From: a bacterium
GTDB taxonomy: Bacteria; ARS69
Direction: 5' to 3'
DNA length: 64,000 nucleotides
Assembly (NCBI GenBank): GCA_025774805.1
Contig: JALGZR010000003.1
Location: 21,563 to 85,562, forward strand
Under the pieces are notes generated by a model. The model saw only the letters and a list, made by a program, of their open reading frames with translations. It made no database searches and was not told the origin of the DNA. Position 1 is the first letter of the stretch, and every line of letters begins with the position of its first letter. Shown here piece by piece: positions 1 to 64,000 of the stretch. A program made the position numbers and the translations under genes.

Positions 1-133
1 GCAGGATCGACACGAGCATCGCGTAGACGATCGCGAAGGCGATCGTCGAGGAGACGGCGAAGATGCCCGCGTACCAAAGGGCGAGTCGCAGTGCGAGCGA
101 CCGCCCGCGTCTAATCGGCTTCCCGGAGGACAT
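1..133 (-). CDS. Sensor histidine kinase, N-terminal fragment (partial, runs off window)
   Basis: Reverse strand ATG at 133 gives MSSGKPIRRGRSLALRLALWYAGIFAVSSTIAFAIVYAMLVSIL, a typical HK N-terminal TM; overlaps the RR stop by ~23 bp. Confidence 0.6.
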   Translation of the reverse strand, partial: MSSGKPIRRGRSLALRLALWYAGIFAVSSTIAFAIVYAMLVSIL

Positions 134-788
134 AGCCCATTCCACGCACGGTATGGATGAGAGGAGAGTCGTGTCCCCGATCGATCTTCTCGCGCAGGCG
201 GCAGATCCGGGACTCCACGACGTTCGTGCGGGGATCGAAGTCGTAGTCCCAGACGTGCTCCATGATCATCGTCCGCGAGACGACCCGCCCGGCGTTGCGC
301 GCGAGGTACTCGAGCAGGGAGAACTCCCGGGGAGGCAGATCGATCCTCCGGTCTCTCCGGGTCACGATCCTCCGCACGACGTCGATCGAAAGATCACCCA
401 CGGTGATGCTCGTGGGCTCGGGTGCGTTGCTGGCGCGCCGGATCAACGCCTGGACCCGGGCCAGCAGCTCGGAGAACGCGAAGGGCTTCGTCAGGTAGTC
501 GTCGCCCCCCGCGTGGAGCCCTTCGATCCGCTCGTCGACCGACCGTTTGGCGCTCAGGATGATGACGGGCAGGCGCACCCGTCGCTCACGCAGACGCTCG
601 ATGATCGTCAGCCCGTCGAGCCCCGGCAACATGATGTCGATCACCGCCGCGTCCCAGGGCTCGCTCAGGGCCATCTGCAGCCCGGTGGGACCGTCGTTCG
701 CATGGGCAACCACGAAGCCGGCCTCTCGCATGCCTTTGATGACGAAGGACGCGATCTTGAGATCGTCCTCGACGAGCAGAAGACGCAC
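111..788 (-). CDS. OmpR/PhoB-family response regulator (REC + winged helix)
   Basis: VRLLLVEDDLKIASFVIKGMREAGF...AVIDIMLPGLDG...LSAKRSVDERIEGLHAGGDDYLTKPF, C-terminal RTMIMEHVWDYDFDPRTNVVESRICRLREKID...VRGMGYVLRE; likely GTG start at 788 rather than the ORF-track start at 869. Confidence 0.93.
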   Translation of the reverse strand: MRLLLVEDDLKIASFVIKGMREAGFVVAHANDGPTGLQMALSEPWDAAVIDIMLPGLDGLTIIERLRERRVRLPVIILSAKRSVDERIEGLHAGGDDYLTKPFAFSELLARVQALIRRASNAPEPTSITVGDLSIDVVRRIVTRRDRRIDLPPREFSLLEYLARNAGRVVSRTMIMEHVWDYDFDPRTNVVESRICRLREKIDRGHDSPLIHTVRGMGYVLREAD

Positions 789-1021
789 TGTCGCGCGAGC
801 TCCTCTTCCGGAAAGGGGATCGTAGTGACGCTGATTCCAATCTAGAGGACGGACCGACGGGCTGTCCACAACCGCACGGTCACGTGCGCGAACATTGCCG
901 AATCGTCATCTCCACGACAGGCGCCGGTCATCCCGCCAGGCTAGCGTAAGGTCGTTCGGTCTCACGGCCGCGATCGGCCGGTGGGGAACCTGGCGAATGG
1001 ATTGCGAATCGGAGGTGAAGC

Positions 1022-1798
1022 ATGACGTGCTCGTGGCTCGCATCGCGGATGGCGGTGCTCCTGATCGGTGGGATCGGACTGGGCTTGACATTGGGTTGTG
1101 GTGACGAGGGGACCGTCATCGAACCGGATCCCATAGAAGAATCGAGCGATCCGTCGAACTCGCCCGAAACCGAGGTACTCGATGACCTGGACCCAGGACG
1201 CGGCGGGATTTCGTTCGCGGACTCGGAGATCTTCCTCGAGTTCAACTCTACGGACAACGATCTCGGCGTTCAGATCTTTCTCGACGGCGAGGACTGGAGA
1301 CGGGTGAAGATCTATTCTCCGTTCGAAGAGCCCATCCTGGACATCCGCGCCAAGAGAGAGCTGAGGGAGCTCGGCATCACCGAGCTGCGTTTCGAGAGCG
1401 CCGAGCCGTCGCCGGGAGAGGTCCTCGGCCTTTTCGCTCCGGGAGAGTACACTTTCGCCGGCAGGACGACCGAAGGTGTCCGAATGACGGGGACGGGGAC
1501 GCTCTCGCACGACCTCCCGGATCCGCCCGATTTCTCGCCGTCGAACGGGGAATCGGTCGATCCCGAGGACGTCGAGATTCGCTGGAAGGCGGTTCCGAGC
1601 GCGGAGAGCTACCAGGTGATCGTCGAGAGCGAGGACACGGGAGCCTCGATGGAGGTCGAGCTCTCCGGGGACGCGAGGAGTCTGCGCGTCCCTTCGACGT
1701 TCCTCGAGCCGGGCGCCCTGTACAAGGCGGAAGTCCTGGCCATCTCGGAGAACGGAAACAAGACGATCACCGAGGGCTTCTTCAACACCCTGCCGTAG
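1022..1798 (+). CDS. Putative lipoprotein with FN3-like C-terminal domain
   Basis: Signal peptide with lipobox-like GLTLGCGDEG; C-terminus PPDFSPSNGESVDPEDVEIRWKAVPSAESYQVIVE resembles fibronectin type III. Confidence 0.6.
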   Translation: MTCSWLASRMAVLLIGGIGLGLTLGCGDEGTVIEPDPIEESSDPSNSPETEVLDDLDPGRGGISFADSEIFLEFNSTDNDLGVQIFLDGEDWRRVKIYSPFEEPILDIRAKRELRELGITELRFESAEPSPGEVLGLFAPGEYTFAGRTTEGVRMTGTGTLSHDLPDPPDFSPSNGESVDPEDVEIRWKAVPSAESYQVIVESEDTGASMEVELSGDARSLRVPSTFLEPGALYKAEVLAISENGNKTITEGFFNTLP

Positions 1799-1930
1799 TC
1801 GTCGTCCCCCGGGGAGCGTATCGTCACCCTCTCGGGGGGCGGTTCCTTCGACTACGAAGGGGGGGCTGACTTCCTGTCGGAGCGTGACCCGACGGCGGGC
1901 GAAGAAGGGCTCTCCTCGGGAGATCCGGAG

Positions 1931-2797
1931 GTGATGGAAATGAAATCGGCAGTGCTCGCGGCTCTCGGAGTCGTGCTCCTGGCGGCCGGCGCTGAGGCAA
2001 GGCAGGTCCGGTCGCACCTCGACACCGAAGACCTGCCGCCCCACCTGCGGGACCGGGGCGAGGGCATCCCGTCCTCGATGTTCGGGACCTATATCCAGCC
2101 GGGCCAGCTCCTCGTCTATGCCTACTTCGAGTACTACCGCGACTCCGATTTCGAGTACTCCCCGGACGAACTCGGATTCGCGGAGGATCGCGATCATCGT
2201 GGAGAATACGACGCGTCCGAGGGGCTCCTCTTCCTGGGATACGGTCTGTCCGACCGATTCGCACTGGAGGTCGAGGCCGCGATCATCACGGCGGAGCTGG
2301 AGACGAGCGGCGAAGATCGATCTGGTCTTCCCGGGGAGATCTCGGAATCCGGATTGGGAGACGTGGAGGGTCAGCTTCGCTGGCGTTGGACCCGGGAGAG
2401 CGACGGGCGGCCGGAGATCTTCAGCTACTTCGAGACCGTCCTGCCGACGCAGGACGAGGGGTCGCTCATCGGGACGACGGACTGGGAGTTCCAGCTCGGA
2501 GTGGGGGCGGTGCGAGGGTACTCCTGGGGCACGCTGTCGGGGCGGGCGGCCGCCGAGTACGATCGCGCCGAGGAGGCGTTCGACGTCGGCGAGGTGGCGG
2601 TGGAGTACCTGAAGCGCCTGTCGTCGAGCTGGCGCGTCTTCGGCAGCGTCGAGGGCACGCAGGACGAGGTCGAACTCATCACCGAGGCGCAGTGGCACTT
2701 CAGCCGGCACGCGCTCCTCAAGCTGAACAGCGCCTTCGGCCTGACGTCGAAGGCGACCGACTGGGCGCCGGAGGTCGGTTTGATGTTCAGCCTGTGA
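1931..2797 (+). CDS. Hypothetical exported outer-membrane protein
   Basis: Signal peptide (SAVLAALGVVLLAAGAEA), beta-strand-rich pattern, C-terminal hydrophobic residue (...VGLMFSL). Confidence 0.55.
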   Translation: MMEMKSAVLAALGVVLLAAGAEARQVRSHLDTEDLPPHLRDRGEGIPSSMFGTYIQPGQLLVYAYFEYYRDSDFEYSPDELGFAEDRDHRGEYDASEGLLFLGYGLSDRFALEVEAAIITAELETSGEDRSGLPGEISESGLGDVEGQLRWRWTRESDGRPEIFSYFETVLPTQDEGSLIGTTDWEFQLGVGAVRGYSWGTLSGRAAAEYDRAEEAFDVGEVAVEYLKRLSSSWRVFGSVEGTQDEVELITEAQWHFSRHALLKLNSAFGLTSKATDWAPEVGLMFSL

Positions 2798-2969
2798 TGA
2801 CTTCTGATCCGATCTCGGGACCGGCCACGGCACTGGCGTCGCCCCGGTCATCCGGCTAGTCTGCTCTTCCCACCGGGCTCATCGCGAGCCACCGCCGTAG
2901 CCAGGGCGGGTGAGATACGCAGACCAGTCTCCCCTCTCCGGGGACGACGACAGAGAGGAGCCGAGCACG

Positions 2970-3371
2970 ATGATCGAGGACGGGCGGAAACGCGTCTCGA
3001 CCGCCTCACCGTTCGAACCGGTGATCGGGATCTCGCGCGCGGTTCAGGCCGGCCGCCTGATCGCGGTCACGGGCACGGCGCCCCTCGGCCCGGACGGCGA
3101 GACCATCGGAGTGGGAGATCCCGCGGCGCAGGCACGGAGATGTCTGGAGATCATCCGCGAGGCGCTCGAGGAACTGGGGGCGGAGCTGCGCCACGTCTAC
3201 CGGACCCGGACCCTGCTCACCCGCATCCAGGACTGGGAGATTGTGGGACGCGTCCACGGCGAGTTCTTCCGTGACATCCGGCCCGCGAACACGGTCATGC
3301 AGGTGACCCGCTTCATCGATCCGGATTGGCTCGTGGAGTTCGAGGCGGACGCGATTCTGGACGATCGCTAG
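2970..3371 (+). CDS. RidA/YjgF-family protein
   Basis: ISRAVQAGRLIAVTGTAPLGPDG...QARRCLEIIREALEELGAELRHVYRTRTLLTRIQDWEIVGRVHGEFF...PANTVMQVTRFIDPDWLVEFEADAI, RidA-type pattern; internal ATG at 2970 preferred. Confidence 0.85.
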   Translation: MIEDGRKRVSTASPFEPVIGISRAVQAGRLIAVTGTAPLGPDGETIGVGDPAAQARRCLEIIREALEELGAELRHVYRTRTLLTRIQDWEIVGRVHGEFFRDIRPANTVMQVTRFIDPDWLVEFEADAILDDR

Positions 3372-3519
3372 CCTGCAGACCCGCCGCCGGGGTCGTGACC
3401 GCGCGAACGCGCGCTCCGGAGAGGGGATCGACCGCTCCACGCGACGGCGGGCGGTCACGGTGGCGGACATCCGCCGCCGCTTCCGCCCGCGTCGGGATTC
3501 GTCGTCGCCGAGGCGGCGG

Positions 3520-4131
3520 TTACCGGTACAGGGCCTTGACGTTCGACCAGCTCCTGTTTTCGGTGGCAACCGGGCTGTTGATCGACAGGGAGCGCGGGAC
3601 GCCGTCGTCCTCGAACACGTAGCCGATGTCCGCGCAGGTGCCCCATCCCGGGCCGAGACCGTCAAAGCTGCCCATGAGGCCCGGTCCCACGCCCACGAAG
3701 AGGTCTTCCGCCTCGACCATCAACACGGCTTCGAACGCGCACACGACGTTCGGGCCATCCTGCAGAGTCACGCAGGGCGCGACCGCCACGGAGAAATCGT
3801 AGGAGCCGCTCGACAGTCCCGCGCCGGCGTTGACCGCGATGTCGCCGATCCAGTCGATCTCGGCGACCCAGATCTCCGTACTGAAGGCGAGACTTCCCTC
3901 GACCACCCGGAACTCGAACGGATCCCCGCCGGCGAGATCCAGGTCAACGATCAGATAGAAGTCGAAGGGAGTCTGAGCGTCGACGTGCCGATCCTGCACC
4001 CGGCCGTCCGGGGAGAAGCTCAGGTAGATCTGTCCCGCCTCCGGGAACGACGCCTGAGCCGCCATCGGGCCGTGAAGAAGCAGAAGACAGGAAACGCACA
4101 GGAGTGACGCCGTAGTCCGCTTCGCCAGCAT
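3520..4131 (-). CDS. Hypothetical secreted protein
   Basis: Signal peptide MLAKRTTASLLCVSCLLLLHGPMAAQA; no family recognised. Confidence 0.55.
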   Translation of the reverse strand: MLAKRTTASLLCVSCLLLLHGPMAAQASFPEAGQIYLSFSPDGRVQDRHVDAQTPFDFYLIVDLDLAGGDPFEFRVVEGSLAFSTEIWVAEIDWIGDIAVNAGAGLSSGSYDFSVAVAPCVTLQDGPNVVCAFEAVLMVEAEDLFVGVGPGLMGSFDGLGPGWGTCADIGYVFEDDGVPRSLSINSPVATENRSWSNVKALYR

Positions 4132-4304
4132 GGTAACCCTCCTTCCGATTGGAACGTGAGAACACCCAGTCCCGAGGTGACCATTGTCAGGAATTCGGCA
4201 ATCGTCAAGACGGCACCCGGTGCGCGGGGAAGCGCTTTCCCGCGCCCCGGGCGGGCGGGGGGGTATCCGCGCACGTTACGCGATCGTATGATTGCGCTCA
4301 GACA

Positions 4305-4343
4305 GGGTAAAAAGACGGAGTAAAAGAACGGGGTAAAAAGAAG
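4305..4343. repeat. 3 x 13-bp A-tract tandem repeat upstream of CDS 4359
   Basis: gggtaaaaagacg / gagtaaaagaacg / gggtaaaaagaag. Confidence 0.75.
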
Positions 4344-4358
4344 GGGTCGAGGGAGCCA

Positions 4359-6032
4359 ATGGAGGGCCGGCGAGCGCTGGGGACGGTTCTGGGCATTCTC
4401 CTCGGGTGCGGTCTCCCCTCGGGCTGCGGGGACGAGAGTCCGACCCAGCCGAGCGACGAGAACGGCCCCGGGGACCCGACGGGAGCCGATACGACGGCGC
4501 CGGCGGCCGTGTCCGACCTCGCGCTGCGGAGAGTGGACCAATGGGCCGCCACGGTGGCGTGGACGGCCCCGGGGGATGACGGGGCGGTGGGTACGGCCAC
4601 GGGATACGATGTCCGGCACTCCCTGGCGGCCATCACGGACGCGAGCTGGGACACCGCGATCCGGGTGAGAGCGGCGCCGAATCCGCAGGCGGCCGGCTCG
4701 ACGGACTCCCTCTCCTTCCAGATCCCCAGCACCGACATCACCTTTTACGTCTCTCTGAAGACCGTCGACGACGCTGGGAACTGGTCGGATCTGTCCAACG
4801 TCCTGGCCGTGACGAGTCCGGACGTGCTGCCCCCGGGGCAGGTCCAGGACCTGGCCGTGGTGTCGAGAACCACCACCTCCGTTTCGCTCACCTGGACGGC
4901 CCCCGGGGACAATCTCGGTGCGGGCCGGGCGAGCGCATACGATCTCCGCTACTCGACGACGGCCCTCTCCGAGACCACATGGGACGACGCGGTGCCGGTG
5001 AGCGGGTTGCCGCTCCCCCGGCCCGCGGGAGCCACGGAGACGTTCGAGGTCACCGGCTTGACGGCGGGCACTTTCTACTACTTCGCCTTGCGGGTCGCGG
5101 ACGAGGTGCCCCGCTGGTCGGGGCTGTCCAACGTGCTCTACACGCCCACCGTTCCGCTTCCCCGTCCACCGGAGACGATCCTCGTTCCGGCAGGGGCTTT
5201 CACGATGGGGGACGGCGTGTCCACCTGCGGAGAAGACCAGCGGTCGGTGACGCTCACCCGGGACGTGGATCTGGGCCGCTACGAGGTGACCAATCAGGAG
5301 TACCTGGAGGCGGTCTGGTGGGCGTACTCGAACGGATACGTGGCGGCCACCGCCACCTCGGTGATCGACAACCTCGACGGGAGCACCGTGGAGATTCTGG
5401 ACCTCGATGATCCCGAAGGACAGAGTGAGATCGCCTTTCACGAGGGGATCTTCTATCTGCGGGACGCGGGCTGGGGGATCAACGGCGACCACCCGGTGAA
5501 GGAGGTGAGCTGGTACGGCGCCGCAGCCTACTGCGATTGGCTCTCGCTGATCGAAGGGCGGCCGCGCGCCTATGATCACTCGACGTGGGTGTGCAACGGA
5601 GGGGATCCCTACGGCGCGGCCGGATACCGCCTGCCCACGGAAGCCGAGTGGGAATACGCGGGGCAGTTCGACGACGAGCGGGCGTTTCCCTGGGGAAACG
5701 AGTCACCCGACGACGAGAGGGCGAACTACCGGCTGGCCGTCGGTTGGACGACGGTCGTCGGGAGCTATCCGGGCGGACCGAGCATCTTGGGTGAGCTTCC
5801 CCACGACTTGGCCGGAAACGTGATGGAGTGGTGCAACGACTGGCAAACGTGCCTGCTGGGGAATTCACCGAAGACCGATCCCCCCGGCCCGGCCGGCGGC
5901 ACGAAGCGCGTGGCCCGCGGGGGCAGCCTGAGTGCCGGCGGGACCTACCTGCGCGTGGCGGACCGAGCCGGCTTCTACGAGCCGGAGAGAACGAGCCACA
6001 CCATCGGTTTCCGGATCGTGCGCACTCGTTGA
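4359..6032 (+). CDS. Lipoprotein with two FN3-like domains and C-terminal SUMF1/formylglycine-generating-enzyme-like domain
   Basis: Lipobox GLPSGCGDES; two copies of VSDLA.../VQDLAVVSRTTTSVSLTWTAPGDN; LVPAGAFTMG...YEVTNQEYLEAV...HPVKEVSWYGAAAYCDWLS...YRLPTEAEWEYA...HDLAGNVMEWCNDW...RVARGGS...GFRIVRTR. Confidence 0.88.
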   Translation: MEGRRALGTVLGILLGCGLPSGCGDESPTQPSDENGPGDPTGADTTAPAAVSDLALRRVDQWAATVAWTAPGDDGAVGTATGYDVRHSLAAITDASWDTAIRVRAAPNPQAAGSTDSLSFQIPSTDITFYVSLKTVDDAGNWSDLSNVLAVTSPDVLPPGQVQDLAVVSRTTTSVSLTWTAPGDNLGAGRASAYDLRYSTTALSETTWDDAVPVSGLPLPRPAGATETFEVTGLTAGTFYYFALRVADEVPRWSGLSNVLYTPTVPLPRPPETILVPAGAFTMGDGVSTCGEDQRSVTLTRDVDLGRYEVTNQEYLEAVWWAYSNGYVAATATSVIDNLDGSTVEILDLDDPEGQSEIAFHEGIFYLRDAGWGINGDHPVKEVSWYGAAAYCDWLSLIEGRPRAYDHSTWVCNGGDPYGAAGYRLPTEAEWEYAGQFDDERAFPWGNESPDDERANYRLAVGWTTVVGSYPGGPSILGELPHDLAGNVMEWCNDWQTCLLGNSPKTDPPGPAGGTKRVARGGSLSAGGTYLRVADRAGFYEPERTSHTIGFRIVRTR

Positions 6033-6266
6033 GCGCCCGGAACCGCCCTCCGGAGGCGTCTCGGGCTCGCGCGTCGCTCGAGTTGAGTCCGGACCGCCGG
6101 AGGAGTAACATATAGTCGCAAGGAGAACATCGGACGGCTGTTCAGACCCCCAGCGGGTGCCACGGGAATTCGGGCTTCCCTTGGCTCGTCATTATTGAAT
6201 CCTGCGCCGATGACCCGGGCCCCTGCGACGCGCTTTCGCCGAGTGCCTTCCGTCGAGGGGGAAGAT

Positions 6267-6863
6267 ATGGATCTCGATCAGGAACAGAGAGTCAGACTCA
6301 AGAGCGGCACCGAAGTCCTCATACGCCACATGGTCCCCGACGATCTCGAGCGCTCCATCACCTTCTTCCACGAGCTGCCCGAGGACGATCGGGCGTTCCT
6401 TCGCGTCGACGTCACCCGACGAGATCACGTCGAGCGGAGGATCCGGGAGGCGGAGACCGGTCGGGTGAGGCGACTGGTCGCGCTCGACGGAGACCGCATC
6501 GTGGCGGACGGCGGGTTGGAGCTCTTCGGCCACGGTTGGAAGGAGCACGCGGCCGAGCTGAGGCTGATCGTGGCGCGCGACTTCCAGCGGCAGGGCCTCG
6601 GAATGTTGATGGCCCGCGAGCTCTTCGGGCTCGCCGCCCACGAAAAGGTCGAGGAGATCGTCGTCAAGATGATGCGCCCTCAGATTGCGGCTCGACGCAT
6701 CTTCCGCAAGCTCGGATTTCGAGAGGAGTTCTCGCTCCCCAGGTGGGTGAAGGACTTGAGAGGGGTGAAGCAAGACCTCATCGTGATGCAGTGCGATCTG
6801 AACGCACTCTGGGAGGAGCTGGAGGAGCACTTCACCGGCCGGGACTGGCAGCGCACGCGCTAG
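6267..6863 (+). CDS. GNAT-family N-acetyltransferase
   Basis: AELRLIVARDFQRQGLGMLMARELFGLAAHEKVEEIVVKMM...AARRIFRKLGFREEF; ATG at 6267 preceded by gaggggga. Confidence 0.85.
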   Translation: MDLDQEQRVRLKSGTEVLIRHMVPDDLERSITFFHELPEDDRAFLRVDVTRRDHVERRIREAETGRVRRLVALDGDRIVADGGLELFGHGWKEHAAELRLIVARDFQRQGLGMLMARELFGLAAHEKVEEIVVKMMRPQIAARRIFRKLGFREEFSLPRWVKDLRGVKQDLIVMQCDLNALWEELEEHFTGRDWQRTR

Positions 6864-6926
6864 TGTCCCGCGGCCGTCGATTCGGGTCGCGGAGCGCAGA
6901 GCGTGCGACGAGTGGTGTGAAGGAGC

Positions 6927-7469
6927 ATGAGGGGGTCAAGAGACGGCATGGCTCGCGGGATCACGCGGTTCGCTCTCCTGGGTGCGGTCGCATTCGCGGC
7001 GGCCTGTGACCCGAATCCCTCCGAGAACCCGGTGGGGAACACTCCGGCGTCGGCATCTCCTCCGGTTCGGATCCACCCCGACGTTGGACCGCACTCCCTC
7101 CTCGACGCGACGACGATCTCGGCGGCCACGATCCAGGCCAACTTCCTCCGTCTCGAGCTCGAGTACTCGGGCGGGTGCCGAGAGCACGACTTCGCGGCCC
7201 TCTCCTCCGGCGCGTTCCTGGAGTCCTGGCCGGTGCAGCTGATCGTCTTCCTCCGTCATGACGCCCACGGCGACCCGTGCGAGGCTCTCGTTGACAACGA
7301 GGCCACGTTCGATCTCACTCCGGTCGCCCGGCTCTATCGATCCGAGTACCCCGGGGCGGAGGAGCCCGTGATCCTCCGGATCGTCGACATTCCGGGGCGA
7401 TATGTCTTGGTTCCTTACCACCCGCCCGAAGCCAAGGTCTTTCCCGGCCGGACGGCAGATTCCCCGTAG
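6927..7469 (+). CDS. Hypothetical lipoprotein
   Basis: Signal peptide with lipobox-like VAFAAACDPNPSENP. Confidence 0.55.
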   Translation: MRGSRDGMARGITRFALLGAVAFAAACDPNPSENPVGNTPASASPPVRIHPDVGPHSLLDATTISAATIQANFLRLELEYSGGCREHDFAALSSGAFLESWPVQLIVFLRHDAHGDPCEALVDNEATFDLTPVARLYRSEYPGAEEPVILRIVDIPGRYVLVPYHPPEAKVFPGRTADSP

Positions 7470-7546
7470 CTGGCCCTCGGAAGACCGCGTATAATGCCCG
7501 TCTCTGGAAACCGATCCACCGTCTGTCTGCCCATCCGGGGGCACGA

Positions 7547-7903
7547 TTGCGAACACCCGCCGAAGGGGGAGGTATCCGTCACTGGCTGAAGCACGCCTTC
7601 GCCGTGGACCCCCCCGGGCCGGCCGAACCGACCGAGGAGCAACGCCGGATCGCCGATCGGCTCTGTCAGTTGATCGTGCGTCGCCGGCTCACGTCTCCGG
7701 CCCTCCTCTATCTGGAGGTCGGGCGTCCCCTGAACTACGTCGGGGCGCAGGTGTTGCACTTCTTCCGGCCGATCCTCACCGCCCTCTTCGACGCTCGAGG
7801 GTGCGAGGAGTTCGCGTCCTTTTTGGAGCGGCGAGGATCGGTGGACTATTTGGTCGCTCGAATCGAATACTTCGAGGATGAGCGCGGGCGACGGGGATCG
7901 TAG
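7547..7903 (+). CDS. Hypothetical protein (~118 aa)
   Basis: ORF with plausible amino-acid composition; no family recognised. Confidence 0.5.
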   Translation: MRTPAEGGGIRHWLKHAFAVDPPGPAEPTEEQRRIADRLCQLIVRRRLTSPALLYLEVGRPLNYVGAQVLHFFRPILTALFDARGCEEFASFLERRGSVDYLVARIEYFEDERGRRGS

Positions 7904-8006
7904 GGCGAACACGCGGCCTGCGGGGCGGATCCACGCCCGCGGGGCGAAGAGGAGTGAGCCGGCGGCAGGTGCCCCGGTGCTTCACGGTAGGCTTCGAGGA
8001 GGTGCC

Positions 8007-9452
8007 ATGCGGCCGTTTCAAGCGCGGATGACTATCCGCCTGCCCTCATCGGCGGGATCTTTGGCCCTCGCGACGGCCGCCCTTCTGCTCGCCACCGGCC
8101 TCTCCTCCGCCCAGATCCCGACGGCTCCGTCCGCCGAAGGCGGTCCGGCGCCTCCCACGAACCTGACCGTCCGGGACCATCCTTTCGACAACGGCCGCGT
8201 GATCGATCTGTCCTGGACGCCGTCGGTGGATGATCCCGGCCCGGTCGTCGAGTATGCGGTCTATCGCTCCCTCACGGAGAGCGAGGCCCGCAACGCGGAC
8301 ACGGAACTTCGGACCAAGGCGATCCGCAGCGCCAAGGAGGAGGCCACCGCGAGAACGAGGGCGAGCGCGGCGGCGGAGGGTCTGAGCTCCCGGGACACGT
8401 CGACTCGTATCCGATCCGCGCGAAGAGACGCGGCCCGGCGTGCCGCCGCGGAAGTGGCGGCTACGGTGGATGTGTTGAACGGCGAGACCCGGTTCAAACT
8501 CATCTCGCGGCTCGCTTCCGGGGAGCGGTCGTTCTCCGTCGGCAACCTGAGTCACGAGGAGGGCTATTTCTTCCGGGTCGAGGCCCTGACCGAAGACGGA
8601 CGGACCTCCGCCCCGCTTCTCAGCTCGCAGCCGTTCATCCCGCGACGCCAGTGGTTCGACGGGGGTCGGTTCTATCTCTTCATCATCACCCTCATCTTCG
8701 GTGGCTCGGTGGTCTACTTCATCGCGAGGGCTTCGAGCGGGCAGACGATGAAGATCCGGAAGATCGCGGCCCTTGAGGCCGTGGACGAGGCCGTGGGGCG
8801 AGCCACGGAGATGGGACGCTCCTGCATCTACGTTCCGGGCATCCAGGACATGAACGACATCCAGACCATCGCCAGCATGACCATTCTCTCACGGGTGTCC
8901 CGGACCGCCGCCGGATACGACGTGAAGGTCCAGGTTCCCACCGCCCGGTCCCTCGTCATGACCACCGCCCGAGAGATCGTGGAGGCGGCGTTCCTGGCGG
9001 CGGGCCGTCCCGACTCCTACAATCGCGATCTGATCTACTACGTGACCGACGAGCAGTTCGGATACGTGGCCTACCTGTCCGGTCTGATGGTGCGCGAAAA
9101 GCCCGCCACTTGTTTCTACATGGGAACCTTCTTCGCGGAATCGCTCATCCTGGCCGAGACCGGAAACTCGATCGGCGCGATCCAGGTGGCCGGAACCGCG
9201 ATGCCGGCCCAGCTGCCGTTCTTTGTCGCGGCCTGTGACTACACGCTGATCGGTGAGGAGTTCTTCGCCGCGTCCGCCTATCTGTCCGGATCCCCCGAAG
9301 AGCTCGGCAGCCTCAAGGGACAAGACGTCGGGAAGGTCATCGTCGGAGTCATACTGCTCACCGGAGTCGCGTTGGCGACTCTGGCCTCGATCACGGGGTC
9401 GGAAGCGCTCGCCGAGGCCGTTCACTACCTCAGGTACACCATCCTGACCTAG
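8007..9452 (+). CDS. FN3-containing membrane protein with DUF6754-type domain
   Basis: Signal peptide; PPTNLTVRDHPFDNGRVIDLSWTPS (FN3-like); TM; RKIAALEAVDEAVGRATEMGRSCIYVPGIQDMNDIQTIASMTILSRVSR...; C-terminal TMs. ATG 8007 preceded by GAGGAGG. Domain name recalled, not searched. Confidence 0.75.
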   Translation: MRPFQARMTIRLPSSAGSLALATAALLLATGLSSAQIPTAPSAEGGPAPPTNLTVRDHPFDNGRVIDLSWTPSVDDPGPVVEYAVYRSLTESEARNADTELRTKAIRSAKEEATARTRASAAAEGLSSRDTSTRIRSARRDAARRAAAEVAATVDVLNGETRFKLISRLASGERSFSVGNLSHEEGYFFRVEALTEDGRTSAPLLSSQPFIPRRQWFDGGRFYLFIITLIFGGSVVYFIARASSGQTMKIRKIAALEAVDEAVGRATEMGRSCIYVPGIQDMNDIQTIASMTILSRVSRTAAGYDVKVQVPTARSLVMTTAREIVEAAFLAAGRPDSYNRDLIYYVTDEQFGYVAYLSGLMVREKPATCFYMGTFFAESLILAETGNSIGAIQVAGTAMPAQLPFFVAACDYTLIGEEFFAASAYLSGSPEELGSLKGQDVGKVIVGVILLTGVALATLASITGSEALAEAVHYLRYTILT

Positions 9453-9463
9453 GAGCCCGACGG

Positions 9464-10162
9464 ATGAGACGCACTATTCCGGGCCTCATTGCCACGATCG
9501 TCGGATTCGTGCTGATCGTCGCCTACTTCATTCCCCAGACACAGCAGTGGGGAGAAGTGACATCCATCTGGTTCGACATTCTGGCGGCAATCGCCTTCGT
9601 GCTCGGGGGCGGCAACCTGTTGAAGGTTCATCTCACCAAAGTATCGAGCCGGGTCAGCGGCTGGGGCTACTCCGTGATCACGGTCCTGGCCTTCGCGGTC
9701 ACGTTGATCGTCGGGCTCTCGAAGTTCGGAATCAACCCGGCCGAGCTCTATCCCGACCGGCCCTGGTCGGGCAGTTACCGGGAGACGGGCAAACCGTTCT
9801 GGTGGCTCTACCAGTACGCCTTCGTGCCGCTCACCGCGACCATGTTCTCGATGCTCGCGTTCTACGTCGCGTCCGCCGCCTTCCGCGCGTTCCGGGCGAG
9901 AAACGTCGAAGCCGTCATGCTTCTCGGAACGGCCTTCATCATTCTCCTGGGCCGCACGTTCGCCGGCGTCTTTCTGACGAACTTCCTTCCCGACTTGCTG
10001 TCCGGACTGCGACTCGAGAACCTGACCGTGGACATAATGCGGGTGTTCAACACGGCGGGTAACCGGGCGATCATGATCGGCATCGCGCTGGGAACGGCGT
10101 CGGTGGCGCTCAAGATCCTCCTGGGAGTCGATCGTTCCTTCCTCGGTTCGGGAAAGGAGTAG
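9464..10162 (+). CDS. Multi-pass membrane protein, DUF6754-cluster subunit
   Basis: Several hydrophobic helices; 12 bp after the previous stop. Confidence 0.7.
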   Translation: MRRTIPGLIATIVGFVLIVAYFIPQTQQWGEVTSIWFDILAAIAFVLGGGNLLKVHLTKVSSRVSGWGYSVITVLAFAVTLIVGLSKFGINPAELYPDRPWSGSYRETGKPFWWLYQYAFVPLTATMFSMLAFYVASAAFRAFRARNVEAVMLLGTAFIILLGRTFAGVFLTNFLPDLLSGLRLENLTVDIMRVFNTAGNRAIMIGIALGTASVALKILLGVDRSFLGSGKE

Positions 10163-10165
10163 ATC

Positions 10166-11029
10166 GTGTACGAATTCCTCGTCCGTTTGGACCGCCGCTG
10201 GATCTTCCTCCTGATGTTCCTCGCCGTCGCCGTCCCCATCCTGCTCCAGGCCCAGTTCCCGGAGAAGCCGACCGGACTGGCGCGCGCCGTGTTCGACGAG
10301 ATCGAAAAGCTGGAAGAGGGTTCTCGGGTGCTCCTTCCCTTCGACTTCGATCCGGCGAGCGAAGGCGAGCTCGGACCGATGGCCACGGCCTTCGTGCGGC
10401 ACTGCTGCGAGAAGAAGCTGAAGATGTACTTCATGTCCCTCTGGCCGGTGGGGCCGCAGATGATCGACGACAACATCCAGAAGGTGATCCGGGAGGACTT
10501 CCCCCATCTGCAGTACGGGGAGGACTACGTGAACCTGGGCTACAAGTCCGGCATGGAGGGGGTCATCAAGGTCATCGTCACCGATCTGCGCCAGCTCTAC
10601 ACGACCGACTCCTTCGGCACCACGATCGACGCAATCCCGATGATGAAGGACATCGAGAACATTCAGCAGATGGACCTCGTCGTCAACGTCTCGGCCGGGT
10701 ACGCGGGCACGAAGGAGTGGATCCAGTACGCGGCGACCCCGTTTCCGGACGAGATCCGGATCGTGGGCGGGTGCACGGGGGTCCAGGCTCCCCTCATGTA
10801 CCCGTACATCCCCCAGCAGCTCCCCGGCCTCCTCGGCGCCATCAAGGGCGCGGCCGAGTACGAGAAGCTTGTCATGGACAAGTACGGAGGTGACCTGCCG
10901 GCCGGAAAGTACCTGGAGGGCCAGAGACGGATGGGACCGCAGCTCGTCGCACACGTCTTGATCCTCGTTCTCGTCGTCGTGGGCAACGCCGTCTACCTCA
11001 CCGGTCGCAGGCGGGAGGCCGCCCGATGA
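10166..11029 (+). CDS. Membrane-anchored protein (N- and C-terminal TM flanking globular domain), DUF6754-cluster subunit
   Basis: WIFLLMFLAVAVPILLQAQF...LIDD/KVIREDFPHLQYGEDYVNLGYKSGMEGVIKVI...VAHVLILVLVVVGNAVYLTGRRR. Confidence 0.7.
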   Translation: MYEFLVRLDRRWIFLLMFLAVAVPILLQAQFPEKPTGLARAVFDEIEKLEEGSRVLLPFDFDPASEGELGPMATAFVRHCCEKKLKMYFMSLWPVGPQMIDDNIQKVIREDFPHLQYGEDYVNLGYKSGMEGVIKVIVTDLRQLYTTDSFGTTIDAIPMMKDIENIQQMDLVVNVSAGYAGTKEWIQYAATPFPDEIRIVGGCTGVQAPLMYPYIPQQLPGLLGAIKGAAEYEKLVMDKYGGDLPAGKYLEGQRRMGPQLVAHVLILVLVVVGNAVYLTGRRREAAR

Positions 11030-12081
11030 AGCGCGAGAACCTCGTCTGGACGGCGTTGTTCCTCGTGGGCGGCCTGTTGCTCGTGATCCGGGCGGGCTTC
11101 ACTCCCCAGGGAATGGGCAAGGACTACGTCCGGGCCCGGACGATGGAGTTCGTCCAGGTCGAGTCGTCCCCCGAGCTCGGGGAAGAGCCGGGATCCACCC
11201 GGTGGATTCGGGTCGAGTCCGACGACGCCCTGGATCACGACCTGACGGCCATTGGAGAGGATCGTCGGATCTCCTGGACCCGGTACGAGCCGGTCGAGGC
11301 CCGACTGTACTACGAGGCGGAGGCCGAGAATCCGGAACAGACGGAGTATCGGCTCAGCGTGTCCCGCTCGATCGGAATCTGGGTGGCCGCCTTCTTCACC
11401 CTGGCGATCTTCTCGTTTCTCATCCGGGACAACCCGTTCTACCGCGTGGCCGAGTCGGTGGCGGTGGGCGTAACGGCGGCCTACTGGATGGTCGTCGGGT
11501 GGTGGAACGTCATCGTGCCCAACCTGATCGGAAAGCTCCATCCCGAGATGATCCGAAACTGGGCCATGCCGGGGCTGGAAGCCGAGATGGAGTGGCCGTA
11601 TGTCGTTCCGCTCGTCCTGGGCGGGATGCTGCTCTGGCGCCTTTCCCCGAAGGGGGGCTGGATCGCCCGCTGGCCCATGGCGTTCATCATCGGCGTCTTC
11701 TGCGGCCTGCGCCTCATCGGCTTCCTCCATGCCGACTTTCTCAGCCAGATCCGCAACAGTATTCAGCCCCTCTGGGCGGTGGGCGCGGGGGCTGAGTTCA
11801 TGTTCTGGGACTCGCTCCGCAGCTTGACTCTCGTCGGCGGAGTGCTCGCCAGCATCGTCTACTTCTTCTTCTCGATCGAGCACAAGGGATTCGTCGGCCG
11901 AACGGCCCGGGTGGGTATCTGGGTCCTGATGATCACGTTCGGCGCCGCGTTCGGCTACACGGTGATGGGGCGAATCGCGCTACTCGCCATCCGCCTCGAG
12001 TTCCTCTTCGACGACTGGCTGTGGTTGATCGACCCGGCGGGGAGCCGTTTGCCGGAGGCCGCATCCCTCCTCGGTCCGTGA
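11026..12081 (+). CDS. Multi-pass membrane protein, DUF6754-cluster subunit
   Basis: ATGA overlap with upstream stop (11026-11029); multiple TM segments. Confidence 0.7.
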   Translation: MKRENLVWTALFLVGGLLLVIRAGFTPQGMGKDYVRARTMEFVQVESSPELGEEPGSTRWIRVESDDALDHDLTAIGEDRRISWTRYEPVEARLYYEAEAENPEQTEYRLSVSRSIGIWVAAFFTLAIFSFLIRDNPFYRVAESVAVGVTAAYWMVVGWWNVIVPNLIGKLHPEMIRNWAMPGLEAEMEWPYVVPLVLGGMLLWRLSPKGGWIARWPMAFIIGVFCGLRLIGFLHADFLSQIRNSIQPLWAVGAGAEFMFWDSLRSLTLVGGVLASIVYFFFSIEHKGFVGRTARVGIWVLMITFGAAFGYTVMGRIALLAIRLEFLFDDWLWLIDPAGSRLPEAASLLGP

Positions 12082-12148
12082 CCGGCCGGGCGCGGGACGT
12101 TCGGCGCCCGACCTCGGCTCTCCCCCGGTGTCGACCCCGGGAGCGACG

Positions 12149-13174
12149 ATGACCGAACCGACCGAAAGCCGAATCGATTCCCATCTCTCCCGAATGGTGG
12201 AGGAGCTCTCCGAGACGGCCTCCGCGTTTCGGCAGTCCATCCTGCTGCTGACCGCGAATCGATGCGCTCTCTTCGACCGCTTGGCCCCGGCACCCCTCAG
12301 CGCATCAGATGTCTCCCAGCGGATGGGATGGGACCTTCGGGCGGCGGAGGTCTTTCTGAACGCACTGACCGCGATGGGAATGCTCCGGAAGAGCGAGGGC
12401 CGCTTCTCGAACACCCCCCGCACCCAGCGGTTGCTCGTAAGAAGCTCGCCGGACTACCAGGGGGACATTCTCAACCACGACCTGAACACCTGGGAGCGGT
12501 GGTCCCGCGTGGGAGAGGTGTTGGAGACCGGTCAGCCCCTGAAGGGCACCGGGGAGCGGCGCTCGGGAGAAGAGCTCGGCCACTTCATCCGCGGCATGGC
12601 CAACATCGCGCGCCTCTCCGCGATCCGTCTCCTGGACGAGGTCGATCTGTCCGGCTGCCGGTGCCTCTTGGACGCGGGGGGAGGGCCGGGAACCTACGCC
12701 CTCACCGCGTGCGAGCGTCATCCCGGGCTCGAGGCGATCGTCTTCGATCTTCCCGAGGTCGAACCGATCTTCGAGGAGTACCGGGGGAAGTCGGACGCCG
12801 CCTCCCGAGTGCGATTCCACGCGGGAGATCTTCACGCGGATTCTGTTCCCCAGGGATTCGACGCCGCCCTTCTGTCCAACATCATCCATTCCTGGGGAGA
12901 GGACGAGAATCGCGCGATCGTGCACAAGATCGGCTCGACGCTGGCCCCGGGGGGACGCTTCCTCATCAAGGACTTCTTCGTCTCGGAAGACGGAACGGAG
13001 CCCACGTTTTCCGCGCTCTTCGCGGTCAACATGCTGCTGAGCACACGGGCGGGGGGTTGCTACTCCCAGAGCCGCGTGGAATCGTGGCTGCGCGAAGCAG
13101 GATGCCGACTGGACGACGTTCGCGGACTCACCGAGCGAACGAGCGTCCTGGTCGCGATCAAGGAGTCCCGCTAG
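12149..13174 (+). CDS. SAM-dependent methyltransferase (O-methyltransferase-like with N-terminal dimerisation/wHTH domain)
   Basis: LLTANRCALFDRLAPAPLSASDVSQRMGWDLRAAEVFLNALTAMGML...CRCLLDAGGGPGTYALTACERHPGLEAIVFDLPEV...NIIHSWGEDEN...GRFLIKDFF. Confidence 0.85.
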   Translation: MTEPTESRIDSHLSRMVEELSETASAFRQSILLLTANRCALFDRLAPAPLSASDVSQRMGWDLRAAEVFLNALTAMGMLRKSEGRFSNTPRTQRLLVRSSPDYQGDILNHDLNTWERWSRVGEVLETGQPLKGTGERRSGEELGHFIRGMANIARLSAIRLLDEVDLSGCRCLLDAGGGPGTYALTACERHPGLEAIVFDLPEVEPIFEEYRGKSDAASRVRFHAGDLHADSVPQGFDAALLSNIIHSWGEDENRAIVHKIGSTLAPGGRFLIKDFFVSEDGTEPTFSALFAVNMLLSTRAGGCYSQSRVESWLREAGCRLDDVRGLTERTSVLVAIKESR

Positions 13175-14982
13175 CCTGAAGGGGGAGGCGTCGCCTCCCG
13201 CATCTCGAGATCCTCCCCCGGCAGCGTCGGGTCCGGCACGGCATCCACGGGGGCGGTGGCGTCCGCCAATGCCGCCGCTTCCACGGCGGCGAGCTCGGCC
13301 GCGAGCGCCTCTTCGTCGGTCATCTCTCCGGCCGAGACCGCCGCTTCCGCCGCGGCGAACTCGGCCTCGAGGGCCGCTCCCGCATCCAGAACGGAGTCGA
13401 GCGAGGTCGCCTCCTCCGGCGCCTCGCATCCCGGCTCACGATCCGTCTCGCCGGCCGGTAAGGAGTCGGCGGGCATTACGTCCTTCGTTCCGTCGGACCC
13501 GTCCGGGCGGGGCTCCCGGGCGGTCGGCGGCTCGGTCTCCGGCGTCGTGACGGGCGACACGGCCGTGGCCGGGTAGCGGACGACGCGATTCCGACCCGAC
13601 TCCTTCGCCACGTAGAGGGCCTCGTCGGCGCGTTCGATGCACTCGGCCAGCGTGCACGCGTCGGTGGGGAACTCCGCGACCCCCACGCTGATGGTGCAGC
13701 GGATCACGGTGTCGCCGACCTGGAACGAATGCTCCTCCACGGCGGCACGAGATCGATCCGCGGCGGTGAGAATCCCGTCGTCCTGCGCGCCCTCCTGGAG
13801 CACGATGAGGAACTCTTCGCCGCCGTAGCGAACCATGATGTCGCACGCCCTCACGGACTGCTGGAGGACGTTGGCGAGCTCACTCAGGATCTGGTCTCCC
13901 ACGTCGTGGCCGTACGTGTCGTTGATCCGCCCGAGGTGATCCACGTCGCACATCGCCAGACCCAGCGGGGTCATGCGACGGCGGGCGAGCGCGATCATCG
14001 ACGCCTCGATCTCCTCGAGAAAGCGGCGATTGTACACCTGGGTCAGGTTGTCCCGGACCGATGATTCCCGCAGGCCCTCCGAGATCCGCTTTGCCGCAAG
14101 CACGGGTATCGCTTCCCGGATGTATCGCTGCGCCTGCTCGAGCCGGATCTCCAGGTCTACCGCTCTTCCGGGGCCGAACGGCTCGATCACCTGGACGACA
14201 CCCGCGGCGGATCCATCGATGATCAGCGGGGTGCAGATGTGCTCGTGATTGGGGCGAGAGAACTGCTGGCAGATCCGCGGGTAGGTCGTCGAGGAGACGA
14301 CCGCGCCCGTCTTGATCGCCCGGCACTGGCCGCAGTCGGCGAGCACCACCGGATTGCACCAATCCTGGCTGTCGTCCGTGCTCACGGCCAGGCGCATCTC
14401 GTGCGTCTCGCCGGTCGTCTGGTAGATCTGATGGTAGGGCAGTCCGAGGTCCGTCAGCACGCCGCTCAGGCGTTGGTAGACCTCACGCGTCGAGTCGTCC
14501 TCCTCGATCACTCTCTTGAAGCGGCTCACGTCCCTGAGGCTTTCCTGCAGTCGATTGATCCGCCCCGCCAGCTCACCGATCTCATCCTTCGAGGAGATGT
14601 CGACCTCGCCGAGGGTGTCCGGATCCGACTCGGTCAGCGAGCGGATCTGTCGAGAGATCGAGTCGATGGGATCGGTCAGCGACCGGGTCAGCGATCTCGT
14701 GAAGAGGAAGAGCAGCACGTGGGCGAGGGTCAGGCAGATCACGATCCCCAGGAGCTCGATCGCGTGGTACGCGTGGATCAGACCGATCCCACCGATCGCC
14801 AGGAACCAGAAGGAGACCCCGAGGGAGAAGAGAGCGAGTCTCCGGTTGATGGGCATGTTCCGGAGCATGAGTCCGTCCGTGACGCGTCGAATGAGCTCCA
14901 CCAAGGCTTTGCCTCTCGTCCCGGTTCGTCGGACCGCCGGTCGCCCGCGGGACCCGGCGCGGGGCGGCGGCGGGGCATTCAC
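13171..14982 (-). CDS. Membrane-anchored HAMP-GAF-GGDEF diguanylate cyclase with acidic/Ala-rich tail
   Basis: TM pair, HAMP ([17 protein letters not shown]), Cys-rich GAF ([10 protein letters not shown]...[17 protein letters not shown]), GGDEF ([13 protein letters not shown]...[18 protein letters not shown]). Confidence 0.9.
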
Positions 14983-15499
14983 CTCCTGTCAGTCGGATCG
15001 GCCGCATCGGCGCAGGCCCTTAGGGGGATCCCTCCCGCCGGGACGCCGGGCCCGGGGCGGCGCCGGGGCGAGAGGTTCGGCCGTGGCCCGGGGACCGGCG
15101 GGCCGCGGTCCGAGGCCCCTACGTCGGCTCCGGCAACTCGTTGTCCGAATTGGCGTTGTCTTCTCCTCTCGATTCCCGGCAGGATCGCGCCGCCGTCCGG
15201 GTTTCGGGCCTGGTATCGCGACGGCACGGGATCCCGCGACCTGTTCGCAGTGTCACAAGGGACCGGAGGGTTCCCGCGTACCCGGTCAACTCAGTCCGCA
15301 AGCACGGGAATCTCTACGACGCGCTCGGCGAGGAGTGGGACTTCGATTCCGTCCCGTGGGAGAGCAGACGATTCCGGAGAACTCTGCTATTCTGGAGTGG
15401 CTCCCGGGTCCGCCCGCGGCCCGGACGCTGGCCGGAGCAGAGGCGGATCCCCTCGCCGCAGGCGACGCGACGGATGCCCCCACCGGAGCCCACAGACCC

Positions 15500-16561
15500 G
15501 TGCGCCACTCCTCGACTCGCGTCGATCCCGTCTTCGTGCGCGACGGGCGCCGACACCATCGGCGCTCCTACTCTTGGACCGAGTTCCGCGTCGGCATCGC
15601 CGTTCTCGTCTTGCTGGCCGCCGTGCTCGCCTGGGTCGCATGGAGGGGAGCCCACCCCGATCCCGAGCTCTTCGCCACGGGCGGAGATCTCCTCACCCCG
15701 CCCCCGACGACCGCGTCCACGACGACCACGGACCGTGGACCCCTTCCCTCGGGGATCGCGGCGGAAGGCTGGAAGGAGGGTCCGGTCTCGACGTTCGACG
15801 CGGACAACCTCTACGAAAAGATCAACGGCCGGGAGGACTACTACAAGTCGTTCGGCTTCCGGCGCCTCTGGTTCGTCTCACTCGTCTCGGAGGCCGATCC
15901 GGAGGAAGTCGTCGACATCGAGATGTACGACCTCTCGGACGCCCCGAACGCGCTCGGGGCCTACGCCGGGGAGAGGGCGCCCGGAATCTCCCCCGTGGTC
16001 AACGAGCGGGGGCTGTCACACGTCGATCGCAACGCGCTCTACCTGACTCGAGGCTCCTACTACGTCCGGGCGATCGGCACCGGCGAGTCCCCCTCCGTGC
16101 GTGCGCAGCTCGCGCATCTCGAGCGCCGCTTCGACGACACGTTGGCCGGCGAGCCGCTCCCCTGGGCGTATGCGCTCTTCGTCGGCTGTCTCGGCCTCGA
16201 TCCCGGTCGGGTTTCCTACCAGAGCGAGAACGCGTTCTCCTTCGGATTCGCCCGCGACGTGTACTCGGGGCTTCTCGCCGACGACGAGACGGAGGGGTTC
16301 GTGGTGGCAGCCGGATCGGCGGCGGCGGCCGAAAGCCTGGCGCTCCGCTTCACGGAGGGATTCCGGTCCTACGGAAGCCCGATCGGAGACTCCGACTCCA
16401 TCGCGTGGACGCGGGATCGCTACCTCGGAAGCGTGGCGGGAGCGACGCCCTCCGGCGCATGGACCCTCGGTATCCGGGGAGCTCCCGATCTCGAACGGGC
16501 GGAGTCCTCTCTGCGCGCCCTCGAGGACGCGGTTCGCGCGTACTCCGGAGAGCGCCCATGA
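15500..16561 (+). CDS. DUF6599-like membrane-anchored protein
   Basis: Single N-terminal TM ([20 protein letters not shown]); [30 protein letters not shown]...[23 protein letters not shown]; likely GTG start 15500, not the 14516 start in the ORF track. Confidence 0.7.
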
Positions 16562-17643
16562 CCGAGAGACGAAGGGGACGCCGCCGGACGGAGAACCGCA
16601 CGCCCGGCAACGCACGTCTCGGAGGGGACCCGCGTCGGCAGGAGCGTCGCGTGTTCCTCCGGCAGGCGGGCGCCGCGACGCTGCTGGCCGTCGGATCGGG
16701 GTGGGCCGCCCTCGCTCCGCCCGACTGGCCGCTCTCGCTGCGCGATCCGGACGGCGAGCGGGGCAAGCCCCGCCACCCCGCCCGGAGGCTTCCCGAGGAA
16801 GGCTTCGCCGTCCCGCCGGCCCCGGCGGCGGCGGTGCTCGGCGTCGCGCGCGGAGAGAACGTCGACGCCATGGTCCGCGCCTCGATCGATGCGATCGGGG
16901 GAATCCGGCACTTCATCGGGCCCGACGACGTCGTCGTCATCAAACCGAACGTCGCGTTCGAGCGCGTGGCCGCCCTCGGAGCCACGACGAATCCCGAAGT
17001 TCTCGCCGCGCTCATCCGGGTGGTCCGCGAGGCCCGGCCCGCCGAGATCCGTGTCGCCGACAACCCCATCGAGTCGCCGGAGAGCTGCTTCTTCCGCACC
17101 GGCATCCGGCAGGCCGCGGTCGAGGCGGGGGCGCGGGTCTACCTTCCCGCACCCGGGGATTTCGGGACGCTGCACGTGCCCGGGGCGAAGTGGATCGAGC
17201 AGTGGCCCTTCTTCTGGACGCCGTTCCGGGGCGCGACGAAGGTGATCGGCGTCGCTCCGGTCAAGGACCACAATCTGTGCAAGGCGTCGATGACCACGAA
17301 GAACTGGTACGGGCTTCTCGGTGGCCGCCGCAACCAGTTCCATCAGGACATCCACGGGATCATCACCGACCTCGCCCTGATGATGCGGCCGACCTTCGTG
17401 CTGCTCGACGGCACGCGCGTCCTCTTCCGGAGCGGCCCCACGGGAGGCAGCCTGGGCGACGTGCGGCCGGGCCGGACGGTAGTCGCCTCGCGGGATTGCC
17501 TGGCGGCCGACTCCTTCGGGTGGGACGACCTTCTCGAGCGCGCCGGTCAGGAGCCGCCCGGCTACCTCGCGCAGGCGGCGGCGAAGGGTCTCGGGAATCC
17601 CGCGTGGCGGTCGCAGGCGCGAAAGGAGGTGCAGGTCGGATGA
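16558..17643 (+). CDS. DUF362 domain-containing protein
   Basis: [33 protein letters not shown]...[17 protein letters not shown]...[31 protein letters not shown] overlap with upstream gene. Confidence 0.85.
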
Positions 17644-19412
17644 CCCCGAGTTCCGGTAGTCACTCGGCCTTCCCCCTGTTTCGTCCGAATCGGGACGGAT
17701 CGCCTTGGTTCCTGCGGGTCGTCCGGATCACCACGGTCCGCATCATCTCGCAGGCCGTCTTCTTCGGGCTCTTCGTCTTTCTGGTCTGGGTGACCTGGTT
17801 CAGTCGGCTCGGAGGCTACCCCGCCTCCCTCTTCCTCGAAGTCGATCCACTCGTCGGTCTCGCGACCGCGATCTCGACGCACACGATCTACCGAGGGCTC
17901 TGGAGAGCCCTGTTCGTGCTCGTGCCCACCCTGCTTCTCGGGCGCGCGTTCTGCAATTGGATGTGTCCGTACGGGACGCTCCACCATTTCTTCGGGTGGC
18001 TGTTCAACGTGCGGTCCAACCGGGCGAACCTCGACAAGAACCGCTATCGATCCGTCCAGCAGATCAAGTACGTGATCCTCGCGTTCTTCCTGGTTCTGGC
18101 GCTCTTCGGCTCCCTCCAGATCGGGCTCCTCGATCCCATCTGTCTGCTGGTCCGGACCCTGACCGTCACGCTGGCCCCGGGAGTCGATCTCGCCCACGCC
18201 GAGCTCACGGAATACCTGGTCCGCCACGGCCTCGACGCCCGGAGCCTCGGGTTCCTCACGTCGGCCCCCGGCGCCTCCGAGCAGAGGATCTTCGCGGGGG
18301 CGTGGTTCGTGGGGCTCCTCATCTTGGGACTGGTGGGAATGAATCTCGTTCTCCCCCGGTTCTTCTGCCGGGTGCTCTGTCCGCTCGGCGCCCTTCTCGG
18401 CGTGCTCTCCCGTCTCTCCCTCTGGCGGATCGACCGGGATCTCACGCGGTGCACGGACTGCGATCTCTGCTTGAAGCACTGCGAGGGCGCGTCCGATCCG
18501 CACGCGGCGCTCCGCAAGAGCGAGTGCTTCGTCTGCTTCAACTGCATCGACGACTGTCCGGAGGACGCTCTCCACTTCCGCTTCGCTCCCGCGGCCGTGA
18601 AGGATCGGATCACCGGCGAGAGGGACTCCATCCTGGGGAAGATCCGCGAGGGCACGGCGGAGCTCTTCGGGGTCCCGGTCATCTCGAAGCGGCACGAGAC
18701 CGAGGTGAGGGCTCCGGCCGTACCGCGCCGGCGCTGGCTGTTCGCGGGAATCGCCGGAGTCCTCGGGTATCCGTTCCTGCGGCTGTCCGCCGCGGTGAAT
18801 CGGAGAGGCTACCACGAGAAGGCGATCCGTCCCCCCGGTTCGGTCGAGGAGGGGGAGTTCCTCGAACGCTGCATCAAGTGCGATCAGTGCATCAACGTCT
18901 GCCCCACCAACGTGCTCCAGCCCTCGACCCTCTCCCCGGGCGGTCTCGAGGGACTCTGGACCCCGGTGATGGACTTCTCCATCGGTTTCTGTCAGTTGAA
19001 CTGCACGCTCTGCAGCGAGGTCTGTCCCACCGGAGCGATCCAGAAGATCTCGCTGGCGCGCAAGCTCGGGCGAGGGGAATGGACCGAGGAAGGGCCCATC
19101 AAGCTGGGGACGGCGTTCTTTCACCGGGGCCGCTGTCTTCCCTGGGCGATGGAGACTCCCTGCGTCGTCTGCGAGGAGGTCTGTCCGGTCAGCCCCAAGG
19201 CGATCGGAACCTACGACGAGGAGATCAAGCGCTGGGACGGGACGCGCGTGGTTCTCAACCGGCCCTACATGCGACCGGAGCTCTGTATCGGATGCGGCAT
19301 CTGCGAGCGAGAGTGCCCGGTGATGGATGATGCCGCCGTCTACGTCACCGCGATCGGCGAGTCCCGATCCGAGGATCGGTCCTTGCTTCTGAACCGCAAC
19401 CGGCCGGCATGA
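17640..19412 (+). CDS. Polyferredoxin-type 4Fe-4S membrane protein (NapH/NosR-like)
   Basis: TM helices with [17 protein letters not shown] and [68 protein letters not shown]. Confidence 0.9.
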
Positions 19413-19431
19413 GCCTCCGGAGGGCAAGGAC

Positions 19432-20658
19432 ATGAGATCGAACGACAAGCAGGTCACGCGCCGGGATCTACTCAAGCTGGGGATGGTGGCGGGCACGATC
19501 GGCTTCGTGGGCCGTCCCTTCTCCGCGGGCGCGGAGGAGAAACCGGTCCCGGAGGAGGGCGATGCCGGCGAGGACCTCAGCCTTCCTCAGGTGCCGCGCC
19601 GGATTCTCGGCAAGACGGGCAAGTCGATTCCCATTCTTCTCGTGGGAGGCGGCGTCAATCTCGACCCCCGTTTCGATCCCAAGCTGGCGGAGGCCCTGCG
19701 GTTCGGAGCGAACTACGTCGATGCCGCGGACTGCTACGGCGGCGGCTCGTGCGAGACCGCGGTCGGCAACTTTCACACGCGCGCGGACATCCGCAAGGAG
19801 CTCTGGATCACGAGCAAGAGCGACGCGCACGATCCCGAGGGGTTCGAGCGCACTCTCGAGACCAGCCTCGAGAAGATGCAGACCGACTACGTGGACATGT
19901 ACTACTTGCACGCTCTCCAGAACGGCGACTACCTGAGCGACGAACTGCGCACCACGGTCGAGCGGCTCCGGAGCGGGGGGAAGATGCGCCACTTCGGCTT
20001 TTCCTGCCACCACGAGAACGTGGCCGAGCTCCTGCGGCTTGCCGCCGCGACGCCGTGGGTCGAGTCCGTGATGTTTCGCTACAACTTCCGGCAATACGGC
20101 GACAAGGAGCTGAACGACGCGATCGATGCGTGCGTGAAGGCCGGCGTGGGATTGATCGCCATGAAGACGCAGGGATCGGAGGCTTCCTTCCGAGAGGACT
20201 GGAGGAAGTTCGAACGGACCGGCAAGTGGACGAAGCACCAGGCGGTGCTCAAGGCGGTCTGGGCCGACGACCGGATCACCGCGGCCGTCTCCCACATGGA
20301 CAACCTCGAGAAGCTGAAGCAGAACCTCGCCGCCGCCCTGGACCGCACCGAGCTCGGGAGGGCGGACTGGAACGCCCTGGAGAAGTACGCGGCCGCCACC
20401 CGCAATCATGCCTGCGACGGCTGCGATCATCTCTGCGGGGCCGGGATGTCGGCTCCGATTCCGATCGGGGCCGTGATGCGCTACCTGATGTACCACGACG
20501 TCTACGGCGAACGGGAGAGGGCGAGAGAGCTCTTCACGCGGCTGCCGGCCGAGGCGCGAAACCTGGCCACGGCGGACTTCGGTTCCGCCAGCGCGGCCTG
20601 TCCGCACGGGGTGGACCTCGCGCGGCACATGGAGAGGGCCGCGCGCGTGCTCGCCTGA
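19432..20658 (+). CDS. Tat-exported aldo/keto reductase with C-terminal Cys cluster
   Basis: [20 protein letters not shown] (twin-arginine); [18 protein letters not shown]...[19 protein letters not shown]-terminal CDGCDHLCG...CPHGVD. Confidence 0.9.
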
Positions 20659-20674
20659 CGAGGGCGAGCGTCAT

Positions 20675-21830
20675 CTCACCATCGCCGGTGCAGCCCACCC
20701 ATGAGATAGAGGCCCCTCTCTCCGCGCTCCGGAAAGCGAGGCGCGAGATTGACCTCCGCCCGCCAGGGAATCGGGAGTGATCGCGGCAGATCGAGTCCGA
20801 CCGAGCGCGATCGGATCTCGCGGGGCCCGGGGTTTCTCTCCGCCGGGTAGCTCTCGGAGCCGGCGCTCGCCGAAAGGCGCACCTCGGTCGGGGCGCGCCA
20901 GGATCCCACCCACGAGCGCGTCGAAGTTCCCGCCGGAGCGCTCGGCCAGCATGTCGGTGAGAGCTTCCCGGAGACGCGGACGACCCGTATCCAGCACGCG
21001 AATGAGCAACGGAATCGCCTCGCCGTCCTCCAGGGTCGCGGTCCGCCATCACGATCGCGGAGACTCCATTTGCGGGAGAGAGGCTGTCGACCAGAGCCAG
21101 AACGACCATCGCGTCATCCAGGCCTCCGTCCGCCCGAGGATGAGGTCGAGCCGGTTGTACGCGCCGAGCGTCCGCGCCGCCTGTGCCCGAAGAGATCCGT
21201 GCGGGGTGCTCGGGAAATCCGAGACCCCCTTCTCCACCTCCTCCCCCGGATGGAGTCGCTCCAGGAGTCGAAGCACGGCCTCCTGGATCTTCGGATTCTC
21301 CTGATCGAGGAGGGAGCGCAGCCGGGGCAGATCCCGCGACTTCGCGTCGCAGGCCAGATACCCGATGGCGGACTGGCGCACCACACGTCGTCGGATAGGA
21401 GAGGCTGCGGGTCAGGAAGTCCACCGAGTCCCGGGTCGGGAGCTTTCCCCGCGCCTCCGCCACCGCGGTACGGACGAAGAAGTCGGGATCGGTCACCAGG
21501 CCATCCAGGAGCATCCCGGAAGAGGAGGGGTCGCGCAGATTCCCGAGGGCTCGGGCGGCCCGGGCGCGCAGCTCGGGATCGACATCGGTCAGGGTCGTTT
21601 GGAGCGAGAGCAGCCCGCGGCGGTCGCCGACGGCACGGAGAACGGGGCCCGCCCAGCGCCGGCCACGATCGACCGCGCGGGGTCCACCAGAACGCGGATG
21701 AGATGCTCGACGGCGGGCGTTCCGATCTTGGAGAGGACGGTCGCGGCCAGGGAGGAGAGCCACGTCTCCGAACTGGAGAGTGCGTCGACGAGAGGGCCGA
21801 CGGCCCCCGGGAAGAGAAACGAATGTCAAA
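20675..21830 (-). pseudogene. HEAT-repeat protein gene with multiple frame disruptions
   Basis: HEAT-like segments in shifting frames: GAVGPLVDALSSSETWLSSLAATVLSKIGTPAVEHLIRVLVDPARS, then TTLTDVDPELRARAARALGNLRDPSSSGMLLDGLVTDPDFFVRTAVAEARGK, then VRQSAIGYLACDAKSRDLPRLRSLLDQENPKIQEAVLRLLERLHPGEE, then MLIRVLDTGRPRLREALTDML. Confidence 0.65.
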
Positions 21831-21946
21831 ATCGCATGAGATCCCGAGCTCGCAGCCTACTTGATGCTTCGACATCGTGAGTGATAGTCTGGTTTTCTCA
21901 CCAGGAGGCTGCCGGGGCCCGCCCGGCGGCGTCGCGGGGAAGACTC

Positions 21947-24900
21947 GTGCGAACCGTCGCGATTCCCGGGTGGGACCTCGAGGAGCGGATCGGAGGGGGA
22001 GGGTCAGGAGAGGTATTCCGGGCCCGCCATAGGGAGAGCGGAGAGGTCGTCGCCCTCAAGCTCGGACACCCCTGTCCTCGGAGCAGTCCCGAGGACTTCG
22101 CCTTCAAGCTCGAGTACTCCCTGCACTCACGGCTCCGGCACCCCCACATCGTCCGCGCCCGTCAGTTCGGCGAGATCGACGGAGACCGCCGCTACTACAC
22201 CATGGAGTTCGTCGAGGCCGTCCCCTTGACGGATCTCTTCCGGGACACGGGGCTCGAGGCCGCGGCCGAGATCGCGCTGGCCCTTCTGGCCGCGCTGGAG
22301 TACGCGCATTCCCAGAGAATTCTCCACGGGGACCTGAAGCCGGAAAACGTCCTCGTGTCGGTCGACTCCGCCGGCCGCCCGGATCGCATTCTGCTCGCCG
22401 ACTTCGGCCATGCCCGGCGCCCGGGGCTCGGGACGCAATCGGAGATCCGCGGCTCACTGGCCTACCTGGCCCCCGAGCAGATGGCGGGGTGGCCGCTCGA
22501 CGGGAGATCGGATCTTTACTCGCTCGGGGTCACCCTGTTCGAGGCCACCTCCGGCCGTCTCCCCTATCCGGTCTCGACCCCGGAGGAGCTCCTTCGCGCC
22601 TACGCCGAGTTCCGCCCCCCTTCGGTGCTCGAGCTCGTTCCCGACCTGGATTCCCGGTGGGCCTCCCTCGTCGACTCGCTGATCTCCCGAAATCGCGAGA
22701 ACCGCCCGCCCTCCGCCGCCGCCGCGTACCGCAAGGTCGCCGAGATCCTCGAACGGGATCCGGATCTCGCGGACGTGACGGAGGAGACCGAGCGGCTGCT
22801 GGCGCCGACGTTGCTGCACGTGGGCCGTCGCGAGGCGCTCGACACGCTTGCCCGCCTACTTCGCGATCCGGGACCGATCCGCACCGTGGTCATCCAGGGA
22901 GAGGCCGGGGTCGGCAAGACCCGGTTGGTGGAGGAGTTCGCTCAAACGGTGGAGCTGGAGGGCGGTCTCGTCCGGCGATCCGACGCCGCGGAAGGAGCGG
23001 CCGCGGGGTTCCGCGTGCTGCGCCAGGTCTGGAACGAGGGAGAGGTCGTCGACCTGGCGGGACCGGAAGAGGTCGAACGGAAGGAGTCCCGGAGACCGGG
23101 AGCTTCCGCTCGGCCCGGATCGAAGATCCGCGCGGCGGAGCTCGGGCGTCTCGCCGACCGCTTCTTCGAGGGCGAGGAGTCGAGGACCCGCGAGAGGATC
23201 TTCCTCTTCGACTCGCTCGATCGCGCCGATCTCGACAGCCTTGCCTTCCTCGGAGCCCTGCAGGGACGAATCGCGGGATCCCGGGTCCTTCTCTGTCTGG
23301 TCACGCGGACCCCGGGAGAGGAATCGCTCCACCGATTCCTGGACGAGCGATTCACCCACACCGTTCGGCTGGAGCCCCTCGGAAAGGACGACGTCGCGAC
23401 GTTTCTCGCGGCTCACCTCGGGGCCGGCACCGACGACTCGGGAACCGGTCTGCCGCCTCTCGACGAGGAGGAGATGGCGGAGCTCGTGGGCTGGATGTCC
23501 CGGAACACCGGCGGCAATCCGAGACGGATGGAGCTCGCTCTCCGGGGGTTGGTACGCGAGGGGCATCTTCAGCGGCTCGGCCCGGCGTGGCGCCTGGAGG
23601 CCCGGTCCCTGCCGAGCTCGATGCTCCGACGCGACGGGTCCGAGCGCGAGCTCGAGCGGCTCGACGGGGTCTCGATGGAGACGCGCTCGTTCCTGGAGAC
23701 GGCGAGCGTCGCGGGGCCCGAGTTCGACGTCTCCGACGTCGCGGCCTGGGCCGAGCTCGACCCGCCGACCTCCGTCGACTCCCTCGCGGAGTCGCTGCTG
23801 GCCGGGGTGCTGGCGGCCGACCCTGGGGGATCCTCCCGGGTTCGCTTCCGGGATCCGGAGTTCGCGCGGGCGCTGCGCGAATCGCTGACCGAGGAGAGGA
23901 GCCGAGAGCTCCACCTCCGCCTCGCGGAGTACCTCTCCGCCCCGGAGCGGGAAGAGGGAGCCGCGGCCGATCTCGCGTTCCACCTGGAGAGGGCCGGCGA
24001 GAGAGCGCGGGCTCGAGAGGCGTACGTCCGGGCCGCGATTCGCGATCGGGACCGCGGGGCCCACCTCGAGGCGGCCCGGCACTTCCGGAAGGCCTGGGAG
24101 CTCCACTCCGCCCGGGAGCGGAGAAAGATCCCGGAGTTCGCCTCCGACTGGATCCTCGCGCTCCACACGAACGCTCACTTCGACGAGGCCGTCGAGACGA
24201 TCGAGGAGATCTTGGGGGAAGCGAAGTCCGGGGAGGCGTCCCGTCCCGCGTCGGCGAGCCTCCTGCTCTGGAAGGGGATCTGCCTCGCCGCCGCCGGTCG
24301 CCGGGAAGAGGGACTGGAGTGCCTCCGAGCCCTGCTGGAAACCGGCCCGAAGATCGAGGATCCCCTCCTGGAGGCTCGGGCGCTTTTGGAGCACGGGTGG
24401 CTCAGGTATCTCGTCCACCGGGACAAGGACGCCCGAGCCGCCCTGGTCCGGGCTCGGGAGATCGGCCTTCGCGAGGGCGATCCCTACACGGCCGGAACGG
24501 CGGAGCTTCGTCTCGGAATCCTGTGCTGGCGGGGGGATGATCCGGTCACCGCACTGGAGTGGCACGCGCGCGCCCACGACCACCTCGTGGAGGCGGAGGG
24601 AGATGATCTCCTTCCCGCGGTCTGGGGTAACCAGGCGATCTGTCACTGGACGCTTCTCGAGACGCGCAAAGCGGTGAGATCCCATCGGCGGGCGGCCGAG
24701 GGGTTCTTGCGACTCCACCGGCGCGCGGAGGCGACCCGTTCCTACCAGAACCTCGCCTTCGTCCTCATCGAGATGGGTCACTGGGAAGAGGCGGAGGAGA
24801 CGCTCACCACGGCCGAGCATCTCTTCCGCTCCCTGAGGGGTCCCCGAGAGGCGAGCTACTTCGAATACTGCCGCGCCCGCCTCGCCCTTCACCGGGGTCG

Positions 24901-27142
24901 CTACCGGGAGGCCCTCGATCGCGTCGATCTGGCGATCGGAATGGCGTCCGAGCTCGAGGACCCGCTGGTCTCCGTCGGGCATCACTCTCTCCGGGGGCTG
25001 ATCGAACTCTCTTCGGGGCGCTCATCGGAGGCGGGACGGACCGCGATGCAGTGTCTCGACTCGGCGCGGCGCATCGACTACCGGTGGGGAATCGCCAAGA
25101 GCCTTTTCCTTCTCGGTCGGGCGGCGGGTGAGGAGAAGAACACGAACCGGGCGCTCGAGCATCTCGACGACGCCCGGAGGGTGGCGACCGACTCGAGCCA
25201 GGCGGTGCTGGAGCTCCACATCGAGTTGGCGCGGGCGGAGATCCTCGCGCACCGGGGCGATTCGCAGGAAGCCCATCGCGTCCTCGCCCGGTGCCAGACT
25301 CTGTTGGAGCCTGCCGAGTCCCTCTTCTGGAACGCGCTCCTCGCTCTGACGACCGGGAAAGTCCGCGCGCGTCTGGGGACTGCCGAGAAGGCGTGTCAAT
25401 CCCTCACGGATGCCTATGACGCGTTTGCCAAGCTCGGGGCGGAGCACCTGCGGGCGGAGACGCTCTCGCTTCTCGCCGGTCTCCGCGCGGACATGGGAAA
25501 CGTGAGCGCCGCCCGGGCGGCCTGGCGCCAGGCCCGCGTTCTCCTCGAGCATTTGGACCTACCGCTCCCGACGCCGCCGATTCCGGACGACCTCGAGGGG
25601 CGGGCCAGTTCGGCCCCGACGGTGCAACGGGTTCTCGAGGCGGCGACCTCCGTCTCCCGGGAGGTCACGACGGCTCAGAGCGTCGACTCGGCCCTGGAGC
25701 GAATCCTCGACGTCGCCATCACCCATCTCGGCGCCGAGCGCGGGGTCATCGCCCTCGAGGGCGAAGGGAGCCGCGAGCTGAAGGTCCGATTCGCCCGGAA
25801 CATGGATCCCGATCCGTTCCTCGACAGTCTGGAGGTCAGTCGATCCGCCATCTCCCGGGTCGGGAAGGAGGGAGAGGCGATCCACTCCCGGGACGCCCTC
25901 GCGGATCCCCTCCTCGGTCTCAAGGAGAGCGTGCAGAGAAGCCGCATCCGGTCCCTGGTCTCCGTCCCGATCCGCTGGGGGGATCGCGTTCTCGGCGCCA
26001 TCTACATGGATCACCGGGAGCTCACGGATCTCTTCGGTCGGGAAGAGCGGCTCTTCCTCCAGTTCATCGCCGACATGGCCGCGATCGGGATTCGCAACGC
26101 CCAGCGGTTCGAGTTCGCCCAGGAACAGGTCCACATCCTGCGCGGCGAGCTGCAGGAGGAGACGCTCCACTTCCCGGGAACGGTCATCGGTCGCAGCAAG
26201 CGCATGCGGAGTCTGATTCACAGAGGCATCCGGGCCGCCAAGGCGGGAAAGGTCATCCTGCTCACGGGACCGAGCGGCGCCGGTAAGGACCACTTGGCCA
26301 AGGTGCTTCACGACGCGTCGGGGAGGACGGGCGATTTCGTGAACTGCCCTCTTCCCACGCTCTCCGAGACTCTGATCGAGAGCGAGCTCTTCGGCATCGC
26401 CCGAGGAACCGCGACGCAGGTCGAGCCCCGACCCGGCTTCGCCGAGGTGGCCAGGGGCGGGACCCTGTTCCTCAACGAGATCGGAGACCTTCCGTTGGGC
26501 CTGCAACCCATCCTCCTGAGCTTTCTGGAGAACCGGACCTTCCGCAGAGTCGGGGGGCGGGAGTTGCTCGAGCTCGACGGCCTCATCATCTGCGCGACGA
26601 ACCTGGACCTCGCCCGGCGGACGGCCGAGAGAGCCTTCCGGGAGGATCTCTACTACCGCCTGATGGAGTGCGTGCTGGAGGTTCCCCCTCTTCGCGAGCG
26701 ATCCGAGGACATCCCCGAGCTCGTGGATCTCCTGCTCCGCGATCTGGAGCGAAGCGCCGGACGGGAAGGCCTCATCGTGAGTCGCCGGGCCATGGATATC
26801 CTGATGGAGTGCCCTTGGGACGGGAATATCCGGGAACTGAAAAGCTGTCTCGGGCGCGCGGTCGACAGCTGCCCCTCGGGGATCATCGACCCGCAGCACT
26901 TGGAGAGTCCGAGCTTGCAGACGACGCGGCACCCCGTGGCCGTCGTCGATACGAGAGACGTGCGGGAGGAGATGGAGGGGGTCGAGATCCGCCGGATCCA
27001 CGAGGCCATGCGGAAGACGGGCGGGATCATCACCCGTTCCGCCGAGCTGCTTGGCCTCACGGAGGCGGCCCTGAGACGGCGGATCAAGAGGTACCACCTC
27101 GAGCACCTGGTGTTGCACCGGAAACCCCGTGCGAAGAAATAA
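21947..27142 (+). CDS. Multidomain regulator: Ser/Thr kinase - AAA ATPase - TPR - GAF - AAA+ (sigma54-activator-like) - Fis HTH
   Basis: Kinase: IGGGGSGEVFRARHRESGEVVALKL, ILHGDLKPENVLV, LLADFGHAR; ATPase: GEAGVGKTRLVEEF; GAF ~25680-26100; AAA+: GPSGAGKDHLAKVLH...GGTLFLNEIGDLPL...FREDLYYRL; Fis HTH: EIRRIHEAMRKTGGIITRSAELLGLTEAALRRRIKRY. ORF open from 21881; GTG 21947 is a plausible start. Confidence 0.9.
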   Translation: MRTVAIPGWDLEERIGGGGSGEVFRARHRESGEVVALKLGHPCPRSSPEDFAFKLEYSLHSRLRHPHIVRARQFGEIDGDRRYYTMEFVEAVPLTDLFRDTGLEAAAEIALALLAALEYAHSQRILHGDLKPENVLVSVDSAGRPDRILLADFGHARRPGLGTQSEIRGSLAYLAPEQMAGWPLDGRSDLYSLGVTLFEATSGRLPYPVSTPEELLRAYAEFRPPSVLELVPDLDSRWASLVDSLISRNRENRPPSAAAAYRKVAEILERDPDLADVTEETERLLAPTLLHVGRREALDTLARLLRDPGPIRTVVIQGEAGVGKTRLVEEFAQTVELEGGLVRRSDAAEGAAAGFRVLRQVWNEGEVVDLAGPEEVERKESRRPGASARPGSKIRAAELGRLADRFFEGEESRTRERIFLFDSLDRADLDSLAFLGALQGRIAGSRVLLCLVTRTPGEESLHRFLDERFTHTVRLEPLGKDDVATFLAAHLGAGTDDSGTGLPPLDEEEMAELVGWMSRNTGGNPRRMELALRGLVREGHLQRLGPAWRLEARSLPSSMLRRDGSERELERLDGVSMETRSFLETASVAGPEFDVSDVAAWAELDPPTSVDSLAESLLAGVLAADPGGSSRVRFRDPEFARALRESLTEERSRELHLRLAEYLSAPEREEGAAADLAFHLERAGERARAREAYVRAAIRDRDRGAHLEAARHFRKAWELHSARERRKIPEFASDWILALHTNAHFDEAVETIEEILGEAKSGEASRPASASLLLWKGICLAAAGRREEGLECLRALLETGPKIEDPLLEARALLEHGWLRYLVHRDKDARAALVRAREIGLREGDPYTAGTAELRLGILCWRGDDPVTALEWHARAHDHLVEAEGDDLLPAVWGNQAICHWTLLETRKAVRSHRRAAEGFLRLHRRAEATRSYQNLAFVLIEMGHWEEAEETLTTAEHLFRSLRGPREASYFEYCRARLALHRGRYREALDRVDLAIGMASELEDPLVSVGHHSLRGLIELSSGRSSEAGRTAMQCLDSARRIDYRWGIAKSLFLLGRAAGEEKNTNRALEHLDDARRVATDSSQAVLELHIELARAEILAHRGDSQEAHRVLARCQTLLEPAESLFWNALLALTTGKVRARLGTAEKACQSLTDAYDAFAKLGAEHLRAETLSLLAGLRADMGNVSAARAAWRQARVLLEHLDLPLPTPPIPDDLEGRASSAPTVQRVLEAATSVSREVTTAQSVDSALERILDVAITHLGAERGVIALEGEGSRELKVRFARNMDPDPFLDSLEVSRSAISRVGKEGEAIHSRDALADPLLGLKESVQRSRIRSLVSVPIRWGDRVLGAIYMDHRELTDLFGREERLFLQFIADMAAIGIRNAQRFEFAQEQVHILRGELQEETLHFPGTVIGRSKRMRSLIHRGIRAAKAGKVILLTGPSGAGKDHLAKVLHDASGRTGDFVNCPLPTLSETLIESELFGIARGTATQVEPRPGFAEVARGGTLFLNEIGDLPLGLQPILLSFLENRTFRRVGGRELLELDGLIICATNLDLARRTAERAFREDLYYRLMECVLEVPPLRERSEDIPELVDLLLRDLERSAGREGLIVSRRAMDILMECPWDGNIRELKSCLGRAVDSCPSGIIDPQHLESPSLQTTRHPVAVVDTRDVREEMEGVEIRRIHEAMRKTGGIITRSAELLGLTEAALRRRIKRYHLEHLVLHRKPRAKK

Positions 27143-27150
27143 GTTAGGGC

Positions 27151-27170
27151 ATTCGGCGTTCCCGTCGAAT
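27151..27170. promoter_or_regulatory. Palindromic site A: ATTCGGCGTTCCCGTCGAAT
   Basis: ATTCG-N10-CGAAT; one mismatch across the 8-bp arms. Confidence 0.55.
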
Positions 27171-27171
27171 G

Positions 27172-27191
27172 GTTCGCCGAAATCGTCGAAT
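27172..27191. promoter_or_regulatory. Palindromic site B: GTTCGCCGAAATCGTCGAAT
   Basis: Matches site C at 18/20 positions; starts 21 bp after site A. Confidence 0.55.
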
Positions 27192-27271
27192 GACCGACGG
27201 GAACGGCCTGCGCTCTCCAGGTAGGTAGGAGCCCCGCAACTCGGCAGGGGCCTTCTGGAGGGCGTTTGCCG

Positions 27272-27291
27272 ATTCGACGAAATCGTCGAAT
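27272..27291. promoter_or_regulatory. Palindromic site C: ATTCGACGAAATCGTCGAAT
   Basis: Perfect 9-bp inverted repeat with 2-bp centre; exactly 100 bp after site B. Confidence 0.65.
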
Positions 27292-27416
27292 GGCGCAGGC
27301 GAAGCCCCGGCGGGTTCATCTCCTCCGCCCGTCGCCTTCCCCGCGCCGGTCGTAACGGACGATTCGACAGGGCCTTGGACCGGCCGGGCCCGGAGAGGGG
27401 GGAACGTGTCTCCAAG

Positions 27417-27432
27417 AGGCACGCGTTTTGCG
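27417..27432 (+). promoter_or_regulatory. Candidate sigma54 (-24/-12) promoter AGGCACGCGTTTTGCG
   Basis: GG at 27418-27419 and GC at 27430-27431 separated by exactly 10 nt; matches TGGCAC-N5-TTGC apart from the first base; upstream of CDS 27506. Confidence 0.65.
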
Positions 27433-27505
27433 ATCCATAACCATCAGCCCCGGGTGACAGCGTCGGAATGTGCCGACTCCGTCCCTTCAGGGGAACGAGG
27501 GAAGG

Positions 27506-27763
27506 ATGACCGTCATGAAGCACAAGCCCTTGTTGAAGCTCGCAACTCTGCTCCTGGCTCTAGGACTTGCGATCCAACTCGGTGGGGTACCCGCCCTGGC
27601 AGGCACTACCGCGGACCCGACCGGAGGTGGTCAGGATCCTCCTTACCCTCCCGCCCCTCCTGGCGAAGGAGACGAGAGCGTGCCGATCGAGACCGACTCG
27701 ATGGACGGCGGCGACGTCATCGCGGGAATGGTGGGGGTTCTGATCCAGATCACCCGACTCTGA
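27506..27763 (+). CDS. Small secreted protein (~85 aa), Pro/Gly/acidic with hydrophobic C-terminus
   Basis: MTVMKHKPLLKLATLLLALGLAIQLGGVPALA signal peptide; AGTTADPTGGGQDPPYPPAPPGEGDESVPIETDSMDGGDVIAGMVGVLIQITRL; RBS-like gggaagg. Confidence 0.65.
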   Translation: MTVMKHKPLLKLATLLLALGLAIQLGGVPALAGTTADPTGGGQDPPYPPAPPGEGDESVPIETDSMDGGDVIAGMVGVLIQITRL

Positions 27764-27844
27764 TCCGACCCGTCGCCGGGGTGACACGTGGGGGAGGTCG
27801 GTGGGCCGATGTCCCCGAGGGAGCTCACCACAAGGGGGAAGGCG

Positions 27845-28693
27845 ATGCTCGATCTGAACGTGGTTGTCGAGAACATCTACGATCTGGAGCCCCTTCCTCC
27901 CAGCGTTCCCGTCCTCGCGGCGCTCGTCGAGCACGAGGATTCCGATCTCGGAGAGATCGCCGACGTCATCTCCCTCGATCCCCCGCTGACGGCGAAGCTG
28001 CTGCGCGCGGCCAACTCGGCGGCGAACGCTGCGCGCTCTCCCATCACGTCGGTCCGGGGCGCGGTCGTCCGTATGGGGCTCGACGTGACGCTGTCGCTCG
28101 CGGTGGGGGCGGTGGCCCACCCTCGGCTGAACCGGTCGCTCCCGCAGTACGGCTATTCCGAGGGGCAGCTCTGGAACCATTCCGTGGCCGCATCCCTGGC
28201 GGCCGAGCTCGTCGCGAAGCGGTGCGAGGCCCCGTCCGGATCCGTGGCCGCCGCCCTTCTGCACGATATCGGCAAGCTGATCATCTCGCGATATCTCGAG
28301 CCCGAGATCCTGGAGCGCCTGGCCCGAGTTCGGGAGGAGCAGGGCTGCAGCCCGTGCGAGGCCGAGGGAGAGGTCCTCGGGGTCCACTCGGGAGAGGTGG
28401 GAGGACTGCTCGCCCAGCACTGGAAGCTCCCGGAGACCATCGTCCAGGGCATCACCCACCATGACAATCCGAACGAGGCGGAGTCCCTCTCCGCCGACGT
28501 CGTGCACATGGCGAATCTCGTGGCGATCGGGGTGGGCGCCGGTCTCGGGGACGAAGAGGAGGGCCTTCGACCCCAGGTCTGGTCCCTGGAGCGCTTGGGG
28601 TTGGTGCCGTCCGTGTTCGAGGTCCTCCGCGAGGACACGACCGCGAATCTCGAGAAGGTGCTCGAGACCTACGCCGCCTGCCAGTCGGCCTAG
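27845..28693 (+). CDS. HDOD domain-containing protein
   Basis: LEPLPPSVPVLAALVEHEDSDLGEIADVISLDPPLTAKLLRAANSA...LWNHSVAASLAAELVAKR...AALLHDIGKLI...HHDNPNEAE; ORF open from 27788, ATG 27845 preferred for its RBS. Confidence 0.88.
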   Translation: MLDLNVVVENIYDLEPLPPSVPVLAALVEHEDSDLGEIADVISLDPPLTAKLLRAANSAANAARSPITSVRGAVVRMGLDVTLSLAVGAVAHPRLNRSLPQYGYSEGQLWNHSVAASLAAELVAKRCEAPSGSVAAALLHDIGKLIISRYLEPEILERLARVREEQGCSPCEAEGEVLGVHSGEVGGLLAQHWKLPETIVQGITHHDNPNEAESLSADVVHMANLVAIGVGAGLGDEEEGLRPQVWSLERLGLVPSVFEVLREDTTANLEKVLETYAACQSA

Positions 28694-28985
28694 GCCGTTC
28701 TGCCGCGGGTCCCGGACCTCACAGATCCTGCACGCCCGAATCCTGTCTAAATGCTAGTTTTTCTCTCAGGAAGGCAGCTCCCCTCCCTCCGAAGGTGACT
28801 TGCAGCGCCCCCCTGCCTGCATTCCTCTCCAGGCTCGTCGCGAGGCCGTGGATCGCCGTGTCTGGCTCCTTCGCGCCGTGCGTTCAGGGCCCCGATGTGG
28901 TATGTCATTCTGGCCGCGCTGCCCCCGGAGGACGGGGGGCTCGAAACGCGTCCCCCCGGACGAACACCACGAAGGAGAACGGAAG

Positions 28986-29393
28986 ATGGCGTACAAGATC
29001 GACGAGATCGAGGGCATCGGTCCCGCGTACAGGGAGAAGCTCTCCGTGGCCAAGATCGCGACGACCGATGACCTGTTGAACCTTTGCTCCAAGCCATCCG
29101 GCCGTAAGGAAGTTGCCGAGAAGACCGGTCTGAGCCAGACGCACTTGCTCAAGTGGTCCAATCTCGCCGATCTCATGCGGGTTTCCGGCCTCGGTCCTCA
29201 GTATTCCGAGCTACTCGAGGCATCCGGTGTCGATACGATCAAGGAGCTCCGGAACCGGAACGCCGAGAACCTCGCGGAGAAGATGAAAGAGGTCAACGAG
29301 GCGAAGAACCTCGCCAAGGCCACCCCGTCGGCGACGGTCGTTCAGGGATGGATCGATGCGGCCAAGAAGCTGGAGCCGATGATCAGTTACTGA
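28986..29393 (+). CDS. DUF4332 domain-containing protein
   Basis: YKIDEIEGIGPAYREKLSVAKIATTDDLLNLCSKPSGRKEVAEKTGLSQTHLLKWSNLADLMRVSGLGPQYSELLEASGVDTIKELRNRNAENL. Confidence 0.85.
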   Translation: MAYKIDEIEGIGPAYREKLSVAKIATTDDLLNLCSKPSGRKEVAEKTGLSQTHLLKWSNLADLMRVSGLGPQYSELLEASGVDTIKELRNRNAENLAEKMKEVNEAKNLAKATPSATVVQGWIDAAKKLEPMISY

Positions 29394-29426
29394 TCCGCCC
29401 CCCATTGACGAAGCCGCCACGGAGAC

Positions 29427-29466
29427 ACGGCCCTCGCTCCCGATCTCGAGCGGAGGCCGTTCTCTT
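29427..29466 (+). terminator. Putative intrinsic terminator after DUF4332 gene
   Basis: ACGGCCctCGCTC-ccgatctc-GAGCGgaGGCCGT followed by TTCTCTT. Confidence 0.5.
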
Positions 29467-29582
29467 GCCTGCGTCGCTCACCGGCCTCTGCCGGGGCGAC
29501 CCTTTTTCGGCGGGAAGACCGACCGGCCGCGCACGGAGGAGTATCCACCCGTCCGCGGCCGGCGAGTCCGATTCGCCCGCCG

Positions 29583-31106
29583 TCAGTCGTCGCCTCTCCC
29601 GGAGGCTCCCGCAGACCCCGAGGAACCGAGCCACGACCGCAGCTGCTGGGCGGCGAGGTCCCGGCCGCCGATGCCGAAGGCGATCGCGGCGGCCACGGCG
29701 ATGGCGCCGAGGAGCAGACCGAAGGCGAGGTTGATGATGTCGTTCGCCAGACCCATCCGCCGCAGGCCGATCGCGGCGGAGAAGAGGACGATCGCCAGCC
29801 AGGCGGCCCGGGAGAGGAGGATCGACTGGTCCGATCCCGCGCTCCGCAGCGCCGAGGAAGCCAGGTTGGCGAGCCAGAAGCCGAGGGCGAAGATCAGGAG
29901 GCCGGTGAGGATTCGAGTGGCGAACGCGAGGAACTGGCCGGCGAACTCCGTCAGCATGTCGAAGCCCAGCAGACTCGAGGCCTCGATCGTGGCGAAGAGC
30001 ATCACGCCCCAGAGAACGATCGTGCCGGCGATCACGGACGGCGTGCGGCTCTCCGGCCGCGCCTCGCCTGTCTGCTTCGAGAGTCCCATCCGGACGAGGA
30101 TTGCGTCGAACCCGGCGGCGTGGAGAAGGTTGACCAGGAATCCCGCGAGGATCTTCCCGATGACGAAGGCGATGATGAGGACCACACCGGCGCCGAGGAT
30201 CATGGGCACCGCGTCGAACGCGGTGTAGAGCATTTCGGTGGCGGGACCCGTGATCGCGTCGATCTCGAGCGCGTTCAGGGCGGAGATCAGAACGGGCACC
30301 AGGATGAGCACGTAGACGGCGAGTCCGAGAATCCCCGAGATCGAGTGGCGGCTCTCGCTGCCGGCGATCCCGATCCGGTCCCCGAGGCGATCCACACCGG
30401 CCGCCGCCAGCAGATTCGTGACGATGCGGCGCACGATGCCGGCGACGAACCACCCGACGAACCCGATGAGTGCGCCGGCCAAGAGCTTGGGCAGGTAACC
30501 GATCACGTCGTCGAACATGTTCTGGACCGGGCGCAGAAGCCCCTCGAGCTCGAGCGCGCCGAGGATGGCGGGAAGGAAGAGGAGGAAGACGAACCAGTAG
30601 ACTGCCTCCCCAACCGACTTCGCGAGGGGCACGCGCTGGTCCGGCCCGGGGTCCCCGGAGATGCGCTCGTCGATCCGAGCCGCCGACAGCGCGCCGCTCA
30701 CGATCCGGCGCAGGATCGTCGCCGCCACCCAGGCGACGAGGGTGAGCACGACGGCCCCGATGATCTTCGGGAGGAACTCGAAGATCTGAAGGAGAAGACC
30801 GTTCAAGGGCGCGGTGGCCAGATTCAGGTTCAGCGCCTGAAACACGGCGATGACCACGAACAGCATGATGATGTAGAACAAGGCCCGGGAGATCCAACCC
30901 CCCACGTCGACGGCCGAGTCCCGCTCCCGCCCGGTCGCCAGCCGGGCGAGCCGATCGTCAAGCGTGGTGCGCCGGAGCGCGCTACGCACGCCCTTCGCGA
31001 TGAGGGTGGCCACGAGCCATCCCACGACGAGGATCCCGAGGGCGGCCAGCAGGTTGGGCAGGGTTCCTCCGAGCTCCGCCTTCAATTGTTCCCACATCTC
31101 CAGCAT
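29583..31106 (-). CDS. MscS-like 'conserved TM helix' repeat membrane protein
   Basis: Repeated LPNLLAALGILVVGWLVATLIAKGVRSALRR / FLPKIIGAVVLTLVAWVAATILRRIV / YLPKLLAGALIGFVGWFVAGIVRRIVTNLL. Confidence 0.8.
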   Translation of the reverse strand: MLEMWEQLKAELGGTLPNLLAALGILVVGWLVATLIAKGVRSALRRTTLDDRLARLATGRERDSAVDVGGWISRALFYIIMLFVVIAVFQALNLNLATAPLNGLLLQIFEFLPKIIGAVVLTLVAWVAATILRRIVSGALSAARIDERISGDPGPDQRVPLAKSVGEAVYWFVFLLFLPAILGALELEGLLRPVQNMFDDVIGYLPKLLAGALIGFVGWFVAGIVRRIVTNLLAAAGVDRLGDRIGIAGSESRHSISGILGLAVYVLILVPVLISALNALEIDAITGPATEMLYTAFDAVPMILGAGVVLIIAFVIGKILAGFLVNLLHAAGFDAILVRMGLSKQTGEARPESRTPSVIAGTIVLWGVMLFATIEASSLLGFDMLTEFAGQFLAFATRILTGLLIFALGFWLANLASSALRSAGSDQSILLSRAAWLAIVLFSAAIGLRRMGLANDIINLAFGLLLGAIAVAAAIAFGIGGRDLAAQQLRSWLGSSGSAGASGRGDD

Positions 31107-31700
31107 GACGATCCCTCCCGGATGGGGTGAGGTTCCACGACCGAGGCCTGTCTCACTCCCCCGACCACCGGCGAGGGCAAGAAGTCACACGGGTTCGCCT
31201 TCCCCGCCCCGTGACCGCTGGGGTCGTGCCGCCGGCGCCGTTCCCGGGCGCGAAGCGTCTTCCCGCGCCGACGCCGGTTTCCCTTGGACCGGGAGTATAC
31301 GCGGATCGAATAGGAGGGACACCCCGGATTGGATGCAACGCCGCCCCGGGGTCCGGCCCGCCTCGCCCGCCGGTCCCTCTCCAACCTCTTGGAGGGCAGC
31401 CGGTTCGGCACTTCTCCACCGACGCGGACGGGTCGCCGGACCCGCCCGCGACGACGGCCGACCTCGGCCGTTCACCCCCTTCTAAAGCAGGCCGCAAGCC
31501 CCACCGAAATCGAGGATTAGGAGGTTCGCGCCCGAAGCTCGCGCACGCCCGAATCGCCTCTTCCGAGGAGGCGTCGTCGCGGCGTGCCCGATCGTACGGG
31601 CCGAGGTGCGGCGGCACCACTTCGCCTCGGTCGCGCGGCGTGGGCGGCCGGATCGCATTTCCTGAGCGCGACACCAGAGTCGCGGTGAGAAAGCTACGGT

Positions 31701-33857
31701 ATGGAAGATCCCCGCATTCTCGTCGTTGATGACGAGATCACTCTGTGCGTCTTCATTCAGGAGATCCTCGAAGAGAACGGCTGCCGGGTCGAAACCGCGA
31801 ACTCCGCCGAAGAGGGGCTCGAGCTGCTCGACCGGAACCGTTTCGACGTGGCCCTCCTCGACATCGTCCTCCCGAACATGAACGGTCTGCGCATGCTGGC
31901 CGAGATCAAGAAGCGCTCTCCGGAGACGGAAGTGCTGATGATGACGAGCCATACGTCGGTGGAGACCGTGCTCGAGGCCATAAAGCACGGAGCCTACGAC
32001 TACCTGCAGAAGCCCTTCGAAGAGATCGAAGAGGTTTGGATCAACGTGAAGCGGGCTCTCGAGAAGACGGAGCTCGCGGAGAGCAACAAGAGACTCCTCG
32101 AGGAGAAGGACGAGAGGAACCGGGCCCTCTCGGCCGCGGTGATGAGGCTCACGTCGTTCATCGACGCGGGCCGGGCCATGAGTGACTTCCAATCCCTGCC
32201 GCAGCTGCTGGACTTCTTCACCGGACTCGTGGCCAACGAGCTCGGCGTCGACCGTGCCTCCCTCATGCTCCTCGACGAAAGCTCCCAGGAGCTCAGGATC
32301 GTCGCGCACCGGGGGATCGAGGGGATCGATCCCGCTACGGTTCGCGTCCCCGTCGGGCAGGGGATCGCCGGAACGGTCGCGAAGACGGGTCGGCACATTC
32401 TCGTGACGGATGCGGACCCACCGCAGGGGACCAGCCCCGACGGATTGCCGAACCTGTCCAGCTCCTTCATCTCCGCACCGATCGTGCTGTCGATCCCCAT
32501 CAAGTCACGGACCGAGGTGCTCGGGGTGATCAACGTCACGAACCGCCGCAGCTCCATCCCCTTCTCGGACGAAGACCTCGACTATCTGACCGGCATGACC
32601 GGTCAGCTCGCCGTTGCCGTCGAGCGGGCGAAGCACCTGCAGGACCTGCAAGAGGCCTACGAGTCTCTCAAAGCGACCCAGTACCAGCTGATTCTGTCCG
32701 AGCGTCTCAAGGCGGTCGGACAGATGGCGACCGGGGTCGCCCACGATTTCAACAACGACCTCAGTGTGATTCTGGGCAAGACCCAAATGGCCCTGCAGCG
32801 CCTGCAGAGCTCGGACCGGGCGGCTGTGGAGAAGGTCCGGGAGGATCTCGAGACGATCCGGAAGATCTCCATGCGGGGCGCGGAGATGATCAAGCGCGTC
32901 CAAAACTACACGCGGATCCGAAGGGACCGACCGCACAAGGGGGTCAATCTCAACACCGTCGTACGCGAGTCGGTGGAGATGTCCCGTCCGCGGTGGCGAG
33001 ACGGTGCCGAGGCACGCGGTGTCAACATCGATCTCCGGTGCGAGTTCCGGAAGATCCCGCTCGTGGACGGCAACTTCCACGAGCTCACCCAGGTAGTGAG
33101 CAATCTCACCTTCAACGCCATCGAGGCGATGCCGGACGGAGGTTGTCTGACGTTCCGGACGTTTTCGGAGGAGGGCGACGTCGTCCTCGAGATCGAGGAC
33201 ACCGGCGTGGGAATGGACGAGACGACGAAGGAAAACCTCTTCCAACCGTTCCTGACGAACAAGGAGACCGGCAACGGGTTGGGGACGAGCATCGTCTACG
33301 GAATCGTGACCCGTCACAAGGGGAAGATCGAGGTCGAGACCGAACTCGGACGGGGCACAACCTTCCGCATCCGACTGCCCGTGGCCGAGACCCTCTCCCC
33401 CCGGGCCACGGCGGCGCCGGCCGTCGAGCGGTCGCCCGAGCGGTCGCCCGAGCGGTCGCCCGAGTGGTCGCCCGAGGGCTCCCGTCCCGCGAGGATTCTG
33501 CTCGTCGAGGACGAGAAGCTGGTGCGGGAGACCCTCGCCGAGATGCTCGATGCGGATGGTCACACGGTGAAGGACTTCGCCGAGGGTCGGGAGGCGGTGT
33601 CCGGACTGCAGAGGAATACATTCGACCTGGTGATCACCGATCTGAATATGCCCGAGATGTCGGGCCTCGATGTGGCCCGGGCCGTGAGAAGCGTGGACCC
33701 CGACGTCCCGATCGTCCTTCTCAGCGGATGGGCCGTGCAAATGGAAGAGGAGCGACTCCGCGAATCGGGGATCGAACTCATGCTGACGAAGCCGTGCTCG
33801 TTCGAAACGCTCTCCAGCACGGTTCGGCGGGCCATTCGGCCTCGCGCCGGAGTCTGA
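31701..33857 (+). CDS. Hybrid signalling protein REC-GAF-HisKA/HATPase-REC
   Basis: N-terminal RILVVDDEITLCVFIQEIL...LLDIVLPNMNG; GAF; GQMATGVAHDFNNDLSVILGKTQ, NLTFNAIEAMPDGG, GVGMDETTKENLFQPFLTNKETGNGLGTSIVYGIV; C-terminal RILLVEDEKLVRETLAEML...ITDLNMPEMSG. Confidence 0.93.
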   Translation: MEDPRILVVDDEITLCVFIQEILEENGCRVETANSAEEGLELLDRNRFDVALLDIVLPNMNGLRMLAEIKKRSPETEVLMMTSHTSVETVLEAIKHGAYDYLQKPFEEIEEVWINVKRALEKTELAESNKRLLEEKDERNRALSAAVMRLTSFIDAGRAMSDFQSLPQLLDFFTGLVANELGVDRASLMLLDESSQELRIVAHRGIEGIDPATVRVPVGQGIAGTVAKTGRHILVTDADPPQGTSPDGLPNLSSSFISAPIVLSIPIKSRTEVLGVINVTNRRSSIPFSDEDLDYLTGMTGQLAVAVERAKHLQDLQEAYESLKATQYQLILSERLKAVGQMATGVAHDFNNDLSVILGKTQMALQRLQSSDRAAVEKVREDLETIRKISMRGAEMIKRVQNYTRIRRDRPHKGVNLNTVVRESVEMSRPRWRDGAEARGVNIDLRCEFRKIPLVDGNFHELTQVVSNLTFNAIEAMPDGGCLTFRTFSEEGDVVLEIEDTGVGMDETTKENLFQPFLTNKETGNGLGTSIVYGIVTRHKGKIEVETELGRGTTFRIRLPVAETLSPRATAAPAVERSPERSPERSPEWSPEGSRPARILLVEDEKLVRETLAEMLDADGHTVKDFAEGREAVSGLQRNTFDLVITDLNMPEMSGLDVARAVRSVDPDVPIVLLSGWAVQMEEERLRESGIELMLTKPCSFETLSSTVRRAIRPRAGV
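33429..33476 (+). repeat. 4 x 12-bp in-frame tandem repeat (cggtcgcccgag) in linker
   Basis: Three identical copies plus one with c->t; encodes RSPE-RSPE-RSPE-WSPE. Confidence 0.9.
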
Positions 33858-34016
33858 CGCCATGAGAGATGGCGAGGAGGTGTCATCCGCCAGGAGATCA
33901 CGCACGGCCCGGCCGATCGATGAAAGGCTTTCCGCAAGAACCCGCCCCGCCGTGAGGCGGCGCTCCGCGAACGACGCCACAACCACCGCTCATCCGAGTG
34001 AAGGAGGAAAACTGTA

Positions 34017-34592
34017 GTGAGAGTGAAACTCGCTCACCCGGAGTCCTGGATCCCGCTGGGGATGGCGCTGCTCATCGGCGCCGGAGGGCTCTCCCCCGGA
34101 TCGGCGTACGCCGCCGACAACACCGCGACCGGTGACATCGCCGGTGTGGGCGCCGACCTCACGGACTCGAACATCTTCACGGTGAATCTGAGTACGTTGG
34201 CGCTGGTGAAGACCGCATTTCTGACCGACGGGACTCAGCTCACCTCCGGCGATGCGGTGCCCTCCGGCACGCTCGTCCGCTTCATGATCTACATCGACAA
34301 CCCGACGGCCGTGGACGTCAGCGACGTCAACGTGCAGGACGTCCTGGATCCGACGTTCACCTACCAGGCCGGCACGATCAAGGTGGACAACTCACAGGCG
34401 ACCGGGGCGACCGAGGCGGCGATCTACGCGGCCGTGAACGCGACCGGAGCCCTGGACGACGCCGTCGATCTCGTCGACGTGGCCGGAATCACCGGCGCGA
34501 CGGTCAGTGCCGGCAGCAGTGCGGGCAACCAGCAGCTCGACATTCTCGCCAGCCGTGTGTGGGCGATGCTGATCGAGGTGCGCGTCCAGTAG
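34017..34592 (+). CDS. Secreted surface protein, DUF11-like
   Basis: Signal peptide; TLALVKTAFLTDGTQLTSGDAVPSGTLVRFMIYIDNPTAVDVSDVNVQDVLDPTFTYQAGT; RBS gaaggagg. Confidence 0.7.
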   Translation: MRVKLAHPESWIPLGMALLIGAGGLSPGSAYAADNTATGDIAGVGADLTDSNIFTVNLSTLALVKTAFLTDGTQLTSGDAVPSGTLVRFMIYIDNPTAVDVSDVNVQDVLDPTFTYQAGTIKVDNSQATGATEAAIYAAVNATGALDDAVDLVDVAGITGATVSAGSSAGNQQLDILASRVWAMLIEVRVQ

Positions 34593-34694
34593 CGATCGAT
34601 TCGCGAATCGAGCGATCGGTCGGAGGGCGAGATCGTCTCGCCACGTGACTCGAGCGCTCGTGGGTACGCAGAGTACGGGACGGCGCGGGAGACG

Positions 34695-35300
34695 ATGAAC
34701 CTTCGTCATTGCGTTCTGATCGTCCCGATCCTCTTGTTCGGATCGCTGATCGCATGGACGCCACCTCCCGCCGGTGCCGCGACGAACGCGGCCGTGGGCG
34801 GAATCGGTGGCGTCAACAACGGCACGATCCAGAACGGGGACGGGACCGGACCTGCTCAGTTCACGGTCGATTCGGTGGATCTCGCACTGGTGAAACAGGC
34901 GCGTGATCTGAACGGTGTCGTGTTGCCACCCGGCGCCGGCGTGAGACCGGGTCAGCAGATCTACTTCGTCCTCTACGTCGACAACCCGACCGTCTACCCG
35001 TCCGACGACCTCCGCATCTCGGACGTCCTCAACGAGGCCCAGTTCACCTACGTCCCCGGAACTCTGGAGACGACCCAGGTCACCGACGGTTCGCCGGATG
35101 CGACGATCTGGGCGGGAACTTGGACTCCGCTGACGGACTCCATCGGCATTCCCGACGACACCGCATCGTTCATCGACACGGTGGCGCCGACCGGGCCGAA
35201 TCTCCTCAGCATCGGCGCGGTGCCCGGGCAGTCCAACATGGTTGTGACGTTGCCCGGCAGTACCCTCGTTGCCTTCCGCTTCCTGGTCACGGTGAACTGA
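34695..35300 (+). CDS. Secreted surface protein, DUF11-like, paralogue of preceding CDS
   Basis: VDLALVKQARDLNGVVLPPGAGVRPGQQIYFVLYVDNPTVYPSDDLRISDVLNEAQFTYVPGTLE. Confidence 0.7.
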   Translation: MNLRHCVLIVPILLFGSLIAWTPPPAGAATNAAVGGIGGVNNGTIQNGDGTGPAQFTVDSVDLALVKQARDLNGVVLPPGAGVRPGQQIYFVLYVDNPTVYPSDDLRISDVLNEAQFTYVPGTLETTQVTDGSPDATIWAGTWTPLTDSIGIPDDTASFIDTVAPTGPNLLSIGAVPGQSNMVVTLPGSTLVAFRFLVTVN

Positions 35301-38300
35301 TGAGAACACGTCGGAACACACGGGCCGCGAGGATGCGGATACTCGGCCGGAGCGGGGTCATCGTTCTGCTCTGGCTCATCGCGGCGGCGGGGACTTCCGA
35401 TCCCGCGCACGCGCAAAATCTCCAGAACGCCGCCACCGGAAGCCTGGGAGGGCACGCACTCGATCCCACCCGGGCGATCGTCACGCTGACCCGCGTGGGA
35501 ACCGTTGCCACCTCCGCCGCGGCGGAGATCAACCCCGGGGTCGTCCTCGCGGACGGTCCTGCATCCCTGACCTATGATCTCCTGCCGTCCATCGGATCGG
35601 AAGATGTGGGCCTGACCCAGCTGTCGATCACGATTCCGGCCGGCTTCACCAACGCCACCGTGACCGATGTGATCGTGGGCGGCACGCCCCTGATCGCGGA
35701 ATGCCCGGTTCCGGGACCGGGCGGCTACTGCGCCCAGGTCGTGGACTCCTTGCTGACCGTGGACCTCGGATCGGGAATCACGACGAACCTGACGAACATC
35801 CGGGTGGAGATCGACGCCCGTGCGCCCTCCGTGGCCGGCTCGGGCCGCTTCTCCTCGGTCCTCGCCAACGGAGACCTCACGTTGGCGGCCACGCCGGGAG
35901 ATGCGGACGGCGTCGCCGACAACACGAACAACGTCGTGGTCGAGGTCGTCGAGTCCCAGGGGATCGTCCTGGAGCTCGACCATCTCGCCCGGAAATCCAC
36001 CGCGCTCGTCGGCGAGATCGTTCCCTACACCGTGGCCATCCGGAACACGGTGGCCTCCGACGTGGACTCCGTGAACATCGAAGTCCGGATTCCGCCCGGG
36101 TTCAAGTACGTCGACGAGAGCGCCCGGCTCAATGGAGGCGCGGCCGCGGCCACGGTCGACGCGGACGGGTTGCGCGTCCCGATCGGAGACGTTCCTGCCC
36201 TCACCGATGACAACGGCAACGGAACCGCGGACCCGGGCGAGGCCGGTCACCGGTCGTTGACGTACCAGCTCGTCATCGGCGCCGGAGCGCACCCCGGAAT
36301 CTACGTGGGCCGGGCGATCGCCAGGGACTACTGCGACGTCTGCGTCATTTCCAACGAGGCGGAAGCGGGCGTCGAGGTCGCCGTCGATCCCGACTTCGAC
36401 CTGGGAACGATCATCGGAAAGGTCTTCCACGATCGGAACGACGACGGATGGCAGGATCCCGGCGAGGACGGTGTCGCCGGGGCGGTGGTTGCGTTGGACG
36501 ACGGGTCCTACGCGATCACCGACGAGCACGGCCGATACCATTTCCCCGTTGTCGAGCCCGGCCATCGACTCCTGAAGATCGACCACGGGCGCACTGCCGG
36601 AGTGAGCGAGTCCACGACCGATGAGAGCCTGATCATCCGGGTCACCCCGGGACTTCTCGCGAAGGCGAACTTTGGAATCCACATCCGACGCGAGACCGAA
36701 TCGATCGGGAAGGCCGAGACCGAGGGAGTGGCGATCGTGCGCGAGACTGGCGACAACGCGATCGAGGTCTACGGCAACGCACGCATGCCGTCCCTCGTGA
36801 TCAACGGGAGAGCGGTTCCGCTTCCCTCGAGTGAAGTCCTGATGCGTCAGGGGGACCGGGAAGACGTCCTGGAGATCAACGGCTCCGAGCTCGAAGAGCC
36901 CGTGAGGTTCGAGCTCACCCTGGACTCCCGGGAAGAGACCGACCGCTGGACCCTGAGGATCCACGGATCGACGGGCGAGGTGATGCGCACGATGGAGGGG
37001 GACGGTCCGCTCCCGAAAGCCCTCTCTTGGGACGGCAGGGCGGACGACGGGTATCTGCCGAGGCCGGGCGACATCGGAACGTACCAGCTCCACGTCGAGT
37101 TCGCGGACGGCACGCGGATCACGAGCCCCCGCCGGTTCTTCGGAGTCGACCGGACGTCGGTGATCTCCTTCCGCCTCACCGGGGACGCATTCGAGTCGAA
37201 CCGCACGCAGCTCAGCCGGGCGGCCATGACTTCGTTGACGGAGGCGGCTCCGATCCTCCGGGAGCACCCGGACGAGAGGATCGTGATCGAGGGACACACG
37301 GACAACGTGGGATCACGCGAGCACAACTTGGAGCTCTCGTACGGACGGGCCAAGGCCGCATACGACTTTCTCACGGGGGAAATGGGACTCCCCACCGATC
37401 AGTTCGTCATCCGCGGTCGGGGACCGGATCGCCCGGTCGCCTCCAATGAGCTTCCGGACGGACGAGCGCTCAACCGGCGCGTCGAGATCAAGGCCGAGCT
37501 CGCCGAGGTCGAGAACGCGCAGGTGCGCGACCAGTTCCGCACCGAGGCCCGCGTCGAAATCAACGACAGTCCCATCGAGATCGGATCCCTCGGTCGGTTC
37601 ACCGCCCGGATCGACGACATCTCGGTGCGAGAGCTCACGGTCGTCATGTCCGATTCCCGAGGACAATCCGTCGAGACGAGGATTCCGATCCCCCACTTCG
37701 AGATCCTGGAGCCCGCGGGGATTCGCATGCTGCCGCAGGACGCGGTCGACACTTCCTGGATCCGACAGGCGTCGACCGGAGAGGCCGAGCCCGGGCCGAG
37801 TCCCATCGCCCTCATGACGGGCCTGGCGGGAAGGACCGATCCCGGGAACGTAGTGGAGATCGACGGCGTCGAGGTGCCCCTTTCGGAGGACGGATCCATC
37901 GAAACCGTCTTCCCGCTGACCGGTCTTAGGAACACGTTCACGATCCAGATCCGCAACGCGGAGGGTTATTCCCGGATCGTCGATCTGATCGTCGATGTCA
38001 CGACCGAGGACGAGTTCGGAGAGAAGTGGATCCACAGCGACGCCATCCCCGATCTCGAGATCGACCTGCCGCCAGCCGGCGAGCCGTTGCGCTCGGCCCA
38101 ACTCCTCTTGACCGGATCCACCGACCCCTCGAACCGCGTCAAGGCGAACGGACAGACGATCGCGGTCGATGAGCAGGGACGGCTCCAGGGAACCGTCGAC
38201 CTGCCGCACGGCAAGAGCAGACTGCTCGTCGAGGTCACGGATCCGCGGGGTCGAACGGGCACCGTCGAGCGGGAGGTAGAAGTGCTCGAGACCGAGATCT

Positions 38301-40906
38301 TCCTGCTGGCCTTTGCCGACGGCACGATCGGCCACATGAAGGGCGACGGAAGGTTTGAAGCCGCGGGCTTGGACGAGGCCGACGACTTCTACACCGAGGG
38401 TCGTCTGGCCTACTACCTGAAGGGAAGGGTGGCCGGACGATACCTGATCACCTCCGCCCTGGACACCGGCCGGGAGGAGTTCGATTCCCTCTTCAAGGAC
38501 TTCGGGGCCGACGAGACGCGCCGACTGCTGCGCAATCTCGACCCGGACAAGCTCTACCCCGTCTACGGAGACGCCAGCACGGTCGTCTACGACACGGAGA
38601 CGCAGGGCGAGTTCTTCCTCGCCGTGCAGAGCGAGGACATTGATGCGCTTCTCGGGAACTACGCCCTGAACCTGTCCGACACGGAGCTCTCGGCCTACCA
38701 CCGGACGCTCTACGGCGGCAGGATCGCCTACGAGTCCCTCTCGCGGACCCGTTACGGCGCGCCTGATTCGCGGGTCGTCCTCTTCGGGGCGGAGCAGAGA
38801 CACGTCCACGCCCGCAACGAGCTGCGAGCGGTTGGAGGATCCATCTACTACCTGCGCCACCGGGACGTGATCGAGGGAAGCGAGCAGATCGCCCTGGTCG
38901 TTCGCGACAAGAACACCGGCCTGATTCTCAGCCGGGACCCGCAGCGCCGGAACCGCGACTACACGATCAAGTATCCCGAGGGTCGGGTCGTCTTCCGCCG
39001 TCCGATCACGAGTGTCGTCCTCGATGGAACGCTCGTGGATCAGGACCTTCTGTCGGGGAACCCGGTCTACATCCAGGTCGACTACGAGGCCCGAATGGGG
39101 TCCTTCGAGAAGAACGGGGGCGGCGCGCGGGCCCGTCAGCAGATCGGTGACCACGTGGCGGTGGGAGGAACCTGGATCGACGACGAGCAGGCGGCGGCGT
39201 CCTACGAGCTGCACGGCGTGGATTCCGAGATACGGATCGGGGAGGGAAACCGCCTGACGGCCGAGTACGCCGAGAGCGAGGGAAGCGACGCTCTGACCTG
39301 GATCAGCGAGGACGGGGGGCTCACGTATGCCGAGGCCTCGATCGACGATGCCATCGACGGGTCGGCCTGGAAGGTCGCCCTCGAGCTCGACGTCGGCGAG
39401 TGGTTCGACCGGCCCGACCGATTCCACCTGACCGGGTACTACAAGGACCTGGAGCCCGGCTTCGCCTCCAGCGGGAACCTCCTGGAACGGGGAACGGAGA
39501 AGGCCGGCGGGACGGCACGGGTCCGGATGACCGAGGCCAACACCTTGGCGCTCCGGGTCGCCCACGACCGCCTGAAGGACGGGTCCGCCTCCCCGGGCAC
39601 CCCCGGGCGCTCTTCGACGGCCTCTGTTCAGTGGGATCACCGCCGGGAGCGTTGGGAGGCCTCCGCGGAGTACTTCGAGAAGAGGCTCGAGGATTCCTCC
39701 GGCCGGTCTCTGGAGGACATTCGATACGCGGCGGCCCGGATCGCCGCGAACGCGACCGACGACCTGCGCGGTCACCTGGAGCACCAGCAGACGCTGTCGG
39801 GACCGGACAACGACCAGACGACGCTCGGCGTGCAGTACCGAATCCTCTCCACCCTCTCGCTCGACTTGCAGGGCACGGAGGGCGCGCGGGGTCGGTCCGC
39901 GCAGGCGGGCGCGATCCTCGAGGCGGACGGGAGCCGTGTCTACGTCTCGGAACGAATGCTCGAGGACCGGACCGGCGCCACCGGGGCCATGACCGTCCTG
40001 GGGGCCGAGACGCGCCCGGACCCGTCGAGCCGCGTGTACACGGAGTACCAGTGGGATCACTCCGGTCCCCGAGACCGGACGATTTCCCTCTTGGGTGCCC
40101 AGAGGGAGTGGAACGTTCGCAGGGGATTCCGCTTCGTCACCGGCGGAGAGCTGTCCGAGATCGACGCGGGCCCTCAGAACTCCAAGCGCGCGAGCCTGGC
40201 GGCCAGCGCGGCGCACTCGGGGATTCGAGGCGTCTCGGCGGTCTCTCGTCACGAGATTCGCTACGAAACGGGTTCCACCGAGCGCGTTCAGTACTTCACG
40301 TCGAGCCGCCTCGAGCTCCGTGTCACTCCCGATTTCACCCTCCTCGGGAGCTACCGCTACAGCCGCACGCGGGACCGAGACATGGCGCTCGTCGAGGCAC
40401 GACTCAACGAGGGGAGCGTCGGTATCGCGTATCGCCCGGTCCGGGACGACCGATTGAACGGCATGGTGCGCTACACTCACCTGGCTGACCGTCGTCCCGA
40501 TCTCGCGGGTGACGCCCCCCCGGCGAATCGACGGATGGACGTGGTGTCCCTGGAGGGCATCTACGAAGTGCACCCCCGCATCCAGTGGTCGGCCAAGGGC
40601 GCCACCCGGATACTGGACGAGGCGTTCGTCGCCGTTCCCTCCGTTCGAACCCGCACGTATCTCGGAATCCAGCGGGCGGACTTCACCCTCTACGATCCGA
40701 TCGACTTGGGTGTCGAGTACCGACTCCTTCACCAGAGAGAGGCGGACGACACCCGTCAGGGGTGGGTGTTCGAGCTCTCTCGTCGCTTCGGCGATCGTCT
40801 CCGGCTCGGAGCGGGATACAACTTCAGCGACCTCTCGGACAACGAGTTCTCGACCAACGACTACTCGGTCCGTGGCGCGTACGTCCGCGTCCAGGGGAAG
40901 TACTAG
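35300..40906 (+). CDS. Giant outer-membrane protein: DUF11-like, SdrD-B-like, internal OmpA domain, C-terminal beta-barrel
   Basis: IIGKVFHDRNDDGWQDPGEDGVAGAVVALDDG (SdrB-like); REHPDERIVIEGHTDNVGSREHNLELSYGRAKAAYDFLTGEMG...RALNRRVEI (OmpA C); alternating beta-strand C-terminus ending RVQGKY; start overlaps upstream stop. Confidence 0.85.
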   Translation: MRTRRNTRAARMRILGRSGVIVLLWLIAAAGTSDPAHAQNLQNAATGSLGGHALDPTRAIVTLTRVGTVATSAAAEINPGVVLADGPASLTYDLLPSIGSEDVGLTQLSITIPAGFTNATVTDVIVGGTPLIAECPVPGPGGYCAQVVDSLLTVDLGSGITTNLTNIRVEIDARAPSVAGSGRFSSVLANGDLTLAATPGDADGVADNTNNVVVEVVESQGIVLELDHLARKSTALVGEIVPYTVAIRNTVASDVDSVNIEVRIPPGFKYVDESARLNGGAAAATVDADGLRVPIGDVPALTDDNGNGTADPGEAGHRSLTYQLVIGAGAHPGIYVGRAIARDYCDVCVISNEAEAGVEVAVDPDFDLGTIIGKVFHDRNDDGWQDPGEDGVAGAVVALDDGSYAITDEHGRYHFPVVEPGHRLLKIDHGRTAGVSESTTDESLIIRVTPGLLAKANFGIHIRRETESIGKAETEGVAIVRETGDNAIEVYGNARMPSLVINGRAVPLPSSEVLMRQGDREDVLEINGSELEEPVRFELTLDSREETDRWTLRIHGSTGEVMRTMEGDGPLPKALSWDGRADDGYLPRPGDIGTYQLHVEFADGTRITSPRRFFGVDRTSVISFRLTGDAFESNRTQLSRAAMTSLTEAAPILREHPDERIVIEGHTDNVGSREHNLELSYGRAKAAYDFLTGEMGLPTDQFVIRGRGPDRPVASNELPDGRALNRRVEIKAELAEVENAQVRDQFRTEARVEINDSPIEIGSLGRFTARIDDISVRELTVVMSDSRGQSVETRIPIPHFEILEPAGIRMLPQDAVDTSWIRQASTGEAEPGPSPIALMTGLAGRTDPGNVVEIDGVEVPLSEDGSIETVFPLTGLRNTFTIQIRNAEGYSRIVDLIVDVTTEDEFGEKWIHSDAIPDLEIDLPPAGEPLRSAQLLLTGSTDPSNRVKANGQTIAVDEQGRLQGTVDLPHGKSRLLVEVTDPRGRTGTVEREVEVLETEIFLLAFADGTIGHMKGDGRFEAAGLDEADDFYTEGRLAYYLKGRVAGRYLITSALDTGREEFDSLFKDFGADETRRLLRNLDPDKLYPVYGDASTVVYDTETQGEFFLAVQSEDIDALLGNYALNLSDTELSAYHRTLYGGRIAYESLSRTRYGAPDSRVVLFGAEQRHVHARNELRAVGGSIYYLRHRDVIEGSEQIALVVRDKNTGLILSRDPQRRNRDYTIKYPEGRVVFRRPITSVVLDGTLVDQDLLSGNPVYIQVDYEARMGSFEKNGGGARARQQIGDHVAVGGTWIDDEQAAASYELHGVDSEIRIGEGNRLTAEYAESEGSDALTWISEDGGLTYAEASIDDAIDGSAWKVALELDVGEWFDRPDRFHLTGYYKDLEPGFASSGNLLERGTEKAGGTARVRMTEANTLALRVAHDRLKDGSASPGTPGRSSTASVQWDHRRERWEASAEYFEKRLEDSSGRSLEDIRYAAARIAANATDDLRGHLEHQQTLSGPDNDQTTLGVQYRILSTLSLDLQGTEGARGRSAQAGAILEADGSRVYVSERMLEDRTGATGAMTVLGAETRPDPSSRVYTEYQWDHSGPRDRTISLLGAQREWNVRRGFRFVTGGELSEIDAGPQNSKRASLAASAAHSGIRGVSAVSRHEIRYETGSTERVQYFTSSRLELRVTPDFTLLGSYRYSRTRDRDMALVEARLNEGSVGIAYRPVRDDRLNGMVRYTHLADRRPDLAGDAPPANRRMDVVSLEGIYEVHPRIQWSAKGATRILDEAFVAVPSVRTRTYLGIQRADFTLYDPIDLGVEYRLLHQREADDTRQGWVFELSRRFGDRLRLGAGYNFSDLSDNEFSTNDYSVRGAYVRVQGKY

Positions 40907-40908
40907 CC

Positions 40909-42198
40909 ATGAGGGTCTTGCCTCACAAGCTCTTCAGGCACGGCATGGAGGCCGTCTTCTCCCTCTCTCTCGTGCTGATCTGCTTCGTGGCCATCCTGGG
41001 ACTTCTGAGTCTCAGCTTTCCCCAGGGGATGAATCTCCGTGACCTGATCGCCCGGGGGGAGGCGGCCTCCCTGCGGGGAAGCTTCCCATCGGACGGTCGG
41101 GACGTCGCGATTACGGGCTCGCTGAAGCGACGAGATCAGATCGCCCGTCTCTCCCGGATCTCCCGGAAGGTGAAGGACAAAGCATCCGACGACATCGCCT
41201 GGGAGGACTCCGAGACGGGGATGTCTCTCGGCTCCCGTCACGCCATCCAGACGTTCGACGATGCCAGTGCCACGATCGCGTTCGACGAGAAGAACGTGCT
41301 CGATCTCGCCGAGAACTCACTCATCGTACTGAAGGGATTCGAGAGCGCGCCAGACGGATCGGATCGGAAGGCCTCGTTGATCGTTCTCGGAGGTGAGCTG
41401 AGAGGATCGATCTCCGGACGAGGCAAGGACTCGCTGCACGTCGAAGTCCAGGTGGCGAACGGTGTCGCCCGGATCCGGTCGACGCCCGATCGCAAGACCC
41501 CGACCAGCTTCCGGGTGAAGGTGAACGAGGACCAGACCTCGACCCTGTCGGTCCACGACGGAGAGGCGGAGGTCGTCTCGGGCGGGGAGTCCGTCGTCGT
41601 GAAGCCCAATCAGGTGATCGAGGTCCCCTCGACCGGACGGCCCTCGGCTCCCCGGAGTCTCCCGAACGCCCCCGCTCTTCTTTCGCCGTCCTCCGGAGCC
41701 CGCTACCTCTACCGGTCGCTGCCCCCACGAGTCACGTTCTCATGGCGCGACGTTCCGGGAGCCAATGGCTACCGATTCGCCCTGGCCACCGACCGGGGGT
41801 TCCAGGAGGTCGTCTACGAGACCGACGTCTCGGAGGCGGAGCTCGCGTTCGGAAACCTGAGCGCTGGCGAGTTCTACTGGAGAGTATCGACGATCATGGG
41901 CGACCTCGAAGGGACCCCGAGCCGGGCGCGACGGTTCCACATGCAGCAGGACGCGCGGCCTCCGGCTCTTTCCGTGGTCTGGCCGGAGGGGCCCCTGACG
42001 GAAGAGAAGATCGTGATCCGGGGAACCACGGATCCGGGATCGCGCGTGTTCGTGTCGAACCTCGAGGTCGATGTTTCGGCGACAGGTCAGTTCTCGGGCG
42101 AGATCGTCCTGAAGCGGGGAACGAATCTCGTGGTGGTGGAAGCCGTCGACGAGGCGGGGAACACCACTTACGAATCCCAGACGATCAAAGTCGAATAG
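40909..42198 (+). CDS. FecR-domain protein with Ig/FN3-like C-terminus
   Basis: N-terminal TM; ASATIAFDEKNVLDLAENSLIVLKGF...GVARIRSTPDRKTPTSFRVKVNEDQTSTLSVHDGEAEVVSGGESVVVKPNQ; FSWRDVPGANGYRFALATD. Confidence 0.8.
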   Translation: MRVLPHKLFRHGMEAVFSLSLVLICFVAILGLLSLSFPQGMNLRDLIARGEAASLRGSFPSDGRDVAITGSLKRRDQIARLSRISRKVKDKASDDIAWEDSETGMSLGSRHAIQTFDDASATIAFDEKNVLDLAENSLIVLKGFESAPDGSDRKASLIVLGGELRGSISGRGKDSLHVEVQVANGVARIRSTPDRKTPTSFRVKVNEDQTSTLSVHDGEAEVVSGGESVVVKPNQVIEVPSTGRPSAPRSLPNAPALLSPSSGARYLYRSLPPRVTFSWRDVPGANGYRFALATDRGFQEVVYETDVSEAELAFGNLSAGEFYWRVSTIMGDLEGTPSRARRFHMQQDARPPALSVVWPEGPLTEEKIVIRGTTDPGSRVFVSNLEVDVSATGQFSGEIVLKRGTNLVVVEAVDEAGNTTYESQTIKVE

Positions 42199-42219
42199 CT
42201 CCCAACGGGTGAGTGTCCC

Positions 42220-44097
42220 ATGAAACCCAAACTCTCGTTTCCGCTGCGTCTGAGGATTCTCGCGACCCTGCTCCTCTTGGTCACGACGGTGGTCAGCCTC
42301 ATCACGTTCGTCATGGCAAACCTGTTCCATGACGACAAGAAGACGTACATCAACGACCTCACCTCGATCGTCGCTCTCAGCACGGCGGAGGAATGCCGTT
42401 CGCTGCTGAACGGGTACTCGGAGAAGCTTCGAATCTTCGGCCAGATCGTCCACGGGACGAGCCTTCCGCGGCAACGTCGGGACGCACTGCTCGAGGAGTT
42501 CTTCAAGGATTTCCGAGACCTGGTGGGGATCATCGTTTACGACCGGGGAACCGAGATCGCTTCCGTCCTGGACTCCAACGTGTTGGATCAAGCCGATCTC
42601 ACTTCCGAGGACGTGAGACGGAGCCTCGAGGAGTCCCCCCCGCCCTTCGACCGCCTGACGGCCGACGATTTCCTCGTCGAGAACTCGACGCTGTCACCGA
42701 AGCTGCGAACCCTCAATCTCGTCGTGCCGTCCGCGCAGGACGGGTCCCCGGGTCAGGTGATCCTCGGGATTATCCGGCTCGACGGCCTCCAGCGTCTCGC
42801 GATGCGATCCGGCGTCTTCCGGGTGTTCCTGGTCGACTCGCACGGCATTCTGCTGGCGGAGCCGAGCGTCGACATGTCGCAGACGAGGAAGCTGTTCCGG
42901 CTCCCGGCCGGTCTGGATGCGGGTGGCGGGTACAGCGCGGGTATGACGCTGGAGTACGACCGGGACGGAACGAGAATGATGGGCGGCTACGCGAGCACCG
43001 ACACGGGCGGGGTCATCGCCGCCGTGGAGATCCCGGTGGCGGCCGCGTACATCGCCTCCCGGGAGATCCTCAACCGTCTGCTCCTGCTGGCCCTCTGCTT
43101 GCTGATCTTGGCGGCACTGACCGGCCAGCTCGGCTCCCTGAGGATCACCCGCCCGATCGAGAAGCTCGTCGCGGCCACTCAACAGGTCGGTAAGGGGCGG
43201 TTCGACATCTCGGTGCCGGTCCAGTCGGGGGACGAGATCGGCAAGCTGAGCAACTCCTTCAATCAGATGGCCAGGGAGCTGAAGACGCGCGACCAGGCGC
43301 TCAACGAGGCGCAGGCCCAGTTGATCCAGTCCGAGAAGCTGGCCGCGTTCGGACAGCTCGGCGCCGGAGTCGCGCACGAGGTCAAGAACCCTCTCGCGGG
43401 CATTCTCGGATGCGCCCAGCTCTGCCTGCGAAAGGTGGGCGAGAGCTCTCCTATGCACCGCAATCTCGCGCTGATCGAGAAGGAGACGAAGCGGTGCAAG
43501 ACGATCGTGGAGAACCTGCTCCGGTTCGCCCGCCAGGAGAAGGCCCTTCTCGAGCCGATCGAGGTGAATCCCGTTATCGAGGATGCCATGTCGATCGTGA
43601 ACCACCAGCTCGAACTGAATAACGTGAAGTTGAGTGCAGACCTGGAGCCCGATCTGCCGAAGATCAAGGGAACGGCCAACCAGCTCCAGCAGGTCTTGCT
43701 GAATTTGATCATGAATGCACAGCAGGCCATGGATGGGGCGGCCGGAAACGTCCTGGTGACCACCCGGGCAACCCAAGACGGCGGAATCGAAATCAGAGTT
43801 CAAGATGATGGCCCCGGGATTCCGAATGAAATAAAGGACAAAATTTTGGAGCCCTTCTTCACGACGAAACCGGGCGGGAAGGGCACGGGGTTGGGACTCT
43901 CCGTGAGCTACGGAATCATCACCGACCACGGGGGGACGATCTCCATCCGGGACAGCCCGGGAGGAGGGGCGACGTTCATTCTGTTGTTCCCGCCTCTCGA
44001 GAAGGCGCCGGTGCAGGACTCGTCGACCTCGCCCTCCGCGGCGAGGCCGGAGGTGAAGAGGCGAACGAGCAGTTCGGCTCAGGAAGTCCACGGATAG
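42220..44097 (+). CDS. Membrane sensor histidine kinase (periplasmic sensor, HAMP, HisKA, HATPase)
   Basis: Two TM segments; RITRPIEKLVAATQQVGKGRFDISV; AFGQLGAGVAHEVKNPLAGILGCAQL; DDGPGIPNEIKDKILEPFFTTKPGGKGTGLGLSVSYGII. Confidence 0.93.
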   Translation: MKPKLSFPLRLRILATLLLLVTTVVSLITFVMANLFHDDKKTYINDLTSIVALSTAEECRSLLNGYSEKLRIFGQIVHGTSLPRQRRDALLEEFFKDFRDLVGIIVYDRGTEIASVLDSNVLDQADLTSEDVRRSLEESPPPFDRLTADDFLVENSTLSPKLRTLNLVVPSAQDGSPGQVILGIIRLDGLQRLAMRSGVFRVFLVDSHGILLAEPSVDMSQTRKLFRLPAGLDAGGGYSAGMTLEYDRDGTRMMGGYASTDTGGVIAAVEIPVAAAYIASREILNRLLLLALCLLILAALTGQLGSLRITRPIEKLVAATQQVGKGRFDISVPVQSGDEIGKLSNSFNQMARELKTRDQALNEAQAQLIQSEKLAAFGQLGAGVAHEVKNPLAGILGCAQLCLRKVGESSPMHRNLALIEKETKRCKTIVENLLRFARQEKALLEPIEVNPVIEDAMSIVNHQLELNNVKLSADLEPDLPKIKGTANQLQQVLLNLIMNAQQAMDGAAGNVLVTTRATQDGGIEIRVQDDGPGIPNEIKDKILEPFFTTKPGGKGTGLGLSVSYGIITDHGGTISIRDSPGGGATFILLFPPLEKAPVQDSSTSPSAARPEVKRRTSSSAQEVHG

Positions 44098-44131
44098 ACA
44101 TCCGCGCTCACGATCGTAGGAACGGGGACCC

Positions 44132-45118
44132 ATGACCGGCGCGAATGACGAGAAGATCCGCGTCCTGGTGGCGGACGACGAGGACACCCTTCGGGCCGTA
44201 ATCTGCGAGGTGCTCGAGGATGAGGGGTACGAGGTGACCTCGGCGTCGAGCGGGGAGGCGGCCCTCGAGCAGTTCCGGAAGCGGCACCACCCGATCGTGA
44301 TCGCGGACATCGTCATGGATGGGATGAACGGCCTTCAGCTCCTGGAGAAGATCAAGGCGATCGACTCCGATACCGTCGTTCTGATCATGACCAGCCACGG
44401 ATCTCTCGACACGGCCACCCGGGCGCTCCGCGCGGGCGCCTACGACTTCATGATCAAGCCGTTCGAAGCTCTGGACGTGATCTCCGCCACCGTCAGTCGT
44501 GCCGCGGAAAAGGTCGCGATGATCTGGATGAACCGTCGACTGACGGAGGATCTGATCGTCAAGGCGTCCGACCTGAACCTGGCGAACTCGGCCCTCGTGA
44601 AGTTGGCGGACAATCTGAAGGATCACGCCGACAAGGACGGGCTCACCGGGCTTTACAACCACCGTCTGTTCTGGGATTCCCTCATCCGAGAAATCAACAC
44701 GGCCAAGAGCGACAAGAAGCCGATCTCCATCATCTTCATGGATGTGGACCACTTCAAACAGTTCAACGACACGAACGGCCATCTGGCGGGAGACGAGGTA
44801 CTCAAGAGACTCGCGAATCTGGCCCGGGAACGAATCCCCGAGCCCGGATTCGTCGCCCGCTACGGAGGTGAGGAGCTGGTGGCGTTGGTGCCCGGAATGG
44901 TGAAAGAGACCGCTCAAGAGCTCGCCGAGTCGATCCGCGTGGCGGTCGAGAGTCACCCCTTCCCGGGTCGCGAGACCCAACCTCTGGGCAGGGTCACGCT
45001 GAGCCTGGGGGTCGCCACCTACCCCGAGGACGGAGAAGAGCCCGCCATTCTCGTGGCTCACGCCGACAAGGCCGTGTACGACGCGAAGGACAGGGGCCGA
45101 AACGCCGTCTGCGGCTGA
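44132..45118 (+). CDS. Response regulator with GGDEF output domain
   Basis: IRVLVADDEDTLRAVICEVLEDEGYEV...DFMIKPFEALDV; KDGLTGLYNHRLFWDSL...FMDVDHFKQFNDTNGHLAGDEVL...RYGGEELVALV. Confidence 0.92.
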   Translation: MTGANDEKIRVLVADDEDTLRAVICEVLEDEGYEVTSASSGEAALEQFRKRHHPIVIADIVMDGMNGLQLLEKIKAIDSDTVVLIMTSHGSLDTATRALRAGAYDFMIKPFEALDVISATVSRAAEKVAMIWMNRRLTEDLIVKASDLNLANSALVKLADNLKDHADKDGLTGLYNHRLFWDSLIREINTAKSDKKPISIIFMDVDHFKQFNDTNGHLAGDEVLKRLANLARERIPEPGFVARYGGEELVALVPGMVKETAQELAESIRVAVESHPFPGRETQPLGRVTLSLGVATYPEDGEEPAILVAHADKAVYDAKDRGRNAVCG

Positions 45119-45339
45119 AGCGGTCCGAGCTCCGATTTCCACCCTCCGAAGAATCGCCTCACCGACGGGTCCCCGCCGACCGCACTCCTCCCCGTTCGGG
45201 CTTCTCCCCTTGATCCCCCCCGAGCGCGCCGCTAAGGTGGACCGCGCAGTCACGAAGGGCTTGCGCTTGGGCGAGGGCCGGCCGGGGGGCCGGGTCACCC
45301 GCCCAGCCGACGAAACGGGCGACTCAGGGGTGATCCGAA

Positions 45340-47379
45340 ATGAATCCTGACCAGCACTCACGCGACGGAGCACGTCACCATTCCGAGAGACCTCGCAGTT
45401 GCGACCGGCGTCTCGGGTTCTGGAGCCGTTGGTTTCTGGCCAACACCCTGATCAGCGGGACTCTCGCCCTGGGTTGGCTGATTCTCCGGAGCGGCCCGAG
45501 GCCCAGCCGCCTGGCCTACCCCTGCCAGCAGGCCGCGATCTCGGCGGCCACGCTCGCGTTCGGCGGGCCTCTGGTGGCCGCCGTGATCGCCGCCCGCAGC
45601 CGGATTCTCGGATGGGCGAGGACGCCGGTCGGCCTGGGGGTCGCCGCGGTCGGCCTGCTCCTGACCGCCGGTACGGGAGGTTATCTGCTGTGGGCCGGCG
45701 AGTCCGGGGGGTCTGCGCCCGACGCTCCACCCGACTACCGGGCCGAGCTCTTCCACGTGACGGATTGCCCTCGCGACCCCACGGCCGACCGATTTGTGGG
45801 TGTCGACAACCTCTTCGCCCTCATGGGCCGGGGTGGGCTGAAGCTCTACGAGTCCACGACCGAGTCGCTCGTGAGCGGACCGGACGGACTCATCGCCACG
45901 AACGACGTCGTCGTCATCAAGATCAACTACCAGTGGGACCAACGGGGCGGCACGAACACGGATCTCCTGCGCGGTCTGATTCGTCGCATCCTCGATCATC
46001 CCGACGTCTTCTCGGGAGAGATCGTCGTCTGCGAGAACGCGCAGTTCAACCCGATTCAGAACTTCGACCGGCCGCAGAACAACGCTCAGGACCACAGCCT
46101 GTCCCCGCACGATGTCGTCGTTGCGTTTCAGGGAGCGGGACACAACGTCTCGCACTACGACTGGACGTCGATTCGGTACAACCTGGTCACCGAGTACTCC
46201 GACGGAAACATGGCCGACGGCTATATCCGCTATCCCTACGACTCGAGCATTCAAGGCCGCGTATCCTATCCCAAGTTCCGGACCGACGCCGGGACGTACG
46301 TCAGCCTGAAGTACGGCATCTGGGACTTCTTCACCGGGACCTACAATCGCGATCGCCTCGTGTTCGTCAATGTTCCGGTGCTCAAGTCGCACCACGCGAC
46401 CTACGGGGCGACCGCGGCCGTGAAGCACTACATGGGCGTGGTCACCGACGAGCTCAACACGAACTCCCACGACGCCATCCGCTACGGTATCCTGGGGGCG
46501 CTTCTGGGCGAGATCCAGCTCGCGGACCTGAACGTCCTCGACGCCATCTGGATCAACGCCAATCCCTATGACGGCCCCTGGACGTCCTACGCCGCGGCCA
46601 CGCGCCGCGACGAGTTGGTCGCGAGCGTCGACCCGGTCGCGTTGGACATTTGGGCCGTCAAGAACATCCTCATCCCCGCCTTTCTCGCCAACGGCTACAC
46701 GCCACCGTGGCCGTATCCGAGCGCGGATCCCGACCTCCCGTCGAGCGCCTTCCGGCAGTATCTGGACAACTCCATGACCAAGATCCAGCTCGCGGGATAC
46801 CAGGTCACGAACAGTTACGACGAGATCGACGTAACGGCCGGAATCGGCGGCGCGGGAGACTTCGACGGAGACAGCGACGTCGACGCGAGCGACTTCACCC
46901 AGTTCGCCGCCTGCTTCACCGGTCCGGGAGGCGGGCCGATCGGTCCCGGGTGCACGGCCGGGGACTTCGACGGCGACGACGACGTGGACTGCGACGACTG
47001 GGAGAGCTTCCGGTACGTATGGACCGATCCGGGCGACCCATCGGCGCTGGAGCAGTGCGGTGCGACGGACGTCGAACACCCGGCGAGCTCTCCTCCGTCT
47101 CTCGCCACTTCGTTGACCCGTGCGTTCCCGAATCCGATGAGCCCCCGTACGAGGATCGAGTTCGCCATCGGCATGCCGGGTCGGGTGAGCCTGAGGATCG
47201 TCGACGTGACGGGGCACGTCGTGAGGACGCTCGTGGACGACACCCTCGGAGTGGGCCGATACGACGCCGTCTGGGACGGGAGAACCGATTCCGGCGAGCG
47301 CGTCGCGAGCGGCGTGTTCTTCTGCCAGCTCCGGGCTCCCAGCTTCAACGGCGTGAAGAAGATCGTGCTCGTGGACTGA
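45340..47379 (+). CDS. DUF362 protein with N-terminal TMs, dockerin-like calcium motifs and C-terminal FlgD-like domain
   Basis: NDVVVIKINYQWDQRGGTNTDLLRGLIRRIL...VLKSHHATYGATAAVKHYMG; GDFDGDSDVDASDFTQFAACF...GDFDGDDDVDCDDWESF; VSLRIVDVTGHVVRTLVDDTLGVGRYDAVWDGRTDSGERVASGVFFCQL. Confidence 0.85.
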   Translation: MNPDQHSRDGARHHSERPRSCDRRLGFWSRWFLANTLISGTLALGWLILRSGPRPSRLAYPCQQAAISAATLAFGGPLVAAVIAARSRILGWARTPVGLGVAAVGLLLTAGTGGYLLWAGESGGSAPDAPPDYRAELFHVTDCPRDPTADRFVGVDNLFALMGRGGLKLYESTTESLVSGPDGLIATNDVVVIKINYQWDQRGGTNTDLLRGLIRRILDHPDVFSGEIVVCENAQFNPIQNFDRPQNNAQDHSLSPHDVVVAFQGAGHNVSHYDWTSIRYNLVTEYSDGNMADGYIRYPYDSSIQGRVSYPKFRTDAGTYVSLKYGIWDFFTGTYNRDRLVFVNVPVLKSHHATYGATAAVKHYMGVVTDELNTNSHDAIRYGILGALLGEIQLADLNVLDAIWINANPYDGPWTSYAAATRRDELVASVDPVALDIWAVKNILIPAFLANGYTPPWPYPSADPDLPSSAFRQYLDNSMTKIQLAGYQVTNSYDEIDVTAGIGGAGDFDGDSDVDASDFTQFAACFTGPGGGPIGPGCTAGDFDGDDDVDCDDWESFRYVWTDPGDPSALEQCGATDVEHPASSPPSLATSLTRAFPNPMSPRTRIEFAIGMPGRVSLRIVDVTGHVVRTLVDDTLGVGRYDAVWDGRTDSGERVASGVFFCQLRAPSFNGVKKIVLVD

Positions 47380-47406
47380 GCTCGCCGGACACCTTCGAGA
47401 ACACGA

Positions 47407-47454
47407 AGGGCCCGGATCGGGGGAGATTCCATCCCCCGGCTCCGGGCCCTTTTT
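47407..47454 (+). terminator. Strong intrinsic terminator between convergent genes
   Basis: AGGGCCCGGAtCGGGGGA-gattcca-TCCCCCGgcTCCGGGCCCT followed by TTTT. Confidence 0.9.
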
Positions 47455-47538
47455 CGAATCGGATGATCGACCGCGCGCTAGCCTGCCCTTCTTCTCCCCG
47501 TTGACGCCCAGCCGTGCGTAGTAGAAGCTGGAGAGCCC

Positions 47539-49935
47539 CTACTGGACGAGGACCATCTTGACGGAGTCGACGCGATCTCCGGCCTCGAGCTTGGCGAAGT
47601 AGACTCCGGGCGCGACCCGCCGCCCGTGGCGGTCGCGACCGTCCCAATGGGCCTCGTGGTTCCCGGCCACGGTGTCGCGACTGAAGACCTCCCGCACGAA
47701 ACGACCGGAGACGTCGTAAAGGGCCAGTCGCACCCTGCCGGCACGGCCGAGCTCGTACCCGATCGTCACCCGCGAGGCCGCTCTTGCCGGATTCGGCCAG
47801 ATCGTGTGGATCGCCGTCGTCTTCACGGCACGCGGCGCGGCCGCATCGACCCCGGTCTCGGGGCTCGACAAGAACGAGAAGCTGTCCCGGATGATGCCCA
47901 TGCCGCCCGTCGGATAGGTCTGGATGTACGAGTATTTGGCGGTCGTGTCGTCGACCACGATCGAGTAGAACCCCGAGTTGGATTGCACGAACGTGTACTG
48001 TTCCGGGTAGTGGCTGACCCACCGCCAGCCCCAGAGATCGCCGGTGTGATCGCCCGCGTCGTCGGGCTTGGCCATCGTCAGGTAGATCATCCCGTTGAGA
48101 GTCTGGCGGGCGTGGAAGTGGTCGTGCCCCTTTATCACCGCCTGGCCTCCGAGAGAGACGATCATGTCGTGAGGAGCTCCGTAGACGAAGTCCGGCCGTT
48201 TGGTCGAGATCACGTTCGCCCCGGTGCTGTCCTCACCCCCCCACTCGAACGTGGGCCTCGAGTCGATCGAGTAGTCCACGATCTCGATTCCGCCCCTTCC
48301 GTAGTAATGCCCGGGACCGGCATAGCAGGATGTCAGATGGTGGATCGTCGAGAGGTTGAACAAGGACGGCTGGCTCACGAAGTCGTCGTGTAACCAGTTG
48401 TACTGCATGGTTCCGATCGTCCAGTCCCACCCGTCAAGCGACCCACCGGTCTCGCCGTGCCCGTTGTGCGGTCGGGTGTTCGTGAAGAGGAAGGGATCGA
48501 GACACCGGATCCGCAGATCGCCCACGTCGAAGGCAAAGTAGTCGCCGGGGATCCCCAGATCGGGGTACGTGGAGTCGTTGCCCGCATAGAACTCGTCGGG
48601 CATCGGCGGCGGAAAGTACTTCAAGAGGGACTTGCCGGACCAGGTCATCGTGTTGTTCGGGGTGCTGTCGTAGTCCCAGCCGTTCACCTCCTCGTGGTTT
48701 CCGCGTACGAGAATGAAGGGAAGCGAGTGGCCGACTCGGTCGATGTACTCCCGCCCCGTGCGGTATCGCTGCTCCACCTCCTCCTCGTCGAAGGCAATGC
48801 GCATCGCGCGGATGACCACGACGTCTCCGAGGTCCATCCACAGGTGGTACTTCTGAGGGGAAAGGTAGTCCTTCATGTAGTCAAGCGTGGTCTCCAGGAG
48901 CTCCATGTGCGTATCCAGCCCCAGCGCCAGCTGATTCGTCACGTGGATGTCCGAGGTGACGCAGATCCGGCCTTCCTGGCCCGGAACCGGCATCGTCAGA
49001 AACGACCGGGTCGGGCCCGTCTCGAAGGGCCCGGTCCCCGACGGCCGAACCAGGATGCGGTAGAAGTACTCCGAGTCCGGACTCAGACCATCCATGGTGA
49101 ACTCCTGGGCTTGGCCGCCCGGGACGAACGTGCCGGTGGAGAACGGAAACGTGATGCCGTTTGTGCCCCACTCCACGATGACATCGGCGTTCACGTGGGG
49201 AACCACGTTGACCTGCATGGACGTCGGTTTGGGCCGGCAGAGGAGCTCCTTTCCCCAGAAGGCGTCGCGGAAGTTCTCACTCACGCGCAGCCGGGCCGGC
49301 CGGATGCCGGGATTGCCCTCGTCCCAATAGGGGCCGTGCGTGTCGTCGTAGCGAACGACGACGTCACCGCCGTTGGCGAATAAGAGCTCGAGGAAGAGGA
49401 GCATGTCCTTGGGTCCGTCGTCCCACCCCGTCTGAGCCACGACCTCGTTCACGATGGCGGAGAGATCCGGCGTCTCCGCGTATTTCGCGATCTGCTGCCC
49501 ACTCGAGTCCCACGGTGTCGAGATGGTCCAGTAGACTCTCGCGGCCGTTCGAGGAAGACCGAACCGGGCGGCTCCCGCGGTGGCGCGTGGATCCAAATCG
49601 AGGGCGGCGCTGATCTCCACGGTCAAGTCGTTCGTGATCTCTCCGCCCTGCTGGTTCAGGCGGAGACGTGCATCGGCAACGGTCTGTCCCTCGACGAGGT
49701 CGGACAGATGGAACCCGAGAGCGTTGTCGTAGGTCGACGTACCCTCTTGACCGAGATTGACCAGGAGATCGGAAACCGTCGCCTCATTCGGGAGCCAATC
49801 CCACGTGCTCCCGTCGATGAGATGACCGTCGTCCCCGTCGGAGGCCGGCTCGTAGACATACGTCCCCGTCTGGGCCGGCTCGGCGGAAAGGACCGATAGT
49901 GCGACGAACCAAACGACCTTCGGCGTTTTGCTCAT
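47539..49935 (-). CDS. Secreted metallophosphoesterase with FN3-like and C-terminal FlgD-like domains
   Basis: ICVTSDIHVTNQLALG...LWMDLGDVVVI...ILVRGNHEEVNGWD...KGHDHFHARQ; C-terminal VRLALYDVSGRFVREVFSRDTVAGNHEAHWDGRDRHGRRVAPGVYFAKLEAGDRVDSVKMVLVQ; start MSKTPKVVWF at 49935. Confidence 0.85.
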   Translation of the reverse strand: MSKTPKVVWFVALSVLSAEPAQTGTYVYEPASDGDDGHLIDGSTWDWLPNEATVSDLLVNLGQEGTSTYDNALGFHLSDLVEGQTVADARLRLNQQGGEITNDLTVEISAALDLDPRATAGAARFGLPRTAARVYWTISTPWDSSGQQIAKYAETPDLSAIVNEVVAQTGWDDGPKDMLLFLELLFANGGDVVVRYDDTHGPYWDEGNPGIRPARLRVSENFRDAFWGKELLCRPKPTSMQVNVVPHVNADVIVEWGTNGITFPFSTGTFVPGGQAQEFTMDGLSPDSEYFYRILVRPSGTGPFETGPTRSFLTMPVPGQEGRICVTSDIHVTNQLALGLDTHMELLETTLDYMKDYLSPQKYHLWMDLGDVVVIRAMRIAFDEEEVEQRYRTGREYIDRVGHSLPFILVRGNHEEVNGWDYDSTPNNTMTWSGKSLLKYFPPPMPDEFYAGNDSTYPDLGIPGDYFAFDVGDLRIRCLDPFLFTNTRPHNGHGETGGSLDGWDWTIGTMQYNWLHDDFVSQPSLFNLSTIHHLTSCYAGPGHYYGRGGIEIVDYSIDSRPTFEWGGEDSTGANVISTKRPDFVYGAPHDMIVSLGGQAVIKGHDHFHARQTLNGMIYLTMAKPDDAGDHTGDLWGWRWVSHYPEQYTFVQSNSGFYSIVVDDTTAKYSYIQTYPTGGMGIIRDSFSFLSSPETGVDAAAPRAVKTTAIHTIWPNPARAASRVTIGYELGRAGRVRLALYDVSGRFVREVFSRDTVAGNHEAHWDGRDRHGRRVAPGVYFAKLEAGDRVDSVKMVLVQ

Positions 49936-50422
49936 ACCCGTCTTGTTTGGCTGGTCCGGCGTGGGTAGGTAGCAGTCGACGACCCCGCGAGATCCGGCGT
50001 CGGGAACGGTCGGTACATCAAAACTCCACGAACACCGGGGGTCGTTCTTCGGTCCGGACCCCCTCTTCCGAGCGCGACTCCGAGGCAGAAAACCGGGTCG
50101 CCAGGAATCGGGTCGCCGAGCTGTCCTGAGAGCTTCCCCTCTGTATTGTGCCCGAACCGGTCCCCCAAGTCCAAGGGCTGATTTCAATCTCGGGGCCTTC
50201 CGCGGGGAGCCCCGACAGAATCCTCTGTCACACAAGGGGTTCGGGCGATCGCGCCGCCCCGGAGGTCGATTTCGGCGAAAGCCCGGATCCGGGGCCCGGC
50301 CGACCCTCAACCCTGCTCCTTTGCAGGCTTTGCAGAACCTGGACGGGGCCGACGGGAGGGGTCCGGACGGCGCTCCGGAGCCCGCGATCCACCGCCGGGC
50401 CGGGTCGTACTCGGGCCGGAAC

Positions 50423-50881
50423 TCAGCCCCGATGGGGCTCGGGCGCCTTTCCCCAGGTGGTTCCGGGACGCTCCACGGAGTAGTAGACGCGGATGTCCGG
50501 TGTGTCGTCGAAGATGCGAGGGACCACCTGCACCTCCATGCCTATCTTGACGTCCCCGGGGCGGATGGTCTCCCCGATCCAGCCGAGGAGACGACCGCGT
50601 TCCTCCAGCTCGACCACGGCCACGGTGTACGGCACGTCGTCGTCGAAGCCGGTCGGCGCGGCGTCGATCGTGGTGTAGGTGTAGATGCTGCCCCGGCCGC
50701 TGTATTCCTTGAATTCGAAGTCGCCCGACATGCACTCGGGGCAGTCCGCCCGGGGCGGAAACGTGGTGAAGCCGCATCCGCGGCACTTCGACCCCATGAG
50801 GCGGCCGTTCTTGAGGTGTACCGCGAAATCCGAGACCTTCGAATACGGTACGAAGCTCACTCTGCCGAACCAGCTGAACAT
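50423..50881 (-). CDS. Zn-ribbon/OB-fold (DUF35-type) acyl-CoA-associated protein
   Basis: GSKCRGCGFTTFPPRADCPECMSGDFEFKEYSGRGSIYTYTTI...YTVAVVELEERGRLLGWI. Confidence 0.88.
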   Translation of the reverse strand: MFSWFGRVSFVPYSKVSDFAVHLKNGRLMGSKCRGCGFTTFPPRADCPECMSGDFEFKEYSGRGSIYTYTTIDAAPTGFDDDVPYTVAVVELEERGRLLGWIGETIRPGDVKIGMEVQVVPRIFDDTPDIRVYYSVERPGTTWGKAPEPHRG

Positions 50882-50883
50882 GC

Positions 50884-52038
50884 TCAGTCCCTCCGGAAGA
50901 CGTGCACGAAGGTGTACTGACCGATGCCGCCCACATTGTGGGTCAGGCCCACGTCGGCGTCCGGAACCTGACGCTCGCCGCACTCCCCGCGGAGCTGTCC
51001 CACGATCTCGCAGGCCATCGAGACGCCGGTCGCGCCGATCGGGTGACCCTTGGCCTTGAGCCCCCCGTCCACGTTGACGGCCACGTCCCCCCCGATGTAG
51101 GAGCGTCTCTCCCCGATGAATCGGCCGCCGTGGCCCTTCTCGCAGAATCCGAGGTCCTCGTACGCCATGAGCTCGGCGATGGTGAAGCAGTCGTGCACCT
51201 CCGCCACCTTGACGTCCCGAGCGGTGACTCCCGCCATCTCGTACGCCTGCCGGGCCGCCTCGGAGGCCGAGGGCAGGCCCACCAGGTTCGGGCGGCGGAG
51301 AACGGACATGGGCGAGGTGGCGCTCCCCACGCCGTCGAGCCAGACCACCTTGCCGTCTCGGCCCGAAACCCGGCTCTCGTCGGCCAGGATCAGGCAGGCC
51401 GCCCCGTCGGCGTTCGCGCAGCAGTCGTACACGCAGAAGGGAGACGCCACCGGATCCGAGGCCAGGGCCTTCTCTATGGTGATCTCCTTCTGAAACAGCG
51501 CATTCGGGTTCATGGCCCCGTAATGGTGGTTCTTCACCGCGACCTCGAGAAGCTGCTCGCGCGTCGTGCCGAACTCGTGCATGTGGCGCGTGGCGAACAT
51601 GGCGTAATAGCCCGGAAACGTGGTTCCGAACACCGACTCCCACTGCACCTCGCCCACGCGGCCCATGAGCGCCAGAATCTCGGCGGTGCCCAGCTCGGTC
51701 ATCTTCTGACATCCGATGACCGCCACCACTCGATGGAGGCCCGACTTGATGGCCATGTAGGCCGTGCGAATGGCCGCGCTCCCCGAGGCACAGGCGACCT
51801 CGGTGAGCCAAGTGGGCAGCGGATTGAGGTTGAGATACTCCTGCACGACGCCGGCCACCGAGCGCTGCTTGTGGTACTCGGGGACCGCCGCGATCACCGA
51901 CGCGTCGAGCTCACCGCGCTCGATTCCCGCATCGGTCATGGCGTCACGGAAAGCCTCGAAGGCCAGTTCCTGCACGGTGGCGTCGCTGCGCCGGCCGAAT
52001 ACGCCGTGTCCGATTCCGATCACTCCGACTCGTGACAT
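50884..52038 (-). CDS. Thiolase-family (acetyl-CoA acetyltransferase-like/SCP2-thiolase) protein
   Basis: VACASGSAAIRTAYMAIKSG...VAEVHDCFTIAELMAYEDLGFCEKG...NVDGGLKAKGHPIGATGVSMACEI...LTHNVGGIGQYTFVHVF. Confidence 0.9.
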   Translation of the reverse strand: MSRVGVIGIGHGVFGRRSDATVQELAFEAFRDAMTDAGIERGELDASVIAAVPEYHKQRSVAGVVQEYLNLNPLPTWLTEVACASGSAAIRTAYMAIKSGLHRVVAVIGCQKMTELGTAEILALMGRVGEVQWESVFGTTFPGYYAMFATRHMHEFGTTREQLLEVAVKNHHYGAMNPNALFQKEITIEKALASDPVASPFCVYDCCANADGAACLILADESRVSGRDGKVVWLDGVGSATSPMSVLRRPNLVGLPSASEAARQAYEMAGVTARDVKVAEVHDCFTIAELMAYEDLGFCEKGHGGRFIGERRSYIGGDVAVNVDGGLKAKGHPIGATGVSMACEIVGQLRGECGERQVPDADVGLTHNVGGIGQYTFVHVFRRD

Positions 52039-52076
52039 TTCTCCTCCTCTCTCGGATCTCGGACGAGAGGTGCGGG

Positions 52077-52826
52077 TCAGATGTACTGGCCGCCGTCGAT
52101 CTTGATGACCTCGCCGGTGATGTGCCTCGACAGGTCCGAACACAGGAACGCGACCAGATGACTGACGTCTTCCGGCGTGGCGAAGCGACCGACCACGGTT
52201 TCGGCCATCGCGATGTTTTGGAACTCGGGCGGGATGTTCTTCATCATGTCGGTAAGAACCATTCCCGGCGCCACCACGTTGACGTTGATGTTGAACCGGC
52301 CCAGCTCCTTGGCCAGCGTCTTGGATAGAGCGATCTCGCCGCCCTTGGAGGCGGCGTAATTCGCCTGGGCGAACTTCCCGCGCATTCCGTTGATCGAGGA
52401 GATGTTGACGATCTTGCCGTACTTCCGCTCCTTGAAGAAGAGGGCGGCGGCGCGGTTGTAGTTGAAGTAGCCCTTGAGGTTGACCCCGATGACCTGGTCC
52501 CACTGCTGCTCGGTCATCTTCCAGATCACACCGTCCCACGTGATCCCCGCGTTGCAAACCAGGATGTCGAAGTGGCCGAACTTCTCCACGACTTCGGCCA
52601 CCATCTTCTCCGCGTCCGCGTAGGAGGAGACGTCCGCCTTCACGGCCAGCCCCCTGCAACCCATCTTCTCGATCTCGGCGACGACCTCCTTCGCCTCGGC
52701 GTCATGGCGCCGGTAATTGACCGCTACGTCAACCCCCTCTCTCGCCAGACCGAGAGCGATGGCCCGCCCGATTCCGAGGCTGCCACCCGTGACGATGGCG
52801 CCCTTTCGCTTCAATCCCAGATCCAC
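52077..52826 (-). CDS. SDR-family oxidoreductase (FabG-like)
   Basis: KGAIVTGGSLGIGRAIALGLAREG...DILVCNAGITWDG...NISSINGMRGKFAQANYAASKGGEIALSKTLAKEL...NVVAPGMVLTDM; likely GTG start 52826. Confidence 0.9.
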   Translation of the reverse strand: MDLGLKRKGAIVTGGSLGIGRAIALGLAREGVDVAVNYRRHDAEAKEVVAEIEKMGCRGLAVKADVSSYADAEKMVAEVVEKFGHFDILVCNAGITWDGVIWKMTEQQWDQVIGVNLKGYFNYNRAAALFFKERKYGKIVNISSINGMRGKFAQANYAASKGGEIALSKTLAKELGRFNINVNVVAPGMVLTDMMKNIPPEFQNIAMAETVVGRFATPEDVSHLVAFLCSDLSRHITGEVIKIDGGQYI

Positions 52827-52896
52827 ATTCGACCTTCCTTTCCGGATCACCGCTGGTGCGGAGGATGGGCGAAAGATATCAGCGGTGAAAGAGCTG

Positions 52897-54834
52897 TCAA
52901 TCGGTGTCCGCGGGGGGAGCTCCCGCGATCCCCTCGAGAGGCGCGGCCTCGTCCTCTGCCGCAGCGACCAGCTCCTCCTCGAAAAGCCCCTCGTCGGCCC
53001 AGTCGCGATGACAGAACATGCAGTTTCCACGGCTTCGGGGACTGGCGGGATCCTCCTTCTTCTCCTGCTCCCGCAACCGGTGGCAGGTCAGGCAACTGCC
53101 GTGCATGGCGTTCTTGAAGCCCGGTGCACGGTGGTCGAAGCCCTTCTTGTCGTAGGCGGCCAAACCGTTCATGTTCTCGTTGTGGCACTTCATGCACGCC
53201 GCAAAGGTGTCGAACCGGTCCGTAAGGTCTCTCGCCAGGAACTCCTGATAGTCCTCCTCCGTCTTGAATCGATCGAGATGGTTCTCGATGCGGAACATCG
53301 CGGTCTCGATCTCCATGTCCCGGTGGCAGCGCCGGCAGCTCGTGTTCTTGTCGTTCGGCAGGTTCAGGTGGTGGCACTTGATGCAGGTGTCCTTCTCTTC
53401 CAGCTCGTAGACCTTCTGGAACTCCTCGTGGTGCTTCTTGTGCGGAAACGTGGTGGACATGCCGTTCCGGTTGCCGTCGATGTGGAGCACGGTGCGCATC
53501 TCGTCGGTCGATAGGACCGCGGCATCGACGGGTTGGGGAATCGGCGTGAAGGCGCTCGTGGCCTGGTCGCGCAGAACGATCCAGGTCAGAGGGATGAAGA
53601 TCACCATGATCCGCAGAGCCCGCATCGCCCCGGCGCCGGTCAACAAGGATCGTGTCTCGCGGGGCGACCAGAGATCGGTCGCGACCTCGTGGCCGAGCTC
53701 GTCGTGACGGAGCTCGGGCTCGTCGAGCACGTGGAATCGCTCGATCAGGACGAAGAAGACGAGACCGGCCGCGGAGAGGACCCCGAAGCTCAGGACGAAC
53801 TCGCTCAGGTTCGGGATGTAGATCGCCTCGGAGCTCCGGAAGTAGCCCACGATTCCGGTGTCGATCCGGTGCATCACGAGCCCCAGGAACGCGCTGGCCG
53901 CTCCCAGGGAGAGGCCGAGCAGACTGCGGCGAAACCTCGGGACCGAGAAGATGGCGACGGGAAGGATGGCCTGCAAAAGAATCTCGACCCAGAAGACCCG
54001 ACTCTCCCAGGTGAGGTCCGGGCCGAAGACGAAGTTCCACTTCTGGTTCGCGGTGAAGTCGAGCCCTTTCACGACGAGGTAGATCGCCAAGAGCACGGCG
54101 GAGCCTCGGGCGAGCCCGTTCAGGACGGTCGGGTCCCGCTTTCTTCCGTAGAGCGCGGACGAGACGAGAATGAGAAGCACGATCACCGAGAGCCCCGCGC
54201 CCATCGCCGAGACGAAAAACTCGGGAGGGATCCACAGGCTGTGCCAGAGGGGGTAGAGCCGCGTCGGCGACGCCATGAAGAGCGACCCCAGCGAGCTGTG
54301 GTGCATCGTGGAGAGCGTGATTCCCAGCACCACGAACGGAAGCATTTTCTCGTGCATCCAGTGCGTGATTTTCTGGAGTGGGAAACGCTCGGTCAGAATG
54401 GGGATGAGCTCAAGGGCGGTCACGCCCCAGTACAGGGAGACGCACCAGAAGACCTCGAACAGGAACGAGTGCGGATTCCACATGAAGAAAGGGTGCCATC
54501 CGCGGTGGGGGAGCCCGATGTCGAACAGCAGCGCGGCCAGGCTCGACCCGTAGCCCAAGAATCCGACGAGGACGCTGAGACGCGCGACGTCGCGATACCG
54601 ATCGATCTGGAAGATGTAGATGATCGACGCGACGACGAAGCCGCTCGTGGCCAGCGCCGCCCCCGCGACCATGTTGAAGATCTTCCACCATCCCCACGGC
54701 AGGGAATCCATCATGTTGGTGGACGCGCCGAGGCCGAAGGCGAACCGACCCGCGCCGGCGGCCAGGCCAGCGAACGTCAAGGCCCAGAGGACGTCCTTGA
54801 TCGGGTTGAGTACCCTGCTCCGACCTTCGATCAT
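52897..54834 (-). CDS. NrfD/HmcC-like membrane subunit fused to C-terminal pentaheme cytochrome domain
   Basis: Multi-TM NrfD-like N-terminus (LWALTFAGLAAGAGRFAFG...PHRGWHPFFMWNPHSFLFEVFWCVSLYWG); C-terminal CIKCH, CRRCH, CMKCH, CLTCH, CMFCH. Confidence 0.88.
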   Translation of the reverse strand: MIEGRSRVLNPIKDVLWALTFAGLAAGAGRFAFGLGASTNMMDSLPWGWWKIFNMVAGAALATSGFVVASIIYIFQIDRYRDVARLSVLVGFLGYGSSLAALLFDIGLPHRGWHPFFMWNPHSFLFEVFWCVSLYWGVTALELIPILTERFPLQKITHWMHEKMLPFVVLGITLSTMHHSSLGSLFMASPTRLYPLWHSLWIPPEFFVSAMGAGLSVIVLLILVSSALYGRKRDPTVLNGLARGSAVLLAIYLVVKGLDFTANQKWNFVFGPDLTWESRVFWVEILLQAILPVAIFSVPRFRRSLLGLSLGAASAFLGLVMHRIDTGIVGYFRSSEAIYIPNLSEFVLSFGVLSAAGLVFFVLIERFHVLDEPELRHDELGHEVATDLWSPRETRSLLTGAGAMRALRIMVIFIPLTWIVLRDQATSAFTPIPQPVDAAVLSTDEMRTVLHIDGNRNGMSTTFPHKKHHEEFQKVYELEEKDTCIKCHHLNLPNDKNTSCRRCHRDMEIETAMFRIENHLDRFKTEEDYQEFLARDLTDRFDTFAACMKCHNENMNGLAAYDKKGFDHRAPGFKNAMHGSCLTCHRLREQEKKEDPASPRSRGNCMFCHRDWADEGLFEEELVAAAEDEAAPLEGIAGAPPADTD

Positions 54835-54838
54835 ATCC

Positions 54839-55699
54839 TCAACCCTCGGTTCCGGGATCCGGGCCGCCCTGCGGAGGTGCTTTGCGTTCCGCCATGAGCT
54901 TCTGTCGCCGGCGAAGGAACCAGAGCCCCGCGAGACCGGTCGAGACGGTGAGAAACTGGAACGGCGTCACCAGCACCCAGCTGTGGAGCAGGTGCGGGAT
55001 GGACTCCTCCCGGAGCTGGGACACCCTCATCCGGTCGAATTGCTCCCCGGTCGGAACCCGGAGGGTCTCGTACAGCGGCACGTCCCCGATGTAGATCACC
55101 GAGGTGCCTCCGAACTCGTGCTCACCGTAGATGTGATTCACGTAGAGGTCGGGCTTCTCCGCGATGCGGCGCCGCGCCTCTTTCAGGAGCTGCTCGCGCG
55201 GACCGAATACGGTGGCCTGCGTCGGACAGGCCGCGACGCAGGCGGGCAGGCCCCCCTCCACCCGGCACTCCTTGTTCATCTTGCACTTGCGCACGTAGGG
55301 CAGCTTCTGATCGTACTCGTAACGCGGGATCATGAAGGGACACGCCAGCATGCAGTAGCGGCAGCCGATACACTTCGCGTCGTCGTAGACCACGGCGCCG
55401 TCCGGCGTCTTCGTGAACGCTCCAACGAGACAAGCCGCCGCGCAGGAGGGCTCCAGACAGTGCATGCACTGGCGACGGACGTTGCTCCAGGTGCCCTTCT
55501 TCTTTCCCGGGATTCGCACGATGGAGGTATAGCGACGTCCCGACAGGCCGTCCGCAGCCCGGTAGCGCGTGGAGATCTCCGTTGGGAGCTTGTTCTGTCG
55601 CACGCATCCCTCGACGCACCGTTCGCAGCCGATGCACTTGGTCACGTCGGTGAGGATTGCCTTGCGGGGATCCTTGGTCTCGGGTTGGGCGGCGCTCAT
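54839..55699 (-). CDS. 4Fe-4S ferredoxin-type electron transfer subunit (HmcB/HybA/DmsB-like) with C-terminal TM
   Basis: KCIGCERCVEGCVRQNKLP, QCMHCLEPSCAAACLVGAFTKTPDGAVVYDDAKCIGCRYCMLACPFMIPRYEYD, CKMNKEC...CVAACPTQATVFG. Confidence 0.93.
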   Translation of the reverse strand: MSAAQPETKDPRKAILTDVTKCIGCERCVEGCVRQNKLPTEISTRYRAADGLSGRRYTSIVRIPGKKKGTWSNVRRQCMHCLEPSCAAACLVGAFTKTPDGAVVYDDAKCIGCRYCMLACPFMIPRYEYDQKLPYVRKCKMNKECRVEGGLPACVAACPTQATVFGPREQLLKEARRRIAEKPDLYVNHIYGEHEFGGTSVIYIGDVPLYETLRVPTGEQFDRMRVSQLREESIPHLLHSWVLVTPFQFLTVSTGLAGLWFLRRRQKLMAERKAPPQGGPDPGTEG

Positions 55700-55727
55700 C
55701 TCTCCACGCTCCTCACAGTGGGGGTCG

Positions 55728-57230
55728 TCAGAGCCCCTCGACCGGCTCTACCGGCTCGATCTTGAAGAAGTCTTCCCAGTTCTGCGGGCCACCTCCGAGC
55801 CGGGCGTGGCACTCGACGCAGATCTTCTTGAAGGCGTCGTCGAATCGCGGTGCTTTCGAGCCCTCGGCCGGACTGCCGGCCACCGGCCCCTCCGGACCAT
55901 GGCAGTTGCGGCACGTTTGAACGTGGGTCGCCTCGCCGGTCCAGGCGGCCTGGGCCTTGGCGGCGGTCACGTACTGTCCGTCCTTGCGCAACGTGCCGTG
56001 GTGGCAGTTTCGACAGGAGAACGACCAGGCGACGGCGTGATCGCGGTGATCCCACCAGAAGGTACCCATCTCCCCTTCGTACTTGTAGATGTCGACCTCT
56101 TTGCGCTCGGTATCGATCTGCTCCCAGGCGAGGAGACCGTTCTCTTTTTCCTTGTGACAACCGAGGCAGCGCTTCCGCAGGGCCTCGGCCACCTGTGGGT
56201 TCTCATACAGCCCCGTGCCGTGGCAGCGACTGCAGGCCATGTGGGGCTGCTCGATATCGTCGGTGTGGTGGCAGTTCCGGCAGGTCACGCCCTCGCCGTA
56301 GCGGGCGTGCCGGTCGTGATCCCAAAGAACGAGCCCCACGTCGAGGTCCGCGATCAGGGACGGATCCGGCTCGTGACAGTCATCGCAGCGGATCGGCATG
56401 GAGGGGGTGAGATCTTCGTAGTCCTCGTGGTGGCACTCCGCGCAGCGCTGGTGGACGGCCTGCTCGATGGCGGGCCGCTGGACCTCCTTGTCGACGTCCC
56501 AACCTTTGTGACAGTCTTTGCAGGTCCGGCGGTCCTCCTCGGGATTGTTCACGGTGTGACAGCGCCGGCACTCGCCGTGCTTGACCTTTTCGTGGAACTT
56601 GACTCCGGTCGCCAGTGACAGCTCCTGGGACACGGCCGGCTTGTGACAGGCACCGCACGGTCGGTAGTCGGCCTCCGTCGCGGCCTTCTTGTCCTGATGG
56701 TGGCATGTCACGCAGTTGTCTTCCCCATCCTCCGCGGAGCTCAGGTCGAATCGCCGGGCGTGGGCGTGGTGGTCCCAGCGCACCACTCCGTGCGCCCCGG
56801 AGAACTCCTGAGCGTGGCAATCGCGGCACGCCACGGGACCGGCGCTCATCGCCCGGTGGCAGCCCACACATCGGCCGTGGAAGGCCGTCATGGGCGGAGG
56901 GCCTTTGTCGTCTTCGTACTCCGGCTGGGCCACCTCCATGTGCAGATCGGCGACCACCATCGCGTCCCGGTTGCCCTGCGGCTCGTGGCAAGCCCGGCAG
57001 GGCCGCGGCTCGAGAGTTCCCGCCCGCTCCTTGTGGTGGCAAACCTGGCAGTTGACGATGTCCTTCATCCGGACGTGCATTTCGTGGTTCCAAACCACGT
57101 CGCCGAAGCGGGCGGGCATCACCGTGTCCGGCCCGAGCTCGGGACGCACGAAGTCACCGATGGCGCCCACCCCGATCGCGGCCAGGATTCCCGCCACGAG
57201 CAAGCCGAATTGGATTCGTCTCTTTCGCAC
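55728..57230 (-). CDS. 16-heme c-type cytochrome (HmcA-like)
   Basis: 16 CxxCH motifs counted in the translation plus scattered distal His; N-terminal signal/anchor helix. Confidence 0.92.
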   Translation of the reverse strand: MRKRRIQFGLLVAGILAAIGVGAIGDFVRPELGPDTVMPARFGDVVWNHEMHVRMKDIVNCQVCHHKERAGTLEPRPCRACHEPQGNRDAMVVADLHMEVAQPEYEDDKGPPPMTAFHGRCVGCHRAMSAGPVACRDCHAQEFSGAHGVVRWDHHAHARRFDLSSAEDGEDNCVTCHHQDKKAATEADYRPCGACHKPAVSQELSLATGVKFHEKVKHGECRRCHTVNNPEEDRRTCKDCHKGWDVDKEVQRPAIEQAVHQRCAECHHEDYEDLTPSMPIRCDDCHEPDPSLIADLDVGLVLWDHDRHARYGEGVTCRNCHHTDDIEQPHMACSRCHGTGLYENPQVAEALRKRCLGCHKEKENGLLAWEQIDTERKEVDIYKYEGEMGTFWWDHRDHAVAWSFSCRNCHHGTLRKDGQYVTAAKAQAAWTGEATHVQTCRNCHGPEGPVAGSPAEGSKAPRFDDAFKKICVECHARLGGGPQNWEDFFKIEPVEPVEGL

Positions 57231-57310
57231 CGCCTCTACCCTTTTCCGGAGCGCGCGAGCGCCATAAGATCGGAGCGGACGTCACAGGGAATCGCGGAGG
57301 GAAGCGAAGG

Positions 57311-57835
57311 ATGTCCCCGATCGGAACCGTCCTGGAGACCGACGGCAACCGCGCCGAGGTCTCGACGTCCCGCGAGGACCCCTGCGGCGGTTGCTCCGAG
57401 CGGTCCGCCTGCGGGATGGGCCTCTTCGCCAAACCGCGGGAGGTGCTCCTCACCGCTGAGAACCGCGTGAACGCCCGCCCCGGAGACACCGTCGAGCTCG
57501 CTCTGTCCGCGCCGACGGCGCTCCGCCTCTCCCTTCTCGTCTGGATCCTGCCTCTCGCCGGACTGATCGCGGGTGCGGTTCTCGGGGTCGCGCTTCACGA
57601 GCGCCTGCGTATCGGCGAAGACCCGGCGGCCCTCCTCGGCGCCGCAGTCGGGGTCGTCGCATCGGCCCTGCTGCTCGTCCGCTACGATCGCCGGGCGGCG
57701 CGGGACCGGCGGCTGGTGCCCCGCATCGTCAAGGTCGTGAGCCGCGGGGCGATCCCGGACCGGCCGCACGTCGACGCGAGCCCGATTCGACGGCACGTCG
57801 GGGCGGGCGGGAACTCCTGCGCGCATCCTGACTGA
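57311..57835 (+). CDS. RseC/SoxR-reducing-system-like protein
   Basis: GTVLETDGNRAEVSTSREDPCGGCSERSACGMGLF...VNARPGDTVELALSAPTALRLSLLVWILPLAGLIAGAVLG. Confidence 0.82.
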   Translation: MSPIGTVLETDGNRAEVSTSREDPCGGCSERSACGMGLFAKPREVLLTAENRVNARPGDTVELALSAPTALRLSLLVWILPLAGLIAGAVLGVALHERLRIGEDPAALLGAAVGVVASALLLVRYDRRAARDRRLVPRIVKVVSRGAIPDRPHVDASPIRRHVGAGGNSCAHPD

Positions 57836-57876
57836 GCTCTCCATCGGGCTCTCCATCAGCGCTCCATCACGGGTCG

Positions 57877-60018
57877 TCACGGATTCGGTGAGATCTGCGC
57901 GAGGTCGTCCAACTTGTCGCGCATCGGTTTGCCTTTCACGTGCACGTCCCGTTCGTCGTCTTTGAAGAAGCAGAGCGTGCCGCATCGCATGCACCGCTCC
58001 GCCTCGGCCCGCATCTGCTCCGGAGTGACGACCAGATCCACCTCGTCGAAGGTCTTGATCCGCTCCTCCACCGGGAGCTCCGGCTGCGGCACCTTGGACA
58101 GAGGCGTCACGCCCTGGATCACGACCTCGTGCGACTCGGGGACGCGCTCGGGACCCCTGTAGGTGCCGGGCGCGTGACGGAGATCCTGCCCCAGCAGGAA
58201 GCGATGGATCGAGCGCGCGGCCCGCCGCCCGGTGCCCACGGCATCGACGAGAAGCGCCGGTCCGCTCCACAGGTCCCCGCCGGTGAAGACGTGCGGGATG
58301 TCCGACTGGAGAGTCTCCTCGTCGGCCACGATCGTGTTCCACTTCGTGACCTTCAGACCCCGGTCCTTCAGGTCGTCCGTGTACCAGCCACCGAGGGGCT
58401 TCTGCCCGATGGCCGCGATCACTACGTCCGCGTCCATCACCGTCTCCGACCCCTCGATGGGCACGGGGCGCCTCCGCCCCGAAGAGTCCGGCTCGCCCAG
58501 CTCCATCCGGAGGAACTCGATGCTCTTCAGCTTGCCGTTCTCGTCTCCGAGAAGCCGGGTGGGCGCGGCCAGGAAGTGGTATTTCACCCCCTCGTGCTCT
58601 CCCGCGACGATCTCGACCGTGTTCGCGGGCATCTCCTTGCGGGTCCTGCGATACAGCAGGGTGACCTCCTTGGCTCCCATGCGCAGTGCCGAGCGGCAGG
58701 CGTCCATCGCCGTGTTGCCTCCGCCGACCACGATGACCCGTTGCCCCTCGAGATCGACCTCGATGCCGAGCTCCCGTTTCTCCAGGAACTCCGTGCCTTT
58801 CCAGACTCCTTCCAGATCCTCTCCCTCGCAGCGCAGGGACGAGTTGTCCCACGCCCCCAGAGCCACGAGGATCGCTTCGAACTCCCGCTCCAGATCGGCG
58901 ATGCCGAAATCCTTGCCGAAGGCGACCTCGAGTCGCGTCTCCACCCCGAGGTCGAGAATCTCCTGAATCTCGAAGTCCAGGACCCTCTTGGGAAGTCGGT
59001 ACTCGGGGATGCCGTAGCGCATCATGCCGCCGAGGGCGGGCTTGGAGTCGAAGATCGTGGGATGGTGCCCGAGGCGCCGCAGGTAGTACGCCGCGGAGAG
59101 GCCACAGGGGCCACCGCCCACGATCGCGACCCTCTTCCCCGAGTCGGGCATCACGTACGGCTTGATCGGCTTCTCCAGCCCCATTTCCCAGTCGGCGATG
59201 AACCGCTTGATGTAGTTGTGGTGGACCGGCTCCTCCTCGAGCGCGGAGCGCCGACAGCCGGCCTCGCACGGCGCCGGGCAAACCCGGCCGCAGATGAGCG
59301 GCAAGGGGTTCCGCTCCTTCACGACCTCCACCGCCTCCGCGTACAGCCCCTTGGCGGCGAGATCCACGTACCGGGGGATGTCGATCTGCGCCGGGCAGAG
59401 CTGCGAACAGGGCGCCATGCACTGGTTCACGTGGTGGTGGTGGAGCAGTCGGTCCGTCAGGGTGTGGACCTTGATGATGTTCGTCGGACAGACGCGCTCG
59501 CAGATGCCGCACCCCGTGCACTTTCCGGGATTGACCTCGGGGAAGCCCTCGGGGCCCGTCCTGAGGGCTCCGAAGGGACATTCCCGCACGCACGTTCCCA
59601 GAGCGAGGCAGCCGATCCGGCAGCGGAGATCGCCCCCGGCGTGGTCGACCATGGCGCGGCAGTCGAGAGCGCCCTCGTAGACGTACTTGCGCTCGGCCCG
59701 ATCCCCTCCGGTGCACTGATGCAGGGCGATTCGGGGCTCGGCGCTGCCGGCTTCCCCTCCCATGATCGCGGCCACCTTCGCGGTCACCTCCGCGCCGCCC
59801 GCGATGCACGCGTCGACCGGAGCCTTCCCCTGAACGATCGCCTCGGCGCACGCGCCGCAGCCGGTGTAGCCGCAGCCTCCGCAGTTGGCTCCGGGCAAGG
59901 TGTCTTCGACCTCGGTGATCCGGGGGTCCACGTCCACGTGGAAGATCCGGGCGGCGGCGGCCAGGACCGCGGCGGCGCCCGTTCCGATTCCCAACATCAC
60001 CATTGCTGGTACCAACAT
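57877..60018 (-). CDS. rnfB: RnfB fused to GltD/NfnB-like FAD/NAD(P) oxidoreductase
   Basis: RnfB: LPGANCGGCGYTGCGACAEAIVQGKAPVDACIAGG, CVRECPFGAL, CTGCGICERVCPTNII; then PAPCEAGCRR..., KRVAIVGGGPCGLSAAYYLRRLGH..., VIVVGGGNTAMDACRSALRMGAKEVTLLYRRTR, HVFTGGDLWSGPALLVDAVGTGRRAARSI. Confidence 0.9.
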   Translation of the reverse strand: MLVPAMVMLGIGTGAAAVLAAAARIFHVDVDPRITEVEDTLPGANCGGCGYTGCGACAEAIVQGKAPVDACIAGGAEVTAKVAAIMGGEAGSAEPRIALHQCTGGDRAERKYVYEGALDCRAMVDHAGGDLRCRIGCLALGTCVRECPFGALRTGPEGFPEVNPGKCTGCGICERVCPTNIIKVHTLTDRLLHHHHVNQCMAPCSQLCPAQIDIPRYVDLAAKGLYAEAVEVVKERNPLPLICGRVCPAPCEAGCRRSALEEEPVHHNYIKRFIADWEMGLEKPIKPYVMPDSGKRVAIVGGGPCGLSAAYYLRRLGHHPTIFDSKPALGGMMRYGIPEYRLPKRVLDFEIQEILDLGVETRLEVAFGKDFGIADLEREFEAILVALGAWDNSSLRCEGEDLEGVWKGTEFLEKRELGIEVDLEGQRVIVVGGGNTAMDACRSALRMGAKEVTLLYRRTRKEMPANTVEIVAGEHEGVKYHFLAAPTRLLGDENGKLKSIEFLRMELGEPDSSGRRRPVPIEGSETVMDADVVIAAIGQKPLGGWYTDDLKDRGLKVTKWNTIVADEETLQSDIPHVFTGGDLWSGPALLVDAVGTGRRAARSIHRFLLGQDLRHAPGTYRGPERVPESHEVVIQGVTPLSKVPQPELPVEERIKTFDEVDLVVTPEQMRAEAERCMRCGTLCFFKDDERDVHVKGKPMRDKLDDLAQISPNP

Positions 60019-60593
60019 CAGATCATTCCCTTGAAGGCGAAGAACGAGAGGGCCATGAGGCCCGCCGTCACGAGTCCGATCCCGGTCCCCTTGAGCGGCG
60101 CCGGCACCCGGATGATCTCGAAGCGCTCGCGCAAGCCGGCGAAGAGGACCAGGGCCAGACCGAAGCCGGCGGCCGAGGCCGCGGAGAAGACGATCGCTTC
60201 CAGGAGGGTCATCTCCTCCTGGACGTTGATGATCGCTACCCCCAGCACGGCGCAGTTCGTGGTGATCAGCGGCAGGAAGATGCCCAGCGACTTGTAGAGC
60301 GCGGGGATCGACTTGCGGAGAAAGAGCTCCACGAACTGCACGAGGGACGCGATGACGAGGATGAAGGCGAGGGTCCGGATGTAGTCGATTCCCATGGGGG
60401 TCAGAAGGAAACGATCCACGACCCACGTGATGACCCCCGCGAGCGTGAGCACGAAGACGACGGCGCCGGACATGCCGACCGCCGTGTCCATCTTCTTGGA
60501 GACGCCGAGGAACGGGCAGTTCCCCAGAAACTTCGCCAGGAGGATGTTGTTGATGAACACCGCGCCGATGACGAGCTCCAGATAGTGTTCCAT
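60018..60593 (-). CDS. rnfA: Electron transport complex subunit RnfA
   Basis: INNILLAKFLGNCPFLGVSKKMDTAVGMSGAVVFVLTLAGVITW...FLPLITTNCAVLGVAI. Confidence 0.95.
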   Translation of the reverse strand: MEHYLELVIGAVFINNILLAKFLGNCPFLGVSKKMDTAVGMSGAVVFVLTLAGVITWVVDRFLLTPMGIDYIRTLAFILVIASLVQFVELFLRKSIPALYKSLGIFLPLITTNCAVLGVAIINVQEEMTLLEAIVFSAASAAGFGLALVLFAGLRERFEIIRVPAPLKGTGIGLVTAGLMALSFFAFKGMI

Positions 60594-60603
60594 CGCGCGC
60601 CCC

Positions 60604-61212
60604 CTAGCTCGACTTCGTTCCGAACAGGTTCATGACGCCGAGCAGGAGACCCAGTGCGACGAAGGCGCCGGGGGCCTGCTGGAGGAACGCGAGCGGTTCC
60701 CCGAGGAACACCCTCTCCCCGAAGAAGAGGCCCAGAGTCCCCGCGCCGAAGAGCTCGCGGACGGCCCCGAGCACGGTGAGGGCCAACGTGAACCCCAGCC
60801 CCATTCCCAGGCCGTCGGCGATCGAGGGCACGACCCCGTTCTTCTTGGCGAAGCCCTCCGCGCGACCCAGGATGATGCAGTTGACCACGATGAGCGGAAT
60901 GAAGAGACCCAGGCTCTCGGAGAGCTGGAAGAAGTAGGCCTTCGTGACCATCTCCACGCAGACCACGAACGTCGCGATGATCACGATGTAGCAGGCGACG
61001 CGCACCTCGTTGGGAATGACCTTGCGAAGCAGAGAGATGAGAGTGTTGGAGCACAGGAGCACGAACGTGGCCGACAGCCCCATCCCGAAACCGTTCTCCG
61101 CGGTCGTGGTCACCGCGAGCGCCGGGCAGAGGCCGAGCACCAGACGGAACGGGGGGATCTCGTCCCAGAGCCCCTTGGTGAACTCGCGCGTGAGGGTCTG
61201 AGCGCTCATCAC
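60604..61212 (-). CDS. rnfE: Electron transport complex subunit RnfE
   Basis: LTREFTKGLWDEIPPFRLVLGLCPALAVTTTAENGFGMGLSATFVLLCSN...GLFIPLIVVNCIILGRAEGFA. Confidence 0.95.
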   Translation of the reverse strand: MMSAQTLTREFTKGLWDEIPPFRLVLGLCPALAVTTTAENGFGMGLSATFVLLCSNTLISLLRKVIPNEVRVACYIVIIATFVVCVEMVTKAYFFQLSESLGLFIPLIVVNCIILGRAEGFAKKNGVVPSIADGLGMGLGFTLALTVLGAVRELFGAGTLGLFFGERVFLGEPLAFLQQAPGAFVALGLLLGVMNLFGTKSS

Positions 61213-61841
61213 ACGTCTCCCGGCGGCGAGTCGACCGCGGCGCGGATCGTGGACCGGTGCTCCGCGTACGTGGCCCGGGCCCGACCCACGGCATCGGCCA
61301 CGGCCCGGCAGGAGATCGTGGCCCCCGTGATCGCGTCGATCTCGCCGCCGTCCTTCTTCACCTTGAACACGGCCTCCCCGCCCATCCCGGCGAACTGGCC
61401 GGTGAAGTCCTTCTCCTTGACCCGCGTCCCCACGCCGGGAGTCTCGCTCATGGTGGTGACGCCGATCGCGACGAGGTCTTCGGTCTCGAGGTCGACCCCG
61501 ACCATGACTCCGAGCTTTCCTCCGAACCCCTGCCCGTAGCTCTCGAGGGCCACGGCAAAGGGCTCGTTCTCCCTCCGGACCACGAAGAACAGGAGCGGCT
61601 TCTTGGCGCCGACGTCGACGTAGCGCTTCTCGGCCAGCATGCTCTCCTCGAACGCGATTCGATCTTCGAGTGCGAGCGGACCGCTGACCGTCTCGTAGAT
61701 GTCCACGACCGCCGGGATCTTCTTGAACTTGAGGATGTTGTTCTCGGCGAGCTCGTGAGTGATCTCGAAGAGACCCCCGAGGGACGTGCCGCTCACGAGC
61801 GAGATTCCCGCCAGGACCACGAGCATGCGAACCGACTTCAT
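61209..61841 (-). CDS. rnfG: Electron transport complex subunit RnfG
   Basis: GYGQGFGGKLGVMVGVDLETEDLVAIGVTTMSETPGVGTRV...FTGQFAG...IDAITGATISCRAV; ATG 61841 within longer ORF 61209..62396. Confidence 0.9.
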   Translation of the reverse strand: MKSVRMLVVLAGISLVSGTSLGGLFEITHELAENNILKFKKIPAVVDIYETVSGPLALEDRIAFEESMLAEKRYVDVGAKKPLLFFVVRRENEPFAVALESYGQGFGGKLGVMVGVDLETEDLVAIGVTTMSETPGVGTRVKEKDFTGQFAGMGGEAVFKVKKDGGEIDAITGATISCRAVADAVGRARATYAEHRSTIRAAVDSPPGDV

Positions 61842-62794
61842 CTCGGACTCACCGCCTCCCGAACCCGAGGCCGCAGGTGGTCCAGCAACGGACTGAGGAT
61901 GTTCATCAGGAGGATCGCGAACGGCACCGCGTCGTGCCAGATGCCGAAGGCGCGGATCAACATGATCAGGAATCCGACGCCGAAGCCGTAGACCCACATC
62001 GCCCTTCGATTCGCGGGGGAGCACGTGGCGTCGGTGGCGAGGAAGAACGCTCCCAGAAACACGTGCCCGGTGAGGAACTGATCGGCGAATCCGCCGTTCA
62101 GACGGCCGTGGAAGAGGAGCGCGAACAGGGCGACCCCGAGGAGAACGCCGAGCGTGATCTGGGGACGGATGTGACCCCTCACCCAGAGGAGCACGCCTCC
62201 GGCGAGGGTGGCGATGACGGCCGCCTGCGTCGGCGCGGCCACGCTCTCCGCGCCCACCGGATAGAGGAAGTTCGGCCACGAGAGCAGAAGGACCAACCAC
62301 GCCACGAGGGCGGGATGGAGGGGATATCCCCCGATGCCCCCGAAGATCTGCTTGCCCACGACGATCGCGATCGCGACGCCGAGCAGGAGCACCCACCAGG
62401 GAACCGTCGGGGGCATGAGCAGGGTCAGGAGCATGCCCATCAGTGCACCGTGGCCGTCCATGGCCCGGTACGGCTGGCGCATGGCCACCTGGCAGAGGTA
62501 CTCGACCAGGACGCCGAATCCCATGGCGAGCGCCAGGGTCCCCAGGATCCCGAGCAGCCAGAGGGCGCCCGCGTCCAGACCCATCTCGACCGTGAGGACC
62601 TTGACCACTCGGTTCAGGGGCCCGACGGAGGCGTCGAGGCGGACCGCGTGGTCTCCGAACGCGTGGCCGACGGCGCCCGCCAGCGCGGTGGGAACGAGCG
62701 CCAGGATGAACGCGTGGTTCAGCCGGGTGATGCTGCTCCGGGAGCGCCAGTGGGGAGCCGTTCCCACCGTGTAGGTCGAGGTCGGGGAAGCCAC
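61838..62794 (-). CDS. rnfD: Electron transport complex subunit RnfD
   Basis: Multi-TM; GHGALMGMLLTLLMPPTVPWWVLLLGVAIAIVVGKQIFGGIGGYPLHPALVAWLVLLLSWP...FFLATDATCSPANRRAMWVYGFGVG. Confidence 0.9.
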   Translation of the reverse strand: MASPTSTYTVGTAPHWRSRSSITRLNHAFILALVPTALAGAVGHAFGDHAVRLDASVGPLNRVVKVLTVEMGLDAGALWLLGILGTLALAMGFGVLVEYLCQVAMRQPYRAMDGHGALMGMLLTLLMPPTVPWWVLLLGVAIAIVVGKQIFGGIGGYPLHPALVAWLVLLLSWPNFLYPVGAESVAAPTQAAVIATLAGGVLLWVRGHIRPQITLGVLLGVALFALLFHGRLNGGFADQFLTGHVFLGAFFLATDATCSPANRRAMWVYGFGVGFLIMLIRAFGIWHDAVPFAILLMNILSPLLDHLRPRVREAVSPR

Positions 62795-62805
62795 GGTCTC
62801 GCTCC

Positions 62806-64000
62806 CTAGTCCGCGGGGTTGCCGCCGTTCGAGTCGGAGGACGCTCGGACCTCGCGCTTCGCCAGCCGGATGAGCTGAAGCAGCGGCCGGCGAGCGACGC
62901 AGATCGCCGCGCAGAGTCCGCACTCGATGCAGCGGTCGATGTGGAACTCCTCGGTCCGGTCGAAGAGCCCGAACTCGCTGTAGCGTCCGATGAGCTGCAC
63001 TTGCAGGTCGATCGGGCAGACGTCGATGCACGAGCCGCAGTTGATGCAGGGCTCGTCGCTCCACGGCCTGACCGATGCGGCGCGGACGAGCATGAGTCCG
63101 TCCACGCTCGTGTCGAGGGCGGCGTCGAGCGAGTACTGGGCGACGCCGCGCATCGGTCCCCCGGCGACGACCTTGTCGAGCCCCCGGGGAGCGAGACCGA
63201 TCTCCAGGAACAGGTCGACCAGGCGGGCGCCGAGGGGGGCGCGGTAGTTTCCGAGCGCCTCGCCTGTCGGTCCGATCAGTGTGAATACCTTCCGGTCCTG
63301 GACCTTGCCCTCCCGGACGGCGTCGAGGGCGGCCAGCGCGGTCTCGAGGGTGACGACCGCGGCGCCGTTCGCGCCGGCCCGGGCCGCCACGAACGGCTCC
63401 AGGCTCTCCGGATACTCCGGGGGGAGGCCCAGGACCTCCACGCCCTCGGGCCGGCCGGCGGGCCGCCCGGCCTCCGCCTGAGACGCGGGCATCGCGAGCA
63501 CCGTCTTCACCGCGCCGGTGATTCGGCCGAGCAGCCGGGCCGCGGCTGCGGCGTCTTCCGAGCGATCAGTGAATAGACCGAGAGAAGAGCTGATCCCGGG
63601 CTCCCGATCCGCGGTCAGGACGACGAGAGGGCCCCCCTCCCACGCGCCGAGAACGTCCGCGAGCCGCCGGGGAAAGGGCTGGTTCGTGAGGATGTCGAAC
63701 TCCCGGATCCTCTCGAGCAGGACCTCCACCGCCTCCGACTGCGGATCCAGGGGGGAGCCGGCCACCGGGGAGGACTCCGGGGCGGGCTCGATCGCCACGG
63801 CCAGGCCCTGCTTCCCTCCCCGGACGTCGGGAGCGTTTTGGATCGCGGCGACCTTGCCCTGGATCGGGCTCGGCCGAAACCGCCCGTTGCCGTCGGTGGC
63901 CAGCGGCTGCCCGGCGCGGATCTCGTCCCCGATCTGGACGGCCGGGGCGAGGCGGGTCTCGGATCGGGTCCCGAGGAAGAAGCTGAGCGAGGCGGGGTTC
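62806..64000 (-). CDS. rnfC: Electron transport complex subunit RnfC (5' end outside window)
   Basis: GGPMRGVAQYSLDAALDTSVDGLMLV...CINCGSCIDVCPIDLQVQLIGRYSE...CIECGLCAAICVARRPLLQLIRLAKRE; open frame continues to the window end. Confidence 0.9.
   Translation of the reverse strand, partial: NPASLSFFLGTRSETRLAPAVQIGDEIRAGQPLATDGNGRFRPSPIQGKVAAIQNAPDVRGGKQGLAVAIEPAPESSPVAGSPLDPQSEAVEVLLERIREFDILTNQPFPRRLADVLGAWEGGPLVVLTADREPGISSSLGLFTDRSEDAAAAARLLGRITGAVKTVLAMPASQAEAGRPAGRPEGVEVLGLPPEYPESLEPFVAARAGANGAAVVTLETALAALDAVREGKVQDRKVFTLIGPTGEALGNYRAPLGARLVDLFLEIGLAPRGLDKVVAGGPMRGVAQYSLDAALDTSVDGLMLVRAASVRPWSDEPCINCGSCIDVCPIDLQVQLIGRYSEFGLFDRTEEFHIDRCIECGLCAAICVARRPLLQLIRLAKREVRASSDSNGGNPAD

Follow-up and report, generated by a model that had tools for sequence, protein, structure and literature searches.

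A Conserved Regulator–Palindrome–Promoter–Peptide Module as a Candidate Sigma-54-Type Circuit in Bacteria

The Locus and Its Regulator Gene

The stretch of bacterial DNA analyzed here, referred to as the window, is 64,000 nucleotides long and contains, in order on its forward strand, a gene for a multidomain regulator, an array of three palindromes, a -24/-12 element, and a gene for a small putative secreted peptide (Table 1). GTG 21947 is the probable start of the regulator gene, because a relative at locus L037 (P0005, 42% identity) also begins there. The initial annotation had described the product as a kinase–TPR–GAF–AAA+–Fis hub of ~1750 aa. Pfam confirms all of these domains, including the Fis-type DNA-binding helix (a match to HTH_8/Fis), but also reveals an AAA_16 domain that had been missed; an AAA_lid_14 domain is present as well. 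PADLOC matches of the regulator correspond to generic kinase and AAA domains, and comparison with named genomes gave partial matches only, mainly to the kinase domain. The C-terminal third of the protein (GAF, AAA+, and Fis helix-turn-helix) is closest to NifA among NCBIfam models and PDB sequences, with the NCBIfam matches shown lying below the cut-offs of that collection.

Several other reading frames surround these features. A divergent gene for a HEAT-repeat protein (20534-21829, minus strand) lies upstream of the regulator, and the ORFs at 20777-21304 and 21365-21880, also upstream, appear to be spurious and were set aside. An HDOD-domain gene (27788-28693, plus strand) begins 25 nt after the stop codon of the peptide gene and is possibly co-transcribed with it, although it is not conserved in L037.

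Table 1. Features of the locus; positions are those of the window unless a locus is named.
Feature	Position	Strand	Remarks
Regulator ORF	21881-27142	+	1753 aa; open from GTG 21881
Regulator gene, likely start GTG 21947	21947-27142	+	Relative P0005 begins at matching residue
Ser/Thr protein kinase domain	21977-22711	+	Pfam Pkinase, 6.7e-38; HGD..K..N, DFG, and APE present
AAA_16 (STAND-like) NTPase domain	22820-23275	+	Pfam, 1.7e-14
TPR superhelix, ~13-14 helical pairs	23948-25600	+	AlphaFold2 model; Pfam TPR_12
GAF domain	25685-26092	+	Pfam, 2.2e-12
Sigma-54-interaction AAA+ domain	26183-26674	+	Pfam PF00158 (Sigma54_activat), 1.1e-43
L1 loop GTATQV replacing GAFTGA	26405-26422	+	Read from protein sequence
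Fis-type helix-turn-helix, recognition helix LTEAALRRR	26975-27094	+	Pfam HTH_8, 1.7e-7
Palindrome 1, ATTCGGCGTTCCCGTCGAAT	27151-27170	.	Exact ATTCG-N10-CGAAT
Palindrome 2, GTTCGCCGAAATCGTCGAAT	27172-27191	.	One mismatch (GTTCG), 9/10
Palindrome 3, ATTCGACGAAATCGTCGAAT	27272-27291	.	Exact ATTCG-N10-CGAAT
-24/-12 (sigma-54-type) element, AGGCACGCGTTTTGCG	27417-27432	+	Consensus match; counterpart in L037
Small putative secreted-peptide gene	27515-27763	+	82 aa; 85 aa from ATG 27506; hydrophobic N-terminus
Small stand-alone AAA+ genes (other loci)	L066 8641-9351; L093 5052-5765; L094 7978-8709; L063 8453-9046; L090 8391-8969; L091 4608-5222 (-)		Directly after peptide gene

Palindromes and the -24/-12 Element

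The palindrome array starts within 8 bp of the regulator stop codon. It had been annotated as three copies of ATTCG-N10-CGAAT; two of these are exact, but the middle copy is imperfect. The exact pattern is seen twice in the window versus 0.06 times expected per 64 kb from shuffling, and these two sites are its only occurrences in the whole 5.1-Mb assembly. No depletion is read into this genome-wide count, since the shuffling, extrapolated to 5.1 Mb, would allow for a few chance matches.

The sigma-54-type element, initially placed at 27418-27431, is real and recurs in the same order in other lineages, but the match is weak when taken alone. Scanning gave 15 matches with ≤2 mismatches in the window versus 10.6 expected. 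A separate scan, with hand-set weights based on the known consensus, gave a shuffle p of 0.006 for the 250 bp that precede the peptide; it is conservation in relatives that adds weight. The genome encodes rpoN (PF04552, 3.7e-64), and transcription would be expected to start near 27443. A simple-consensus scan of 27000-27900 found no sigma-70 promoter match and no intrinsic terminator or T-run.

Conservation in Homologous Loci

Five genomes of the window's phylum were examined, and one other (G003, locus L037) contains a relative of the regulator. A profile built from these two proteins recovered full-length homologs among 386 diverse genomes, and profile searches in two of the phyla concerned added further ones. 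The homologs share the Ser/Thr-kinase–AAA_16–TPR–GAF–AAA+–Fis architecture and represent, besides the same-family relative, three other phylum-level groups: G138 and its kin (L066, L072, L073, L096), G368 and its kin (L063, L065, L086, L087, L088), and G198 (L064), the last taken as a phylum of its own on the assumption that its separate family label warrants it. An AAA+ tree resolved neither a single clade of the homologs nor their deep branching order. Locus L062, where the GAFTGA loop is intact and the regulator gene is followed by a tRNA and other genes, initially entered the set of homologs and was then left out because its AAA+ domain groups with another regulator of its own genome (L017). 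Within the G368 group, the kinase DFG motif reads DFL in L063 and DLL in L065, and these two proteins are probable pseudokinases.

Lack of the palindromes, the -24/-12 element, or the peptide at orthologous loci had been named in the initial annotation as grounds for refutation. Instead, all three recur, in that order, in independent lineages, and the enhancer-like layout proposed in the initial annotation, with palindromes upstream of a -24/-12 element, is found again downstream of homologous regulators. The order regulator, palindromes, promoter, peptide is present in 12 loci, namely the window, L037, L064, L065, L066, L072, L073, L086, L087, L088, L096, and, lacking the promoter element, L063. 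In L037 the flanking genes on both sides are unlike those of the window. Its regulator is followed by the palindromes CCGGAATCGGCGTT-TTG-AACGTCGATTCCGG and GACTCCGAAATCGGAGTT, then by AGGCACGCCCCTTGCC, and then by a gene for a 66-aa secreted-type peptide. The palindrome sequence has drifted in this only same-family relative, where the ATTCG-N10-CGAAT score is not significant (p 0.38). In the other groups, the ATTCG-N10-CGAAT frame recurs after the homologs, mostly with TCGTAC..GTACGA inside.

Clustering of the palindromes is significant with one locus per genus and the window excluded (Fisher combined p 5.7e-9), and N10 is the sole clear spacing peak over all loci, with 23 near-matches versus ≤10 for any other spacing. 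As a control, the regions after 23 other AAA+-Fis regulators contained 1 such site in 10.4 kb. With one letter relaxed at each end, TCGTA-N6-TACGA occurs 17 times in the 5.6 kb before peptides versus 0 times in the remaining 91 kb of the same loci. A weight matrix of the outer five-plus-five positions, made from other phyla only, ranked the window sites 1, 1, and 3 of 63,981 positions, so that sequence beyond the dyad itself is kept across phyla. Chance palindromes are thus ruled out by shuffling, Fisher clustering, matrix ranks, and the TCGTA-N6-TACGA counts. In same-genus pairs, the conserved parts are the palindromes, the -24/-12 element, and the peptide.

The palindrome core varies together with the recognition helix of the Fis domain. 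Homologs with the helix HE[SA]T[LVI]RKK have TCGTA(C/T)..GTACGA cores, while the window helix is paired with TCGNCG..CGTCGA, and L037 (LKEGALTRR) and L064 (MSEASIRYR) have different helices and different cores. This co-variation supports the Fis domain as the probable reader of the palindromes and suggests a predicted recognition code from helix to core.

Elements preceding the peptide reach a shuffle p < 0.05 in eight loci (window, L037, L066, L072, L073, L064, L087, and L088). The corresponding element of L086, CCGCACGATCCTTGCC, is second-ranked in its region, and the -24 half in the G368 group is CGCACG, not GGCACG. The L065 element is not significant alone (shuffle p 0.39), and no -24/-12 element was found in L063 (p 0.77).

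Spacing and a Rearranged Locus

The gap between palindromes and promoter is nearly fixed within lineages. Counted from the last palindrome to -24, it is 125 bp long in the window versus 128 bp in L037; 97, 97, 97, and 98 bp in L066, L072, L073, and L064, respectively; and 84-88 bp in L065, L086, L087, and L088, with 86 bp in L096. The step of ~11 bp between two of these gap classes is, in our reading, about one helical turn, as looping would predict.

One locus has been rearranged. The peptide at first appeared to be lost at L076, but a wider flank (L096) showed it to be displaced. Here an opposite-strand gene of ~2 kb, a frame of ~630 codons at ~2376-4263 of L096 (oriented as the reverse complement; G389), splits the regulator from the palindromes and leaves the array 2.2 kb from the regulator. 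Beyond it, the usual order is preserved: two or three palindromes, CGGAACGGGCCTTGCAT, a ribosome site, the peptide, a small AAA+ gene, and dnaK. That the array has remained with the promoter and the peptide assigns the palindromes to the peptide promoter rather than to the regulator gene's end.

The same arrangement bears on a different role for the palindromes, as a transcription terminator or mRNA 3′ end serving the regulator gene. In favor of such a role, the window palindromes begin close to the regulator stop codon, and those of L064, L073, and L086 overlap the end of the gene. However, the palindromes of L096 remain with the promoter, the kept distance is that to the promoter, no T-run terminator was found in the scanned interval, and conserved sequence extends past the dyad across phyla, making the terminator reading highly improbable.

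The Small Peptide

The signal-peptide-type ORF of ~85 aa reported after the promoter is borne out, with 85 or 82 aa, a hydrophobic N-terminus, and counterparts in other lineages. ATG 27515 is preferred over ATG 27506 because it is better placed for the ribosome site. Across loci, the peptides are about 66-101 aa long and have an N-terminal hydrophobic segment, with A-x-A-like sites in most cases, and a mature part that is mostly acidic and rich in Pro, Gly, and Asp. A GQDPP motif and residues of the tail are common to the L037 and window peptides. Tails of the G368 kin end in ..DPGTPHP, ..DDPTQPHP, ..DDPDDPHP, or ..EDPGFPHP, and those of the window and the G138 group have an acidic stretch and then a hydrophobic end. 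The peptide of L064 is basic, has 101 aa, and may be non-homologous.

These ORFs are under purifying selection. Values of dN/dS are 0.045/0.196 between L065 and L088, and 0.32/3.6 between L066 and L072, where dS is near saturation. Spurious ORFs are ruled out by position, ribosome sites, and dN/dS. The peptides scanned had no match in Pfam, NCBIfam, or PADLOC, and searches for paralogs in the same genome gave none that was convincing (best E 0.17).

The Sigma-54 Contact Loop and a Proposed Circuit

A dedicated local enhancer circuit, in which the regulator acts through the palindromes on a sigma-54 promoter and thereby on one peptide, is the explanation that we consider likely. A signal would be integrated by the kinase, STAND-like NTPase, TPR, and GAF domains, and the Fis helix-turn-helix would bind the N10-spaced palindromes that start right after the regulator's own stop codon. 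The AAA+ ring would then act by DNA looping, over ~85-130 bp, on sigma-54 RNA polymerase at the -24/-12 element. Its adjacent target, presumably switched on in this way, would be the small exported peptide, together with the small stand-alone AAA+ protein that stands behind it in two other lineages. Sensing by the regulator and a signaling role for the secreted product, both part of the initial annotation, are likewise presumed from the architecture.

The leading doubt about sigma-54 is the divergence of the window's L1 loop. GAFTGA is absent, the Walker B motif is NE, not DE, and regulators in which the loop F is lost or changed can usually no longer activate sigma-54 (PMC3162934). No other loop paired with a good -24/-12 element is as divergent as that of the window, where Q replaces G alongside the NE motif. 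In relatives, the loop is GAATGV (L037), xVATGV or xVATGI (L064, L066, L072, L073, L076), GAFTDA (L065, L087, L088), or GAFSGA (L086); the last two appear in the literature among the functional variants (PMC4641369). The regulator DVUA0100 of Desulfovibrio vulgaris has a GVATGV loop and predicted sigma-54 targets (PMC4641369). We infer sigma-54 activation from the conservation of the promoter together with this published prediction. The loop is lost in L063 (TGGPDG) and L085 (AGGRDG), and L063, the one loop-lost lineage with downstream sequence, is also the one without a promoter element.

An activator lacking GAFTGA could instead use a sigma-70-type promoter in the style of TyrR or HupR, or bind the palindromes as a repressor; the -24/-12 match would then be incidental. 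Regulators of this kind are known from the literature (PMC10274813), GTATQV in the window would be in keeping with such a role, and L063 retains palindromes and peptide while lacking both loop and element, which calls for a different route in that lineage at least. Nevertheless, we regard this alternative as unlikely overall, given a -24/-12 element at a set distance in most other loci, the footprints in close pairs, and a simple consensus scan of 27000-27900 free of sigma-70 matches.

A Possible Peptide Receptor

The local circuit may have a further layer, in which the exported peptide is processed, re-enters the cell or is otherwise sensed, and binds the TPR superhelix, as an RRNPP-like pair built on sigma-54. 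This would add to the main explanation and is put forward as a tentative possibility. A TPR regulator and a small signal-like protein are adjacent and conserved as a pair, a circuit with a single target fits autoinduction, and the peptides have conserved C-terminal tails (..DPxxPHP in one phylum and hydrophobic ..L tails in two others), although the tails differ between phyla. The TPR domain is modeled with high confidence by AlphaFold2 (mean pLDDT 92.3, pTM 0.88). Among solved structures, Foldseek places generic TPR scaffolds (APC/C subunit, IFT-A, LGN) closest to it; the pheromone-bound Rap receptor of phage phi3T follows at rank 48. A peptide-binding role of the domain is possible.

RRNPP systems are defined by a propeptide of 10-100 aa and a receptor of 250-500 aa (PMC10075063). 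The window peptide (82-85 aa) lies within the former range, with L064 at 101 aa just above it, and the TPR regulator is placed beside the propeptide-like gene as expected; the regulator, at 1753 aa, is far above the receptor range. That a kinase/STAND/TPR/sigma-54 activator both drives and reads its own peptide, as a new architecture of autoinduction in little-known phyla outside the Firmicutes RRNPP systems, is a rather doubtful proposition. If the peptide does feed back on the TPR domain, peptide signaling would extend beyond the described families.

Associated AAA+ Proteins and a Sister Family

Behind the peptide gene, both the G138 and the G368 group have a gene for a small stand-alone sigma-54-type AAA+ protein in which no helix-turn-helix was detected (Table 1). 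The nucleotide-binding motif of these proteins is degenerate in the G368 group, and they may form hetero-oligomers with the regulator or inhibit it. The G138 group also encodes a 130-aa protein with weak AHJR/Hjc-like nuclease similarity (L093 5794-6183), whose gene is flanked by the small AAA+ gene and dnaK in a conserved order.

A kinase-less sister family (L077-L082) consists of TPR-GAF-AAA+-Fis proteins of ~1020 aa with the loop GAFTDA, encoded upstream of a gene for a sigma-70-family sigma factor (L098:6237-7211). In L078-L082, GTGAA..TTCAC palindromes and CGGCAC-type -24/-12 elements occur ~210-215 bp after the stop codon. By its sequence features, this family appears to be a second conserved sigma-54-type circuit, one feeding a sigma factor.

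Significance and Comparison with Known Systems

The regulator–enhancer–promoter–peptide module is real and conserved, and it is apparently undescribed; open-literature searches found no description of it, which is not proof of absence. It has been kept intact across deep lineages, in groups represented by few genomes, while its neighbors change. The module would place one predicted exported peptide under the sigma-54-type control of a regulator with eukaryote-like kinase and STAND/TPR sensing domains. It also offers natural variation in the loop that contacts sigma-54, including a variant whose locus has no promoter element.

The regulator resembles enhancer-binding proteins in its PF00158 domain, its Fis-type helix-turn-helix with upstream palindromes, the -24/-12 element at its target, and the presence of rpoN in the genome. 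Because the GAFTGA loop is absent, strict membership of the class is not claimed, and the argument that it works like one is made from promoter conservation.

Among such proteins, those of the NifA type share the GAF, AAA+, and Fis domains and palindromes ~100 bp upstream of -24/-12. In contrast, the window regulator adds a kinase, an AAA_16 domain, and a TPR domain, its loop is not GAFTGA, and it has a single adjacent target, a predicted secreted peptide. DVUA0100 has an xVATGV-type loop, as do several homologs, and its predicted sigma-54 targets adjoin its gene (PMC4641369). It differs in controlling type III secretion operons, neither a kinase/TPR architecture nor a secreted-peptide partner is reported for it (PMC4641369), and its sigma-54 dependence is likewise predicted. 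TyrR, DhaR, HupR, and the Caulobacter NtrC also have an AAA+ domain without the canonical sigma-54 loop (PMC3162934, PMC10274813), whereas here most lineages retain a -24/-12 element at the target. Finally, RRNPP pairs such as Rap-Phr, PlcR-PapR, and Rgg-SHP likewise set a TPR regulator beside a small gene whose product has a hydrophobic, signal-like N-terminus (PMC10075063), but they are known from Firmicutes and their phages and plasmids, and their receptors have neither a kinase nor a sigma-54 domain (PMC10075063).
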